A stretch of 64,000 bases of DNA from Anadara kagoshimensis (taxonomy: Eukaryota; Mollusca; Bivalvia; Arcoida; Arcidae). The notes beneath the pieces were generated by a model. The model worked only from the letters and a program-made list of their open reading frames with translations, made no database searches and had not been told where the DNA came from. Positions 1 to 64,000 of this stretch are shown here, piece after piece. The number at the start of each line of letters is the position of its first letter. The first letter of the stretch is position 1. The translations under genes were made by a program, and so were the position numbers. Location: contig CM037861.1 of NCBI GenBank assembly GCA_021292105.1, forward strand, positions 33,751,172 to 33,815,171, given 5' to 3'.

Positions 1-754
1 AAAAGCGAGGCACTTTCCATGGTAGTTGTCTACTGTGATGACAAATGGGGAGTGTAAGGTTTATAGTTGCATTAGTGGGACATTAAGGGAGTTTAGGAAT
101 TGTTTAGAATGATTTTTCCCTAAAGGCACTTCACGACTTAATGGCACTGTAGACACTAAATCTATTTTATATTACGGTGATTTTAATAAATAAAGCGTGA
201 AAAGGCGTGATTATATACATTCGGTGATACAATATTACAAAATTTAAAGGTGGTTTAAATTCACCCGTGTCTGTCATCATTTTGGTGAACGAACTATATA
301 TAAGTTATTGGTTTATCAATCGTTGGTCATATGAACAAAACATATGAACTAAGCAACTTTAACACGTGTGCTTTGATTGTTAAGTGATATAGTGTTTCGT
401 CCAAACTTTGCCGATGAAGCCTGACTAATAAAAGGATGCGTAAAAATATTTCAATTTCAGATTCTCTGAGAATTGATTGTGGGGACATAGGCAAGAATAT
501 TTTGATGACGCCACAATTAACAACACTATAAATATTGCCAATGTACTTAAAACAGAAAAATTATACGGGAATGAATATTGATCTATGTCAAGTCACCTCT
601 ATATCTCATTTGACTCGTGATTATGAGATATGGGTAGATTTGAGTGATTTATGTAGATATAGTTTTCTGTTTCATGTAACCCACCAATTCAAATAACTAT
701 CAAAATACTTTTCCTATTATAATCCTTAGTTAAAACTATATAAAAAAAGTTAAA
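1..754. other. AT-rich intergenic DNA, nothing recognised
   Basis: No open frame of note, RNA gene or clear repeat structure was seen on either strand. The composition is AT-rich with short stops in all frames. Confidence 0.6.
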
Positions 755-759
755 GTCTG

Positions 760-1037
760 TCCCGAACCATTAGGCCCATCAGGCCGGAGCTTATCCCGGT
801 TTCGGTGGCGTTAAGCGACTGAGAGTACAAGACTCTCCCCTGAATGGGACGCCGGTTCATCGCAGGGTTAACCCCCAGCATTTTGCTGGTACTCATTTAT
901 TTTTCAGCTGAGTGAACTGGAACAACGTGAAATTAAGTGTCTTGCTCAAGGACACAACACATCGCCCGGTCCAGGGATCGAACCCATGACCTTCGAATCA
1001 TGAGTCCAACGCCTTAACCACTAGGCCACGCGCTTCC
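760..1037 (-). repeat. tRNA-derived SINE-like element (Met-type head)
   Basis: Read on the minus strand the element starts at about 1037 with a good pol III A box (TGGCCTAGTGG, 1018-1028) and a B box (GGGTTCGATCCC, 974-985). The anticodon-loop equivalent reads CTCATGA, so the head resembles a Met(CAU) tRNA, but the acceptor and D arms do not fold as a working tRNA. A long non-tRNA body follows, including a CTTGCTCAAGGACACAA block. That promoter-plus-body layout is typical of SINEs. Not assigned to a named family. Confidence 0.65.
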
Positions 1038-1239
1038 ACAGTTAAAACTATATACCCCATAACTTAATTTATATAAAAAAACATAACTTCCAATAACCCA
1101 AAAGGCTAGAGCCAACTAGATATAACGATGTTGTTCAATGTTGCTTGGTGTCGTATCAGCAAATTAAAAGCTATTGGCAACGAGAACTATTTTATTAATT
1201 TCTATGGATTAAAATATGAACATGCTTGTGTATGCATAT

Positions 1240-1495
1240 GGAGTACGAGTGTATTTGTACAAGCGCGCACTCAGGGCGACTTTAAGGTGCTAGCTCACCA
1301 AGTCAGTGCTCTACAGACAAACGTACCACTCCCCCAGTCACATTATACTGACACTGGGTGAACCAGTAAAGGCTAACGACAAGGAAAATTCAATTTCCCA
1401 CATGTAGTCTGAGCGGGACTCGAACACACTGCGTTGAGAGATCCTGAATTTGTAGACTGACGTCGTATCCATAAGGCCACCGCGGCCTTCAACTA
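1240..1495 (-). repeat. tRNA-derived SINE-like element, second family
   Basis: On the minus strand the head at about 1495 has an A-box-like TGGCCTTATGG and a B-box-like TGTTCGAGTCC. The body contains a GGGGAGTGGTACG block and a TCGCCCTGAGTGCGCGC block. The body recurs, without the tRNA head, on the plus strand at 36630-36740, which shows the family is dispersed. Confidence 0.55.
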
Positions 1496-1669
1496 GATAT
1501 TATGACCCACTTCTGAAAAATAAACTTAACACTGAAATGTTAAATGTGCTACGTTTTTTTTTTTTTTTTTTTTTTTTGACAAAAATAATGTTTGACAATC
1601 ACCCTGTCTTATAACCCCACAACTTATCAAGACCCCGTGTAAACTATCAGTCACGCATGCGGCGGACTC

Positions 1670-1913
1670 CAGTGGTGGATTCAGCGGGGGGGGGGGGGGG
1701 GCGTAGGGGTGCGTACACTTTATGTCGCTAATAATACATAATCTAACAATTGACACACTTTTTTCATACTATGATACAGGCATTTTGAATGAAAGATTTT
1801 TTCCTCTTTGATGCAGCTCAAATTGCACCATAATGCAGGATTTTTGTGCCATTTTTTCAAAATTTTCATCATACGCCCCCCCCCCCCTTTCTAACATTCT
1901 GGATCCGCCTCTG
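1670..1913. mobile_element. Short TIR element (MITE), 5-bp target duplication
   Basis: The ends are inverted: CAGTGGTGGATTCAG at 1670-1684 and the complement of CAGAGGCGGATCCAG ending at 1913. Both sides are flanked by GACTC, a perfect 5-bp duplication. The interior has runs of G and C next to the ends. A diverged, opposite-facing relative lies at 22707-22883. It has no coding capacity. The superfamily is inferred: CAG..GGCG-type ends suggest hAT-like. Confidence 0.7.
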
Positions 1914-2020
1914 GACTCGTTGTCAATAGCTGCTGACAATGAGGCAGGAACCCTGTGTGGGTTTAATACTTTCGACAATTGGAGATAATGGAGTCCAATC
2001 GCATCGGTAACCCACCCTAC

Positions 2021-2709
2021 CAGGGGCGTAGCTTACTATGAGGCAACCGAGGCAACTGCCTCGGTAAAAATCAGATCAGATCAGATTTTTTAATTCTTTT
2101 AAAAGAAACACGAATAAAATAGAAAAGGATAAAAAATAATTTATAGTGAACAAATATAAAATTATGTTTTTCCTTAGTAGTACAGACTTGAATATTCAGA
2201 TGGTCTTCTACTGTGATACGGATATTGATTATATCATCCGTTTTCGTCACATTGAAGAATTAGTTGTGACTGACTAGATGAACATTTTCCAGGCCATTTC
2301 CTATTTTTCATTTTATTAGCTCAGAATTGTGTTAAAGGTACCACTACAGGGTGTACCGTGTACGTTAGTCACTATTAATAAATTAATGTCTTTTCGACGA
2401 CTGACTAAATGAAAATCTCAAGTAAAACTTGAGTTACTAAGTTGATTTATTTGTTCAATATATGCAAAGTTCGGTTTCGGCAAAGTTTTGCTTTGCCTTT
2501 TTGACAATGTTTGGTATGTTTGTATTTAAATTCATAAGTTTCTTTTATATTTACTAGTATCAATTAACAGCAAATATCAGGTTCAGGTGTCGCCAGAATG
2601 ACCATTTAACGCCATTTTTTTCAAAATTTTCCGGACCCCCTAGATTTTAAGCGCCTTTGGCGCATCTATCTTTCGCCTCGGTTATAATTGTTTCCTGTCT
2701 ACGCCCCTG
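2021..2709. mobile_element. Non-autonomous TIR transposon (hAT-like), TSD CCTAC
   Basis: The left end is CAGGGGCGTAG (2021-2031) and the right end is its exact complement CTACGCCCCTG (2699-2709). Flanks CCTAC (2016-2020 and 2710-2714) form a 5-bp target duplication. The 689-bp interior is AT-rich and non-coding, so it must be mobilised in trans. The same end type and TSD length occur at 6060-6852. Confidence 0.75.
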
Positions 2710-2859
2710 CCTACATACTTACATTGTATGAGATAGACAATGCGTATTGCCACATAAAGCCATTGATATTGTAATTGCGCAACCGCTACGCGCATGGTTG
2801 TTTCTTCAATCGTCTTGAGGCGACCATGTGCAGTGGCGGAGAACAGAGGGCTATCTAAA

Positions 2860-3060
2860 ACTTCGTTTTTCGCGTGTCACGCTTACCGTGCCAAGGGCAT
2901 CGGTTTTTTATTAAAGATCTCATTCAAAAGATCGGTGACTTTCATTTATATATTGCTGAAGACTGCCACTTTTCAAGTCTTTGGTCTGCCTGGCCGGTAT
3001 TCAAACCCCGACCTTCCTTATACGAAGCGACCAACTGAGCTACCGCATTTAACATAGACT
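2860..3060 (-). repeat. Thr-type tRNA-headed SINE, diverged copy
   Basis: The minus-strand head has the A-box-like GGTAGCTCAGTTGGTCG followed by a degenerate B box (GGGGTTTGAATACC) and the body start AGACTTGAAAAGTGGCAGT. This is the most frequent SINE in the window. Other copies lie at 11608, 23570, 29755, 37322, 40190, 42591, 47175, 49555 and 52585. This copy is diverged and 3' truncated. Confidence 0.6.
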
Positions 3061-3230
3061 ATGACGAGGCACTAAGAGTTTACAAAAACACAAATCAGAA
3101 AAAAACATCCTGCTTTAAAAAATCATTTGATAGCAATCCATTGAAATAAGTCGAAATTTCTCTTTCAATTAACGATTTCGATATAAAGTTTTTTACAGCA
3201 TACAATGTGTCATAAAGACATTTAAAAAAA

Positions 3231-3600
3231 CGTCCAAGGAAAGAGGATGGTCTGGTTTGTTTTTTACTCCACATCAGCAATTTACCAGCCGTTCTTCATG
3301 TATTACTCAACTCCTTATATGTTTTTCGCACATTGTTTTGAGGGACAAGTTGGTAACGGATATATACATTTGTACCTTGACTTTGAAAGTTTATCATAAG
3401 TTGAGTGATAGCGTTTTACATACCAGTCAAGAATATTTCACTTACACCGAGACGTCACCAGCTATAGACTAAGGTGCAGAAATTTTACCTGTGTTGCGAT
3501 GATGCCATTAAACAGCAGGGTTCATTAGGCACCTTGTGATTAAAGACTTTAACCACTAGGCAACGTAGCCCAGGAACAGAGGGTAGATACCCATTGACCA
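3231..3600. repeat. Dispersed repeat; paralogue of 4931-5330
   Basis: About 370 bp from TCCAAGGAAAGAGGATGGTC to AAGTGGAACCCTGGACTAC recurs with roughly 90% identity by eye at 4931-5330. It includes a SINE-body fragment (AATATTTCACTTACACCGAG) and a tRNA-like AACCACTAGGCAACGTAGCC module. It is part of the same larger repeat family that is tandemly repeated at 16440-20385. Confidence 0.6.
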
Positions 3601-4060
3601 AGTGGAACCCTGGACTACAGACTCCAAGTGACTCCGAATTGAAACTGGACGGTACAGAAAAGCGATTATGTGTGTGTTGTGATAAGAATGAAATCGAAAG
3701 TGAATCCCATTTCTTACTTCACTGTCCAGCATATGATGGCATTAGAAAAACTTTTCTACAATCAATACATCTTGGATACACAAATAATGACTCAGATACA
3801 GATATGTTACAAACAATCTTAACTAATTTCCCCAGACAAACGTCAAAATTCATTTTGAAAGCTTTCGATATTCGAAAGTCCATATTATATGTAAATAGTC
3901 ATTAATAATATGTTAATATTGTTCTATGGATTTATATTTTTTAGTGACTTACAGGTCCTTTGGGCCGGGTGCTACTTTATGTTATTTATTATACTTTACT
4001 ATTGTATTTGATGCACATGTCACTATAATAAATTACTTACTTACTTACTTACTTAGTCTC
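3594..4060 (+). mobile_element. LINE 3' end (reverse-transcriptase C-terminal zinc-knuckle region), 5' truncated
   Basis: The open segment 3594-3905 carries RLCVCCDKNEIESESHFLLH followed by CPAYDGIRKTFL. This is a C-x2-C..H-x4-C knuckle followed by a short tail, the usual C-terminus of several non-LTR retrotransposon polyproteins. It is followed by about 120 bp of 3' UTR and a (TTAC)n tail at 4033-4055. The rest of the ORF, including the RT and endonuclease domains, is absent, consistent with 5' truncation at insertion. Not a host gene. Confidence 0.7.
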
Positions 4061-4065
4061 ACATG

Positions 4066-4650
4066 CATATTGTGATACACACTCACTTCGTGGTGCTTGA
4101 AACACATTGTCGTGTTTAACACAAATGCGCTATATACACACGTACACACAACCAATCAACCAACCCTTTAACACACACAAACACACGTGCATGCATGGAC
4201 ACGCACACACACACTCGAAAGTAAACTAGAACCAACATCCACTCTCGTCAATAAGCAGATGTTTGATGTTTTAGAAACTCGGGTATTGCATAGACGCATT
4301 TTTATACTAACACTAACATTATTACTGTGAGAATGAAGACAGTACAAAAACACTTTTGAGAGATATCTCGACTTTGTCTGTATTGCTTCCCTTAGTCCTA
4401 AGATAAATGAACACATAGTTATATACTGGTGACGAACCAAACGACAAAGGTCTACGACAACGAAAAATCCCCTTCGAGTCTCTCGCCGGGGGTCAACCCC
4501 CACCCAACTACTCCCGCACCCACTCCCATAAGCATTCTGCACATCATGCGTCTGTGCCTACACGATATCTCGGACCCAGCTACGCCCCTGTACACACACA
4601 CACACACGTTGTTACATAATGTTTTTTCATATAAAGTCATGGCGTATTAA
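4066..4650. repeat. Paralogous segment A (matches 7035-7640)
   Basis: AGTCTCACATGCATATTGTG through the CTACGCCCCTG end recurs at 7035-7640 with the same order of CA-rich tracts, the TCAATCAACCAACC block and the GGTCTACGACAACGAAAA block. This copy lacks the 64-bp hairpin insertion found at 7361-7424. The complement of CAGGGGCGTAG at about 4578-4588 marks one end of a TIR-type element whose other end I did not find. Confidence 0.65.
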
Positions 4651-4930
4651 TGATGAAAATTAGTTTTACACACAATAGTTCAGACATTAATAACATCATG
4701 AATAAGAAGTGTGGTCGATTGGTTGTATATTGTTTGAGTAACAATAAACTTCACATTCTTACATCATGTTCATGTGGTCGACACCTCCCGATCTGCTTTG
4801 AACTAATTTTCACAAAGCGTATGGCACCATGCGTATGCATAGTGGTACCATGGCAACCAGTATCAGCCAGAGGACAGGTTATTTATGATAATGATTTGAA
4901 CAAGTATGAAAAACCCGCCAGAGATTAACT

Positions 4931-6050
4931 CCAAGGAAAGAGGATGGTCCGTTCTATTACTCCACATCAGCAATTTACCAACAGTTCTTCATGTATTATT
5001 CAACTCCTGATATGTTTTTTCGAACATTATTTTGAGGGGCAATTTGGGAACATTTGTACCTTGACTTTGAAAGTTGATCATAAGTTGAGTGATAGCATTT
5101 TACATACCAGTCAAGAATATTTCACTTACACCGAGACGTCACCAGCATAAGGTTATGCTAACAGGCTAAGGTGTACAAATTTTACCTGTGTTGCGCTGAT
5201 GCCATTAAACAGTAGGGTTCATTAGGCACTTTGTGATTAAAGACTTTAACCACTAGGCAACCGTAGCCCAGGAACAGAGGATAGATACCCACTGACCAAG
5301 TGGAACCCTGGACTACAGACTCCAAATGATTAAAGATTTGTTTTAACCACTAGGCAACCGTAACCCATCAGAGTTGAACCCTGAACCACTAGGCAGCAAT
5401 AGTCCAGGGGCAGATGATGGCTATTGTAAGCAATAGAACACCAACTGTACAATACAAAACAGAAATCAGTAAAGTAAAAAGTCAGAAATAGTAGAAGAAT
5501 TGAGAGAGCGCCCCGAGAGGGCGAGTGGTCAAAACATCCATCACGGATATAATGAACCACATTCCCGTTTGATATCGGAGACTGCTCCGACATCTTACAC
5601 TATTCTATTAAGAACAGCCCGGGAAACAGAATTGATTAACATTGAGTAATGTTGGTTTAAAACGATATCTGGAATCGCTTCATTCTGGTGTCGTGTAGTA
5701 ATGCATTTAAAATCAACTTTGTAGATACATTTTATATTTTATTTTAAATTTTGATATAAAGATAAAAAATATATTAATTTTTTTATAGAAGTTTCTTCAC
5801 AGTATAGCTTAACTTTTTGAAGAATTTTGTTAGATACACTTAAAATTATTCTATTATTCTTGGTTATGGCATTCCACATAACTCTTACATACCACAAAAT
5901 GTTTTAATGAATAGTGAACACAGCTCCGGATCGAAGACATGTACGATTTATATAATTACCTGTTGGGTAAATTACATTTAAATCCAACTGGATCCAGAAC
6001 AATATGGCAAATAAAATATATTTTCACGAAACTCGCAACACACACACACG
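4931..6050. repeat. Diverged copy of the twin-hairpin repeat with tRNA-like modules
   Basis: It contains the same order of blocks as 16440-18090: AAGAGGATGGTC, several AACCACTAGGCAACCGTAG tRNA-like modules, CCAGGGGCAGATGATGGCTA, CGCCCCGAGAGGGCGAGTGG, then CGGAGACTGCTCCG and CTATTAAGAACAG. The spacing is altered, and one module (5330-5400) is internally duplicated. Confidence 0.55.
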
Positions 6051-6059
6051 CACACATAC

Positions 6060-6852
6060 CAGTGGCGTAGCGTGCATATAAGCCAATAATTCTGTGCTTG
6101 CACATAATTTTTTTATGAAAAAATTAAACATTAATTCAGTCTGTCATTATGTACAAATGAAAATAAAATACAAAATATTGCGAAAATAAAACAATGACTT
6201 TTTTCAAACTTCAAGAGTCTTAAACAGAAAATTTCGTCTCGCTCCTAGTCTAGTAGCCAATGTGTTCGTCTCTGAATTCGGATGATAAGCCGTGTTGATT
6301 TTCCTAGGATGCATGTGAGCCCAAATACCCAGATTCAGCTCAAATTACTATTGAAGATATGAGGAATGAAAGCATTAAACTTCAACTTTTCATGGCATCT
6401 TCACCTTGGGTAAACAACTTCAGTTTCCCAATTAGGTGAATTAAACTTTAATCCGAGGCCCTATATAATTCTACGTCCAAGTGAAGAATATTTCACTTAT
6501 AGTAAATATCGAAACGTCACCAGCTGTAGGTGAATCGACAAATACTTTTATCTTTGCAGTGCGCTCAGGGCAATGCACAATTAAAGCTCTTTAACGTTGC
6601 AACATCCACTGTGAGACGGACATCAGTTTTAATGTCTCCATTGAAGGACCTGTGACAAAAAAACAATTTTAATCCTTTTTAAATATTGATTTAGAATGCA
6701 GAAACATACACTAAATTGCTCCATTTTTTCAAAAAATGTCCGGGGGTGGGTGGAGCATGCCCCTGTAACAACTTAGCAAGGACGCGACTACCGCGCGTTT
6801 GGTGGCTTTGGCGCCAGGCTTGCACATTCATTCCTATCACACTACGCCACTG
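6060..6852. mobile_element. Non-autonomous TIR transposon (hAT-like), TSD CATAC
   Basis: The left end is CAGTGGCGTAG (6060-6070) and the right end is the exact complement CTACGCCACTG (6842-6852). Flanks CATAC (6055-6059 and 6853-6857) match perfectly. The interior includes a SINE-body fragment (about 6480-6620), so it has received later insertions or grew by capture. It is non-coding. Confidence 0.7.
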
Positions 6853-6920
6853 CATACGGAGAGAGAGATGTGAACGCATGCAAATATACCCTTCCACGCT
6901 ATGAGAGTGAGAGAGATCGT

Positions 6921-6924
<4 letters not shown>

Positions 6925-6954
<30 letters not shown>

Positions 6955-6955
6955 T
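6925..6955. repeat. (CA)n microsatellite
   Basis: An uninterrupted CA run. Similar runs occur at about 7185, 17150, 17500, 18790 and 19130. Confidence 0.9.
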
Positions 6956-7034
6956 AGTGATAAACACAAAGATACACGTACATACATGCACACGAGCATT
7001 TTGGGGATTAACACAAACACGCATGGTAATACTT

Positions 7035-7640
7035 AGCACATAGTCTCACATGCATATTGTGATGTACACTCACTTTGTGGTGCTTGAAGCACATTGTCGT
7101 GTTTAACCCAAATGCGCTATATACACACGTACAAAACAACCAATCAACCAACCCTTCAACACACACAAACACACGTGCACGCATGGACACACACACACAC
7201 TCGAAAGTAAAATAGAACCGACATAAGCAGATGTTTCATGTTTTAGAAACTCGAGTATTGCATAGACGCATTTTTATACTAACACTAACATTATTACTGT
7301 GAGAATGGAAACGGTACAACAACACTTTTGAAAGATATCTCGACTTTGTTTCTATTGCTTCTGTCATATTATAAACTTTTGAATTTTCTGAATGAAATAT
7401 TCAAAAATTTATAATATGACACTTCCCTTAATCAAAAGACGGAAAAATACATATAAATGAACACATAGTATTATACTGGTGACGAACCAAACGACAAAGG
7501 TCTACGACAACGAAAACTCCCCTCCGAGTCTCTTCGCCGGGGGTCAACCGCCACCCAACTCCTGTCGCACCCACTTCCATCGACATTCTGCACATCATGC
7601 GTCTGTGCCTACACGATACGGCTACGCCCCTGGATCGTGC
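7035..7640. repeat. Paralogous segment B (matches 4066-4650)
   Basis: Same block order as segment A. It differs by a small hairpin insertion at 7361-7424 and by a deletion near the CTACGCCCCTG end. Confidence 0.65.
7361..7424. mobile_element. Miniature palindromic element, ~61 bp plus 3-bp duplication
   Basis: Arms 7363-7384 and 7399-7420 are complementary over 22 bp with one mismatch, around a 14-nt loop. Segment A (4381-4395) reads straight through from TATTGCTT to CCCTTAG, while here TATTGCTT is followed by the hairpin, ACTT and CCCTTA. That is an empty site versus a filled site, with a probable CTT duplication. Related palindromes are at 16252-16355 and 36282-36340. Confidence 0.7.
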
Positions 7641-8590
7641 CGTGGTTACATAAGTATCTATAGCTTCCAATGGGCATACTGTCTCGTCGCGACAACGCCA
7701 TAAACTGATCATGTTTTTAAGCTCCTCGTGATGTCTTGCCATACGTATGATTCATAAGCAACCCTTCAATCACCATTAGGAAAACGTGATATTTCTTGAA
7801 TTAAACTTAAACCTAGGTCGCCGGGTCGGTCACCAGTAGAAAAATAAACGTTTGTCTGGGTATAAGAACCTTTCCCTAACAGGCGTGGGTATCGTCAGTA
7901 GGGAAGAAATATGTTGTAAAATTGTTGAGCTTATCAATGAATACGTGTTACCTTTCGCGGAGTAACGTGAGCCTTTGCCTGTTCTTTCCGCTAATTGACT
8001 TCTGATATTCCTAACTAAAAACGATGCTGATGGGGTTACCATTCAGCGTTTGTTTTCCTATCCCATGTAACTCCCCTCCAAATTTTTGGGGACATTGCGA
8101 ATCAAAGCATCAACGGTGCCGGCAAAGAGTCTTTTGGTAAAACTACACTCGTCTTTTCGTGTTCCAAGTAATGGACATGGCGAATTATGTACTCTGGTTT
8201 TCCCGCAATGATCTTTCCAAACTAGGCATAGGGCGAGATTCCGTGGCATTACGTTATAAACATTTGTCCAACGCGACCTTTCTTGTATACACGTTACATT
8301 AACACGACTAAAGGTCAGTTATTTTTTCGGGGTACTACATTGGAATTTATTGAATTTATATTTGACTATGATTGATGTAACATTTATCCTACTGATTATA
8401 TTATCGGTTAATATCTAATTAACAGGTCGCCTATGCCATTTTGAGATAATAATTGTCGATGTAATCTATCTATCTATCCCTATCATATTGTATTGACCAG
8501 TTAAAAGTCTCCTTTTATAAATCATCAGCTGCTGCCACATCGATTAGATACTTAGATAATGACGACCATAGAAATCTACAAATATTGTAG
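7640..8590. other. Unassigned stretch; possible decayed coding segment 7830-8249 (minus)
   Basis: Between 8249 and 7830 on the minus strand two adjacent open segments (64 and 71 codons including stops) share one reading frame. Their residue composition is fairly protein-like, but I recognise no domain. It may be a relic of an unidentified gene or element. The rest shows nothing recognisable. Confidence 0.25.
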
Positions 8591-9100
8591 GATCTGTTAG
8601 CAACAGAGCAGGAATATGTCATTATCAAGTCTACTGCGGAATCTATTATCAACTGCGCAAAATTGAATAGTGAAATTTACATGTTTTGAAATGACGAAAT
8701 TGACATGTGGAACTTTACATTGAACTTAGGAATTTGATATAGAGTTACATAGAAATAAATAACAACACAATATCAATGTATCTGAAAATGGATTTGAAGT
8801 CAAGAAGCTAATATGGTAATTTTTTCATAGAAACTGACTGAACAATGTTAAATTCTTAGCAACTGAGGAAATGGATAAGGCGGAATTTACATGGATACTT
8901 TATTAAACAATTCAAGAAATTGGCATCTTAAAATTTACACAGAAATAACAAAAATGCCATTTTATATGGAAGAAATGGATTTATTAATAATTTGAGGAAA
9001 TCGATGTGGTGAAATTTACAATTTACCTAGAACTTGTAAATTTTATACATCACGGAAATTTAAAAACTTGCTATGGTAACAAAATTATTAACAACACAAC
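8590..9100. repeat. Very diverged tandem repeat, unit ~150-200 bp
   Basis: Phrases such as GTGAAATTTACATG, GCGGAATTTACATGG and GGTGAAATTTACAATTTACC, each after a CAACTG/GAGGAAAT-like start, recur about three times. The divergence is too high to define exact unit borders. Confidence 0.35.
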
Positions 9101-9556
9101 AGCCAATATAGATATGAAAAAGTGTGTAAGTAAAACATAAATATCAAAATATACATATTAAACAGCACCGTTAAGGTATCTGTTTATCTGTTCAGCAGTC
9201 CTTTGGTTTTGCTCTACAAACCGAAACAATTGTTGTTTTTCATGCACTGCACATTTACTTCCTTTATCTGTGCATTGTATGCAAATTCTGAGCATTGTGT
9301 GAAGTAATACTTGTATAAAACCCGAACCGCACACCTGAAGGACAACCATGTTTCCACCCGTGTGGTAATAATTAGTATGTAGGTCAACCAGGTGTGATTT
9401 ACACCTGAGGTACGATTAGGTACATGAATATACAACACGTCTGTTTTCTCTTGTGTTATGAAAAAAGCCAAAAGTGGTAGGTGATATGAAATATAGCACA
9501 TGCCATAGTAAATGATTAGGCACTTTCTGCTATGAAAGGTAAACAGTATTGTTAGC

Positions 9557-9711
9557 AAAGATGACTAGATCTTTTCTGAAAGAACTGCAAGATAGAAACG
9601 CTTCGACAGAAGAAATGTGCGCGAACAAAAGGTCAAGTGAAATGTACAACAAGCGGATAGGACCAATGTTGACATTTGGAGTTTTTTTTTTTATTGTTTG
9701 TACACATGGTA
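9557..9711 (+). CDS. Possible first coding exon of a small membrane protein (uncertain)
   Basis: An ATG in good context (AAAG before ATGA) opens a 51-codon segment beginning MTRSFLKELQDRN and running to MLTFGVFFFIVCTH. The end is hydrophobic enough for a membrane anchor. It ends at CATG|GTAACC, a plausible splice donor, although the frame also stays open 15 codons into the intron. Joining it to the acceptor at about 10571 would stop after a few codons, so the partner exon is unknown. There is no recognisable family, and it could be a chance frame. Confidence 0.25.
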
Positions 9712-9799
9712 ACCATTTTGTTAGTATATTATACATCACTCATTTGAAGTTTTTATAACGACATGCCCAACGAGAAAGTGTGTCCGTCCAAAGTCGGGA

Positions 9800-10020
9800 T
9801 TTTTATGCATAATTCCGTTGATCGGTCAATTCCAAAATTCCAACTTGTGTATTCAATCCCGTTGATCTAACTCCAATGTGTGAAAAATTCCGTTGATCTA
9901 CCTCCAATGTATGATAAATTCCGTTGATTGAACTCTGGAGGGGTGGCCAATCCCGATGATCCAATTCCAAGGTGGGTTCAGTTCCGTTGATCCGGCATCT
10001 CCGAGATGTGGTCAATTGTG
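9800..10020. repeat. Degenerate ~40-bp minisatellite (ATTCCGTTGATCTA type)
   Basis: The phrase AATTCCGTTGATC plus an ACTCCAATGT-type half recurs about five to six times with many substitutions. Confidence 0.7.
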
Positions 10021-10159
10021 GATAATGCTCTCTGGTTGATCTAGGTTTGTAGTTACATACAGACCAGATATGTCAAAAGTTTAACACTTAGTAACAAGAA
10101 AAAGTCGAACCCCGTTTGTCGAGTGGTCGAGGTCCTTACCTTACCTTACCTTAATGCTC

Positions 10160-10220
10160 TCCTCGCCAGAAGGTACAAAAGGCCACAACGCTATCTTTCC
10201 ATTTTTGCCTGTCCCTCCTG

Positions 10221-10252
<32 letters not shown>

Positions 10253-10400
10253 TTGTTGTTGTTGTTGTTGTGTTCCACTAGTCTATCTGGCGGCGTTTCT
10301 TTCCTTATCAATTGTTTTCCTCCATGTGGACATAGGTCCTCCCCTTTTCTTTTCTCCTTTGGTTGCCACCCTAGTGCTGTCTTGCAGTCATTTGTTTAAG
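10160..10400 (-). mobile_element. LINE 3' terminus with (AAC)n/poly(A) tail
   Basis: On the minus strand the sequence reads ALGWQP and then, after a frame change, KGEKKRGGPMSTWRKTIDKE before a stop at about 10285. The pattern W-x-P-x-GKR-x-RG-x-P-x2-TWR is the usual C-terminal tail of a group of non-LTR retrotransposon ORF2 proteins. It is followed by (AAC)n and a run of A, which appears on the plus strand as poly(T)-(GTT)n at 10220-10270. The fragment ends near 10400, so it is heavily 5' truncated. The WQP junction is shared with the LINE relic at 20780. Confidence 0.65.
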
Positions 10401-10629
10401 TAGTTAGTGACAATAAATCTGTCGAGACACAGCTAACGAGATGTCGAGTCGAATTGCTGATTCGACACTTGTTTGTTGGCTTAGTGTGAAACTTTCGACA
10501 GGCCTGTACGTGTACCTTTAACAGGTAGGAACCAGACCATTACGAAGTTCTTTATTTATGATTTTTCAGGCTTACAACCAAGTTGGTGAATTGTGAAAAT
10601 GGTGTAAATGAAGCCACATTGACTACATA

Positions 10630-10923
10630 ATGCATCCCTATCCGCGTGTGTATAGAAAAGAAAACAGGAAAAGTAGTTTGACTTGGGAAGATTATGTACG
10701 GGTAAAGGCCAACCTTAAACAGATCCGGGACAAAAAACACGGGATTAATACAACCAAAAAATGCGCGGCAAAAATTATCGAAGCAACAATGGAAGCAGAC
10801 GACAACTCGACGACACATTCTATCTACAACCCGCCAAAATACTATAACATAATCAAACATGTATTTATTTGGATGTTATTTGTTGTCCTACAGATTTTAA
10901 TTTGGATAACGTTCTGGTACTGA
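10630..10923 (+). CDS. Small tail-anchored membrane protein candidate, 97 aa
   Basis: The ORF starts MHPYPRVYRKENRKSS and has a basic, helix-prone N-terminal half of about 70 residues. It ends with one strongly hydrophobic segment (about residues 74-96, HVFIWMLFVVLQILIWITFW) immediately before the stop, the layout of a tail-anchored membrane protein. An in-frame TGA lies 24 nt upstream, which fixes this ATG as the first. A good splice acceptor (TTTATGATTTTTCAG) ends at about 10571, so the ORF may sit in the last exon of a gene with an upstream non-coding exon. A polyadenylation-type AATAAATAAAG follows near 11222. I recognise no family. Support is the composition, the acceptor and the poly(A) signal. 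A chance frame remains possible. Confidence 0.4.
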   Translation: MHPYPRVYRKENRKSSLTWEDYVRVKANLKQIRDKKHGINTTKKCAAKIIEATMEADDNSTTHSIYNPPKYYNIIKHVFIWMLFVVLQILIWITFWY

Positions 10924-11607
10924 TGGCTTTAAATCTCCAAGGACAGACGATCGTGATAATTTCAACATGTTATGGAAATATGGTTATCGGCTTCTGTTAA
11001 GTATACATTGTATACAGACGATTCAATATGATATTCTTGATTTCTGTAAATATTAAGCATCGCTTATATATATATACTCTAAGGACCCATTTGTTATTGA
11101 AATGATAAGTGACGTGATTTCAAGACATGGATGCAACAATAACAGATGAAATGGCATTCGAAGTGCTCTTTTTGACAAATTGTTAGGTATTGGGGCAAAT
11201 ACAAATGTACATGGTTGACCAAATAAATAAAGACGAAGACAATCTGCTTTATGGTCTCATTACCACCTGAATATAGCATATAGTTGATTATTCTTGTTTC
11301 AAGAAGCGAACGATAGTATTGCTTGCAAATTAAAGGATGTTAAGATAGAAATAATGCTGGCTGAGTAATGGCTGATGACTTGCTGCAGAAGACAACTCCT
11401 GTGACGTCTATTGCTAATCTTTAGCTGGAGGTTATTAACGGTCACCGGTAACCGTAGATGTGATTTTGGACTTATTCTCCACAATGTTACTTAACAAAAG
11501 AGTTGATTTTGCAACAAATTATGTTTTTAAGTAAATTCTATTTTTAACTGCAAACTAAACTCCTATAACATCGGCAAAAACGATGGTTTCTCGATTTGTT
11601 TACCACT

Positions 11608-11935
11608 GTGGTAGCTCAGTTGGTAGAGTGATCGCTCCGTAAGTGGGAGGTCGTGGTTCGAACCCCGGCTTGGTCTGACCTAAGACTTGAAAGCAGGTAG
11701 TGACGGTTCTTTCGCTAAACACTAAAATTACGTAATGAAAATCACGGTTCTCTCGGATTGGAAATTAAAATAAACGAGGTCCTGTGTCATTGTTGGCGTG
11801 GCACGGTGAAGAACCCTGCTGTATAATGCCGTGGCATCATAGCAACACACAGGCAACATTTCTACACCTTCGTCTACTGCTGGCGACGTCTCGATAGAAG
11901 TGAATTGTTTTGGGATGTTCAATACCACAATTCAA
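11608..11935 (+). repeat. Thr-type tRNA-headed SINE, nearly full length
   Basis: The head GTGGTAGCTCAGTTGGTAGA gives a clear A box, and GTGGTTCGAACCCCGG gives the B box. The anticodon loop around CTCCGTAA resembles a CGU/Thr tRNA. The body runs through AGACTTGAAAGCAGGTAGTG, AACCCTGCTGTATAATGCC and GCGACGTCTCGATAGAAGTG. This copy preserves the full order of blocks and serves as the reference for the truncated ones. Confidence 0.75.
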
Positions 11936-12004
11936 CCCCATTTTGGGTAGTTTTAAGGTACAAACCGGAAGCCCCATATATTATATGTGCCTTTTAACGA
12001 TAGA

Positions 12005-15000
12005 ACTGCAAGTTTCACCATCCAAATGCAACACGCGATCTGATTGGTCAATGCAAATTAGTTATCGCTTCACTGTGCGAAAGTGACAGAGAGTTGAAGA
12101 GGCATCAGAAAACCTTGTATAATTAACTATATCGATGGATTTTAATTAAAAGCCAGGCCTGGATCGATAGAATAATGTTTTAGGAAATGCTCCATGTTGC
12201 CAACAAGAGCGAGGTAACGAAATACTGGAAGCTATCGACGCCTGTTTTCGTTTCTACAGTGTTCGCCAGAAATTTCAAGAATGCAATAATGGAAGCTGTG
12301 AGAATACAACCCTTCCTTCCCCAAGTCAAAAATTAAAATATGGGTTAAGTGGGCTGATAAGTCAGACTAACCTCCCACATACGGAGTGATACTTTTCCAA
12401 TTAAGCTATCGTAGTGGTACACAAAGGAAGAGTAAGTGACCTGAAAAACTAACTTGACACAAAACTACAACGTAAAATTCAAGCCTTGCCATCTCCGGTT
12501 TTATTGTAGATGTCCATCCAGTCGGCCGTGACGAAATCTTCATTAAGTTTAATGTAAGTTGGAAAATTCAAGTGAAAACCGTTTGGTTGAAATGCGTGAA
12601 AGAGGGATATAATTAAGAAATTACCTACACAAGTGTGAAGATTTATAAAAAAAATAAAGTAGGAATTGATAATTTAAGAGTTTATAAAATATTTGTTGCA
12701 TTTTTTAAAGAAAATTGTGCAAAAATACACGGCGTGTTGGGGAAAAAAGCTTACCACTTATAATCCAAAATACAACAATTATACCCCTCTTTTATGCTTT
12801 TCAACCAAATGGTTTTCACTGGAATTTTCCTACTTATATTACCCTTAAAGCATGTGTGTGTACATTACGACGAGAACCTAAAGACGCCCACTATCACTGT
12901 AACCTTGCCTACTGAGTTATGGACCCCAAGTTTTGCACACGGGAAATTTACACGTTGCTGTTAATATATTTGCCAAATCATATTTTGAAGTTATGCTCCA
13001 TACACCAAAACACTATTTTACTTATTATAATTTTATGATTCTAGTAATAACAAAGCTTAAAGTGGTTTTACACGAAGTCCTCAAATTATTGACCGGACAG
13101 TATTTGCAACATACAAAACGAACGGTACACGGACGAACTAATATCAAATTCTATGGTTCCCAAACAAATTTTTTTTTTTTTTTTTTTTTTATTGAGACTG
13201 ATTATTTTGCCTTTTATGTCAAACAGGTATCAAGTAATATTGAAAATTAAAGCATATGATGTTTGTGACCTTGACATTAGACCGGTGACCGCCAACACCG
13301 CATTCAACTTCTGAAATACATTGAAAAGGCTAACTACTGTGCATAAAGGCTATTTTGAACATACATATATTGCGATTAAATTTTTAATTCTAATTTTTTG
13401 TTAACATTTTAATTATATTTCAACACAGAAAAGGCAGACCTAAGTGAAAAAAAATATGTTTTCTTTAAAATCAGTCTTATGTGAGTGTGTACATACCATA
13501 AATTTTGCTATTTTTTTCAATAAAATCAAAATGTTTAAGTAAAAATACTTCTATTAGGTACCTCATTAGTTATATGTAGGTCGTCCTGGTGTGAATTGCC
13601 TTGATTCAATCACACAGGTAAAAGGTACATTCATTTGTAATTTGGGGCCCAAATGGTTAGCTGGAATACACATTTTCTTTCACAAATGTTGTTTTTTCTA
13701 TATACAACATGAAGCATTGGCAAAAATATAATTTTAGTTAGGTCTTTGAATAATGAATAAATATGCACTGTTAATTAGTCCAAGCAATTCTTTATTAGAA
13801 TGTAATTTACAATATTCCATGTTCAAAATAGCCTTTATGCACAGTAGGGAGAACGGCTTTGGTGTCTAAAGAAATACTGAGTGTTGAATATTATGGCTTT
13901 TTACCGCCTGTGACCTCGATTTTTTAGTTATTGACCCAAAATGAACTTTGGAATCTACTCCTGTCATCTATTAAACATCTGAGGACGGTTGGTTGCGATG
14001 CCTACGGATAACGTAACCGTGACAACCAAACGCAGCCAAATGATGAATTATTGATAATGACGAAGTTTGTGGGTTGATCACGCGTACACGAAGTTAAACG
14101 TATATTCTTTTCGAATAACCAGTTTTAGAACATTCAGTCGTATTTTGACTCTATAGTCAGTATGTATACGAATACTCAGGTAGGGTTTGTTGAATTATTC
14201 TTCGTTTATTATGCACTTCGAACACTGAAGTGAAACACTGATATCAGGTCGCCAACATATAATATTGTATATACTATTATTTATCACATAATAGTGATAA
14301 TACTGATTATATCTTTTTTGAACGGATGCATGTATAGTCTAGTAGTTTTCTGTAGGGCGTTTGAATTCAACACCGAATACACATCGATTTGGATTTTGAA
14401 ATTATGCAGTCTGTTGACACAACCATGAGATGTTTTCATGTCATAATTAGGGTAACACTCCACTTTTTATACACTAGATCCGTATAGAAAACAGGTAATG
14501 CATGTACTTTTGAAACAAGTATGAATTCTAGTCGCGCTTGGATGTCAAGTAAATTTAGCGTCCAAAATACCGCTAACTACTTGATCAAAATGTAATTATT
14601 GTATCAATGCTCTAATGGGCCGGTGCAATTCAGATTTGTTTGTGGCGTTGCTATTGCCATCAAAACTAGGGCAAGGTGACCTAGAGTGCAAAATTCTTAA
14701 ACAACTTTCTCAGAAACTGATTATTTGAAAAAAAAATGAAGTGATATTTGGCTTCTCTAGAGTCTTAAGCCTATAGCTTGTTCATTTCAAGAAATTTAAA
14801 CCAAGAAAAAGGATAACACGTTTTTGCGATTAATTTTGTAAATGGTTTCAAATTACTAAGTCCGACTAATCAGCCCACTTAACCCCCATTTTAATTTTTG
14901 ACTTATTGGGGGTTTGTGGTCTGACAGCTTCCATTATTGAATTCTTGAAATTTCTGACGAAAACGGCAGAGGCGAAAACACGCTTCGTTAACTTCCAGTA

Positions 15001-15235
15001 TGTCCTTACATCGCTCTTGCTGGCAACATGGAACACTTCCTAAAACAGTATTCTACCGATCCATGCTTAACTTTTAATAAAAATCCACCGATATCAGTAG
15101 AAACACAGGGTTTTCTCATGTTTCTGATGTCTCTTCAGCTCTCTGTCACTTGCGCATCGTGAAGACATTACTAATCTGCATTGACCAATCAGATCGTACG
15201 TTGCATTTGGATGCTGAAACTCGCAGTAGCACGTT
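12005..15235. mobile_element. Large inverted-repeat (foldback) structure, ~3.2 kb
   Basis: About 365 bp at 12008-12370 is repeated in reverse orientation at 14860-15232. Shared blocks include CATCCAAATGCAACRCG, TCTGATTGGTCAATGCA, AGCTCTCTGTCACTT-type and CCCACTTAACCC. A second, inner inverted pair (CTACTGTGCATAAAGGCTA) lies at about 13335 and 13840. No transposase-like frame is visible. The long terminal inverted repeats suggest a foldback-type DNA element or an inverted duplication. A separate dispersed repeat (14620-14850) abuts the right arm and recurs at 58765-59440. Confidence 0.55.
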
Positions 15236-15239
15236 GTGA

Positions 15240-16250
15240 TGTTTATTTACATTAGTAACTCGGGTTATTAATGGTGTTTTACATTGTGTTTTACATGGTG
15301 TTTTAATACTTACAAAGGGTAACATTAAAATGAATCTATTTAAAATATTTAGAGATATAATTGTAATATGTAGACTTTCAAATTGAGTAGCATCTTTTCT
15401 GTATATTGTTATATTCTTGATCTCTCTCATCTTTTTTAGAACTTCAACTAGTATCTTGGAAATATTATTCTAGTAATTTTGGAATATTGTTTTAGAATCT
15501 CCCAGTATAATTATAAATTATGTATGTTCATGCAGAATACAGTTAAAAAATTAAACCCTATGACAAAATTTACAGTGTAGTCGGGATGAATACTTGTAAG
15601 AGAATTCATTTTAATGGTCTTTGCGGAAAAGTACTCTTGTGTTGAATTTTATATTTAACTTTTATATTCAACAAATCATTGGACCCATGTTCTTATACCC
15701 AATCATACACTGCAAAAACTACCCTCCAAATAACCTCCAACCAAGTTTTCAGAATTTTGTATGCTCCATGTACCGCATGTGGGCAGAGTTATCTCTATGT
15801 TATCACTTAACCACTTTAACCCAGAAGAATCTGTTTGTGATTCCCCTAAATTTTCAAGAACACACTTTCTAATCCGTTATACGTTTTGATTCGTGTAGGC
15901 GTGATCAACCTACAAACTTAATGAAAGTGTGATCATTTTTCGTAACTTGACAAATATAACCAAATTACGATGTTATAGGCGAACTCCCGTTGTAATAAAA
16001 ATCCAATGGATACAGATAACCCGTGTGTAAAATGCGCTAATTTTGTTGATTAATAAATTTAAATTAGCGACAGGATAAAAGTGAAACCGTGATCAACCCG
16101 AATATCTAACTTGATCAAAACATTGTCAAAGTGTTTGCAGAAACTACGGGGATTTGAATGTTGTCATTTGGCAAAGAAACTTAATGCAAATATACATCTT
16201 TCGTGGGCTACATTTTATTTTCAAATTCATGCGCTATAATACAGAACTAA
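15240..16250. other. No gene recognised
   Basis: AT-rich sequence without convincing coding potential. A GTGTTTTACATTGTGTTTTACATGG-like triple repetition sits at about 15270-15305. Confidence 0.5.
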
Positions 16251-16251
16251 T

Positions 16252-16355
16252 GTCATGTGCTACTTTTGAATTTTTATGAAATAATATAATTCAAAAGTAT
16301 CATGTGCTACTTTTGAATTATATTATTTCATAAAAATTCAAAAGTAGCACATGAC
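16252..16355. mobile_element. Perfect 48-bp inverted repeat with 8-nt spacer
   Basis: Arms 16252-16299 and 16308-16355 are exact reverse complements around TCATGTGC. Each arm is itself self-complementary (TACTTTTGAATT ... AATTCAAAAGTA, 12-bp sub-arms). It belongs with the miniature palindromes at 7361-7424 and 36282-36340, which share TGTCAT and TTTTGAAT..ATTCAAAA. Confidence 0.75.
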
Positions 16356-16439
16356 ACTAAGGTCAACTTACCGTCGAAGCGAACGTTTTCAACTGAAAGC
16401 GTGATCCATAAGTCACGTGATTGTCCCCGTGACTGGGCA

Positions 16440-17157
16440 ACCGTAGCCCCTGGACCATAGACACATAGCGGTAAAAGGTTAATGCCTTAACCACTAGGGA
16501 ATCCGGTAGTCCAGGGGCAGATGATGGCTATTGCATGCAATAGAACACCAACTGTACAATACAACAGAAAGAAATCAGATTGCTAAAAGTCAGAAGTATA
16601 AGAATTGAGAGAGCGCCCCGGTAAGGGCGAGTGGTCGAATATCCATCACGAAAATACTCAACCACTTTCCCGTTTGACATCGGAGACTGCTCCGACATCT
16701 ACACCATTCTGTTAAGAACAGCTCGGGAAGTATTCTTGTCATCTACGCGCAATGTTGTGTTATATAAAGATATACGATTTCACTTCATTGTGGCGTCGTA
16801 AATTAATTTATTTGATATTTCCTTTGTAAATGCGTGTTTTATTTTATGTTTAATATGGGTATAAAGATAAAAAATTAAATAATTTTTGTGTTTATTTATT
16901 TCATCACATTGCTGTCGGCTAATTGAAATATTAGATAAAATACAATTAAAATTTATTCTTAGTTTTACCATACCACATAACTCTTTACTACCACTGAATA
17001 TATTTTTAAAGAATGGTGAACACAGTTCCGGGTAGAAAACATGCACGACTTACCTATAGGATTAATTAACTGTAAAACTTGACCATGATAAATACGGACA
17101 ATTAAACAACGCGTTGATAAAAGACACAAATACACACTAAGTAGACACACATACACA

Positions 17158-17188
<31 letters not shown>

Positions 17189-18793
17189 GCGCCTCGACAT
17201 ACACTTTTATACACTTTTAACACACACACATATTATCATGCTTAACGCAAAATTGCACATTGTAGTGCTTAACACAAACACACACACACATAAAAGCACA
17301 TTATGGTCCTGGACACAAACGCGTACATATTGCAGTAGTAGCACATACACACAAAAGTCGTGACAGTGCTTAAGCATACAACAAACGCATACAAATGCAC
17401 ATTGCGTAACGCAAACATGCACATTGCGATACTAAACACAAACACATAGTACACACGCGCGCGCCAAAAAAAGTCGTCGTGGCATACACCTTAAACACAC
17501 ACACACACACACACACACACACCGTGACATGCACCTTGAACACACACACACTTGCAAACTTAAGCTTAATGCAAACTTACACGTTGTGGTGCTTAACACT
17601 GACACACTAACAAGCGCGCGCGTTATGTTTTTACTTATAACAGATTAGGTATGGCATTTTAATTGTAACACTGATTATTAAATGCAAGGGTTCAGAGATT
17701 TAAACGTCTGAGGACGGTTGGTTGCGGTGCAAACGGATAACGAAACCGGAAGAACCAGAACAGCCAAATGATGACTTATTGATAATGATTTATACAAGAA
17801 TGAGTTCAGAGATTTACAACCTTAAGGGAAAGAGGATGGTTGGTCGGTAGTTTTACATCACATCATCAATTTTGCTTCTATGTTCCATGTGGTGCGCAAC
17901 TTCTGGTCTACTTTGCATACATCATTTCAAATTAAAATTAGCAACGGACATGCAAAGTTTATCTTGACAACTAGTAAAAGCCAACGACATTAACACAATA
18001 GTCTTCGTCATTGACCAAGATGAATCCTGAACTATAGAGGCCTTGTGATTAAAAGGTTATGCTCTTAACCACTGGGCAACCGTAGCTTAAGGAAAATGAT
18101 CCCTGGACCATAGACACATAGTGGTAAAAGGCTAATGCCTTAACCACTAGGGAATCCGGTAGTCCAGGGGCAGATGATGGCTATTGCATGCAATAGAACA
18201 CCAACTGTACAATACAACAGAAAGAAATCAGAATGCTAAAAGTCAGAAGTATAAGAATTGAGAGAGCGCCCCGGTAAGGGCGAGTGGTCGAATATCCATC
18301 ACGGAAATACTCAACCACTTTCCCGTTTGACATCGGAGACTGCTCCGACATCTACACCATTCTGTTAAGAACAGCTCGGGAAGTATTCTTGTCATCTACG
18401 CGCAATGTTGTGTTATATAAAGATATACGATTTCACTTCATTGTGGCGTCGTAAATTAATTTATTTGATATTTCCTTTGTAAATGCGTGTTTTAGTTTAT
18501 GTTTAATATGGGTATAAAGATAAAAAATTATATAATTTTTATGTTTATTTATTTCATCACATTGCTGTCGGCTAATTGAAATATTAGATAAAATACAATT
18601 AAAATTTATTCTTTGTTTTACCATACCACATAACTCTTTACTACCATAATATTTTTAACGAATGGTGAACACAGTTCCGGGTAGACAACATGCACGACTT
18701 ACCTATAGGATTAATTAACTGTAAAACTTGACCATGATAAATACGGACAATTAAACAACGCGTTGATAAAAGACACAAATACACACTAAGCAG

Positions 18794-18833
<40 letters not shown>

Positions 18834-19127
18834 GCGCGCCTCGACATACACTTTTAACACACACACACATATTATCATGCTTAACGCAAAATTGCACATT
18901 GTAGTGCTTAACACAAACACACACATAAAAGCACATTATGGTCCTGGACACAAACGCGTACATATTGCAGTAGTAGCACAAACACACAAAAGTCGTGACA
19001 GTGCTTAAGCATACAACAAACGCATACAAATGCACATTGCGTAACGCAAACATGCACATTGCGATACTAAACACAAACACATAGTACACACGCGCGCGCC
19101 AAAACAAATCGTCGTGGCATACACCTT

Positions 19128-19166
<39 letters not shown>

Positions 19167-20385
19167 GTGACATGCACCTTGAACACACACACACTTGCAA
19201 ACTTAAGCTTAATGCAAACTTACACGTTGTGGTGCTTAACACTGACACACTAACAAGCGCGCGCGTTATGTTTTTACTTATAACAGATTAAGTATGGCAT
19301 TTTAATTGTAACACTGATTATTAAATGCAAGGGTTCAGAGATTTAAACGTCTGAGGACGGTTGGTTGCGGTGCAAACGGATAACGAAACCGGAAGAACCA
19401 GAACAGCCAAACGATGACTTATTGATAATGATTTATACAAGAATGAGTTCAGAGATTTACAACCTTAAGGGAAAGAGGATGGTTGGTCGGTAGTTTTACA
19501 TCACATCATCAATTTTGCTTCTATGTTCCATGTGGTGCGCAACTTCTGGTCTACTTTAATTTGCATACATCATTTCAAATTAAAATTAGCAACGGACATG
19601 CAAACTTTATCTTGACAACTAGTAAAAGCCAACGACATTAACACAATGGTCTTCGTCATTGACCAAGATGAATCCTGAACTATAGAGGCCTTGTGATTAA
19701 AAGGTTATGCTCTTAACCACTGGGCAAACCGTAGCCCAAGGAAAATGAACCCTGGACCATAGACACATAGTGGTAAAAGGCTAATGCCTTAACCACTAGG
19801 GAACCCGGTAGTCCAGGGGCAGATGATGGCTATTGCATGCAATAGAACACCAACTGTACAATACAACAGAAAGAAATAAGAATGCTAAAAGTCAGAAATA
19901 TAAGAATTGAGAGAGCGCCCCGGTAAGGGCGAGTGGTCGAATATCCATCACGGAAATACTCAACCACTTTCCCGTTTGACATCGGTGACTGCTTCGACAT
20001 CTACACCATTCTGTTAAGAACAGCTCGGGAAGTATTCTTGTCATCTACCCGCAATGTTGTGTTATATAAAGATATACGATTTCACTTCATTGTGGCGTCG
20101 TAAATTAATTTATTTGATATTTCCTTTGTAAATGCGTGTTTTATTTTATGTTTAATATGGGTATAAAGATAAAAAATTATATAATTTTTGTGTTTATTTA
20201 ATTCATCACATTGCTGTCGGCTAATTGAAATATTAGATAAAATACAATTAGAATTATTCTTAGTTTTACCATACCACATAACTCTTAACTACCATAATAT
20301 TTTTAACGAATGGTGAACACAGTTCCGGGTAGAAAACATGCATGACTTACCTATACGATTAATTAACTGTAAAACCTGATCAAGA
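16440..20385. repeat. Tandem array of a ~1.65-kb repeat, about 2.4 copies
   Basis: The landmark TTGCATGCAA is at 16531, 18184 and 19833, giving a period of about 1650 bp. Each full unit holds tRNA-like AACCACTAGG modules, CCAGGGGCAGATGATGGCTA, a twin-hairpin block (TCGGAGACTGCTCCGA and CTGTTAAGAACAG), an AT-rich part, a long (CA)n/(CG)n tract and an AAGGGAAAGAGGATGGTTGG block. The third unit stops at about 20385. A single dispersed copy is at 39110-40125. No coding content is supported. Confidence 0.8.
17145..17193. repeat. (CA)n-(CG)n alternating purine-pyrimidine tract
   Basis: A CA run passes directly into a run of about nine CG steps (17174-17192), a sequence type known to adopt Z-DNA. 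Shorter CG runs recur at 17456, 17616, 18831, 19090 and 19257 in the neighbouring repeat units. Confidence 0.85.
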
Positions 20386-20514
20386 GAAATATCCGAGAAT
20401 TTTAAAATACATGATGAAAACAAACCTTTTTTAAATCAGTCTATATATTTACAAAATCTACTTTGGCACAGAAACATTCAAAATATTGATTCAAACGACA
20501 TGACTGACAAGATG

Positions 20515-22115
20515 TTACTGTACCGGTAGTTTATATTTTGTCTGTACCGGTAGTGAGTTTCTAGTAACAGAAACTCTGTACCGGTAGTTTTTATTGTGAT
20601 ACTTTAACTTCAGTCTCTCTGGGATACTGGGGAAATTTCTCTTTTTCCAGTCAGAGATTTTTAGTACTTTCATGCTTATTATGCTACCATATGATTTTAT
20701 CTAATTAGTTGTATAAGTATTATGGTAATGCAGCCACCACTTCCTTTTAAACATAACCCCTGTGGTAGCTTAGTTTGTAGAGTGGCTGCCACCCTACTGT
20801 TGTCTTTCAGTCATTGTTCCCTCTTTCCTTAGTATATACTGTGTCCAAGTCAGTTCCATTTTCTTCTCCTGATCTCATAGCTTATGTTGTTAGGTCTAGC
20901 TGTTTTCAATATTTTTTTCATTAGTTATTTTCTGTTGCCATCTTATTCTTAGTATCCTTCTGAGGCAATATGTTTGGAAGCTGTTTGTAAGAGGTATTCA
21001 TCTTTCTTATTCTTTTCCACGTTTTACTTTCATAAAACAATACTGGTCCTACTAATGTCTTAAATAGGTGCATCCTTGTATTTTTTCCAATATTTTTGGT
21101 GTTCCAAATCCTTCTAAGTCTATTTCTTTGAATTTGATTTAAGCCCTATCCTTGATGCCTCCTCAGTCATTTTGCTAGTCTTATCATTCAGGTCTTAGAA
21201 TTTGGAGGATAAAAGTGCTATATCTTCCGCAAACTCAAGACCTAACAATAATGTTGTAAAGTCACTTCTTATTTCTCATCTCACTCCATTTGTTGTTTTC
21301 TTTATCATCCAATCTATAACTATTAGAAAGAAACCCTGACATTACACATCCCTGTTTTACACCACTTTTAATAGCGAACCACTCTGATGTTTCATTTTCT
21401 TCAATGACAGAACATTCGAATCCCTCATATATCCCTCTTATAGCATTAGTGCTTTTGGTTGGAAACCCATAGCTCTTCGTTATCGTCCAAAGGCTCTTCC
21501 TGTGCACCGAGTCGAATGCCTTTTCAAAGTCCACAAAGTATGTGTATATTGGAGTTCTGAATTCATTTGCTTGTTCCAGTATTTTCTCAGGATGCTCTGT
21601 TGTTACTCTCCCTGCATGTTCCTTCCTTCCTGAGTCTCTTGTCCACTCCTGTCTTAATCCTTGCAATGACCATACAGCTATATTCCTTGCTAATGACTGA
21701 TAGTAAACACACTAGCAAATCTCAAGCACATAGATTAATTCTCAGAGGCTAATAATCTTGTTCTTGTCGCGAATAGTAGCTTACGTTTAATAATATTTCT
21801 ATATTATAGCTATCACCCCCTCGGTTCTTGCAATATGAAAATTTGAGTAATAAATTGCCAAAACATGCTACAGTATACGATATATTTTAATGCAATTGCA
21901 AAATGTACTATAATTAAGGGACTATTGGTCTTTAATATTGTCCATAGCATATTTTGCTTCAATAGAAAAGCATGATTTATAATTTATAATTGAATTACTA
22001 AAAGTTCTAGTATAAAACTGAAAATCCCATCTAACTCGCATTAATGGCGTGGAAGAGAAAAGTAGCTACCGGTACAGAAACAATACAGATGTTGGAAACT
22101 ACCGGTACAGTTCTA
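20515..22115. mobile_element. Region bounded by inverted CTGTACCGGTAGTTT motifs
   Basis: Three direct CTGTACCGGTAG motifs at 20518-20603 face two or more complementary CTACCGGTACAG motifs at 22067-22112. They enclose about 1.6 kb that includes the LINE relic. Sub-terminal tandem motifs in inverted orientation resemble the ends of a DNA element, but target duplications were not found. Confidence 0.4.
20770..21720 (-). mobile_element. Decayed LINE reverse-transcriptase fragment
   Basis: The open segment 21262-21666 (minus) reads YTYFVDFEKAFDSVHRKSLW and later SEWFAIKSGVKQGCVMSGFL. These are RT palm motifs of non-LTR retrotransposons. Downstream, in other frames, come LEFAEDIALLSSK (the F/YADD box with D changed to E), NIGKNTRMHLFKTLVGPVLF and a WNWLGH-like block, ending near WQP at about 20795. 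At least three frame changes separate these pieces, so it is dead. It belongs to the same LINE family as 10160-10400. Confidence 0.75.
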
Positions 22116-22391
22116 ACTTTCGACCACGAAAGGAAAACTTGCTTTTTCCGTGTAAATACGAGTTTTGTAACGAGTTAGAGAATGTAAGAATATTTTTCTA
22201 CATATAGGTACTGCTAATGGAACATACAATGTAAAATAATACGTATTTTACATCATTTAACTAGAAGTGAGAAGCCCACGGCTCGACGTTTGATGATGTT
22301 CATCATCATATTTATTATAAAAGTTGACACTTTTCTGAGAGCATATGGCTACCACTAAAACTTTATAAAGTGAAGATGGATTTAATAAAAG

Positions 22392-23140
22392 CATAGGCGT
22401 AGGAGGGTTTTTAATATTGGGGGGGGGGGGCCAAACCGAAGGTATGTCTATGTCGTGCCGCAGGTACGACCTCGTGCCTCAGGCACGAGGCGGGGAAGTA
22501 TGAGAGGGGTCCCAAACCCCTCGCATAGGTGGGGGTCCGGGGGACCTCCCCCGGAAAGTTTTAAACACTAAGTCCTGTCTAGACGCATTTTCATTGTATT
22601 GTGCATCGTTTTGATATGTTAAAATACTGTGATATCAAGGCAAGATTATATAAAATAACCGTATGACACAAGTTCTATAATTCCCCCACTCATTAGGGAT
22701 GGATATCATAGACTGATCCAGAATTTCAAAAAGGGGGGGCGTATAATGTGAGAGCCGAAAGCTCGAACATTCTAGGGGGTTGAAAAAGTGGCGCAAAAAT
22801 CCTGCATTCTGATGCAATCTGAGCTGAACAATATGTGTTATTAGCGACATAAAGGGGGAGGGGGTACACTGAATCCGCCACTGGCAATGGGGGTACCCCG
22901 GAAAATTTTGACGCCCTTTTACAAGTATAATGATGAAATTGATAATTGATTGGTTACCAGATGGACATTTCCTGTTAAAGCTCTTGTTTTTTTTTCTTTT
23001 TTAGCACTTACACTATAAACGTAAACTATGATACAAAATTTCACACAATATATTGCAGGGGCCTGGCCCCCCCCCCCCCCTTCTCTGACATTGGGGGGGG
23101 GGCGGCCCCCGCTGCCCCCCCCCCTGCTCCTACGCCTATG
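22392..23140. mobile_element. Non-autonomous TIR element, TSD AAAAG
   Basis: The left end CATAGGCGTAGGAG (22392-22405) and the right end CTCCTACGCCTATG (23127-23140) are exact complements, flanked on both sides by AAAAG. G-rich and C-rich runs lie just inside. A smaller TIR element related to 1670-1913 sits inside at 22707-22883. Non-coding. Confidence 0.75.
22707..22883. mobile_element. Nested short TIR element, relative of 1670-1913
   Basis: The left end CATAGACTGATCCAG is degenerate, and the right end is the complement of CAGTGGCGGATTCAG. The interior shares AAAAATCCTGCATT and a GCAATCTGAGCTG-like block with 1670-1913 in opposite orientation. No clean target duplication (GATAT versus GCAAT), consistent with age. 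Confidence 0.55.
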
Positions 23141-23560
23141 AAAAGGGATAAATTAAATCCATTAAAATTGAGCTAGAAAGATAGATAATCAACAACCTCG
23201 TGTCTCCCGATACACCTTCTTCTCGCTACGACGAACAGTGGCTACCTTTTTGCGTACAGTTCCGTTCATACACTGTGATTATAGATAATCCCACATATAG
23301 GTTTGACTCAAACCGTTTTCATTCGTCGCTTCAGAAAACAGAGCTACCGGCGACTGTACATTTTGACTGAACTTCCGTTCCCACACTGATATAAGCCGTT
23401 TCTTTTTTCAAACCTACTAGGACAAACGACATTAAAAAGTCTCTAAATATTTAATTAATAAGTGAAATTACGTCATAAATGGTTTTGCGAGTTTTCTCTC
23501 CAGATTTAACAATGTTCTGCATAAATCTGCTTCATACAAATAAAGAAACAAGTCAGCAAA
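23140..23560. other. No gene recognised
   Basis: Nothing convincing was seen apart from a GTTTTCTCTCCAGATTTAACAA-type phrase that recurs at about 38455, which marks a further dispersed repeat. Confidence 0.4.
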
Positions 23561-23569
23561 CAATGGTGC

Positions 23570-23900
23570 ACAGTTTGTGCCCATTAGTATACCACTTCGT
23601 ATGCGGGAGGTCGTGAGTTTGAACCCCCTTTGAGTCTAACCAAGACTTGAAAATAGGAAGTGGCTGTTTCTTTCGCCAAGCACTCGGCATTTAGAAATGA
23701 AAGTCACGGGGTCCTTTGGATTAGACCTTAAAAATCGATGCCCCGTGCAACGACAGGTGTTGCACATTAATGATCCCGCCCTACGCATTGCCCCGAGCAC
23801 ACTCCAAAGCGGGCAAAATTTCTGTCACTTCACTTATAGTTGTTGACGTCTCGATATAAGTGAAATTCTTGACTGAGGCGTAAAACCCAATTCAATCAAT
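23570..23900 (+). repeat. Thr-type tRNA-headed SINE copy
   Basis: The anticodon-to-B-box part (CTTCGTATGCGGGAGGTCGT then GTTTGAACCCCC) is followed by the standard body and ends in a TTCAATCAATCAT tail. The 5' A box is degraded. Confidence 0.7.
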
Positions 23901-24003
23901 CATAGACAACAAATTTATAAACGCGTTGTCTATCAAAATTCTCCGATTTTGTCGATATCTATAACATACATTGTAATTGATTGTCTCTTTAGTTCCCGAG
24001 AGA

Positions 24004-24278
24004 CCAGACCTAGTCCGAAACTGCTAGTAACAAACATTGACCAATTGGTCCAAATTCAAGTGGACCATTAACCAGTCCTAGTCAGAATTCGGTGGTAACA
24101 ACCATTGACAAATTGGTCCAAAGTAAAATGGACCATTAGCCAGTCCTAGTCCGAAACCGTTAGTAACAACCATTGACCAATTGGGCCAAAGTCAAATGGA
24201 CCATTAATCAGTCCTAGTCCGAAACCGTTAGCAACAACCATTGACCAATTGGTCCAAAGTCAAGTGGACCATTTAACT
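24004..24278. repeat. 68-bp minisatellite, ~4 copies
   Basis: CAGTCCTAGTC recurs at 24073, 24141 and 24209, with an earlier diverged unit at 24005. Each unit contains the dyad GACCAATTGGTC and a second dyad TGGTCCA..TGGACCA. Confidence 0.85.
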
Positions 24279-24343
24279 ACAATTTACAAATGGGAATTCA
24301 GGAATTAAAACAACGAACTGTTAAAGTTAATACAATTTTATTA

Positions 24344-24344
<1 letters not shown>

Positions 24345-24391
<47 letters not shown>
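24345..24391. repeat. (GT)n microsatellite
   Basis: An uninterrupted run of GT dinucleotides. Confidence 0.95.
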
Positions 24392-24392
<1 letters not shown>

Positions 24393-27020
24393 CTTCTCAG
24401 ATGTGTCAACAACACCAGATATGCACACCACTTAAACCATCCAATCATTAATTAATATCATTATAAATAGACAAATTTGAGTCATTTTTAAATATAACAG
24501 TATGTTGGTTAACATCATGTAAACAATCAATCCGGCCGTTTTCAGTAAGTCACAATTAAACACGAAAATAATAATAATAAAATAATAATAATAAATTGTT
24601 ACACTAACAACGTACAATAACGTCCAAATACAAAATCAATTCTCAGATCATTCAGCTACTTATATAATCACTTTAATCTCTCGACTTTTTATGATACCCA
24701 AAAATAAAGTATGTAAAAGTAAAAAAATTATTCTTTTGGTTCAAATTCGTGAAATTCTAGTCATTTCTATAGTACATATACGATAGCAATAGATCATATG
24801 TGGAAGAAATGAAAGGCATCTATGTATATCTAGTCCATTAAAAATGAAACCAAAAATTTATCACGCTTACTGCTGGCAAAGCAAATTGTGATTTTTAGCA
24901 AATTTTAAATCGTAATTTTTTAAAAACAAAATATTAAAATACAACAGATCGGTAACAAATAAGTACAATGTGTATATAACCGTATAGTCTAGGCTACAAA
25001 AAAACACAGTTTACACAATATCTAAATAATACTAATAAACCATTTATAAAACTTATAATTCTGTTTAAAATTTGGTTCAAATATGAATTACATGACAAAA
25101 ACATTACAGCTATCAAAATCATTGACTACTAGTGTTTTATTGTATTGAACTGTTTAAAAGCAAATGTAATTATAGGACTATAATTACCATTGCTACTACA
25201 GTGACATCATTCATTTGTAGCTTAGGCTAGATACGTGATGTCAAGTTCATTAGCTGTCTTAGTGATTCAAAGTGTGAAATGTAAATATAACTATATTGAA
25301 CTGTCTACTGTATTTCCATAAATTGTGTGCACATGGTTTTTATTCTTTATTTCTTTTAATTGAAAATGTTTCCATTAAACTATCAATAAAATGCATTTAA
25401 AATGCCCTGACCTAACCAAATTATATTTTTACTTAAAAACATTATTGTTCAGTTCTTCTGTACATAGAGAATTTTTGCAAAAATTGTGAAAATTTGATCA
25501 AGTTTATACACCAATTGGGCCTTATTCAAAGTTACATCAGGGAATTTAGGGTCAGGTAGGTCATTGTTGTTTTCCAGATGTTATCATCTTGAATATTCAA
25601 AGTATGACATAACGTTTATAGTTGTTCCAAGTAAGAAGGTACAGAAGGGATAATTTTGACATGTCATATTTGTTGTTTTGTTAAAAAGTTTAAAAAAATG
25701 CTCTATGTACAGATCTAAGTTCATTTTTTCATGAATGAAAAATATTTTCCCTATTAGGTCAGTATATTTTGTATTAAGTTTTGACAATTTTTTTTCCATG
25801 TGCACTGAATTTATAGAAATACAGTAGAAATGGTGTTTAAAGTGCTATAACTTTCATTGCCGTGAAAAACAGTTGCTTTGCTTTGCACTATAAACGGCAT
25901 CTAATTAAATAAACATCCACAATCCGGGTCCTGAAAATTCTGTTTTAGCAGCTGTTATTCCACGTCTAATTTCTCTAGTGTTTGCTTTCTAGTAGTCTTC
26001 TCAGCTTTATATAGCGACATTAGATTATTAATCAAAAGGAAGTGACGTAATTTCAAATTATTATCAGCAATGCAACTAAAACAAAAATTACAACTATCCC
26101 ATCTGGTTACCTTGGACAAGTCAATTTCTGGCTTCTTCAGTAGTTTTAAAGTCTGTTGCCCCTTAGTTTACAGATTTGTTTAAAATCCTTATATAAATCT
26201 TAAATCGGAATAAGTAATGGTACTAGTATTCTATATAAATAATATTTTGTCATCTTGTGACCAGGTGGGATAATTTAAATGTTACCAAAAATATTAGTTA
26301 TCAAGAACGCCGCTAGGGGGAGCAAGATGCGCCGTTTACATTCAGCTGTTGACGAAAAACAAAACATTTAAGTAGCAGCATTTGAAAGGAAACAAAGACA
26401 TGTCTCCTTCTGTTCCTGACAAGAAAAGAACATGATTGAAATTTCAAAGAGGCACCAGAGAGTAACCTATTCTTCTGACACAAACAGTGTTATGTCCTCC
26501 AACCATTTTTGGAGTAGGCGGACAACATTTTTGGGAGTAGGCGGACAAGCTACCGTTATTACACATAATACATTCCATCTCTAGAAAACAGGTGTATAAA
26601 AAATATAAGTAAACTGTTATAAATAAAACTCAACAGGGAAAAATCACAATATAAATTACTTTTGAAACTGTTATATATACCATTTTTTAAATTTTGTCAT
26701 GTACAATATACCATTTTAACCTATTTTATGATTATTATCTAAAAAAATGTACATGTATATGACAAACCATAATATCAAAATATTCAGTGAAAAAATATCT
26801 ATGGTATACAGCAATTATATTTAACAGTTGGATTAAGTATGCTTGTTTTTTTTTTAGAATATTAAAATTACTGGTGAATAAATAATATTTGAGCCATAAG
26901 AATCCTTTTCTATCTAAAATACGGTCCCTGTAGTATAAGTGCCATGGTCCTTAAGTATATGAAATACAAGTACTGGTTTCCAATATGTTGAGGTATATAC
27001 CATTGGTGATATTATCCAAA
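24392..27020. other. AT-rich DNA, no gene recognised; possible 3' UTR of the minus-strand gene at its right edge
   Basis: No convincing coding segment. 25820-25910 holds a diverged relative of the palindromic element at 63785-63955 (AAAGTGCTATAACTTTCATT). A short tandem GGAGTAGGCGGACAA duplication is at about 26511-26550. If the terminal exon ending at 27024 is right, its 3' UTR runs leftward here. A minus-strand AATAAAG lies near 25350. Confidence 0.4.
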
Positions 27021-27023
27021 GTC

Positions 27024-27044
27024 TCATCGGTTAAATCTCAAACT
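27024..27044 (-). CDS. Possible last coding exon of the mucin-like membrane protein
   Basis: A strong acceptor (TTTTTATTGTTGTTTTACAG) ends at 27045. In the required phase 0 the next codons read SLRFNR then stop. This would complete the cytoplasmic tail begun in the exon at 30221-30293. Weaker acceptors between 27300 and 27430 could give other short tails, so the assignment is tentative. Confidence 0.35.
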   Translation of the reverse strand, partial: SLRFNR

Positions 27045-27424
27045 CTGTAAAACAACAATAAAAAGGGATTAAGTAATGCTTCATTCATTCAATACATTTT
27101 TAAACAATAAACGTGATAGCACTGTCATGTGTATTGCTGATCTACAGCGTATAGTACAGATCTATCCCTGTGAAAAGTTTAACAGTAAGCTAAAGAGTTC
27201 CAAAACACATCTCGGTCCCTCGTTAGCTTTATGTCAACAACTTCTCCATGGCTACTATCTATCTCTCGGCAGCTTTCCGACAACAACTAGCCATTCATAT
27301 CTCGGACAATCGATAACCGGAACTTTAACACCTTTTCGTTATCTCAGTGTAGTGTAGTTGCTAATATGTTGTTTGTTTGGCGTTAGATAACATGGACAAA
27401 AATTGAGAAAAAACTGAAAATATT

Positions 27425-29475
27425 CTGATTATCGGTATGTCGGCATACAGCCTTCGAATGTTCTTGAAAGATAATCGGTCTATTGCCATACAGCCCTCGA
27501 ATGTTCAAGATTATCGGTCTGTTGGCATACAGCCCTCGAATGTTCAAGATTATCGGTATGTCGGCATACAGCCCTCGAATGTTCAAGATTATCGGTATGT
27601 CGGCATACAGCCCTCGAATGTTCAAGATTATCGGTATGTCGGCATACAGCCCTCGAATGTTCAAGATTATCGGTATGTCGGCATACAGCCCTCGAATGTT
27701 CAAGATTATCGGTATGTCGGCATACAGCCCTCGAATGTTCAAGATTATCGGTATGTCGGCATACAGCCCTCGAATGTTCAAGATTATCGGTATGTCGGCA
27801 TACAGCTCTCGAATGTTCAAGATTATCGGTATGTCGGCATACAGCCCTCGAATGTTCATGAATATCGTTATGTTAGAATACAACCCTCGAATGTTCAAGA
27901 TAATCGGTCTGTTGGCATACAGGCCTCAAATGTTCAAATTATCGGTATGTCGGCATACAGCCCTCGAATGTTCAAGATTATCTGTATGTTGACATACAGC
28001 CCTCGAATGTTCAAGATTATCTGTATGTTGACATACAGCCCTCGAATGTTCAAGATTATCTGTATGTTGACATACAGCCCTCGAATGTTCAAGATTATCT
28101 GTATGTTGGCATACAACCCTCGAATGTTCAAGATTATCGGTATGTTGACATACAGCCCTCGAATGCTCAAGATTATCGGTATGTTGACATACAGCCCTCG
28201 GATGTTCAAGATTATCGACCTGTTGGCATACAGGCCTCGAATGTTCAAGATCATTGGTATGTTGACATACAGCCCTCGAATGATCAAGATAACCAGTATG
28301 TTGACATACAACCCTCGGATGTTCAAGATTATCGGTATGTTGACATACAACCCTCGGATGTTCAAGATTATCGGTATGTTGACATACAGCCCTCGAATGT
28401 TCAAGATCATTGGTATGTTGGCATACAACCCTCGAATGTTCAAGATTATCGGTATGTTGACATACAGCCCTTGAATGTTCAAGATCATTGGTATGTTGGC
28501 ATACAACCCTCGAATGTCCAAGATTTCGAGTCGTTATGTCAGCATACAACCCTTAAATGTCCAGGGTTATCCGTATGTCAGCATACAGCCCTTGAATGTC
28601 CAGGGTTATCCGTATGTCAGCATACAGCCCTTGAATGTCCAGGGTTATCCGTATGTCAGCATACAGCCCTTGAATGTCCAGGGTTATCCGTATGTCAGCA
28701 TACAACCCTTAAATGTCCAGGGTTATCCGTATGTCAGCATACAGCCCTTGAATGTCCAGGGTTATCCGTATGTCAGCATACAGCCCTTGAATGTCCAGGG
28801 TTATCCGTATGTCAGCATACAGCCCTTGAATGTCCAAGGTTATCCGTATGTCAGCATACAGCCCTTGAATGTCCAGGGTTATCCGTATGTCAGCACACAG
28901 CCCTTGAATGTCCAGGGTTATCCGTATGTCAGCATACAGCACTTGAATGTCCAGGGTTATCCGTATGTCAGCATACAGCCCTTGAATGTCCAGGGTTATC
29001 CGTATGTCAGCACACAGCCCTTGAATGTCCAGGGTTATCCGTATGTCAGCATACAGCACTTGAATGTCCAGGGTTATCTGTATGTCAGCACACAGCACTT
29101 GAATGTCCAGGGTTATACGTATGTCAGCATACAGCCCTTGAATGTCCAGGGTTATCCGTATGTCAGCATACAGCCCTTGAATGTCCAGGGTTATCCGTAT
29201 GTCAACATACAGCCCTTGAATGTCCAGGGTTATCCGTATGTCAGCATACAGCCCTTGAATGTCCAGGGTTATCCGTATGTCAGCATACAGCACTTGAATG
29301 TCCAGGGTTATCTGTATGTCAGCACACAGCACTTGAATGTCCAGGGTTATCTGTATGTCAGCACACAGCACTTGAATGTCCAGGGTTATCCGTATGTCAG
29401 CATACAGCCCTTGAATGTCCAGGGTTATCCGTATGTCAGCATACAGCTCTCGAGTGTTCAAGGGCATACTGTCCT
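27425..29475. repeat. 39-bp satellite array, ~50 units in three blocks
   Basis: The unit is exactly 39 bp and carries the dyad GTATG-N4-CATAC. Three homogeneous blocks follow each other. About 27437-27960 has TCGG between the dyad arms. About 27980-28520 has mostly TTGA or TTGG. About 28530-29450 has TCAG and AATGTCCAGGGTTATC instead of AATGTTCAAGATTATC. Because 39 is a multiple of three, long frames stay open on both strands (for example NVQDYRYVGIQPS repeats). I treat these as fortuitous. The array lies in intron 3 of the minus-strand gene model. Confidence 0.9.
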
Positions 29476-29754
29476 CGAATGTTCAAATTTTACATCTGTT
29501 GGACCGATTATTTTCATTGGCCGTGACGGTTCCCTTATTGCGTCCGACTGTATACGTTATGTTTATGTATCCTGTAACATTTTAATGGATCTCGCGGTTT
29601 TTTATTTGTGATTTCTGTATGCTACCAGATCCATCACATGATTGCAAATTTTATTTTCAAAAACAACAGATGTATTCCAATTACGCTTATTTCCAGGTCG
29701 CACCACTTCCGATGTACAGCTCACCCTCCCTGTCCATTTATCTTTAGTGCAAGT

Positions 29755-30090
29755 CGAGTAATGGTGTTTAACGTTTCAGTCACGAATATTTCACTTATAT
29801 CGAGACGTCGCTATCAATAGGCGAATATGCTTTGTCTGGGCGTTGCGCTGATGGCATTATACAGCAGGGTTCTTTATCGTGCCAGGTCTACCGTGACACG
29901 TGACCTCGTCTATTTAAAGTTCCCATCCGAAAGAACCATGACTTTCATTTCATAATTAAGAGTGCTTGGCGAAAGAACGGTCACTACCCATTTTCAAGTC
30001 TTAAGTCAGATCTGTTCGGGGTTCGAACCAACGACTTCCCATTTACAGTGCGAGCACTCAAAAACTGAACTAGCTAGCGCAGTGGTTTTT
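29755..30090 (-). repeat. Thr-type tRNA-headed SINE copy
   Basis: Inverted relative to the copy at 11608. The tail side GTAATGGTGTTTAACG is at 29758 and the body follows in order. The B-box complement (GGTTCGAACC) is at about 30020 and a weak A box (AACTAGCTAGCGC) at about 30068. Confidence 0.75.
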
Positions 30091-30220
30091 CTGTGATGAA
30101 ATGAAATATATACCTCATCTACAAGCTGGCGACATCTCGATATGTGGTATATTTTTTAATAAGACATAACTTTCCACAACACTCAGTCATGTCCATGATC
30201 TAAATGATATAATCCCTTAC

Positions 30221-30293
30221 CTCTTCGTCCGAGTGTCGCCATGGTCTATATGCCACCGAGTTTGACATCCCCCATTGTCCAGATTTGTAATGT
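30221..30293 (-). CDS. Cytoplasmic-tail exon of the mucin-like membrane protein
   Basis: A minus-strand acceptor (TATTCTATTTTGTAG) precedes 30293 and a consensus donor (GAG|GTAAGG) follows 30221. The exon is 73 nt and enters in phase 2, matching the AG left by the preceding exon. It encodes RHYKSGQWGMSNSVAYRP then WRHSDEE, a basic and polar segment suited to the cytoplasmic side of a transmembrane helix. There is no known motif beyond a possible YRPW tyrosine. The matching phase and two good splice sites are the evidence. Confidence 0.6.
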
Positions 30294-30501
30294 CTACAAA
30301 ATAGAATATACAAAATTCGGTGTGCTTCAAGAAAGAATAAAGAAGTAGGTATCTCGTCGTACCACTGCCAAAAATTAAAATACTTAACCATTAATTAATC
30401 TAGCTATTCAGGTATAAAGTATTTAATTTGCATCGAAAACTAGGCTCTCTCCGCGCGCGCTTGTGTGTGAATTAAAGATCGCCCGGAAAATCTCTCTCTC
30501 C

Positions 30502-30508
<7 letters not shown>

Positions 30509-30539
<31 letters not shown>

Positions 30540-30540
30540 T
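30509..30540. repeat. (GT)n microsatellite
   Basis: A run of GTGTGT in intron 2 of the minus-strand gene model, next to CTCTCTCTC and CGCGCGCGC tracts. Confidence 0.9.
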
Positions 30541-30987
30541 AGTAAAGTGTTTTACTTGATAATTTAATTAATCGCTGTAGCAAAATTCCAACAGATTAAT
30601 AAAACTGTTAATCGATAGTTTTAACACAATGTTTCGCAGTTTTATAAAATTACATGTATATTCAGTTATGATAAACATTTTGAAACTGTGGGTGTTATAT
30701 GTACCAGGAACACATTTTTTAATTCTGACCAATTAACTGAAAACTATAAGACAATGAAAATATCGCCAATATACTATTGCCATTATAAGTCAAGCGACCT
30801 TGAATAATAGTCAATTGTACTTTGCGCTCAATATAGCGGCTAAATCGCATTTTCTTTCGACATTTATAGCACATTTAAAGCTTTCTCTCCCTCTCTACGC
30901 GCACACGCGTGTGTGTTCTAAATCGCCTAGTGTGTGTTCTGCGACTTGTGCTAATTTTGAATGCATTATTTTAATAAAATAGCTTAC

Positions 30988-31844
30988 CTTCTATAGTACA
31001 AAACGCCTGCAATAAGCACTGCTATTATAACGATGGGAACAATTATTCCGATGGCAACTTTTCCCCCAGTGCTAAGCCCGCCTGCTTTTACTTTTAATTT
31101 TTTGGGTCGTGATGTAGTTGCGGTGTTACGTGTAGAGGATGCTATTGGTGTCGTTGTGGGAACTGCTGACGAACTAGCAGACATACTGGTATATTGTGTA
31201 GAACCTGTAACTGCAGTTTTGGACATTGACTGACTTGTAGAAGAGCTTGTTGGCATTATCGATATCGAATTTGAACTTGATCCGACAGTAGACACGGTGG
31301 CCGAAAATGTTGCTGTGATTCGAGCAGAAGAAATAGAATTTGAAAAATCCGTCTGCTGTGTAGATGAAGCAGTCATTTCTGACGTCATTAATGGCGTCGT
31401 TACGTCTGTTGATTGTACGTCCGTTTGTGTGGTTTCCGATGTTGTCTGAATCATGGAAGTCGGAACTATTCCCGTCGTTGAATCATAAAGCGATGTTGGT
31501 GTTGCTGTTATAACCAGTTCCGTTGAGTTGATGGATAACGTCACAGTCGTGTCGTTTATGGTTGCGGATGATGAACTCGGAGACACTGTTGTAGAACCAT
31601 TGTGGGAAGCTTCAGAACTTCCATCCGTGTCTGTTCTGTTTACTACTAGTTGACTGTAAAGCTGTCAGTGAAATGGTTTGTAACGTCACCGTCGGCTGTA
31701 ACAACACGCTGCCGTTTGTAAAGGTGGTGGAAGATACATTGTTTTCTATATTTAAAGCACTTGACGATATGGACTGAGTTACTATAACAGTTGAAGTCGA
31801 CGACGATAGTTCTATTGTTGGCGAGTTGGTGGGCACTGATGCAT
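30988..31844 (-). CDS. Main exon of a Ser/Thr-rich (mucin-like) single-pass membrane protein; frameshifted as assembled
   Basis: An acceptor (TTTGAACAG) precedes 31844 and a donor (AAG|GTAAGC) follows 30988. The first ~75 codons read PTNSPTIELSSSTSTVIV and on to LTALQSTSSKQNRHGWKF then stop. The continuation lies one base out of register: TDTDGSSEASHNGSTTVSPS and about 190 further residues, over half Ser, Thr or Ala, with several N-x-S/T sites. Near the end comes RPKKLKVKAGG, then the transmembrane segment VAIGIIVPIVIIAVLIAGVL and YYRR. The crossover falls at about 31610-31650. The frames on both sides keep the same composition, so this is one exon with a single-base insertion or two-base deletion in this assembly or allele. 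Predicted role: a heavily O-glycosylated cell-surface protein. No specific family recognised. Confidence 0.7.
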
Positions 31845-32214
31845 CTGTTCAAACATAAAAAATAAAATTAAACAAATAAATAAAATAAATGGTAAGGTGT
31901 TAATATAAGGATTAACTTCAATTGAAAATATGAAGTTTACTAGATATCTCTATTTTCTTTTGAGATTGTGTTTAAAATGTACTTTGCAGCTAAAGAAAGT
32001 ACAGTTAACCAGTGTGTGACGTAGAAATGTGTTGTTGATTGCTTCACCCAGCTCTAGATGATTATTTAATTCCTGGCGTAATTGTTTCTAAACCTGTCGT
32101 TAACTGAAATTGAAAGTAGAAAAATCTAAAAAATGATTTAAATACAAAAAGCACAATATTATATTTTATAATTGTGATGACAGTATGAAATATGCTCAGT
32201 GTCGATTTCTTTTC

Positions 32215-34045
32215 AACTAGACACTGTGCCGAGTGGTGTTTTTTTAAACAAGTTTTTCAACTTCAACTTTTCACTGTGCCGAGTATTTTTAATTAGACTC
32301 TGTGCAGAGATGTTTTTTTAACTAGACATTGTGCCAAGGGTGTTTTCAACTAGACACTGCCAAGCGTTTTTAACTAGACTCTGTGGCGAGTGTTTTTCGA
32401 CTAGACACTGTGCAGAGTGATTTTATTCAACTAGACACTGTGCCCAGCGTTTTAACTATACTCTGTGACAAGTGTTTTTTAACTAAACACTGTGGCGTAT
32501 GTTTTTAACTAGAAACTGTGCACTGTGTTTTTTTTTCAATTAGGCAACGAGCCGAGTATTTTTTAACTAGACACTGTCGAGTGTTTTTTTAACTAGACTC
32601 TGTGGCGAGCGTTTTTCAACCAGATGCGGTGCAGAGTGATTTTATTCAACTAGACACTGTGCCGAGCGTTTTAACTATACTCTGACGAGTGTTTTTTTAA
32701 CTAGACACTGTGCCGAGCGTTTTAACAAGACACTGTGCAAACTGTATTTTTCAACTAGACAATGTGGCGTATGTTTTCAACTAGACATTGGGCACTGTGT
32801 TTTTTTTCAATTAGGCGACGAGCCGAGTGTTTTTTAAATAGGCACTGTGCCGAGTGTTTTCAACTAAACATGTGACGAGCGTTTTTTTCAACAAGACACT
32901 GTGCACACTGTATTTTTCAACTAGGCAATGTGCAGACTGTATTTTGTCAGCTAGGCAATGTGTAGACTGTATTTTGTCAACTAGGCAATGTGTAGACTGT
33001 ATTTTGTCAACTAGGCAATGTGCAGACTGTATTTTGTCAACTAGGCAATGTGCCGACTGTATTTTGTCAACTAGGCAATGTGAATACTCTATTTTGTCAA
33101 CTAGGCAATGTGCACACTGTATTTTGTCAACTAGGCAATGTGCCGACTGTATTTTGTCAACTAGGCAATGTGCACACTGTATTTTGTCATCTAGGCAATG
33201 TGCCGACTGTATTTTGTCAACTAGGCAATGTGCAGACTGTGTTTTGTCAACTAGGCAATGTGCCGACTGTATTTTGTCAACTAGGCAATGTGCAGACTGT
33301 ATTTTGTCAACTAGGTAATGTGCCGACTGTATTTTGTCAACTAGGCAATGTGCCGACTGTATTTTGTCAACTAGGCAATGTGCACACTGTATTTTGTCAA
33401 CTAGGCAATGTGCACACTGTATTTTGTCATCTAGGCAATGTGCCGACTGTATTTTGTCAACTAGGCAATGTGCAGACTGTGTTTTGTCAACTAGGCAATG
33501 TGCAGACTGTGTTTTGTCAACTAGGCAATGTGCAGACTGTATTTTGTCAACTGGGCAATGTGCAGACTGTATTTTGTCAACTAGGTAATGTGCCGACTGT
33601 ATTTTGTCAACTAGGCAATGTGCCGACTGTATTTTGTCAACTAGGCAATGTGCCGACTGTATTTTGTCAACTAGGCAATGTGCCGAGTGTTTTTTTTTCA
33701 ACTAGACACTGTGTCCAGTGGGTTTTTTTTTCAACCAGACACTGTGTCAATTTTTTTCACTAGGTACTGTGCCGTGCGTTTTTTCAACTAGGTACTAAAT
33801 ATGCCGAATGTTTTGGTTTATTTTTTCAAGTAGACTCTGTGGCGTGTTTTTTTTCAACTAGACACTGTGCCAAGTGGGTTTTTTCAACAAGACGCTGTGC
33901 ACACTGTATTTTTTCAACTAGACAATGTCCAGGCTATATTTTTTCAACTAGGCAATGTGCCGAGTTTTTTTTTCAACTAGACACTGTGAAGAGTGTTATT
34001 TCTTCAATCAGACACTGTGCCGATTTCATTAAACATTCTATCTAG
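32215..34045. repeat. 30-bp satellite array with homogeneous core
   Basis: The core 32930-33690 consists of about 25 units of exactly 30 bp (ATTTTGTCAACTAGGCAATG plus TGCNNACTGT). It is flanked by diverged units of variable length containing CAACTAGACACTGTGCCGAG. Within the core a ~240-bp (8-unit) block at 33121-33300 is repeated at 33361-33540, with the same order of unit variants (CACACTGT, then GTCATCTAGG, then GTTTTGTC). It lies in intron 1 of the minus-strand gene model. The open frames (for example CAHCLVDKIQ repeats) follow from the multiple-of-three unit length. Confidence 0.9.
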
Positions 34046-34582
34046 GGCCTGTATACGATCATAAAATCGTGCGGTAGTGTTTGGCCATATTGACTTCGGA
34101 AGCCCTTATCACTCAGAAGTACACATAAACCCTATGATTTATCATCCTAAACTAAAGATACTTTGGACAAAACTATCGTCCAAGTTTAATCAATGGAAAA
34201 TGAGTGACTGTATAAACACTGATACATGTAATAGTACTATACCTATTATTAGATAGGACCCAGTGGGTGATGTACTGTCTTACGGTCATCTAAACTTACA
34301 AATGACGATTTAAATATGCCCTGTTTTAAATAGGAAAATGTCATTCAATTTTATAGTGTCGGTGATAGTATTACGCCCCAATCAAGATCCTTTCCCTATA
34401 TGGAGGCGGTCAGTTTGTGATGCCGGTGTAGTAAACCGGAGTGCAACAGAAAACTACAGAGATCTGACCGTGTGGTCTTCAAACCTAGTACGTGAAAGGT
34501 GATGTAATTCACAAGAAAGATTAACCTCTCATCATATCGTAAGTTCGTCTTATTAACTGGAGTACGAGACTTAAATAACAAC

Positions 34583-34740
34583 TACTAAACAACAAGCCCC
34601 GGTTTATACCAACCACTAAACAACTGAACAGGCACCGATTTATACCAACCACTAAACAACAGGCCCCGGTTTATACCAACCACTAAACAACAGGCCCCGG
34701 TTTATACCAACCACTAAACAACAGGCCCCGGTTTCACAAT
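34583..34740. repeat. 31-bp minisatellite, ~5 copies
   Basis: The unit begins ACTAAACAACAGGCCCCGGT and continues TTATACCAACC. It lies in intron 1 of the minus-strand gene model. Confidence 0.9.
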
Positions 34741-34744
34741 CATA

Positions 34745-35480
34745 TTCCTTAACCTTTGGTAATCTCTTTTTGGAACTACTGGAATTTTTTGTCAAAACTA
34801 AATACAAATGTTTTAATCTAACGTGATCTTCAAAATAACACCTTAAATTTCTGAATATCTTGAAAATTATCAAAATGATAAAGAATTGTAGTTTTGAAAG
34901 ATATGGGTTAAGGAAAATCTTAGCTAAGGAATGATTGTGAAATTGGTTGATCAATGTTTGTGTCTACTATTAATCATTGAAGATAAAACTGTGTAGACAG
35001 GACATTCCCCTGTATATAAAGGGAAAATGACATCAGGTCTAAGTTATGTGTATTGGTTCAGTTACACACGTGATTCAAAAGTGGAAAATTTCGTTTTACG
35101 CTCCAGTCACAAAAATTCACATACATCGATGTCGAAGGAGATGGAGAGGAAACCGGAGTACCAGGCGAAATACAAACTGAGAAAGTCACCATAGGACCCG
35201 CCTGCCCTGTGCGGATTCTAACCTAGGCGGCGAGAGGAGGTTGTAATCGGTAAGACCATTCGGTCACCGAGGTCCACATAGAGAAAATACCATAAACCAG
35301 ACCACATGGTTACTAGGTCACTACGACTCGCGGAATTGCGCATCAAATGTAAAAAAGAATAGAATCCAATGCCTTCAATTTTAAAATTTAAATCTATATA
35401 TAGATAAATAATACCAGTTTTTTTTAAAGAAACACGTGGTCACATGCTTCAGTGTTCATACAGTGTGACATATATTAAAT
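34745..35480. other. Intron 1 sequence, nothing further recognised
   Basis: A short self-complementary stretch around 34740-34940 pairs AATCATATTCCTTAACC with GGTTAAGGAAAATCTTAGC. This suggests a small foldback remnant. Part of 35060-35290 resembles a SINE body (CGCCTGCCCTGTGCGGATTC, a GAACCTAGGC-like B box). Confidence 0.35.
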
Positions 35481-35487
35481 CACTCAC

Positions 35488-35578
35488 CTGTCGTTTGTAC
35501 ACTGTTTACCTGTGAACAGGTAACAATGAAAGTGAAATAAACTACCGGTACTAAAGAAGAAATCCACGGCATTTTCAT
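35488..35578 (-). CDS. Signal-peptide exon of the mucin-like membrane protein
   Basis: The ATG at 35578 opens MKMPWISSLVPVVYFTFI then VTCSQVNSVQTT. This is a short basic n-region, a hydrophobic core and a plausible cleavage near CSQVNS-V. The exon is 30 codons plus one base and ends at a consensus donor (CAG|GTGAGTG) at 35488. The leftover G joins AT of the next exon to give Asp. A secretory signal on exon 1 and a C-terminal membrane anchor on exon 2 make a type I membrane protein. No TATA box was seen upstream. Confidence 0.65.
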
Positions 35579-35579
35579 A

Positions 35580-36280
35580 TTATATATTGTCATCTTGAAG
35601 ATATCACCATATTTTCAGTATGTTCACGCTGAAGTCTTCCGTGTGTGATACGTCATTTCTGTTTTTAAGTTTTGTAGCAGGTCTTGTGATAAGCATTATT
35701 ACAACATAAAAATCGATTCCGACGCGTCGTAGAATATGTATCGAAGGATGGGCTAACCTTTGACCCCAATACTTTTACATATCATTAAACATGTCTCTTC
35801 GGCCAACAATAATAAGGTTTTCTTTTACAGAATAAAAATTAAAAAATTCATTTTCAAATAAACAATCGGAACTTATACAGGGAAGTTATTTGATAGATGT
35901 ACTCTGATCGGATGTTAAAATAATATTTAACACATCAGTGATATCTCTTTTTGCATCGAACTCCGAGTGGACATATCCTCCCCCGCTTAAATTATGTAGA
36001 ATCCTCCTCCGCTTTACGTAGAGTCACCACTCCTAAATGGATTTTATTTTGATTATTAGCTCGCCTGTTTATTATTATTAGTATTTAATCACAAAAATTT
36101 GGGGATTTTTTAACTTTCACTGACGTAATTTAGTGTTTTAGTGAAGTCGACTTTTTTTCCTGCACGCTTCAATGCTAGCGACAGAAACAGAATTTTAACA
36201 GCTCTTTAAAGAAACAGTTTTGCATATGCAGTATCATATTATAAACTTAAAGAAATATTTTTAAAAAAATCCTTATATTG
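35580..36280. other. Upstream region of the mucin-like gene, nothing recognised
   Basis: No convincing promoter motif or repeat. AT-rich. Confidence 0.4.
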
Positions 36281-36281
36281 T

Positions 36282-36340
36282 CATGTGCTACCTTTGAATT
36301 TATATAAAATAACGCATTCAAAAGAAGCTATGATATTATT
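36282..36340. mobile_element. Diverged miniature palindromic element
   Basis: TGTCATGTGCTACCTTTGAA is followed after a short loop by GCATTCAAAAGAAGCTATGA. This is the same layout as 16252-16299, with several mismatches. Confidence 0.5.
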
Positions 36341-36629
36341 ACAGAAAAGACAATATCTGAGTTGGTAGGTTTGTGACAGTGAATTACGCTTTTTCCATAG
36401 AAAATTTAAAAAAAAACTTGAATAAAGATTGATATTTTTCACTTTTTATCCTAGTCGTAATATATTTGTTTTTCTGCACAGGGGTAATTAATGTTGACAC
36501 TATGTCGGAGGATTTAACATGTTGAAAAACCAAGCAAATGGCAGATCTCGTTGCGCATATGACGAAAAACATCACCAAGGACATCACTTCCGGTGTAAAG
36601 CCATGTAAAGTGCACATAGCGCCATGTCA

Positions 36630-36740
36630 GAATAATGTGACTTGGGGAGTGGTACGCTTGTCTGCGGCGTACTGACTTGGCCAGTGAGCTAGCTCCTTAA
36701 AGTCGCTCTGCGTGCGCGCTGATACAAGGCAGACCATAAA
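36630..36740 (+). repeat. Body fragment of the SINE family seen at 1240-1495
   Basis: GGGGAGTGGTACGCTTGTCT, GAGCTAGCTCCTTAAAGTCG and CTGCGTGCGCGC match the complement of 1255-1345. The tRNA-like head is missing. Confidence 0.55.
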
Positions 36741-37163
36741 ACACACTCGCAGTTCATGTAAACACGAATTTGTTTATAGATTAATCCATATAGATTAATA
36801 AAGTAGTTCTCGTCGCAAATAGCTGAAAATTGCTGATGCGACGTTAACCAATTTGGCCCAACAGTGCTTAGAAATTAAAGGCTGCAGAAACTACATGTAC
36901 AAGGACGCTCAAGATTTTTTATCAATTGACATACATGTGTCCGACAACAGCAGACATCTCTTTTTCAAGTTTTCATTAAGTAACACCATGTTTAAAATTA
37001 CGTAATTTGACTAAGTGCATACAGCTCACGTAGCATAGTCAAAAAGAAAGAGTTGCCTCCCTTACTACACCGTTTGGCGTTCACAAGTTTTAAAAATGAG
37101 ATATAAAGTTCGGTCCACTCATACCAGAAAAACCCCCAGTTTTAGACATGTGACATAGAAAAA

Positions 37164-37237
37164 ACGGAACCCTGGGGGATCCACATCGGTGAGACGCCTA
37201 GACGGAACCCTGGGGGATCCACATCGGTGAGACGCTT
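37164..37237. repeat. 38-bp tandem duplication, 2 copies
   Basis: ACGGAACCCTGGGGGATCCA plus CATCGGTGAGACGC occurs twice in direct succession. Confidence 0.9.
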
Positions 37238-37321
37238 AATATTTAACGTCTTAGATTGTGATTACACTATACTCAGTGCAGCAAAACTTATCTTCTATTA
37301 TTCCAATCTTGACAACTGATT

Positions 37322-37610
37322 GATTGAATGGGGTTAACATCCCAGTCAAGAATATTTCACTCATATTGAGACGTTACCAGCTGTAGGTGAATTTGAAATT
37401 TTGACCTTTGCAGTGCGCACATGGTAATATGTGGGAAGTCTTCTTTAACGTGCCACGCCTACATGCCGTGACACGGGGCATAGGATTTTAAAGTCTCTTC
37501 CGAAGGTCGCAATGCATCTCCTTTCTTAAAGCGTGTGCTTGACGACCCGGCCGAGTTCGAACCCACCACTTCCCACATCCACCTTGACTTTTAAATCAGT
37601 TCATATGGCT
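37322..37610 (-). repeat. Thr-type tRNA-headed SINE copy
   Basis: The tail TTGATTGATTGAATGGGGTT at 37319 is followed by the body in inverted order and a degenerate head near 37560 (GAGTTCGAACCCACC B-box complement). Confidence 0.7.
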
Positions 37611-39110
37611 TGGACACGATTTTACACGGAGGGACACACCTATATACCCCCTTCAAACTAGTTTGTGCGCGGGGAGGGGATAGGCTGTGAAACAGTAACA
37701 GACACGTACACATGAAGACGGAAGGGCTGAAAAAAATTAAACACTAGAGTGAGTCTGACCACCTAAAACAACAGTTATTGGAGTAAAAATAAACATTAAA
37801 TGTTGTTACTATGAATTCCCACCGGATTAAAACGTCCAGTTTACTTAAACCAAGTGTGTGCCTATATGTTACGCTCTCATTCTTATGCGAGCCTTTAATT
37901 AACTAGCTCTTCATGATATAGTTCGTTCATCACTTTCAAAGTGTTTATATAACGTTTATTTAGTGAAATCGATAAGTTTAAAACTTTAACAAATATAAAA
38001 GTGCAGAAAAATTCACCATATTGTGGATATTCAGTGCTAAAAGTGGTCTTTGAACAGAATGTGTTAGAACTGATTACACATTTTTGGTGGCTGCTGTGAA
38101 TTGATTGTCCTTATATCAAACTTGCACAGGGACAAACAAGGAACCAAATCGGTATTTGAAATATAAATTACGGAAGCGAAAACAAGCCATAAGCAGGAGA
38201 AGCAGGTATATGGCTGCAAAGAAAATGAAAGTTGACAATAGAAAAATTGAAGTCATCACGTTTGTCACACAGCTTGAAAAAAAAATCATTTTGTAGGTGG
38301 CATAATCAATGCATAAATTCATATATATGATGCAGAACTTGAAAAATGTAAAATCGGTCGTAACTTTTATTTCAGGCTCATTAACATCGATGACATTCCA
38401 TAGCTTCCAAATTCAGGACTATTAATTCATTTATATATGATTGCTTTGCCGATAGTCTTCTCTCCAGATGTAACAAGGTTCTGCATAATTCTGCTACATG
38501 CGAATAAAGAAAGAAGTCTAAATTTCAGTTAATGTACAAGTAATATATATATATATATATATAATACACGTACGCTACGCCATTCACTGACCTAATCTTC
38601 GAGTTTCAAAGTTTTTACTTTGTATTTAAGATTGTGATTTGAAGACAGGCAAGTAACTTTATGGTTGGTTCGTTTTGTTGCACATTGGTTCTGACATTGT
38701 CATTCAGCGATAACGGTTCCCAATCGCTATATTCAGTGTGGTTCACAATACATGTTTAAGCGCATTTTAGTAGATTTCTCATTGTTTATTGCGTGTCCGG
38801 TGTAGATTTTTTGTTACGCAGTAATTGTAAAATACAAAATTATCTTGTCAAGCAATATATGGACTCCAAACAAAAATAAACCGAAGATACCATCAACAAA
38901 ATGTTAGAGGTTTTAATAGACAACACATTTGTTTGTTTAGTATTATAATTTTTCAACAAACAACCTGCATACCGATGGACACAAACTGTGCACCGTTGAT
39001 TGCTGAAAAAATCAAGTACAGCTAAAAAATCTGTCTTATTTTATTTTAATCTGAAATTCTTTGATGACTTGTCTGAATTAAATTTTTGGCTAAATTTGTA
39101 AATGAAACAA
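37610..39110. other. No gene recognised
   Basis: A basic open segment at 38128-38295 follows an acceptor-like CAAACTTGCACAG, but no donor, homology or further exon supports it. A short (TA)n tract is at 38545-38563. Confidence 0.35.
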
Positions 39111-40125
39111 ACAGTAACAGTCAAATGATGAATAATTTTAATGATTTATATCAGAATGAGTTCTGATTTATATACGAATGAGTTCAGAGATTTACAGCCT
39201 CAAGGGAAAGAGGATGGTTTGTCGGTAGAATTACATCACATCATCAATTTCGCATCTATGTTCCATGCGATGCGCAACTCCTGATCTACTTTGCTTACAT
39301 AATTTCAAACTTAAATTAGCAATGGACATGCAGACTTTATTTTGACAACTCGTAAAAGACGACGACAATAGTACAATGGCCTTTGACATTAACCAAGTTG
39401 AACCCTGAACCATAGAGGCCTTGTGGTTCAAAGCCTATTCTCTTAACCACTGGACAACCGTAGCCCAGGGAAAATAAACCCTGGACCATAGACACCTTGT
39501 GGTAACATGCCTTAACCACTAGGCAATCGTAGTCCAGGGGCAGATGATGGCTATTGCATGCAATAGAACACCAACTGTACAATGCAACAGAAAGAAATCA
39601 GAAAGCTTAAAGTCAGAAGTATAAGAATTGAGAGAACGCCCCGGTAAGGGCGAGTGGTCGAATATCCATCACGGAAATACTCAACCACCTTCCCGTTTGA
39701 CATCGGAGACTGCTCCGACATCTACACCATTCTGTTAAGAACAGCTCGGGAAGTATTGTTGTAATCTTTGCGCAATGTTGTGTTATATAAAGATACACGA
39801 TTTCACTTCATTGTGGTGTCGTAAATTTATTTATTTGACATTTTCTTTGTAAATGCGTGTTTTATTTTATGCTTAATGTGGGTATAAAGATAAAAAAATT
39901 ATAACATTTTTGTGTTTTTTAAATTCATCACATTGCCATCGGTATATTGAAATATTTGATAAAATACAATTAAAATTATTCTTAGTTTTACCATACCACA
40001 TAACTCTTTACTATCTTAATATATGTTAAAGAATGGTAAACACAGTTCCGGGTAGAAAACATGCACGACTTACCTATACGATTAATTAACGGTAAAACTT
40101 GACCCAGAGAAATACAGACATGCAA
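39110..40125. repeat. Single dispersed copy of the twin-hairpin repeat
   Basis: Collinear with the 17760-18720 junction of the tandem array: AAGGGAAAGAGGATGG, tRNA-like AACCACTGGACAACCGTAGC modules, TTGCATGCAA, TCGGAGACTGCTCCGA and CTGTTAAGAACAG. It ends near GGTAAAACTTGACC at about 40100, where the tandem units also change. Confidence 0.75.
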
Positions 40126-40189
40126 TCAAGCAACTAAAGACATACCGTGACATACATCCTAAACACGCAGAGAGAGAGAGAGAGAGAGA

Positions 40190-40385
40190 GTATGTGGTCG
40201 TGGGTTCGAACTCCGGAGTTCGCTTCGAGTATGGGGTCGTGGGCTCGAACTCCGGTAAGGCCTGGCCATGGCTTGACAATAGGTAGCGATTTTTTTTACC
40301 AAGCACACTGTGCATTTTGAGTCACAAGGTCCTTCGGTAGAGACCTTAACACCCAATGCCCTGTGTTATTTATATTGTAGAGATA
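40190..40385 (+). repeat. Thr-type SINE fragment with duplicated B-box segment
   Basis: GGTCGTGGGTTCGAACTCCG occurs at about 40197, and a near-copy GGTCGTGGGCTCGAACTCCG at about 40235. The body follows to about 40375. A (GA)n run lies just upstream (40168-40190). Confidence 0.65.
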
Positions 40386-40389
40386 CGTT

Positions 40390-41468
40390 AAAAATTACAT
40401 GATTGAATGGCATTGGCATTATTTAAACTAATAATTCAACGTGTTAATACATCATTATCAGCAATTGCAAATTATCTATCTCCCTAGAGTAGGAGGACGC
40501 GTTCACTAAAATCTTAAAATAAAATTTTCTCCCGGGGAGGGGGGGGGGCATACCCCCGGTCATCTCCTCTGGGGACTTAATTCCCTCAATCCAGGCTTTT
40601 CTAGTATGAACACAATTTTCACGATTTGGACGACACTGATTTTTCCCTTGCCACGTCACTGTTAGTTACAACCATGGAAGTGAGACCGGTTGCTCCAGAA
40701 GGGTTACAATAGTCTTTAATATGCAAAATATTGAAAGCAAAGCAGATTTAATCAATACAAATACTGATTTGTGTGTCAAAATACACATTTGGCACATGTT
40801 AATAATCAACAAAAAAAATTACAGACTCTGGGAAATTAGTGTAAATAAAAACAAGTAAACCCGTGTGTCCCTGTAACATTTGGTTATTTAATGTATCCTT
40901 GAAGAAACTCATTTAAGTAGGTTTAATTTGCCATGGTGAACTGCTAATTTTGATCTTAAATTTTGGTCCAAACACTACTGATGAGGAATTGTCACGATTC
41001 CGAAACGGTCGTCTTGTGCTACAAAATAAACACTGGTATTATGTGAAGTCATATTCATATTTTTATTTTGTTAAACTTCATCAATTGTTAAAAATTTTAG
41101 ATTTGCAAATGGGTGAGTGGCTTGAGTTTCTCGTCCAACTAAAGGTCATTATACTTATATCGAGACGTTACTTAGTAAATCAAGTCGTATGTTTTTGAAT
41201 TACGTCACTTTTAATTGATAATTTTGATAATAGCAGTTTTATGCATGAACGTTTTGAAAAGAAATTTACAGGTCAAGCTAGATTTCAGTAGAACCCTATA
41301 ATAAATAAATAAATAAATAAATAAATAAATATAAATAATGCTGTTAATTTTGACGGACATAGTTTATTGAATAAGACATGGTAGTGTATCAGTTCACTTG
41401 TATTATTGTAATCATAAGTACTGCTGTTCATAATTTTAGTTTAGAAAAGCAAAACATAAAAATAGATA

Positions 41469-41519
<51 letters not shown>

Positions 41520-41860
41520 AATGGAATTTAAAGTTGAATGTAGGCTCTTCGATATGAGCATTTATCGAGTCTTTTATTGAAATCATAGTCATTCTGCAAC
41601 AGAAAATTTATTGTTAAAAATATGCCAGAAATGCATTACCATGTCAAACAAATTGAAATACTTCTCTCGTTAACATTGAAGTTTACCGTGTCAATTTTAC
41701 TGAGAAGCCTTTGAGGGATTGTACATGTCTCCGAGTTTGATCATCTTTATTACGCCTCAACAGATTTTGTCCAAAACAATTTTGCCGCAAGTAAGTACTA
41801 TCTTGATTATTTTCACTATACAAGATAATTACAATGAAATGACAAGTCTAACGTTGTCGC
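40390..41860. other. No gene recognised; two (AAAT)n microsatellites
   Basis: (AAAT)n runs are at about 41300-41330 and 41468-41522. The remaining sequence has no supported coding content. Confidence 0.5.
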
Positions 41861-41972
41861 GATATCATCGACACTTCCGAGCATTACCGAGGCGATATCA
41901 TCGACACTTCCGAGCATTACCGAGGCGATATCATCGACACTTCCGAGCATTACCGAGGCGATACCGTCGATA
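41860..41972. repeat. 33-bp minisatellite, ~3.4 copies
   Basis: The unit CGATATCATCGACACTTCCG plus AGCATTACCGAGG is repeated almost exactly. The multiple-of-three length keeps a short frame open (RYHRHFRALPR), which is not evidence for coding. Confidence 0.9.
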
Positions 41973-42590
41973 CTTTTTACACCACAAGTGAGAAATAAAT
42001 CAATTCAATGTTGAATAATCACATGATTTTTTTCATTGATCAAGCTGCTTATCTCGCGATTTAGCTAGTGCACTTGAAATGCTATAACGGAGTATACTTC
42101 AATTCGGACATCGCAGGATGCAGAAGACGATGACGTCCATTGCCTTTTTTTAAAAAAGTATTACCAAAAGTTCCTTTTAACGATTGCCACAAATGAATTT
42201 CATTACTTAATTTGGTTTAAATTCTCAATAAATAACTAAATAATTCAAAGTAGACTTACCGAATGTAAAAAAAATGTTTTTGACTTTCATTTTCTTAATT
42301 TTTTTATTATTATTTTAATATAAACCCAAAACATTTTGCACACCTTTACATAAAGCTTAATGTGGAAAAAAGATTTTTCTTTCAGTTTTTGCAATATATC
42401 TAGCACTCGAGCTTAATTAGAAATAAAACATTCCACATGTAACTGGATTCAATCTATCATCATCATCATCATCAACATTAAAAAAACCCATTGCATAAAA
42501 AGTTTATCATAGCATAAAACAATCATATTGAACTCAAAATTCCAAGTGGGAGAAACTGTGTAAGGTAACAAATTCTCACGGGTGGTTTGG

Positions 42591-42780
42591 TGAGTGAGTA
42601 GTGAGTAATGGTGTTTAACGTCCCAGTCAAGAATATTTCACTTATATCGAGACGTCGCCAGCTATAGGCGAAAGTGCAGAAATTTTTCCTGTGCGTTGCG
42701 CTGATGGCATTATACAGCAGGGTTCTTTAGCGTGCCAAGCCCACCGTGACACGGGACCTCGTTTATTTTAAGTTCCCATC
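42591..42780 (-). repeat. 5'-truncated Thr-type SINE with 12-bp target duplication
   Basis: CGGGTGGTTTGG flanks the element on both sides (42579-42590 and 42781-42792). The tail side shows GAGTGAGTAGTGAGTAATGG, an (ACTC)-type tail on the minus strand. The tRNA head is absent, as expected from LINE-style 5' truncation. Confidence 0.85.
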
Positions 42781-42792
42781 CGGGTGGTTTGG

Positions 42793-45500
42793 GATGACAA
42801 TCAGATTATACCATTAATTTTCATCCTCGTCTCAGTAATCAGATTAAGATCGTTAGGTCCGGTAACAATTGCGTGAAAAGCACATAAAAAAATTAGTACG
42901 TTCGAGTTAGAATATATCTATAGGTTTTGCCACTGACTAGATTTTTTTATAGATTTTTTCTAGATTTTTTCTCTTAGCGTTAAATTATTATTTTTTCTTC
43001 ATTTCTTTAAATTTTAGACAATATTTTTTAGATATTTAGATTATTTGAGTTTGAATTTATGCGATTATGGTGTTTTTTGTTTTAAAACACACGGCACATA
43101 ACATGAATGAAACTCTCTGTATAATTCGAAACTACTATGACATTTGAAAAGTGCGGCTTTACCTTTAAACTCAGGTGGAATCCCCACTTTGATTGGTGGA
43201 TATTAATATCACATATCTTGGCGACTCGTTTGAAGGTGTATACTTGCTGTAAAACCGGTTTGTCAACTACGCTTGAATTGCTATGATTCTATTGAGTGTC
43301 AAAAATAGTAGTCCAAGACGGCTATTCATTATGAAATCTGTAGTAGCATATATTATTATACCAGTTATAGAGTAATTCACAAGGTGTGGTGGTTGTATAT
43401 AGCGAAACACCATGTCGGGATTCTGAAGAACATCTTCAGGTGAATGACATCCTCATCTGTTACAACAGCGATCGGGACAAATAATTAATTAATTGGAATA
43501 ATTAGTGGTTGATTTAATTAATATTGCAGAAAGGTAAATATTAATTATTTTACTAGTGATATATATTTAGAACCAGGTACCGGTTTGCAGTTTTTAGTTA
43601 TGGGTGTAAACTTTATATTGAATTTTTGGTAAAAAACATGATATTTTGCAATTATTTGTGAAAAAGATGAAAAAGTCTATATAAAGTGGAATTTATGCCG
43701 AAGTAAATTCCTTTGATTGATTTTTGTTATTTTGATTTATAATTCATATATTTTTGTAATCATTGTATATATTTTTGACTAAAAAGTTTCAAATATGAAT
43801 AATAATTTAGGCTGGGCTGGGTATGTAAGATGAAAATTATACATTCAAAGTATCATGTATTTATGTGATTGTTGCAAATAATTTTTTGTAGATTCAGTGA
43901 ATGATAAAGGGAACTTGTATATAGCTATTGTTTACATTGGTCTATTATTTAAAACAAGAACATGTGCCCTGTGGACTGCCATCTCAAATTACATTTAGGG
44001 TGTATATTGGGACCCTTCATTATAATTTCAGAAATGGTTACCATGGCTGCTTCATATGATCAATCAGGATTTTGATATTTAATTTATATTTTGGAAATGA
44101 TTGATAATAAGAGTTGATACAAAAAATAAGTTTTATTTGGAAAATAAAAAACTTTTAATTCATGCCACACCTTGATGTCTGAAGTATGAGTAAGACATGG
44201 ATTGTTGATTCTTGAATAATTTTAAATTTTCTTTTCGTTTTATAAAGAACAACATTATGTAATTCACATGACTATATGATGTGGATTCTGTTATTGTTTA
44301 ATATTTACTTGTCTCTTTTTTTTTAAATTTGACTATGTAAAAGCAGAGGTCTGCATGTTGTTTCAGATTGAATTATGATTCCCTTAAAATAATATTAAGC
44401 TAGAAAACATCAAAGCCCGCACTGAGGGATGCCATCCATAGTATCTGTGGAAAAGTTTGGAAGGAAAATTCTCCAGATATATGCATGATATATGCATGTA
44501 TGTAGGTGTGTGTGCGTTTGTGTGTGTGTGTGGTGTGTGTGTGTGGGGGGTTTAGGGAGGGAGGGTGTGTTGCATATTGTGTTGTTGTTTATGTTAATTG
44601 AGTGTGAGTATTTTCTACAACTGACAATTTAAAATTAAATTAAATTTGGATATGGGTATAGTGGTATGCATTAGTTTCAGGTTAGGATTATGAAAGGAGA
44701 TGGCTTGTATTCTTTGGAGATAAGAAATTGGAAAAACTATTCTGTATATACTTGTCAAGTGCTTTATTCCAGTAGGATGATTACCCCAAACGAGAGAAGT
44801 TCTACCAAAGGTCTTAGAATTATTGGGATCACAATATGTTTGTATAAAAACATCGTTTCAAAACTTTTTTTATAAAGTTAAATCCAGACTTATTTAGGTA
44901 ATAGAAAATATTTTTAGAATTGTTTGGGAAACTACTGTCATTTGGGATATATTCCAAACTGGGAAAAACAGTCCAACCTGATTATAGTGGTAAAGATTTA
45001 TCTCACTTGTGTCTTGTATCATGAACTCAAAAATCAAGCCCAGACCATGTCTTATTGTTTTTTGATACTCCCTGCAAAACTTAGTTGGGGGGGGGGGGGG
45101 GGTAACCCGGGGTATATAGGAATTACCATGTCTGTCCATTTAATAGTGTGGTCCCTCCATAACTTTTACAGCTACAGATGGATTTTGATCAAACTTGAAA
45201 TAAATGTATACCAACATGAGAGAAGGATCTGTTGCATACCCACTTTGGACAGACACTAGTGTGATAAAGTTTGCTTGCCATAGGTCGGTGGTTTTCTCTG
45301 ACACTCTGGTTTCCTCCACCATTCCAGAACTCACTGCCTAGAGATATAAATAAAGGGATTTTGACTACAGTGTAAAACACCATTACTTCAGTCCACCATC
45401 AGCATGTATAGTGGACAACTTTAACATCAAGTTCAAGTTAGAAACAAACTGGAAGATCAATTGTTGATCTTCATTTGGTCCTTTAAACGTTCTTCCAGCA
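42793..45500. other. No gene recognised
   Basis: AT-rich DNA. Minor items are a (GT)n tract at about 44510-44545 and a 16-G run at about 45087-45102. Upstream exons of the phospholipase, including the GxSxG nucleophile exon, were not found here and may lie in the gap or left of it. Confidence 0.45.
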
Positions 45501-46500
45501 NNNNNNNNNNNNNNNNNNNNNNNNNNNNNNNNNNNNNNNNNNNNNNNNNNNNNNNNNNNNNNNNNNNNNNNNNNNNNNNNNNNNNNNNNNNNNNNNNNNN
45601 NNNNNNNNNNNNNNNNNNNNNNNNNNNNNNNNNNNNNNNNNNNNNNNNNNNNNNNNNNNNNNNNNNNNNNNNNNNNNNNNNNNNNNNNNNNNNNNNNNNN
45701 NNNNNNNNNNNNNNNNNNNNNNNNNNNNNNNNNNNNNNNNNNNNNNNNNNNNNNNNNNNNNNNNNNNNNNNNNNNNNNNNNNNNNNNNNNNNNNNNNNNN
45801 NNNNNNNNNNNNNNNNNNNNNNNNNNNNNNNNNNNNNNNNNNNNNNNNNNNNNNNNNNNNNNNNNNNNNNNNNNNNNNNNNNNNNNNNNNNNNNNNNNNN
45901 NNNNNNNNNNNNNNNNNNNNNNNNNNNNNNNNNNNNNNNNNNNNNNNNNNNNNNNNNNNNNNNNNNNNNNNNNNNNNNNNNNNNNNNNNNNNNNNNNNNN
46001 NNNNNNNNNNNNNNNNNNNNNNNNNNNNNNNNNNNNNNNNNNNNNNNNNNNNNNNNNNNNNNNNNNNNNNNNNNNNNNNNNNNNNNNNNNNNNNNNNNNN
46101 NNNNNNNNNNNNNNNNNNNNNNNNNNNNNNNNNNNNNNNNNNNNNNNNNNNNNNNNNNNNNNNNNNNNNNNNNNNNNNNNNNNNNNNNNNNNNNNNNNNN
46201 NNNNNNNNNNNNNNNNNNNNNNNNNNNNNNNNNNNNNNNNNNNNNNNNNNNNNNNNNNNNNNNNNNNNNNNNNNNNNNNNNNNNNNNNNNNNNNNNNNNN
46301 NNNNNNNNNNNNNNNNNNNNNNNNNNNNNNNNNNNNNNNNNNNNNNNNNNNNNNNNNNNNNNNNNNNNNNNNNNNNNNNNNNNNNNNNNNNNNNNNNNNN
46401 NNNNNNNNNNNNNNNNNNNNNNNNNNNNNNNNNNNNNNNNNNNNNNNNNNNNNNNNNNNNNNNNNNNNNNNNNNNNNNNNNNNNNNNNNNNNNNNNNNNN
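45501..46500. other. Assembly gap (1000 N)
   Basis: Exactly 1000 N, a conventional placeholder for unknown distance. Any frame drawn across it is meaningless. Confidence 0.99.
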
Positions 46501-46518
46501 TTACATTTTATGTTTCAG

Positions 46519-46715
46519 GGTTATTGTAACTGGTGTGTTAGCTGCAGAATCCCTCACGTGTTACATTTTGTGTTTCAGGTTATTGTAACTGTGTGTTAGC
46601 CGACAGAATCCCTCACGAGTTACATTATTTAGATCTTTCATCCAACCATGCAGAAGACATTTATTGAAGATCAGAAAAACAAAAATATCATTTTGAACCA
46701 GTTCTCTACCAAATG
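46519..46715 (+). CDS. PLA2G6: PLA2G6-like exon beside the gap, disturbed (duplicated start, frame changes)
   Basis: After an acceptor (TTTTATGTTTCAG) the first codons read VIVTGVLA. The same acceptor plus start recurs 60 bp later (46579), and there another frame gives VLADRIPHELHYL. Together this resembles the VMLTGTLSDRQPAELHLF region of human iPLA2-beta. Later pieces in other frames are LFRSF and QKNKNIILNQFSTK, and the last bases give PN before a consensus donor (ATG|GTAAGT at 46716). The final G fits the next exon to read PNEQLIW, like PSDQLVW in the human protein. At least three frame changes occur in about 130 bp. Because this borders a gap, assembly error is as likely as pseudogenisation. 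Confidence 0.5.
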
Positions 46716-46729
46716 GTAAGTGTAAAATT

Positions 46730-47174
46730 AATCATGTAAAAGTTTGATAATACATGTATTTTGAATCACACACCTTTAAAGAAAAAAATAAAAAAATATA
46801 GGGGGGGGGGGTTAATCTAGGAATTAAACAAACTCTGGTGTAATAATTCGGTGATAAGTAATTGGTAAGCTTTGTAAATTACTATTAAATAGGAGGATCT
46901 GTGTTTCACATTTAGATACAGTACAGACCTGTCAAGAGTTTAACACTGAGCTAATGAGGAGTCAAGGCTCGGCTGCTAATTAGTGTCCGAGATATGGACA
47001 GTGATCTAAAAGCTGCCCAGATAGATTGCAGCTGCCAATAAGCTTTCAATATACATGTATAGACTAATAAGGGGATTGAGATGGTCTGCTGATTTGGAAA
47101 CGTTTAATATAGTTTTAAACTTTTAACAGGTTTGTAACACTATACCTTAAACTTTCAACAGGTCTATAGACCAT
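46730..47174 (+). other. Intron sequence of the PLA2G6-like gene
   Basis: Short intron between the exons ending at 46715 and starting at 47455. It contains a 10-G run at 46801 and, from 47175, a SINE. Confidence 0.55.
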
Positions 47175-47365
47175 TGGGGTAGCTCAGTTGGTAGAGTGCT
47201 CACGTCGTTAGTGGGAGGTCGTGGGTTTAACCCTGCTGTATAATGCCATCAGCGTAACACACAGGCAAAATTTCTGCACCTTTGCCAATAGCTGGCAATG
47301 TCTCGATATAAGTGAAATATTCTTGACTGGGACGTTTAACACCATTACTCAACTCAACTCAACAG
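47175..47365 (+). repeat. Internally deleted Thr-type SINE with (ACTCA)n tail
   Basis: The head GGGGTAGCTCAGTTGGTAGA runs through GGTCGTGGGTTTAACCC and then jumps to CTGCTGTATAATGCC, skipping about 130 bp of body. It ends ACTCAACTCAACTCAAC, showing the tail unit used by the family. Confidence 0.8.
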
Positions 47366-47454
47366 GTCTGTACTGTACATCTTTTTGTTTAACTCATAAT
47401 ATTTGTTTTAGATTTTCATTATTAAAATCTTGACTGTGTTTAATTTTTACACAG

Positions 47455-47606
47455 AACAGTTAATTTGGAAAGCAGCAGGTCATCAGGGCAGCACCAACCT
47501 ATTTCAGAGCAGCTGGAGGTTTGTCGATGGAGGAATGGCTGCTAATAACCCATCATTAGACATGCTGACAGAAATACAGGAATATAACATTGGTCTTAAA
47601 TTGAGA
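47455..47606 (+). CDS. PLA2G6: PLA2G6-like catalytic-Asp exon of a calcium-independent phospholipase A2
   Basis: Patatin-domain phospholipases hydrolyse membrane phospholipids at sn-2 with a Ser-Asp dyad. An acceptor (TTAATTTTTACACAG) precedes 47455 and a donor (AGA|GTAAGA) follows 47606. The 152-nt exon enters in phase 1 and leaves in phase 0. It encodes EQLIWKAAGHQGSTNLF, then RFVDGGMAANNPSLDMLTEI and QEYNIGLKLR. VDGG is the D-G-G/A motif that supplies the catalytic Asp. ANNP and TEI-x-EYN are strongly conserved in the iPLA2-beta subgroup. The exon is intact. The nucleophile (GTSTG) and ankyrin-repeat exons are not visible in this window. Confidence 0.85.
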
Positions 47607-48375
47607 GTAAGAAATTTAGTCAGAAAATACTATTGATTTTTATTTTTATCCCAATTAAACGAGTAGGGGGGGGGGTATTAAATTCAAAGATCTGTTGATC
47701 TGATCTTCCCACTTCTTGTCCAAAGTGATTCTCTCAAAATGAATCACAATTTTTGAACTTGGTTCAAAACATCAACAGGGATAGAAGATGTCCATTTCAC
47801 TAACAAGAGTTGCTTTGCTAATTTTCCTTGGAATCATGGCACTATAAAGTTTTCACATGAAATTATTATCATGAGTAAATCTCCAAAACTATGTTTCTAA
47901 GTTTACAAAACTAGGTATAAGTTATAAGTGATAGGAATTATGCATATTCTTAATCTGGATTGGTTTGGCTGTAATGCAAGGTGAAATGTATTAACATCGA
48001 AAGGAGATGTACAAATTAACCAGAGTTTGTTTGGTTATAACCAGTTAAGCTTATGGCATAGCATAGTGCGGGGGTTTTTGGGGTAGTAAATGTACCTGTA
48101 TAAGACTTTTATCTTGTCTATGAAACCAATTAAAACCAAAATTAGTGATGTCCCTAGGTGTCCTGAATTAAAAATAGTGGCTGGTGACTCCATTTGATGT
48201 CTAAGATGGTTGTCATTACTATAAATAGTCAAACAATAATTAATGGTTATTAGTTTGTTTAAATATAGACTGATTGAATTCAAATTTGGTAAGTGGAATG
48301 TAGAATGCCTAGCCATGTAACAGGTTTTCACTTCACCTTCACATTGGTGGGTTGTTAGCAGACAAATATAAATAT

Positions 48376-48490
48376 TACATTTCTGATAGGGTGACAGTCC
48401 CAAGAAATTCCATTGTCAAATGAGGCGAAGTGGTGGTTGACAATGAATTTCGAGGGGTGACTATATGGGCTGTCACCCTATCAGAAATAT
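48376..48490. mobile_element. Foldback/MITE-like inverted repeat
   Basis: CATTTCTGATAGGGTGACAG at the left pairs with CTGTCACCCTATCAGAAATA at the right. An inner pair, AAATTCCATTGTCAA and TTGACAATGAATTT, leaves a loop of about 20 nt. Confidence 0.7.
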
Positions 48491-49554
48491 GATTTTTTTT
48501 ATTATACCGTTTGTTGATGTTAATTATACTGTGCAACCAAAGTATACTGGATTGAAATTCATGACAGTCAGCTGTCGTTCGTAAGCAACTTTGAGATGCT
48601 TGTAGCATTTATCTATCATATTTTACATTACTCTAGAAAAGCGTTTTACACAATGCGATCGAACTGCATACACAGTTTTTCTGCATGTGACATTTTCGTA
48701 AAGTCAACCACTCAAGTAATGTCACCCTGTGACGTCAGATTTTCTGAGATCTGAGGGTGATATTAAATTTACCCAAACGCTTATTAACCAATCGGATTTC
48801 GAGAAATTTACAAAAGGTATAATAATATAAATTATTAGAAAATTTGAGTATTATTTACCGTACTGGTACATTTTAACATTCAAAGTCAATTAAACCATAT
48901 TAAATGCCTTATTTTTTTCTCTCTTCATTTTGTGATCATAAAAAGGTCAACTTTCAGAATCAATGTTTACATTTGAAATGTCTTTCAAAAATCAACCAGA
49001 AGGAATAAAAACATCCGGAAACCATCTACTCATGTAATTTATGCAACCATTAAACTACCAATTTTATTTTTACCAAAATAAGAGCATACATTACATATGT
49101 TTTCACAGAAGGTGCTAAATTTAATGGATTCTTTAAAAGTCTTCTCTGAAACTACTAGGTTCATTTAGTCCAAATTTGGTGTGAAAGGTCCCTTAGTTAC
49201 ATGAATTAAAAATAGTGTCTGATGACTGTTCAACATCCAAGATGACAGCCGTTACCATTAATAGACACATCAGTGAAATGGCTATTACCGGTACATGTTT
49301 ATTCATGTAAATACCACATTAATGCAAGTTGATTCACTTTTTTATTTGCACCATATTAGTGGAATATACTAATGAGATGCTTACTTTAGCCGATTCTTTA
49401 AAAATCTTCTTCTCTGACACAACTAGGCCAATTTTAACCAACTTTGGCTCAGAAGATACCATGGGGACCTGAATTAAAAATAGTATCTGGTGACTCTCAC
49501 AAATTATGCAAATCATGTGTAATATTTAGAAAATCTTCCTCTGTAACAACTAGG

Positions 49555-49625
49555 CAATTTAACGTCTTGATATAAGGGAAAAATTCTTGACTAGGACGTT
49601 AAACACCATTACTCAACTCAACTCA
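49555..49625 (+). repeat. 3' end of a Thr-type SINE
   Basis: AACGTCTTGATATAAGGGAA through ACACCATTACTCAACTCAAC matches the last part of the family consensus, including the (ACTCA)n tail. Confidence 0.75.
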
Positions 49626-50269
49626 CTAGGCCATTTGGAACCAATTGGTACGGAAGGTCCCTAGCTGGACTGATGAATGTTTGTACCAGGCGACACTGTT
49701 CGTCATGCAAGATGGCTACAATCTATTTAGAAAATCTTGCTATAAAAATGGCTTTTGGATTCAAGTTTCTACAGATATTGTTCAAATTTGAATTGCAGAT
49801 AGTAGATAGCAGGGCATTTAACATATTAAGAGGGTTTTACCAAAGAACTTTTTCATCAACACAATTTACACAAATTATGCAAATACTGTAAGGTGAAAAT
49901 TGTAATGTTTTTTGCTGTTTGGAATGCCTTCATGGTGTATGATGTCATTTAATGTTTGCTTGCTATGAATAAATGCATAAATGGAGTGTTAGTTGAGCAT
50001 TACCAGTCAGCCCTTTTGGGCCTCTTGTTCTTTGAGTTATGGCCTTTTGGATTTTTATAAATGGAAAATTCTTGTCTGGAGTATGTCTCCAAAACATTTA
50101 TCATAAGTTTGCCAAACAAAGTACATTGTAAACAGTATCAACACTCATAGAAGTGCATTATGTTATTAACTGGAGTTGGTTTGCCAATTGACGTATCGCC
50201 AGCCATGTCTTTAATGTTCCAACACTGGCTGCCATCACTGTACCAAAGCAACGTCATGGCACCTAATGA

Positions 50270-50830
50270 TAGGTATTGATACAACGATCATTTTGCTGTA
50301 TAGAAATAGGTCATGGGTTCAAAGGTCAAGGTCACAGATGCAAAACAATACAGAAATGGTTAATTATCTTGAAAACTATTGAACTTTTTGTGTAGGCATG
50401 TATATTAGAATGGTGTAGGTATTGATACAACAATCATTTTGATGTATAGAAAAAGGTCATGGGTTCAAAGGTTAAGGTCACAGATGTGAAACAATACCTA
50501 AAAGGTTATCTTGAAAACTATAAATTTCTTGTTCAGACATGTATATTAAAATATTGTTGGTATTTATGTTTAGATCATTTTGATATATAGATTAGGGCCA
50601 TGGGTTCAAAGGTCAAGGTCACAGATGCGAAACAATACTGAAATGGTTAATTATCTTGAAACTATTAACTTTTTGTATAGGCATGTATATTAGAATGTTG
50701 TAGGTATTGATACAACAATCATTTTGATGTAAAGAAAAAGTCATTAGGGTTTCCGTATTTATGTTTTCTTGAAATCTATCGACTAGCCATTATTTATCAG
50801 GTGAGCGTATCAGGCCCATGGGCCTCTTGT
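50270..50830. repeat. Tandem ~125-bp dispersed repeat, 3-4 copies
   Basis: AAGGTCATGGGTTCAAAGGT, AAGGTCACAGATGCGAAACA and GGCATGTATATTAGAATG recur at about 50310, 50455, 50595 and (partly) 50740, and again at 59590-59880. The block ends in GGCCCATGGGCCTCTTGTG, a palindrome-plus-CTCTTG ending also seen in the form CCCTTTTGGGCCTCTTG at about 50012. Confidence 0.7.
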
Positions 50831-52584
50831 GAAATAAAATCTCCAAAATTACTTACCTGTTTTTAAGTGACCGTAGACAGTTTCAACAGAGACAGGAAAT
50901 GTGCATGTTACATGTATAAACCAGAGTTTAGCTGTAAATTTAGCTTGGATTTATAGCTCTTTTAAAGTTTTCTTGCAAATTTGTGTCCAGCATAATTTTC
51001 AAAAACACTATCAAAAGGGTGTAACAACAGTGATAGATGTGCATATTATTGAACATGATTTAAAATCACATAAAAGATACAGCATCACAAAACCATATCA
51101 TAGTGATTTGGAAACATTTCAGAAGACAAATACCCATGAGAACTCTGAAGATATCACAAGCTTTCCATTTTTATTATGAGTGGAAGATGTCCAGCTGAAT
51201 GTTCATGCCAAGTACCATATATGTTGCACTTTAATTGCATTATGTACAATCATGTTGTCTTCACATCTTGTGTGCTGATTTTTAGCATAATTTACTAAAT
51301 CAGAGTTTGTACAGGCCTGGACAAGTCCTTAAATTTTTAGGTTTGCCCTTAAAAGACCCTAAAAACAAGCCTGACCCTAAAACACCCTTGAATTTATCCT
51401 TAAGGCCCTAAAATCCCTTGAATTTCGGCAGTTGGGTGTCTGTATTTGGATTTTAAGTGGTTGCAAATAGACTGATGTAAATAAGTAAATATTAATCAGG
51501 GGTCACACTGACTTCAATCTTTTTTTCTCCAAAACATTCGCCAGAACTTATTTTTTTTCGCCAAATATAATTTTTATTGGCCAAATATATTTCTGATCTA
51601 ATTGTAATTTCTAGCTAAAATTTAAAAGAAATAAAATTGTCTAATACAATGCATGTCTGATGACATGAAATACAACAACAGTTTTCTTGTTTTATTTTTT
51701 TATTCGATGACAAATTTGGAGCTTTAGCCAAATTCTCTAAGTCGTCAGTTTGTTTACGTTTAACCATAATGGCACAGTGGCGATATTGCCAATAATCTGA
51801 TTTCTTTGACTTCGCATGTCGATTTCTGTTGCTATGAATACAGTAGACTCAACGATATCATTATCACTTGGGTCAGTTTCCAATTGTTCTTCTTAAGTAG
51901 AAAAGTTGCGACGTATTTATGGAAATATATGGTATTTCACTCATATCGTCAAAAATTGAAATTGGGCCACCACGAAAATTGATGGTTTCATAGTAAATAA
52001 AAACAGTCTGTCCATTTTACTTGTAAACACAAACATGATGAACATAATGATACTGAATGATGCGGCATCATGCCATTCTGATCTGTCGTCTCCAGGTTGT
52101 ATGTAAATTACCATATAACACCCTGGCACTATACACAATACACAGTATTTATTTCTCCACAAGCTTCTATCAAAAAAGTTTATTTAAATTTATTCATATA
52201 AATATAAAGTCAAATTTTAAAGAAGCTCAGAAGACTCAAAGAATTTTTTTTCTATAAAAGATGGAATTTATATTAAAGTCTGTTTATACATGTTTATATC
52301 AAGAAAGATATCCTAGTTTGAATCATGCCACCCACTCAAAACGTTTTTTTCCTTACTGAAAATGTGATCAGACTATAGTTGTTTTATAGCAAACATAACC
52401 TTTGACACGTCATTCAATTTCAAATCACTCATGTGCCACAAACAACTTGCTGAAAATTAAAAAAAAAATCAAATTTTTAATAACATATATTTATTAGTTT
52501 CTACATGTCAGTTATTGTTGTTATATGTGTTCTACGTAGATGAACAACCATGTCAATTTTCAGATCAAATAATATCGCAATAGT
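50830..52584 (+). other. Intron of the PLA2G6-like gene, part 2
   Basis: No supported exon. A 53-codon open stretch ending at 51179 follows an acceptor-like TTTGTGTCCAG but has no donor or homology. Short internal repetition CCCTTGAATTT/CCCTAAAA is at 51330-51425. Confidence 0.4.
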
Positions 52585-52890
52585 ATTTTACTTCGAGTTG
52601 AGTTGAGTTGAGTTGAGTTGAATAATGGTGTTAAAGGTTCCTGTCAAGAATGTTTCACAAGATGTCCCCAGCTATAGGCGAAGGGGTAGTAGTTTTGCCT
52701 GTGCGTTGCACTGATGGCATTATACAGCAGGACCTCCTTTATTTTAAGTTCTCATCCAAAAGAACTGTGACTTTCATTTTGTAATACCGAGTGCTTGGGA
52801 AAAAAACAGTCACTACCCACTTTCAAGTTTTGGGTCAGACCCGGTCAGGGTTCAAACCCAAGACTTTCCACTTATGGAATTTTGGAATTC
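52585..52890 (-). repeat. Thr-type SINE with (TTGAG)n tail
   Basis: GAGTTGAGTTGAGTTGAG at 52597 is the complement of the (ACTCA)n tail. The body follows inverted to the B-box complement GGGTTCAAACCC at about 52849. Confidence 0.8.
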
Positions 52891-53137
52891 CGACAGTCAC
52901 TTCCTCCAATGTGGATAAGGGGGGGGGGCAACTCGTATATCATTTAATTTTAACGTTTTGAATTTTATAATCAGTGTGTTCTCTTTTCTTGTATTGTTTT
53001 TCACTTACTTGTATAAATGGTCCCTGACCTTGGCTGTTACTAAATGCAGTACATATCTATCAAACGTTTTACACAATCCTTGATTCACACAATCAGTTAA
53101 GGAAGTTGTGCGGAATCTGCAAGTTGTTATGTGTCTC

Positions 53138-53146
53138 TATAAATAG
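53138..53146 (+). promoter_or_regulatory. TATA box of the Mab-21/cGAS-like gene
   Basis: TATAAATAG is a full consensus TATA element, 52 bp before the ATG at 53199. That predicts initiation near 53165-53175 and a 5' UTR of about 25-35 nt without a leader intron. Confidence 0.6.
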
Positions 53147-53198
53147 TAACAGTATCTTTTTTCCCCAAATTTATTTCTTTCCTTTTGTAACTTGAGTT

Positions 53199-55088
53199 AT
53201 GGAGTCTCTTAATGTTCGGTTATGGAATGCTCTCTGTGATGTAGTTGGTAGTGAAGAAGAAATATTTATCAGAAGACGGTTATATCATTTCAATGACATA
53301 GTTGACCAAGCTGTGTATCACAAAAATATTTTCAAACCAGTTTTTAGTGGAAGTAAAGTAGAGGGTTTAAACCTTAAAGGAAGTGACTATGATGTGATGT
53401 ATATATGTAAAGATATATCTGTATTGCCATCAAATAGTGTAAATGATGATAGTTGTGACATTGTTATGGAAACAGATAATGTAAAACCAGGATTTGTGAG
53501 ACTTTGATGTAAAGGTGGAATGAGAAATAAAAGACATATTGCCTCAGCAATGACAGAGACAAGTCGTGGTTTGTATCTCTCCAGTTTATTATTTCGTGAT
53601 AATCTTGTATCAAGAGTAAAAGTACAAACACCTAATGCCTTTGCCCATGGACCATGTGCATCATTTACAAATGAAAGGAATGGTGATTATGATTTACTAG
53701 AATGTTTGTCCAGTAAATCATGGCCTGACATAACATTTGAATGGATTCATCGACAAAGACGAAACAACTGGCCATCAAGCACATTGATAAAAAATATCAT
53801 TGATGGTGGATGTCTGGTGGTTCCAATTGGAGATCCCAATTCTGAGCATAATTTTATGGAGTGGAGAATTTCATTTTCAGTGCCAGAGAAAAAGTTAATC
53901 TACTCTATGAATTATACACAATTTCTCTGTTACGCATTACTGAAACTATACCTAAAATATGTGATAAATTCAAATAATGAAGTTAAAGATTTGTTGTGTT
54001 CTTACTTTCTCAAAACAAGCTTGTTTTACTCTGTTGAGGAAGAACGCATTTCTTGGACAAAAGAGAACCTGTTTGATTGTTTCTTGGTGTGCTTGAGAAA
54101 GTTAATCTATTGGGTGAGGACTGGATACTGTCCAAATTTTTTCATCAAAGAGAACAACATGTTCCAAGGAAAGGTTTGTGGAGAGAAACAAAGAATATTA
54201 CTAAGTTGTCTCTCTGAGCTTTATCATGATGGAGTTATCAGGTTACGAGCAATACCGTATTTAGCCAGTATTTTTGATGGTACCATTCAGTCACTAATGC
54301 CATCAGAACTGAGGTGTGATATTGAGTTAACTTATGCTGCAGTATTCATATGGTCTAAGCACACATTGGCTAATAAGAAAGGTTGTTTTATGATAATGGA
54401 TACTATAACAAAAATACAAGACCAAACAGTATCAAATGTTGACAGAGCAATACTTACCCTCTTCTTGAATTCTGCAATGATGGTTTCTGTACAATGGTTA
54501 TATAGACAGACACTAAACCACAGCTCAAACAAAACATGTTACAAGGAGATACAAAAATTCAAAAGTTATATCATAAAGAACTGTATGAACCGTGATGAAT
54601 GCACCGCAAAGTTACTACTGGCTACTCTGTGTTATCTGAATGGTGAATATAGAGAAGTGGTGACAATTGTAGAGGAAGTATTGATCGTTAACGGCAGATA
54701 TATGACTATGTTGGATAATACCCCTGGTTACGTTGATGAAATACTTGACAAAGGACTAACTATACACCAAAAAGTAAAATTAGGTTTATTTTCAGATTTG
54801 TTCATTTGCCATCCTCACTGTGGATTTTATCCTCCAGAAGTTAAGTTAGAATTTATATGCCATGTAAAAGACGGTTATATATTGATGTCAACTGTAATAT
54901 ACATCAATCTTCTATTGTTTTTATCACACCATCACTTGAGATGGAAACAAAAAGTAAACAATGCTCTGATTGAACTTCACATAGCAGTACAAAGTAAATT
55001 AAATAGTGATAGTGAAAAATCACTTGCAATATCCCTTCTAGATAAATGTTTACAACTCGCTGAAACACATCAACAGAATTATGTATAA
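53199..55088 (+). CDS. Mab-21/cGAS-like nucleotidyltransferase (cGLR-type), intronless, one in-frame TGA
   Basis: Read as one frame this is 629 codons with a single TGA at codon 103. The part before it gives GSKVEGLNLKGSDYDVMYI (G51-S52, D63, D65), the GS..D-x-D nucleotidyltransferase motif. After it come HGPC (150-153), GDYDLLECL (D163, D165; candidate third metal ligand), WPDITFEW, the WPS..LI..I..GC block and EWRISFS (221-227), all hallmarks of the Mab-21 fold. A helical C-terminal part follows. cGAS-like receptors of this family sense nucleic acids and make cyclic dinucleotides that activate STING. The triad looks possible here, but no zinc ribbon of the cGAS type was seen. The ATG has G at -3 and +4. 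AATAAA is at 55452. The gene sits inside a PLA2G6 intron on the same strand. The TGA may be a null allele, recent pseudogenisation or sequence error. From M108 only a truncated protein without GS and D-x-D could be made. Confidence 0.8.
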
Positions 55089-55089
55089 T

Positions 55090-56056
55090 ATAGAACTGTT
55101 TTATGACTTATGTGGCGAGTGTAGCTAGCGAAACAGGAGGTGCTTACCATTCGGGAGCACCTGGCCTCACTTCACTGGTGGAAGTTTGGGTGTTTGACTT
55201 AATTTGTCAGTTTTTAAATTTTTTACTTTGCTGAGTAGGGATGCTTGTACATCCAAAAAGTCTGGACTCACTTGCGAGGTGGAGGTTTTATTGTTAAACT
55301 TATTTTGCCAGTTTTCAAAGTTTTTTCTTTGTTTTGGAATTGTGATATGGACATAGATTGGTGTTTCGATGATATAAACCACAATGAAGCAATGATTGAC
55401 ATTTCATGATATCAAATATTTTTGTTTACTGTTACTTGTACATGTTGTTTTAATAAATTTTAAAATATTTAAGTTACTGTGAAAGATATAAAGAATAAAA
55501 ATGGGTTCTTCAGGATTATAAATATGGTGAGAAAATTTGCTTTATCAATTGCCAAAGGTTGATTGCTTCTGTAAGGACTCCAGTTTTCCCTACTATTCTA
55601 GTACTAACCATCTTAATAAGTGAAATAATTTTTACTGGTCGTTAATAACCATCCAACCATTACACCAAATCTAGCAACCATCTTTGTGTCTTAGTAGCCA
55701 TTCGTCAAATACATTGTCAAATACATTGTCAAATATATGTAGTAAAATGTTGGTGGAAAGTTCCATGTACAGTTTAAGTGTTCATGCATAATTAAATAAA
55801 TAAATAAATAAATAAATGATTGAATTTAAAAAAACTGCCATCTTTGTATTGACCGACTAGATAAACACCTCCAATCAAACTAAATTATAAGCTATCCCAG
55901 TATTTGGTTTACATTATTAGGTATGGTTCTACTTTATTAAATATAATAATAATAAACTTTATTCCGAAAGTTTTACAACTTATAGGATATATAAATAATG
56001 GTAATTATAATGAAATATATGAGTACATACAGATAGGCAGTGGTATAATAATAATG

Positions 56057-56090
<34 letters not shown>

Positions 56091-58760
56091 TACAGTGGTA
56101 CAATAATAATACCGAATGATTAATAAGTAAGTAGAAAAATAGAACAGGGCTGTAGAAATATACAGAGAGATGTCCAGGAGATGCCCAGGAGATAAATTAA
56201 ATGAGACATCATATAACAGCTCTTAACTGGAATGCATGAGACAAATATTTCCCTAAATTTGACAGTTGTTTGACGTTGTTAACACGTAATAATTCTATAA
56301 ATATAAATATTTAAATATTTTCTTAATATTTTGTCCTTCTTATTTAAGAAAATATAAACAAGATTTTGGAAATGGCAATTCCAATAAAATTGCAAAGCAA
56401 TTAATGATAGAATTGACACTTTCAAAGTCTTGTTTATAACCCTGTTAACCACAATAAAACCAAAGTTACGAGTATGACCTATATTTACAATATTATTTGT
56501 TGACATTTGTGCTCAGCATTTGCTCAGAACTTGCAAAAGGCTAATCAGTTAACATTTCAAAATACTGGTAATCATTTCTTATCTGCTGGTTTTGTCAGTG
56601 AATGGAACAGAGCCATTTCAGAGCATTTAGCCCCGCCATCTTTGATGTCATTTCATTTCTTCAACACATTTAGCTCCACCTTCTTTGACATCACAATAAA
56701 CAACCTAAACCAAAATCAGATTTGACAGAGGTTGGAAGGTCTTGCTACCGATAGTTTACTTAAATGTAAACATTATTCTTATCAGTTAGTTTCTGTAAGA
56801 AAAAATTGATTGTAAATATTTTGTTTGCCATAACAAATTTGGGACATTACCTTGCTGCAACTTAGATTTTGCTGAAATGCCACCTAGCTATGTTTAAATG
56901 CACAATGGTAAGAGCGCACCATAGAAACAAATGTGAATGGATTATATTTGTTCTATTGTGAGATATGAATCGTCAGACATAACAAATTGGAACTGTTGAC
57001 ATATAGACATCATGAATGAAATATTTCAGGTTCCATCAGGCCAAATCAAAAAATGTTTTGTTTCTCCTTTCCTTACACAACCAATTTTAAGTTGCAACTA
57101 CCAAGTCCACTTTCAGTCAAAACATTTTTTCACGACTGGAAATCCATATCTTGATCATTTTTCATTTTAGATTTTATATTGATTGTTGTGTTGTGCTTAT
57201 TATAATTTCTGTGAGATTTCAAAACTCTTGTGACAACAGTGTTGCATTTAGAATGATGTAGTCTTGATACTTATATATACATGTAATACACACAAGGTGT
57301 CTTCAAAATTAATTCTAGACCCAATAATAACACTTTTGAGGCCCTTTCACAGCAAATTTTAAACATATAACATATACACCCACAGGAAGACAACACTTTG
57401 GATCAATAAGTAGCCTGTTGCATCTAAGAATTGTACAAGTTGATTGGTGACCAAACAACAAAAATCTTACATAAAATATTTGAGTTTGTCCTACCAATCC
57501 TAATTTTTAGTATGTAAGCAGAAACACAACATTTTTTTAAATGGCCTTAAAAAGTCACAGGGAGCATCAACATATTTTTACAGCCTGGTGCAATAATTTG
57601 ACCCATTAAGAAGTAGCTTGTCACATGGATCTATTTATGTAACTTATGTCACATTAAATGGTCAGTGATATAAGATACTATTGGTAATGGCAGCCATTTT
57701 GAATTTCAAATCATCAACAGATATATGTAAAAATAATAAACAGACCAAAATCAAAATAAATTTCTGCATATACTTGTGTACAAAATGCACAATAACAAAC
57801 TTTAAAAACATATTATTTGATTTTGGTGGCCATTTTGTCTGCCATATTAGAAATAGCGGCCATGTTGGATTTTTTGGTTGGCCCCATATCTGAAAATAAT
57901 CTCCAGGTCATGAACTTTAATCATGCCAAATTTCATGCTTTTAACCAAAAAAAAAATCCCATACTTTTATCAATTTTATGCACAAATCTGCAGGACTATA
58001 TGTACAAGTTATGTAAATTCTGAAAAAAATACATAAAATTTCAGTTTGATAACAGTAAGTTGATATTTTTGATTGTCACTTAGAGTAGCCTCTGTACCAG
58101 TTGATGATCTGAACGGAAACAGTGTTGATTAATAATAGCAACACATCAACAAGGAAACAAGGTTTATTTATTGTTATTGAAAATCATTTCCTTCCTTATG
58201 TACTTTCAGTTTCTTCATCCTTGTAAACAAAATACAAAAATGTATTGAATAATCATCTTTAACAAAGGAAGACAGCTGATGGGTACTTGTGAAATATTTC
58301 CTATATGATAAAAATCAAAGCTTAACCAGAATCCCCTATTCTTTAAAAATGCACCAATTAATAAACAGCATTTGAAAATTTTAAATTTGCCTGCATAGGA
58401 TAATCAAAACATTTTCATGTTTATTAAGGGATGGGTGGGTTTCAAGCACCTGTTATTGGTGCTGATGAGGGAAAATATCTGTTATACTATACTTACAAGA
58501 TATCATTAAGCTATTTTGCACTGGCACACTTTATTTGGTTTGCTTTGCATGACAATGGAAGTTTGTAGTCATTTCTAGACATTTCATTGGTAATATTTAC
58601 ATTTTACCACACCTGACCACAGTGAGCTTATTGAATAGCACAGCATGTGTATGTACGTTTGTGTGTGCCTTAGAGCATGTGTGTGCATCATTAAAACCTA
58701 TTTTCAACTTCTCTAAAACTACCAGACAGATTTCAATTAAATTTGGTGAGAAGTATATAT
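55090..58760 (+). other. Intron of the PLA2G6-like gene, part 3
   Basis: It holds the 3' UTR of the nested gene (to about 55475), (AAAT)n at 55795-55818 and (AAT)n at 56045-56090. 57300-58030 has phrases such as CATGCCAAATTTCATGCTTT that look like a dispersed element without visible ends. No exon was found. Confidence 0.45.
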
Positions 58761-58764
58761 AGGC

Positions 58765-59900
58765 AGGTGCAATTCAGATTTGTTTGTGGTGTTGCCATGG
58801 CTACCATAAGTAGGTCAAGGTGACCTAGGGGTGGAAAAATCTTAAAAAATCTTCTCCAAATGTGATGATTTGAGAACTAATCTGATGCGATATTTAGCTT
58901 CTCTATCATCTTAAATTGTTTATTTTGTGAAATTTAGACAAAAAAATAGGTTATGGGTTTTTGCATTTAATTTTGAAAAAATACTGTTGTAAAATAGCTT
59001 CAAATTGTTATAATATGACTATTTGATCAGATAATGACATGGGGTTTTTAGTTTTGACATATTATTGTAATTACCTTCAAAATGGAGTCAAGGTCAATTG
59101 TGAAGGTCATGACCTAATTTTTTACCTTTCTGATTTTATTCATTATATGGAAAACCATAAAATTTATGTATAGACATGTATATTAGAATGTTGTTGGTAT
59201 TGGTACAACAATCCTTTTATTATTTTTTATTACTGTGACCTAGGGATGCAAAAATCTTGAAAAATCTTCTTCTCTGAAACCGATGATGGGAGGAAAAATC
59301 TGATGTGATATTTGGCTTCTCTAGAGTCTTAAGCCTGTAGTTTGTTCATTTCGTGAAATTCGGTCGAAAAATGGGTTACGCGTTTTTGCGTTTAATTTTG
59401 AAAAAATCGTAAAATAGCTTCAAATTGTTATAACTTGACTATTTGACCAGATAATGACATGGGGTTTTCAGTTTTAACATCTTCTTGTTATTGTCTTCAA
59501 AATGAGGTCAAGGTCAATTGTGAAGGTCGTGACCTAATTTTTTTTACCTCTGATTATAAATATTATTTGGAAAACCATAACTTTTTGTATAGGCATGTAT
59601 ATTAGAATGTTGTAGGTATTGATACAACGATCATTTTGATGTATAGAAAAAGGTCATGGGTTCAAAGGTCAAGGTCACAGATGCGAAACAATACCGAAAT
59701 GGTTAATTATCTCGAAAACTATAAACTTTTTGTATAGGCATGTATATTAGAATGTTGTAGGTATCGATACAACGATCATTTTGATGTATGGAAAAAGGTC
59801 ATAGGTTCAAAGGTCAAGGTCACAGATGCAAAATAATACTTAAATGGTTAATTATTTAAAAAACTATAAACTATAGACACAATTTTGTATGGAGTTTTAT
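58765..59900. repeat. Composite dispersed repeat, internally tandem
   Basis: A ~470-bp block (GGTGACCTAG..., GATATTTGGCTTCTCTAGAG, TTTTGACCAGATAATGACAT-like) occurs twice, at about 58790-59190 and 59230-59600. It is followed by two copies of the GGTCACAGATGCGAAACAAT unit also seen at 50270-50830. The first block also occurs at 14620-14850. Confidence 0.7.
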
Positions 59901-60285
59901 TCAGTTATGTATGATTCAACTTTTTTTTTTTAAACTATTTACATATGTTCAGCATCATAAGAACCTGTACACCTGTAATTGACGGATCGCTGGCCGCGCC
60001 CACAATGTTCCAACAAAGGTCCGGCATGCTAGATTTACACGCAAAAAGCATGAAAACTCAGCCTGAATTGTGCCGTTAAATGACGTCACTGACACTAGTA
60101 TGTCATTAGTTGCCTGCTTTGGTACCGTGATGGCAGCCAGTGTCGGAACATAATAGTCATGGCCGGCGATAGGTCAATTATCAGTTAGATCTGATGTATT
60201 TTGCTGAATTATTGCAGTTTCCAAACTTGGAATTTTTATACTTAGAATATGGTCATAAATACAACTTTGTCAGTTTATTTAGTTA

Positions 60286-60860
60286 CAAGGGCGAGTCAAT
60301 AAGTAACCCAATGAAATGAGTCTGGACACCCATTGGGTGCCACCAACAAAAATGTGTAACAAAAGTTTGGATCTAGTATACTGTGATAGGCAAATTCGGC
60401 ATTTCACATGGTAGCCTTTTAACAAACTTACTTGATTGCTTAGGTAACAGCAAGCTCATTGGGTTCCCAAATCTCTTTGTAATGAGCAAATGGAAACCCC
60501 AGCATCAGTATGCAGCACCTTGTTGATGGCATTTCAGGTCAATAATTCTATAGGGCAAAATCGATATGAATTAATGCCACATATTGACTATTCACCTGAT
60601 CTAGCTACTAGTAACTTCTTCCTATTTACAAAATTGAAAAATTAATATCCATGGGCATCATTTTTGGTCTGACAAAGAAGTCTTGCAGACAGTTGAGGAT
60701 TGATACAATGGAAAGAACCCTGACCTTTTTAGTTCTGGGCTGATGGTACTTGAACACTTTGGTCTAGGTGCATCACACTAGAGGGCAATTACATTGAAAA
60801 AAAAAGAGGTGGATGTCAACCGAAAATAAATTATACTGGTTACTTATTGACTCTCCTTCC
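60286..60860 (+). mobile_element. Internally deleted mariner-type (Tc1/mariner) transposon relic
   Basis: The ends CAAGGGCGAGTCAATAAGTA and the complement of GGAAGGAGAGTCAATAAGTA are flanked by TA on each side (60284-60285 and 60861-60862). The interior still encodes DYSPDLATSNFFLFTKLK, the last catalytic-Asp motif of DD34D transposases, then FWSDKEVLQTVED. The N-terminal half of the transposase is missing, and further stops follow. It is inactive. Confidence 0.85.
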
Positions 60861-60949
60861 TATAATCTAATAATTGTGGAGCTGTTCACAGGTGTTTAGC
60901 TTCACATGAACTTGGGCACCTGCAATTATCAGTTTGATGTTAAATTATT

Positions 60950-61028
60950 ACCGGAAGGACGGATGGACACACAGACGGACACCCCTATCACTATATACCC
61001 CCCACTTTTTAAGCGGGGGGTATAATAA
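60950..61028. repeat. GACGGA-repeat plus CCCCCC/GGGGGG hairpin, end of a dispersed element
   Basis: GGACGGATGGACACACAGAC is followed by TATACCCCCC, a short loop and GGGGGGTATA. The perfect 10-bp stem looks like a terminal hairpin of a repeat family. The class is uncertain. Confidence 0.5.
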
Positions 61029-61116
61029 AGTGCCACTGTATTGGGTATAATCAGAAACATTGACTAGGCTAAATACTTTAACCTGTTTTAATACATGTGT
61101 TATCTTTTTTTTTCAG

Positions 61117-61287
61117 AATGAGAGCCATTTAGTTCATAAAATTGGTTGTTTTGTTTCTCTGGGTACAGGAAGGGTCCCATTGAAAGCTGTCAATAATCCT
61201 ATAGATGTCTTCATGCCAGAGGGGATATTTGACATAAAGAAGAGTATTGATGGAGTGACTGGTCTAATGAATATGTTTGTAGATCAA
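61117..61287 (+). CDS. PLA2G6: PLA2G6-like exon with VSLGTG motif
   Basis: Acceptor TATCTTTTTTTTTCAG before 61117, donor CAA|GTAAGT after 61287. The 171-nt exon (57 codons) is in phase 0 at both ends, matching the phase left by 47455-47606. It encodes NESHLVHKIGCFVSLGTGRV, PLKAVNNPIDVF and GVTGLMNMFVDQ. The human counterpart is the KLSIVVSLGTG..VDVF..K..GKMVVD region of iPLA2-beta, part of the patatin-domain core. The exon is intact. The next expected exons (CEMVGIQYFRLNP-like) are not seen before the window ends. Confidence 0.85.
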
Positions 61288-61826
61288 GTAAGTTAACAGA
61301 AGGAGTTAAGTCTGTCATGTGACTCCTGTCTGGTCTAATGGATATGTTTGTAGATCAAGTAAGTTAACAGAAGGAGTTCAGTCTGCGAAGTGACTCCTGA
61401 TTGGTCTAATGAATATGTTTGTAGATCAAGTAAGTTAACAGAAGGAGTTCAGTCTGTCAAGTGACTCCTGACTGGTCTAATGAATATGTTTGTAGATCAA
61501 GTAAGTTAACAGAAGGAGTTCAGTCTGTCAAGCCGCTCCTGACTGGTCTAATGAATATGTTTGTAGATCAAGTAAGTTAACAGAAGGAGTTCAGTCTCTC
61601 AAGCCATTCCTGACTGGTCTAATGAATATGTTTGTAGATCAAGTAATTTAACATAAGGAGTTCAGTCTGTCAAGTGACTCCTAACTGGCCTAATGAATAT
61701 GTTTGTAGATCAAGTAAGTTAACAGAAGGAGTTCAGTCTGTCAAGCCACTCCTGACTGGTCTAATGAATATGTTTGTAGATCAAGTAAGTTAACAGAAGG
61801 ACTTCAGTCTGGCAAATGACTCACGA
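61258..61826 (+). repeat. 71-bp tandem array, 8 copies, spanning an exon end and its splice donor
   Basis: GGTCTAATGAATATG recurs at 61261, 61332, 61403, 61474, 61545, 61616, 61687 (GGCC variant) and 61758, exactly 71 bp apart. The unit holds the last ~27 exonic bases, the donor ATCAAGTAAGTTAAC and ~35 intronic bases. Seven of eight units keep GTAAGTTAAC; the sixth has GTAATTTAAC. Confidence 0.95.
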
Positions 61827-62039
61827 TTTTTCTTATTTTTCCTGAATTTTCCCAATTTTGAGCTGTTTCTGAAGTTTTCCTGAATTTGTTAGATAAACTC
61901 CTGATAACTCCCCATTTTGAGCCTTTTATCCACAATAATTTTTTTTTTTTTAAATTAAAAAAAAGAAACCATAATAATATGTTGGAATTATTTTACAAGT
62001 TTGCTTTGTAGGTAAGTAAGATTGATTTGAGACTATATT

Positions 62040-62170
62040 GCTGTTTAACATTCAAATTGTGACATTTCTCGCTCTAAATGTCCTAATGAAGGCTGTCAGT
62101 AACCATTTATATGTTTTGATGTCAAAAGGAATATTTCATATAAGAAGAAATATTGATATAGATATGGATA
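62040..62170 (+). pseudogene. Decayed copy of the VSLGTG exon
   Basis: TGAAGGCTGTCAGTAACC, GGAATATTTCATATAAGAAG and AAATATTGATATAGATATGG align in order with the coding exon (TGAAAGCTGTCAATAATCC, GGGATATTTGACATAAAGAA, AGTATTGATGGAGTGACTGG). It has stops, and the donor region is lost. This is an old duplicate about 900 bp downstream. Confidence 0.65.
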
Positions 62171-62249
62171 TAGCTATATTGATATAGCAATTGAATGAAG
62201 AGAAGTATCCACCCCTGACAACATGAAATAGATCTACATTGACTGGCAT

Positions 62250-63395
62250 TTGGTGACAGCATTAATTGATAACATTGGTTGACAGCATTTTGACAACACT
62301 GGTTGACAGCATGAATTGGCAACATCGGTTGACATCATTTTGACAACATTGTTTGACATCATTTTGACAACATTGGTTGACAGCTTTTTGACAACATTGG
62401 TTAACATCATAAGTTACCATTGGTTAACATCATTTTGACAACATCCGTTAACATCATAAGTTAACATTAGTTGACGGCATTTCGACAACATAAGTTTTAA
62501 AGGATTTGTTGATTGACAACATAAGTTGGCAGTATTGGTTGGAATCATTGGTTGTCAGCATTACTAAGCATTAGTTGGTAGTATAGGTTGACATCATTGG
62601 TTGACATCATTAGTTGACAACACTTGGTTGACATCATAGGTTGACAACATTGGTTGACATCATAGGTTGACATCATTGGTTGACATCATTACTAAGCATT
62701 AGTTGGTAGCATAGGTTGACATCATTGGTTGACATTATTAGTTGACAACACTTGGTTGACATCATAGGTTGACAACATTGGTTGACATCATAGGTTGACA
62801 TCATTGGTTGACAGCATTGGTTGACATTACTAAGCATTAGTTGGTAGCATAGGTTCACATCATTGGTTAACATCATTGGTAGACATCATTAGTTGACATC
62901 ATTAGTTGACAACATAAGTCGGCAGTATTGGTTGTCAGCATTACTAAGCATTAGTTGGTAGCATAGGTTGACATCATTGGTTGACATCATTAGTTGACAT
63001 TGGTTGACATCATTACTAAGCATCAGTTGGTAGCATAGGTTGACATCATTGGTTGACATCATTGGTTGACATCATTGGTTGACATCATAGGTTGACATCA
63101 TGAGTCGACATAATTGGTTGACATCATTGGTTGACAGCATTGGTTGACATCATTACTAAGCATTAGTTGGTAGCATAGGTTGACATCATTGGTTGACATT
63201 ATTAGTTGACAACACTTGGTTGACATCATAGGTTGACAACATTGGTTGACATCATAGGTTGACATCATTGGTTGACAGCATCGGTTGACATTACTAAGCA
63301 TTAGTTGGTAGCATAGGTTCACATCATTGGTTGACATCATTGGTTGACATCATAGGTTGACAGCATTGGTTGACATTGGTTGACAGCATTTATTT
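62250..63395. repeat. GGTTGACATCATT minisatellite with higher-order structure
   Basis: A 13-bp-type unit (GGTTGACATCATT and variants) is punctuated by CATTACTAAGCATTAGTTGG at about 62560, 62690, 62825, 62940, 63010, 63150 and 63290. A segment of about 200 bp at 62673-62876 recurs about 464 bp on, in 63137-63340. The frames that stay open (NDVNLCYQLML) come from the repeat and are not evidence for coding. Confidence 0.85.
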
Positions 63396-63399
63396 ATTG

Positions 63400-63784
63400 A
63401 GTCTTACTGGTAATTTTAATGCCATCATTAATTACATAATCTTATAATTAGATGTGTATGATCGAAATATGATGTGGCTTGTTGATAAAATAAGGTTCTT
63501 TGATAAATGCTAAATGCTTAGTAGGAAGCTAGAGCTGATATTGAAATGATATTTTATAACAATAATGTCTTTGATCACATACAATGTAGATTTCAAATTA
63601 ATTATTAAATGTTTATATCATCATTTAATATTTGAACATAATGTATAAGAAGATTAAGGATGTTTTATCAATGGATTTTAAATACAATTTTTTGCAATTC
63701 TTATTGAAAACATAGTCTGCATGTTAAAATCCTAATCATTGAAACTCTTGCAAATCAAAATCCTAATCATTTAAACTCTTGTAA
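63400..63784. other. No gene recognised
   Basis: AT-rich sequence. The phrase AATCCTAATCATTGAAACTC is duplicated at 63728-63780. Confidence 0.5.
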
Positions 63785-63955
63785 AATATTTAACCATTGA
63801 ACTATCTAGAACTGGCATTTATAGTGCTATAACTTCCATTGCCGTGCAAAGCAAACTGAAAAACCTGTGCTAGCGCATTACAATTTGTTTGCTTTGCAAA
63901 GCAATAGAAGTTATAGCACTATAAACGCCATGTCTAGACAGTTCAATGGTTATAT
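63785..63955. mobile_element. Palindromic (TIR) element, ~165 bp
   Basis: ACCATTGAACTATCTAGAAC and GCATTTATAGTGCTATAACT from 63793 pair with the sequence ending at 63950 (complement ACCATTGAACTGTCTAGACA, GCGTTTATAGTGCTATAACT). The arms are about 64 bp with roughly 7 mismatches, and the loop is about 30 nt. A diverged relative is at 25820-25910. Confidence 0.75.
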
Positions 63956-64000
63956 TTACATTTCACAATTTTTAAAAATCTTATTTTTTGTTTTTGAATC

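Follow-up and report, generated by a model that had tools for sequence, protein, structure and literature searches.

The window, by which we mean the whole stretch of 64,000 nucleotides that was analysed, contains a Mab-21/cGAS-like gene with a single coding exon inside an intron of an iPLA2-beta-like gene, and the coding frame is interrupted once by an early in-frame stop. The reading that we favour, and hold to be moderately probable as a whole, is that the stop in this nested gene is genuine and marks a segregating null allele or a very recent loss within a large immune family that changes fast. The locus, which carries an unconfirmed disablement, adds another member to a known family in which some other genes are likewise nested and consist of a single exon. 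The coordinates of its features are collected in Table 1.

Table 1. Features of the nested gene and its host gene, in window coordinates.
Feature	Position	Strand	Remarks
Upstream iPLA2 exon	47455..47606	+	Ends set by eye; full-length alignment needs three one-base frame changes
Intron of the host gene, about 13.5 kb, on the strand of the nested gene	47607..61116	+	Inferred from the exon ends
TATAAATAG, possible TATA box	53138..53146	+	61 nt before the ATG; consensus match only
Stretch rich in pyrimidines, with a terminal AG, before the ATG	53164..53196	+	May be a 5' leader or a weak splice acceptor; by eye
Mab-21/cGLR-like coding frame, single exon	53199..55088	+	629 codons, interrupted once
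FSGS-x10-DYDV, nucleotidyltransferase-like motif	53343..53396	+	Codons 49-66, upstream of the stop; from sequence
In-frame TGA	53505..53507	+	Codon 103, between DYDV and the third acidic motif
Codon of D165	53691..53693	+	Aligns with an Asp of cGLR1 8gjy and cGAS 7kxs
Mab-21_C helical domain	53928..54173	+	Residues 244-325; Pfam PF20266, E 1.3e-13, read-through protein
C-terminal extension	54186..55085	+	About 300 residues, without significant match
AATAAA, possible polyadenylation signal	55452..55457	+	Another at 55494
Downstream iPLA2 exon	61117..61287	+	Ends set by eye; frame clean, no frame change

The coding frame and its single stop

The frame begins with ATG 53199 and is terminated by TAA 55086-55088. 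The sequence-only reading described a single frame of 629 codons with one stop at codon 103, and a recount agrees with this: the TGA is the sole internal stop, and no frame-breaking indels are found in the 1,887 nt. The remaining five frames of the same interval contain 26, 35, 48, 55 and 65 stops. As a control, 272 windows of 630 codons were taken from the forward strand of the flanks (overlapping, in 50-base steps, with the two flanks concatenated), and each of them holds at least 28 stops, with a mean of 44.5. Given these counts, a frame that is open but for one codon is not a chance opening. Immediately 5' of the ATG another TGA lies in frame at 53193-53195, thus without splicing the coding frame cannot extend further upstream. 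The gene had also been described as intronless, and a single coding exon, with one open frame but for codon 103, is indeed what is found.

It was further claimed that the gene has its own TATA box. The sequence TATAAATAG is present at 53138, but its position close to the ATG is no more than suggestive of a promoter element. The 8-mer TATAAATA occurs 16 times on the forward strand of the window and once on the reverse strand, and the 9-mer TATAAATAG occurs three times on the forward strand and never on the reverse strand. The pyrimidine-rich stretch, with its AG right before the ATG, makes an intron in the 5' UTR an alternative to a TATA promoter. The base at position -3 at the end of this stretch is G, which makes a weak splice acceptor.

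Family assignment and active-site pattern

Judged by its sequence, the predicted protein is a member of the Mab-21/cGAS fold family, as had been proposed. The Mab-21_C profile (PF20266) lies well over its cut-off (51.4 bits against 24.1), and the piece after the stop matches it at E 1e-13. The Mab-21 nucleotidyltransferase profile (PF03281) falls just below its cut-off in the read-through protein (23.4 bits against 24.1, E 7e-5), and its alignment spans only profile positions 128-196 of 197. In PMC10732462, the PF03281 domain is used together with clade membership to define the cGLR superfamily. A C-terminal helix bundle joined to a nucleotidyltransferase core, also a criterion for the superfamily, is recognised here at the level of sequence.

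Among the solved structures matched (50 distinct PDB sequences with E up to 1), the best is cGAS-like receptor 1 (8gjy, E 2.9e-16), followed by cGLR1 8gjw and then by cGAS at about 1e-7. Lower matches include MB21D2 (E 3e-5), MID51 (E 0.002) and MAB21L1 (E 0.23). The alignments to cGLR1 and cGAS fall within residues 161-337. All significant matches are carried by the piece downstream of the stop, and a search with just the 102-residue piece before the stop gave no significant match to a family or a structure. NCBIfam returned weak matches only, far below the cut-offs, and PADLOC returned none. No second Mab-21 copy was found within the window (next best tblastn match E 0.099). The 526-residue downstream piece was the only query in searches of virus, prokaryote and phage collections. 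These gave one candidate stretch in viral_contigs and 16 in genome_contigs, none of them confirmed, from collections of viruses and prokaryotes that are uninformative on animals, and no tblastn match up to E 0.1 in 50,697 phage records.

The motifs named in the sequence-only reading, including its GS..D-x-D motif, were all located in the frame. FSGS occupies residues 49-52 and DYDV residues 63-66, and they are followed by HGPC at 150, GDYD at 162, WP at 175 and 191, and EWRISFS at 221. The acidic residues D63 and D65 are both part of FSGS-x10-DYDV, 5' of the stop. D165, in the YDL triplet, and not D163, aligns with an Asp of 8gjy and cGAS 7kxs; we take this Asp to be the third catalytic one.

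The strict active-site motif of cGLRs has been given as h[QT]GS X8-20 [DE]h[DE]h X50-90 h[DE]h (PMC9980059). The protein departs from this motif at two points, in that S stands where Q or T is required (FSGS against h[QT]GS) and 97 residues lie ahead of YDL where 50-90 are required. A relaxed pattern of our own is present. When the protein was shuffled 20,000 times, the strict pattern arose in 26 shuffles, the first half of the relaxed pattern in 551 and the whole relaxed pattern in 351. With the following WP included, a context chosen after the sequence had been seen, the relaxed pattern arose in none of the 20,000 shuffles. A single-sequence AlphaFold2 model has a pLDDT of 36 and a pTM of 0.24, values too low to inform on the active site.

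The C-terminal 292 residues (54210-55085) were searched against the PDB, which gave nothing up to E 10, and against Pfam, where all matches are below the cut-off. No TPR profile reaches E 0.5 in the extension, and Pfam reported no HEPN, Ig or TRADD-N domain for the Mab-21 frame. In the low-confidence model the extension is predicted to be mostly helical. By analogy, an intact protein would most likely work like other cGAS-like receptors, in which case its nucleotidyltransferase face, bearing D63, D65 and D165, would close onto the helical bundle of Mab-21_C. The C-terminal arm, probably helical, may be used for binding of a partner or a ligand.

The host gene and the quality of the assembly

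The nesting in a phospholipase intron that was claimed from the sequence is upheld by PLA2G6-like exons that flank the gene on the same strand. They were detected by tblastn with a human sequence as the query (E 4e-10 and 1e-4), and the downstream exon also matches iPLA2beta 6aun (E 0.0033). No further iPLA2 exons were found in the window by tblastn, the other matches being at E 2.5 or worse. An exon-like stretch at 46576-46695 was aligned by a method that tolerates frame changes and was not reported by tblastn, and it is a less certain exon. Its alignment to PLA2G6 needs up to four one-base frame changes under a self-chosen frame-shift penalty, and the exact counts of such changes are soft, above all in this stretch.

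A gap of 1000 N is present at 45501-46500. Both frame-shifted iPLA2 stretches adjoin it (within about 1 kb), and the nested frame is 6.7 kb away. The frame changes are new with respect to the sequence-only reading, which stated that nothing other than the stop looked decayed. This is correct for the Mab-21 frame but not for the host gene as assembled. We interpret the frame changes near the gap as the result of a low-quality consensus where a contig ends; the alternative is that the host gene is decaying too.

Several repeats accompany the host gene. Beside the gap, at 46501-46626, a 59-bp unit (2.1 copies) duplicates the beginning of the exon-like stretch together with an acceptor-like TTTCAG. 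At 61256-61822 a 71-bp unit in eight copies contains the 3' end of the iPLA2 exon and its GTAAGT donor, thus the exon end and the splice donor have been copied in tandem into the intron. The same satellite of about 141-145 bp occurs at 50270-50744 and 59562-59872, on both sides of the nested gene in the host intron. Elsewhere in the window there are two minisatellites, at 27427-29462 (39 bp, 52 copies) and 32301-34002 (about 30 bp, 59 copies), whose long open frames probably do not represent genes. The reverse strand carries a reverse transcriptase fragment at 21265-21711 (RVT_1, E 1e-10) and, at 30987-31664, a Ser/Thr-rich frame of 226 residues with a terminal transmembrane-like segment. The sole Pfam match of the latter up to E 0.5 is Rifin, which is below the cut-off and probably compositional.

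Origin of the nested gene

Spread by retroposition had been suggested for this gene and is not supported. No poly(A) tract was found near the gene end, where the only run of six or more A in 55089-56300 is one of 7 A at 55828. The flanks have no target-site duplication above chance: the longest word common to 52951-53199 and 55089-55700 is 9 nt, and 222 of 300 shuffles gave a common word of at least 9 nt. If the insertion is old, these marks of retroposition could have been lost. PMC1784063 describes the vertebrate MAB21L1 and MAB21L2 coding sequences as free of introns and located inside introns of NBEA and LRBA, and PMC11511899 also describes the two as intronless and nested in an intron of an unrelated gene. 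Because these relatives are both intronless and nested, the intronless state is not evidence for retroposition. Among the titles and abstract openings returned by the literature searches, none dealt with an intronless cGLR gene within an iPLA2 intron.

Meaning of the stop

It is likely that the stop is real, since the nested frame is free of the one-base shifts that are seen near the gap. With the actual codons of the frame, 4-6% of substitutions would create a stop. As a second disablement is absent, neutral change since the loss is at most about 1-2% (95% bound of about 1.1-2.2% across nine parameter settings, with indels allowed for). Change of this size is within the range of bivalve diversity. 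The bound fits a segregating null allele or a very recent loss, as the sequence-only reading proposed. It is compatible with an assembly error as well. The stop would then be an error of consensus or of haplotype merging, and the gene would be an ordinary, intact cGLR/Mab-21 gene. A lone disablement with all else open speaks for such an error, as do the 1000-N gap in the window, the three one-base frame changes needed in an iPLA2 exon and the up to four needed in the less certain one. However, the suspected errors are one-base frame changes, whereas here an in-frame stop is found in a frame that is unbroken over 1.9 kb, and the downstream iPLA2 exon is clean. An assembly error is considered rather unlikely. 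Still less weight is given to production of the full protein through readthrough, recoding or splicing out of the stop. The frame past the stop is fully open, and 205 GT-AG pairs (donor in 53199-53504, acceptor up to 53899, minimum intron length 40 nt) would excise the stop and keep the frame. However, when simple donor and acceptor rules were applied, no pair remained, and an intron that removes the stop was rejected on these grounds. Selenocysteine recoding was rejected as well, with nothing in the window reaching an Rfam threshold and no SECIS among the four weak matches in 53100-57100. Production of the full protein by any of these routes is highly improbable.

If the stop is genuine, as we favour, the transcript as read would give a 102-residue fragment that contains D63 and D65 and lacks D165. 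As no exon junction follows the stop, the interrupted transcript would probably escape splicing-dependent mRNA decay, thus re-initiation at ATG 53520 could yield a protein, which would have 522 residues and lack the first two acidic residues. It is unlikely that either the 102-residue or the 522-residue product would function as a cyclase. The gene may instead have been remodelled so that its product is this 522-residue Mab-21 pseudo-enzyme, without the first catalytic motif and acting by binding. The 522 codons from ATG 53520 are open, the downstream piece carries every significant match, and the structure matches include MID51 (E 0.002), presumably a non-cyclase pseudo-enzyme that acts by binding. 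However, the upstream 102 codons are also open and FSGS-x10-DYDV is still recognisable in them, which suggests constraint until recently, and translation of the 522-codon frame is predicted only. Remodelling is regarded as unlikely. It is a more remote thought that a real stop has made a two-part locus, in which a stable single-exon transcript would give a 522-residue decoy or scaffold in cGLR signalling that segregates beside full-length alleles; this is very unlikely.

If the stop segregates, it would provide a natural knockout with which to test whether single Mab-21/cGLR members matter for antiviral defence. The locus would then also inform on the speed of receptor turnover in the very large Mab-21/cGLR sets of some invertebrates.

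Comparison with known systems

More than 200 cGLR genes are present in each of Dreissena polymorpha and Crassostrea virginica (PMC9980059), and where a bivalve has so many such genes one broken copy is unsurprising. Massive gene presence-absence variation in mussels is described in the accessible part of PMC7653742, in which Mab-21 is not named. Given these large sets and this variation, single losses are to be expected if the DNA comes from such an animal.

The protein is like the animal cGLRs (PMC9980059) in its best structure match, 8gjy, in its GS...DxD followed by a third Asp, and in its Mab-21_C bundle. It differs from them in having FSGS for h[QT]GS, a spacing of 97 instead of 50-90 residues, an early stop, and a C-terminal part of about 300 residues without a significant match. 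Some cGLRs carry TPR or ankyrin modules (PMC9980059), and an oyster architecture in which a Mab-21-like cGAS domain is followed by TPRs is described in PMC8195603. Unlike that oyster protein, the protein described here has no TPR profile to E 0.5 and no reported HEPN, Ig or TRADD-N domain; in both, a Mab-21 domain precedes a long C-terminal part that may be helical. For MAB21L1 and MAB21L2, the host gene is different (iPLA2-beta-like here, not NBEA or LRBA) and the sequence match to MAB21L1 is weak (E 0.23), but an intronless coding sequence within the intron of an unrelated gene is common to them and to the gene described here.
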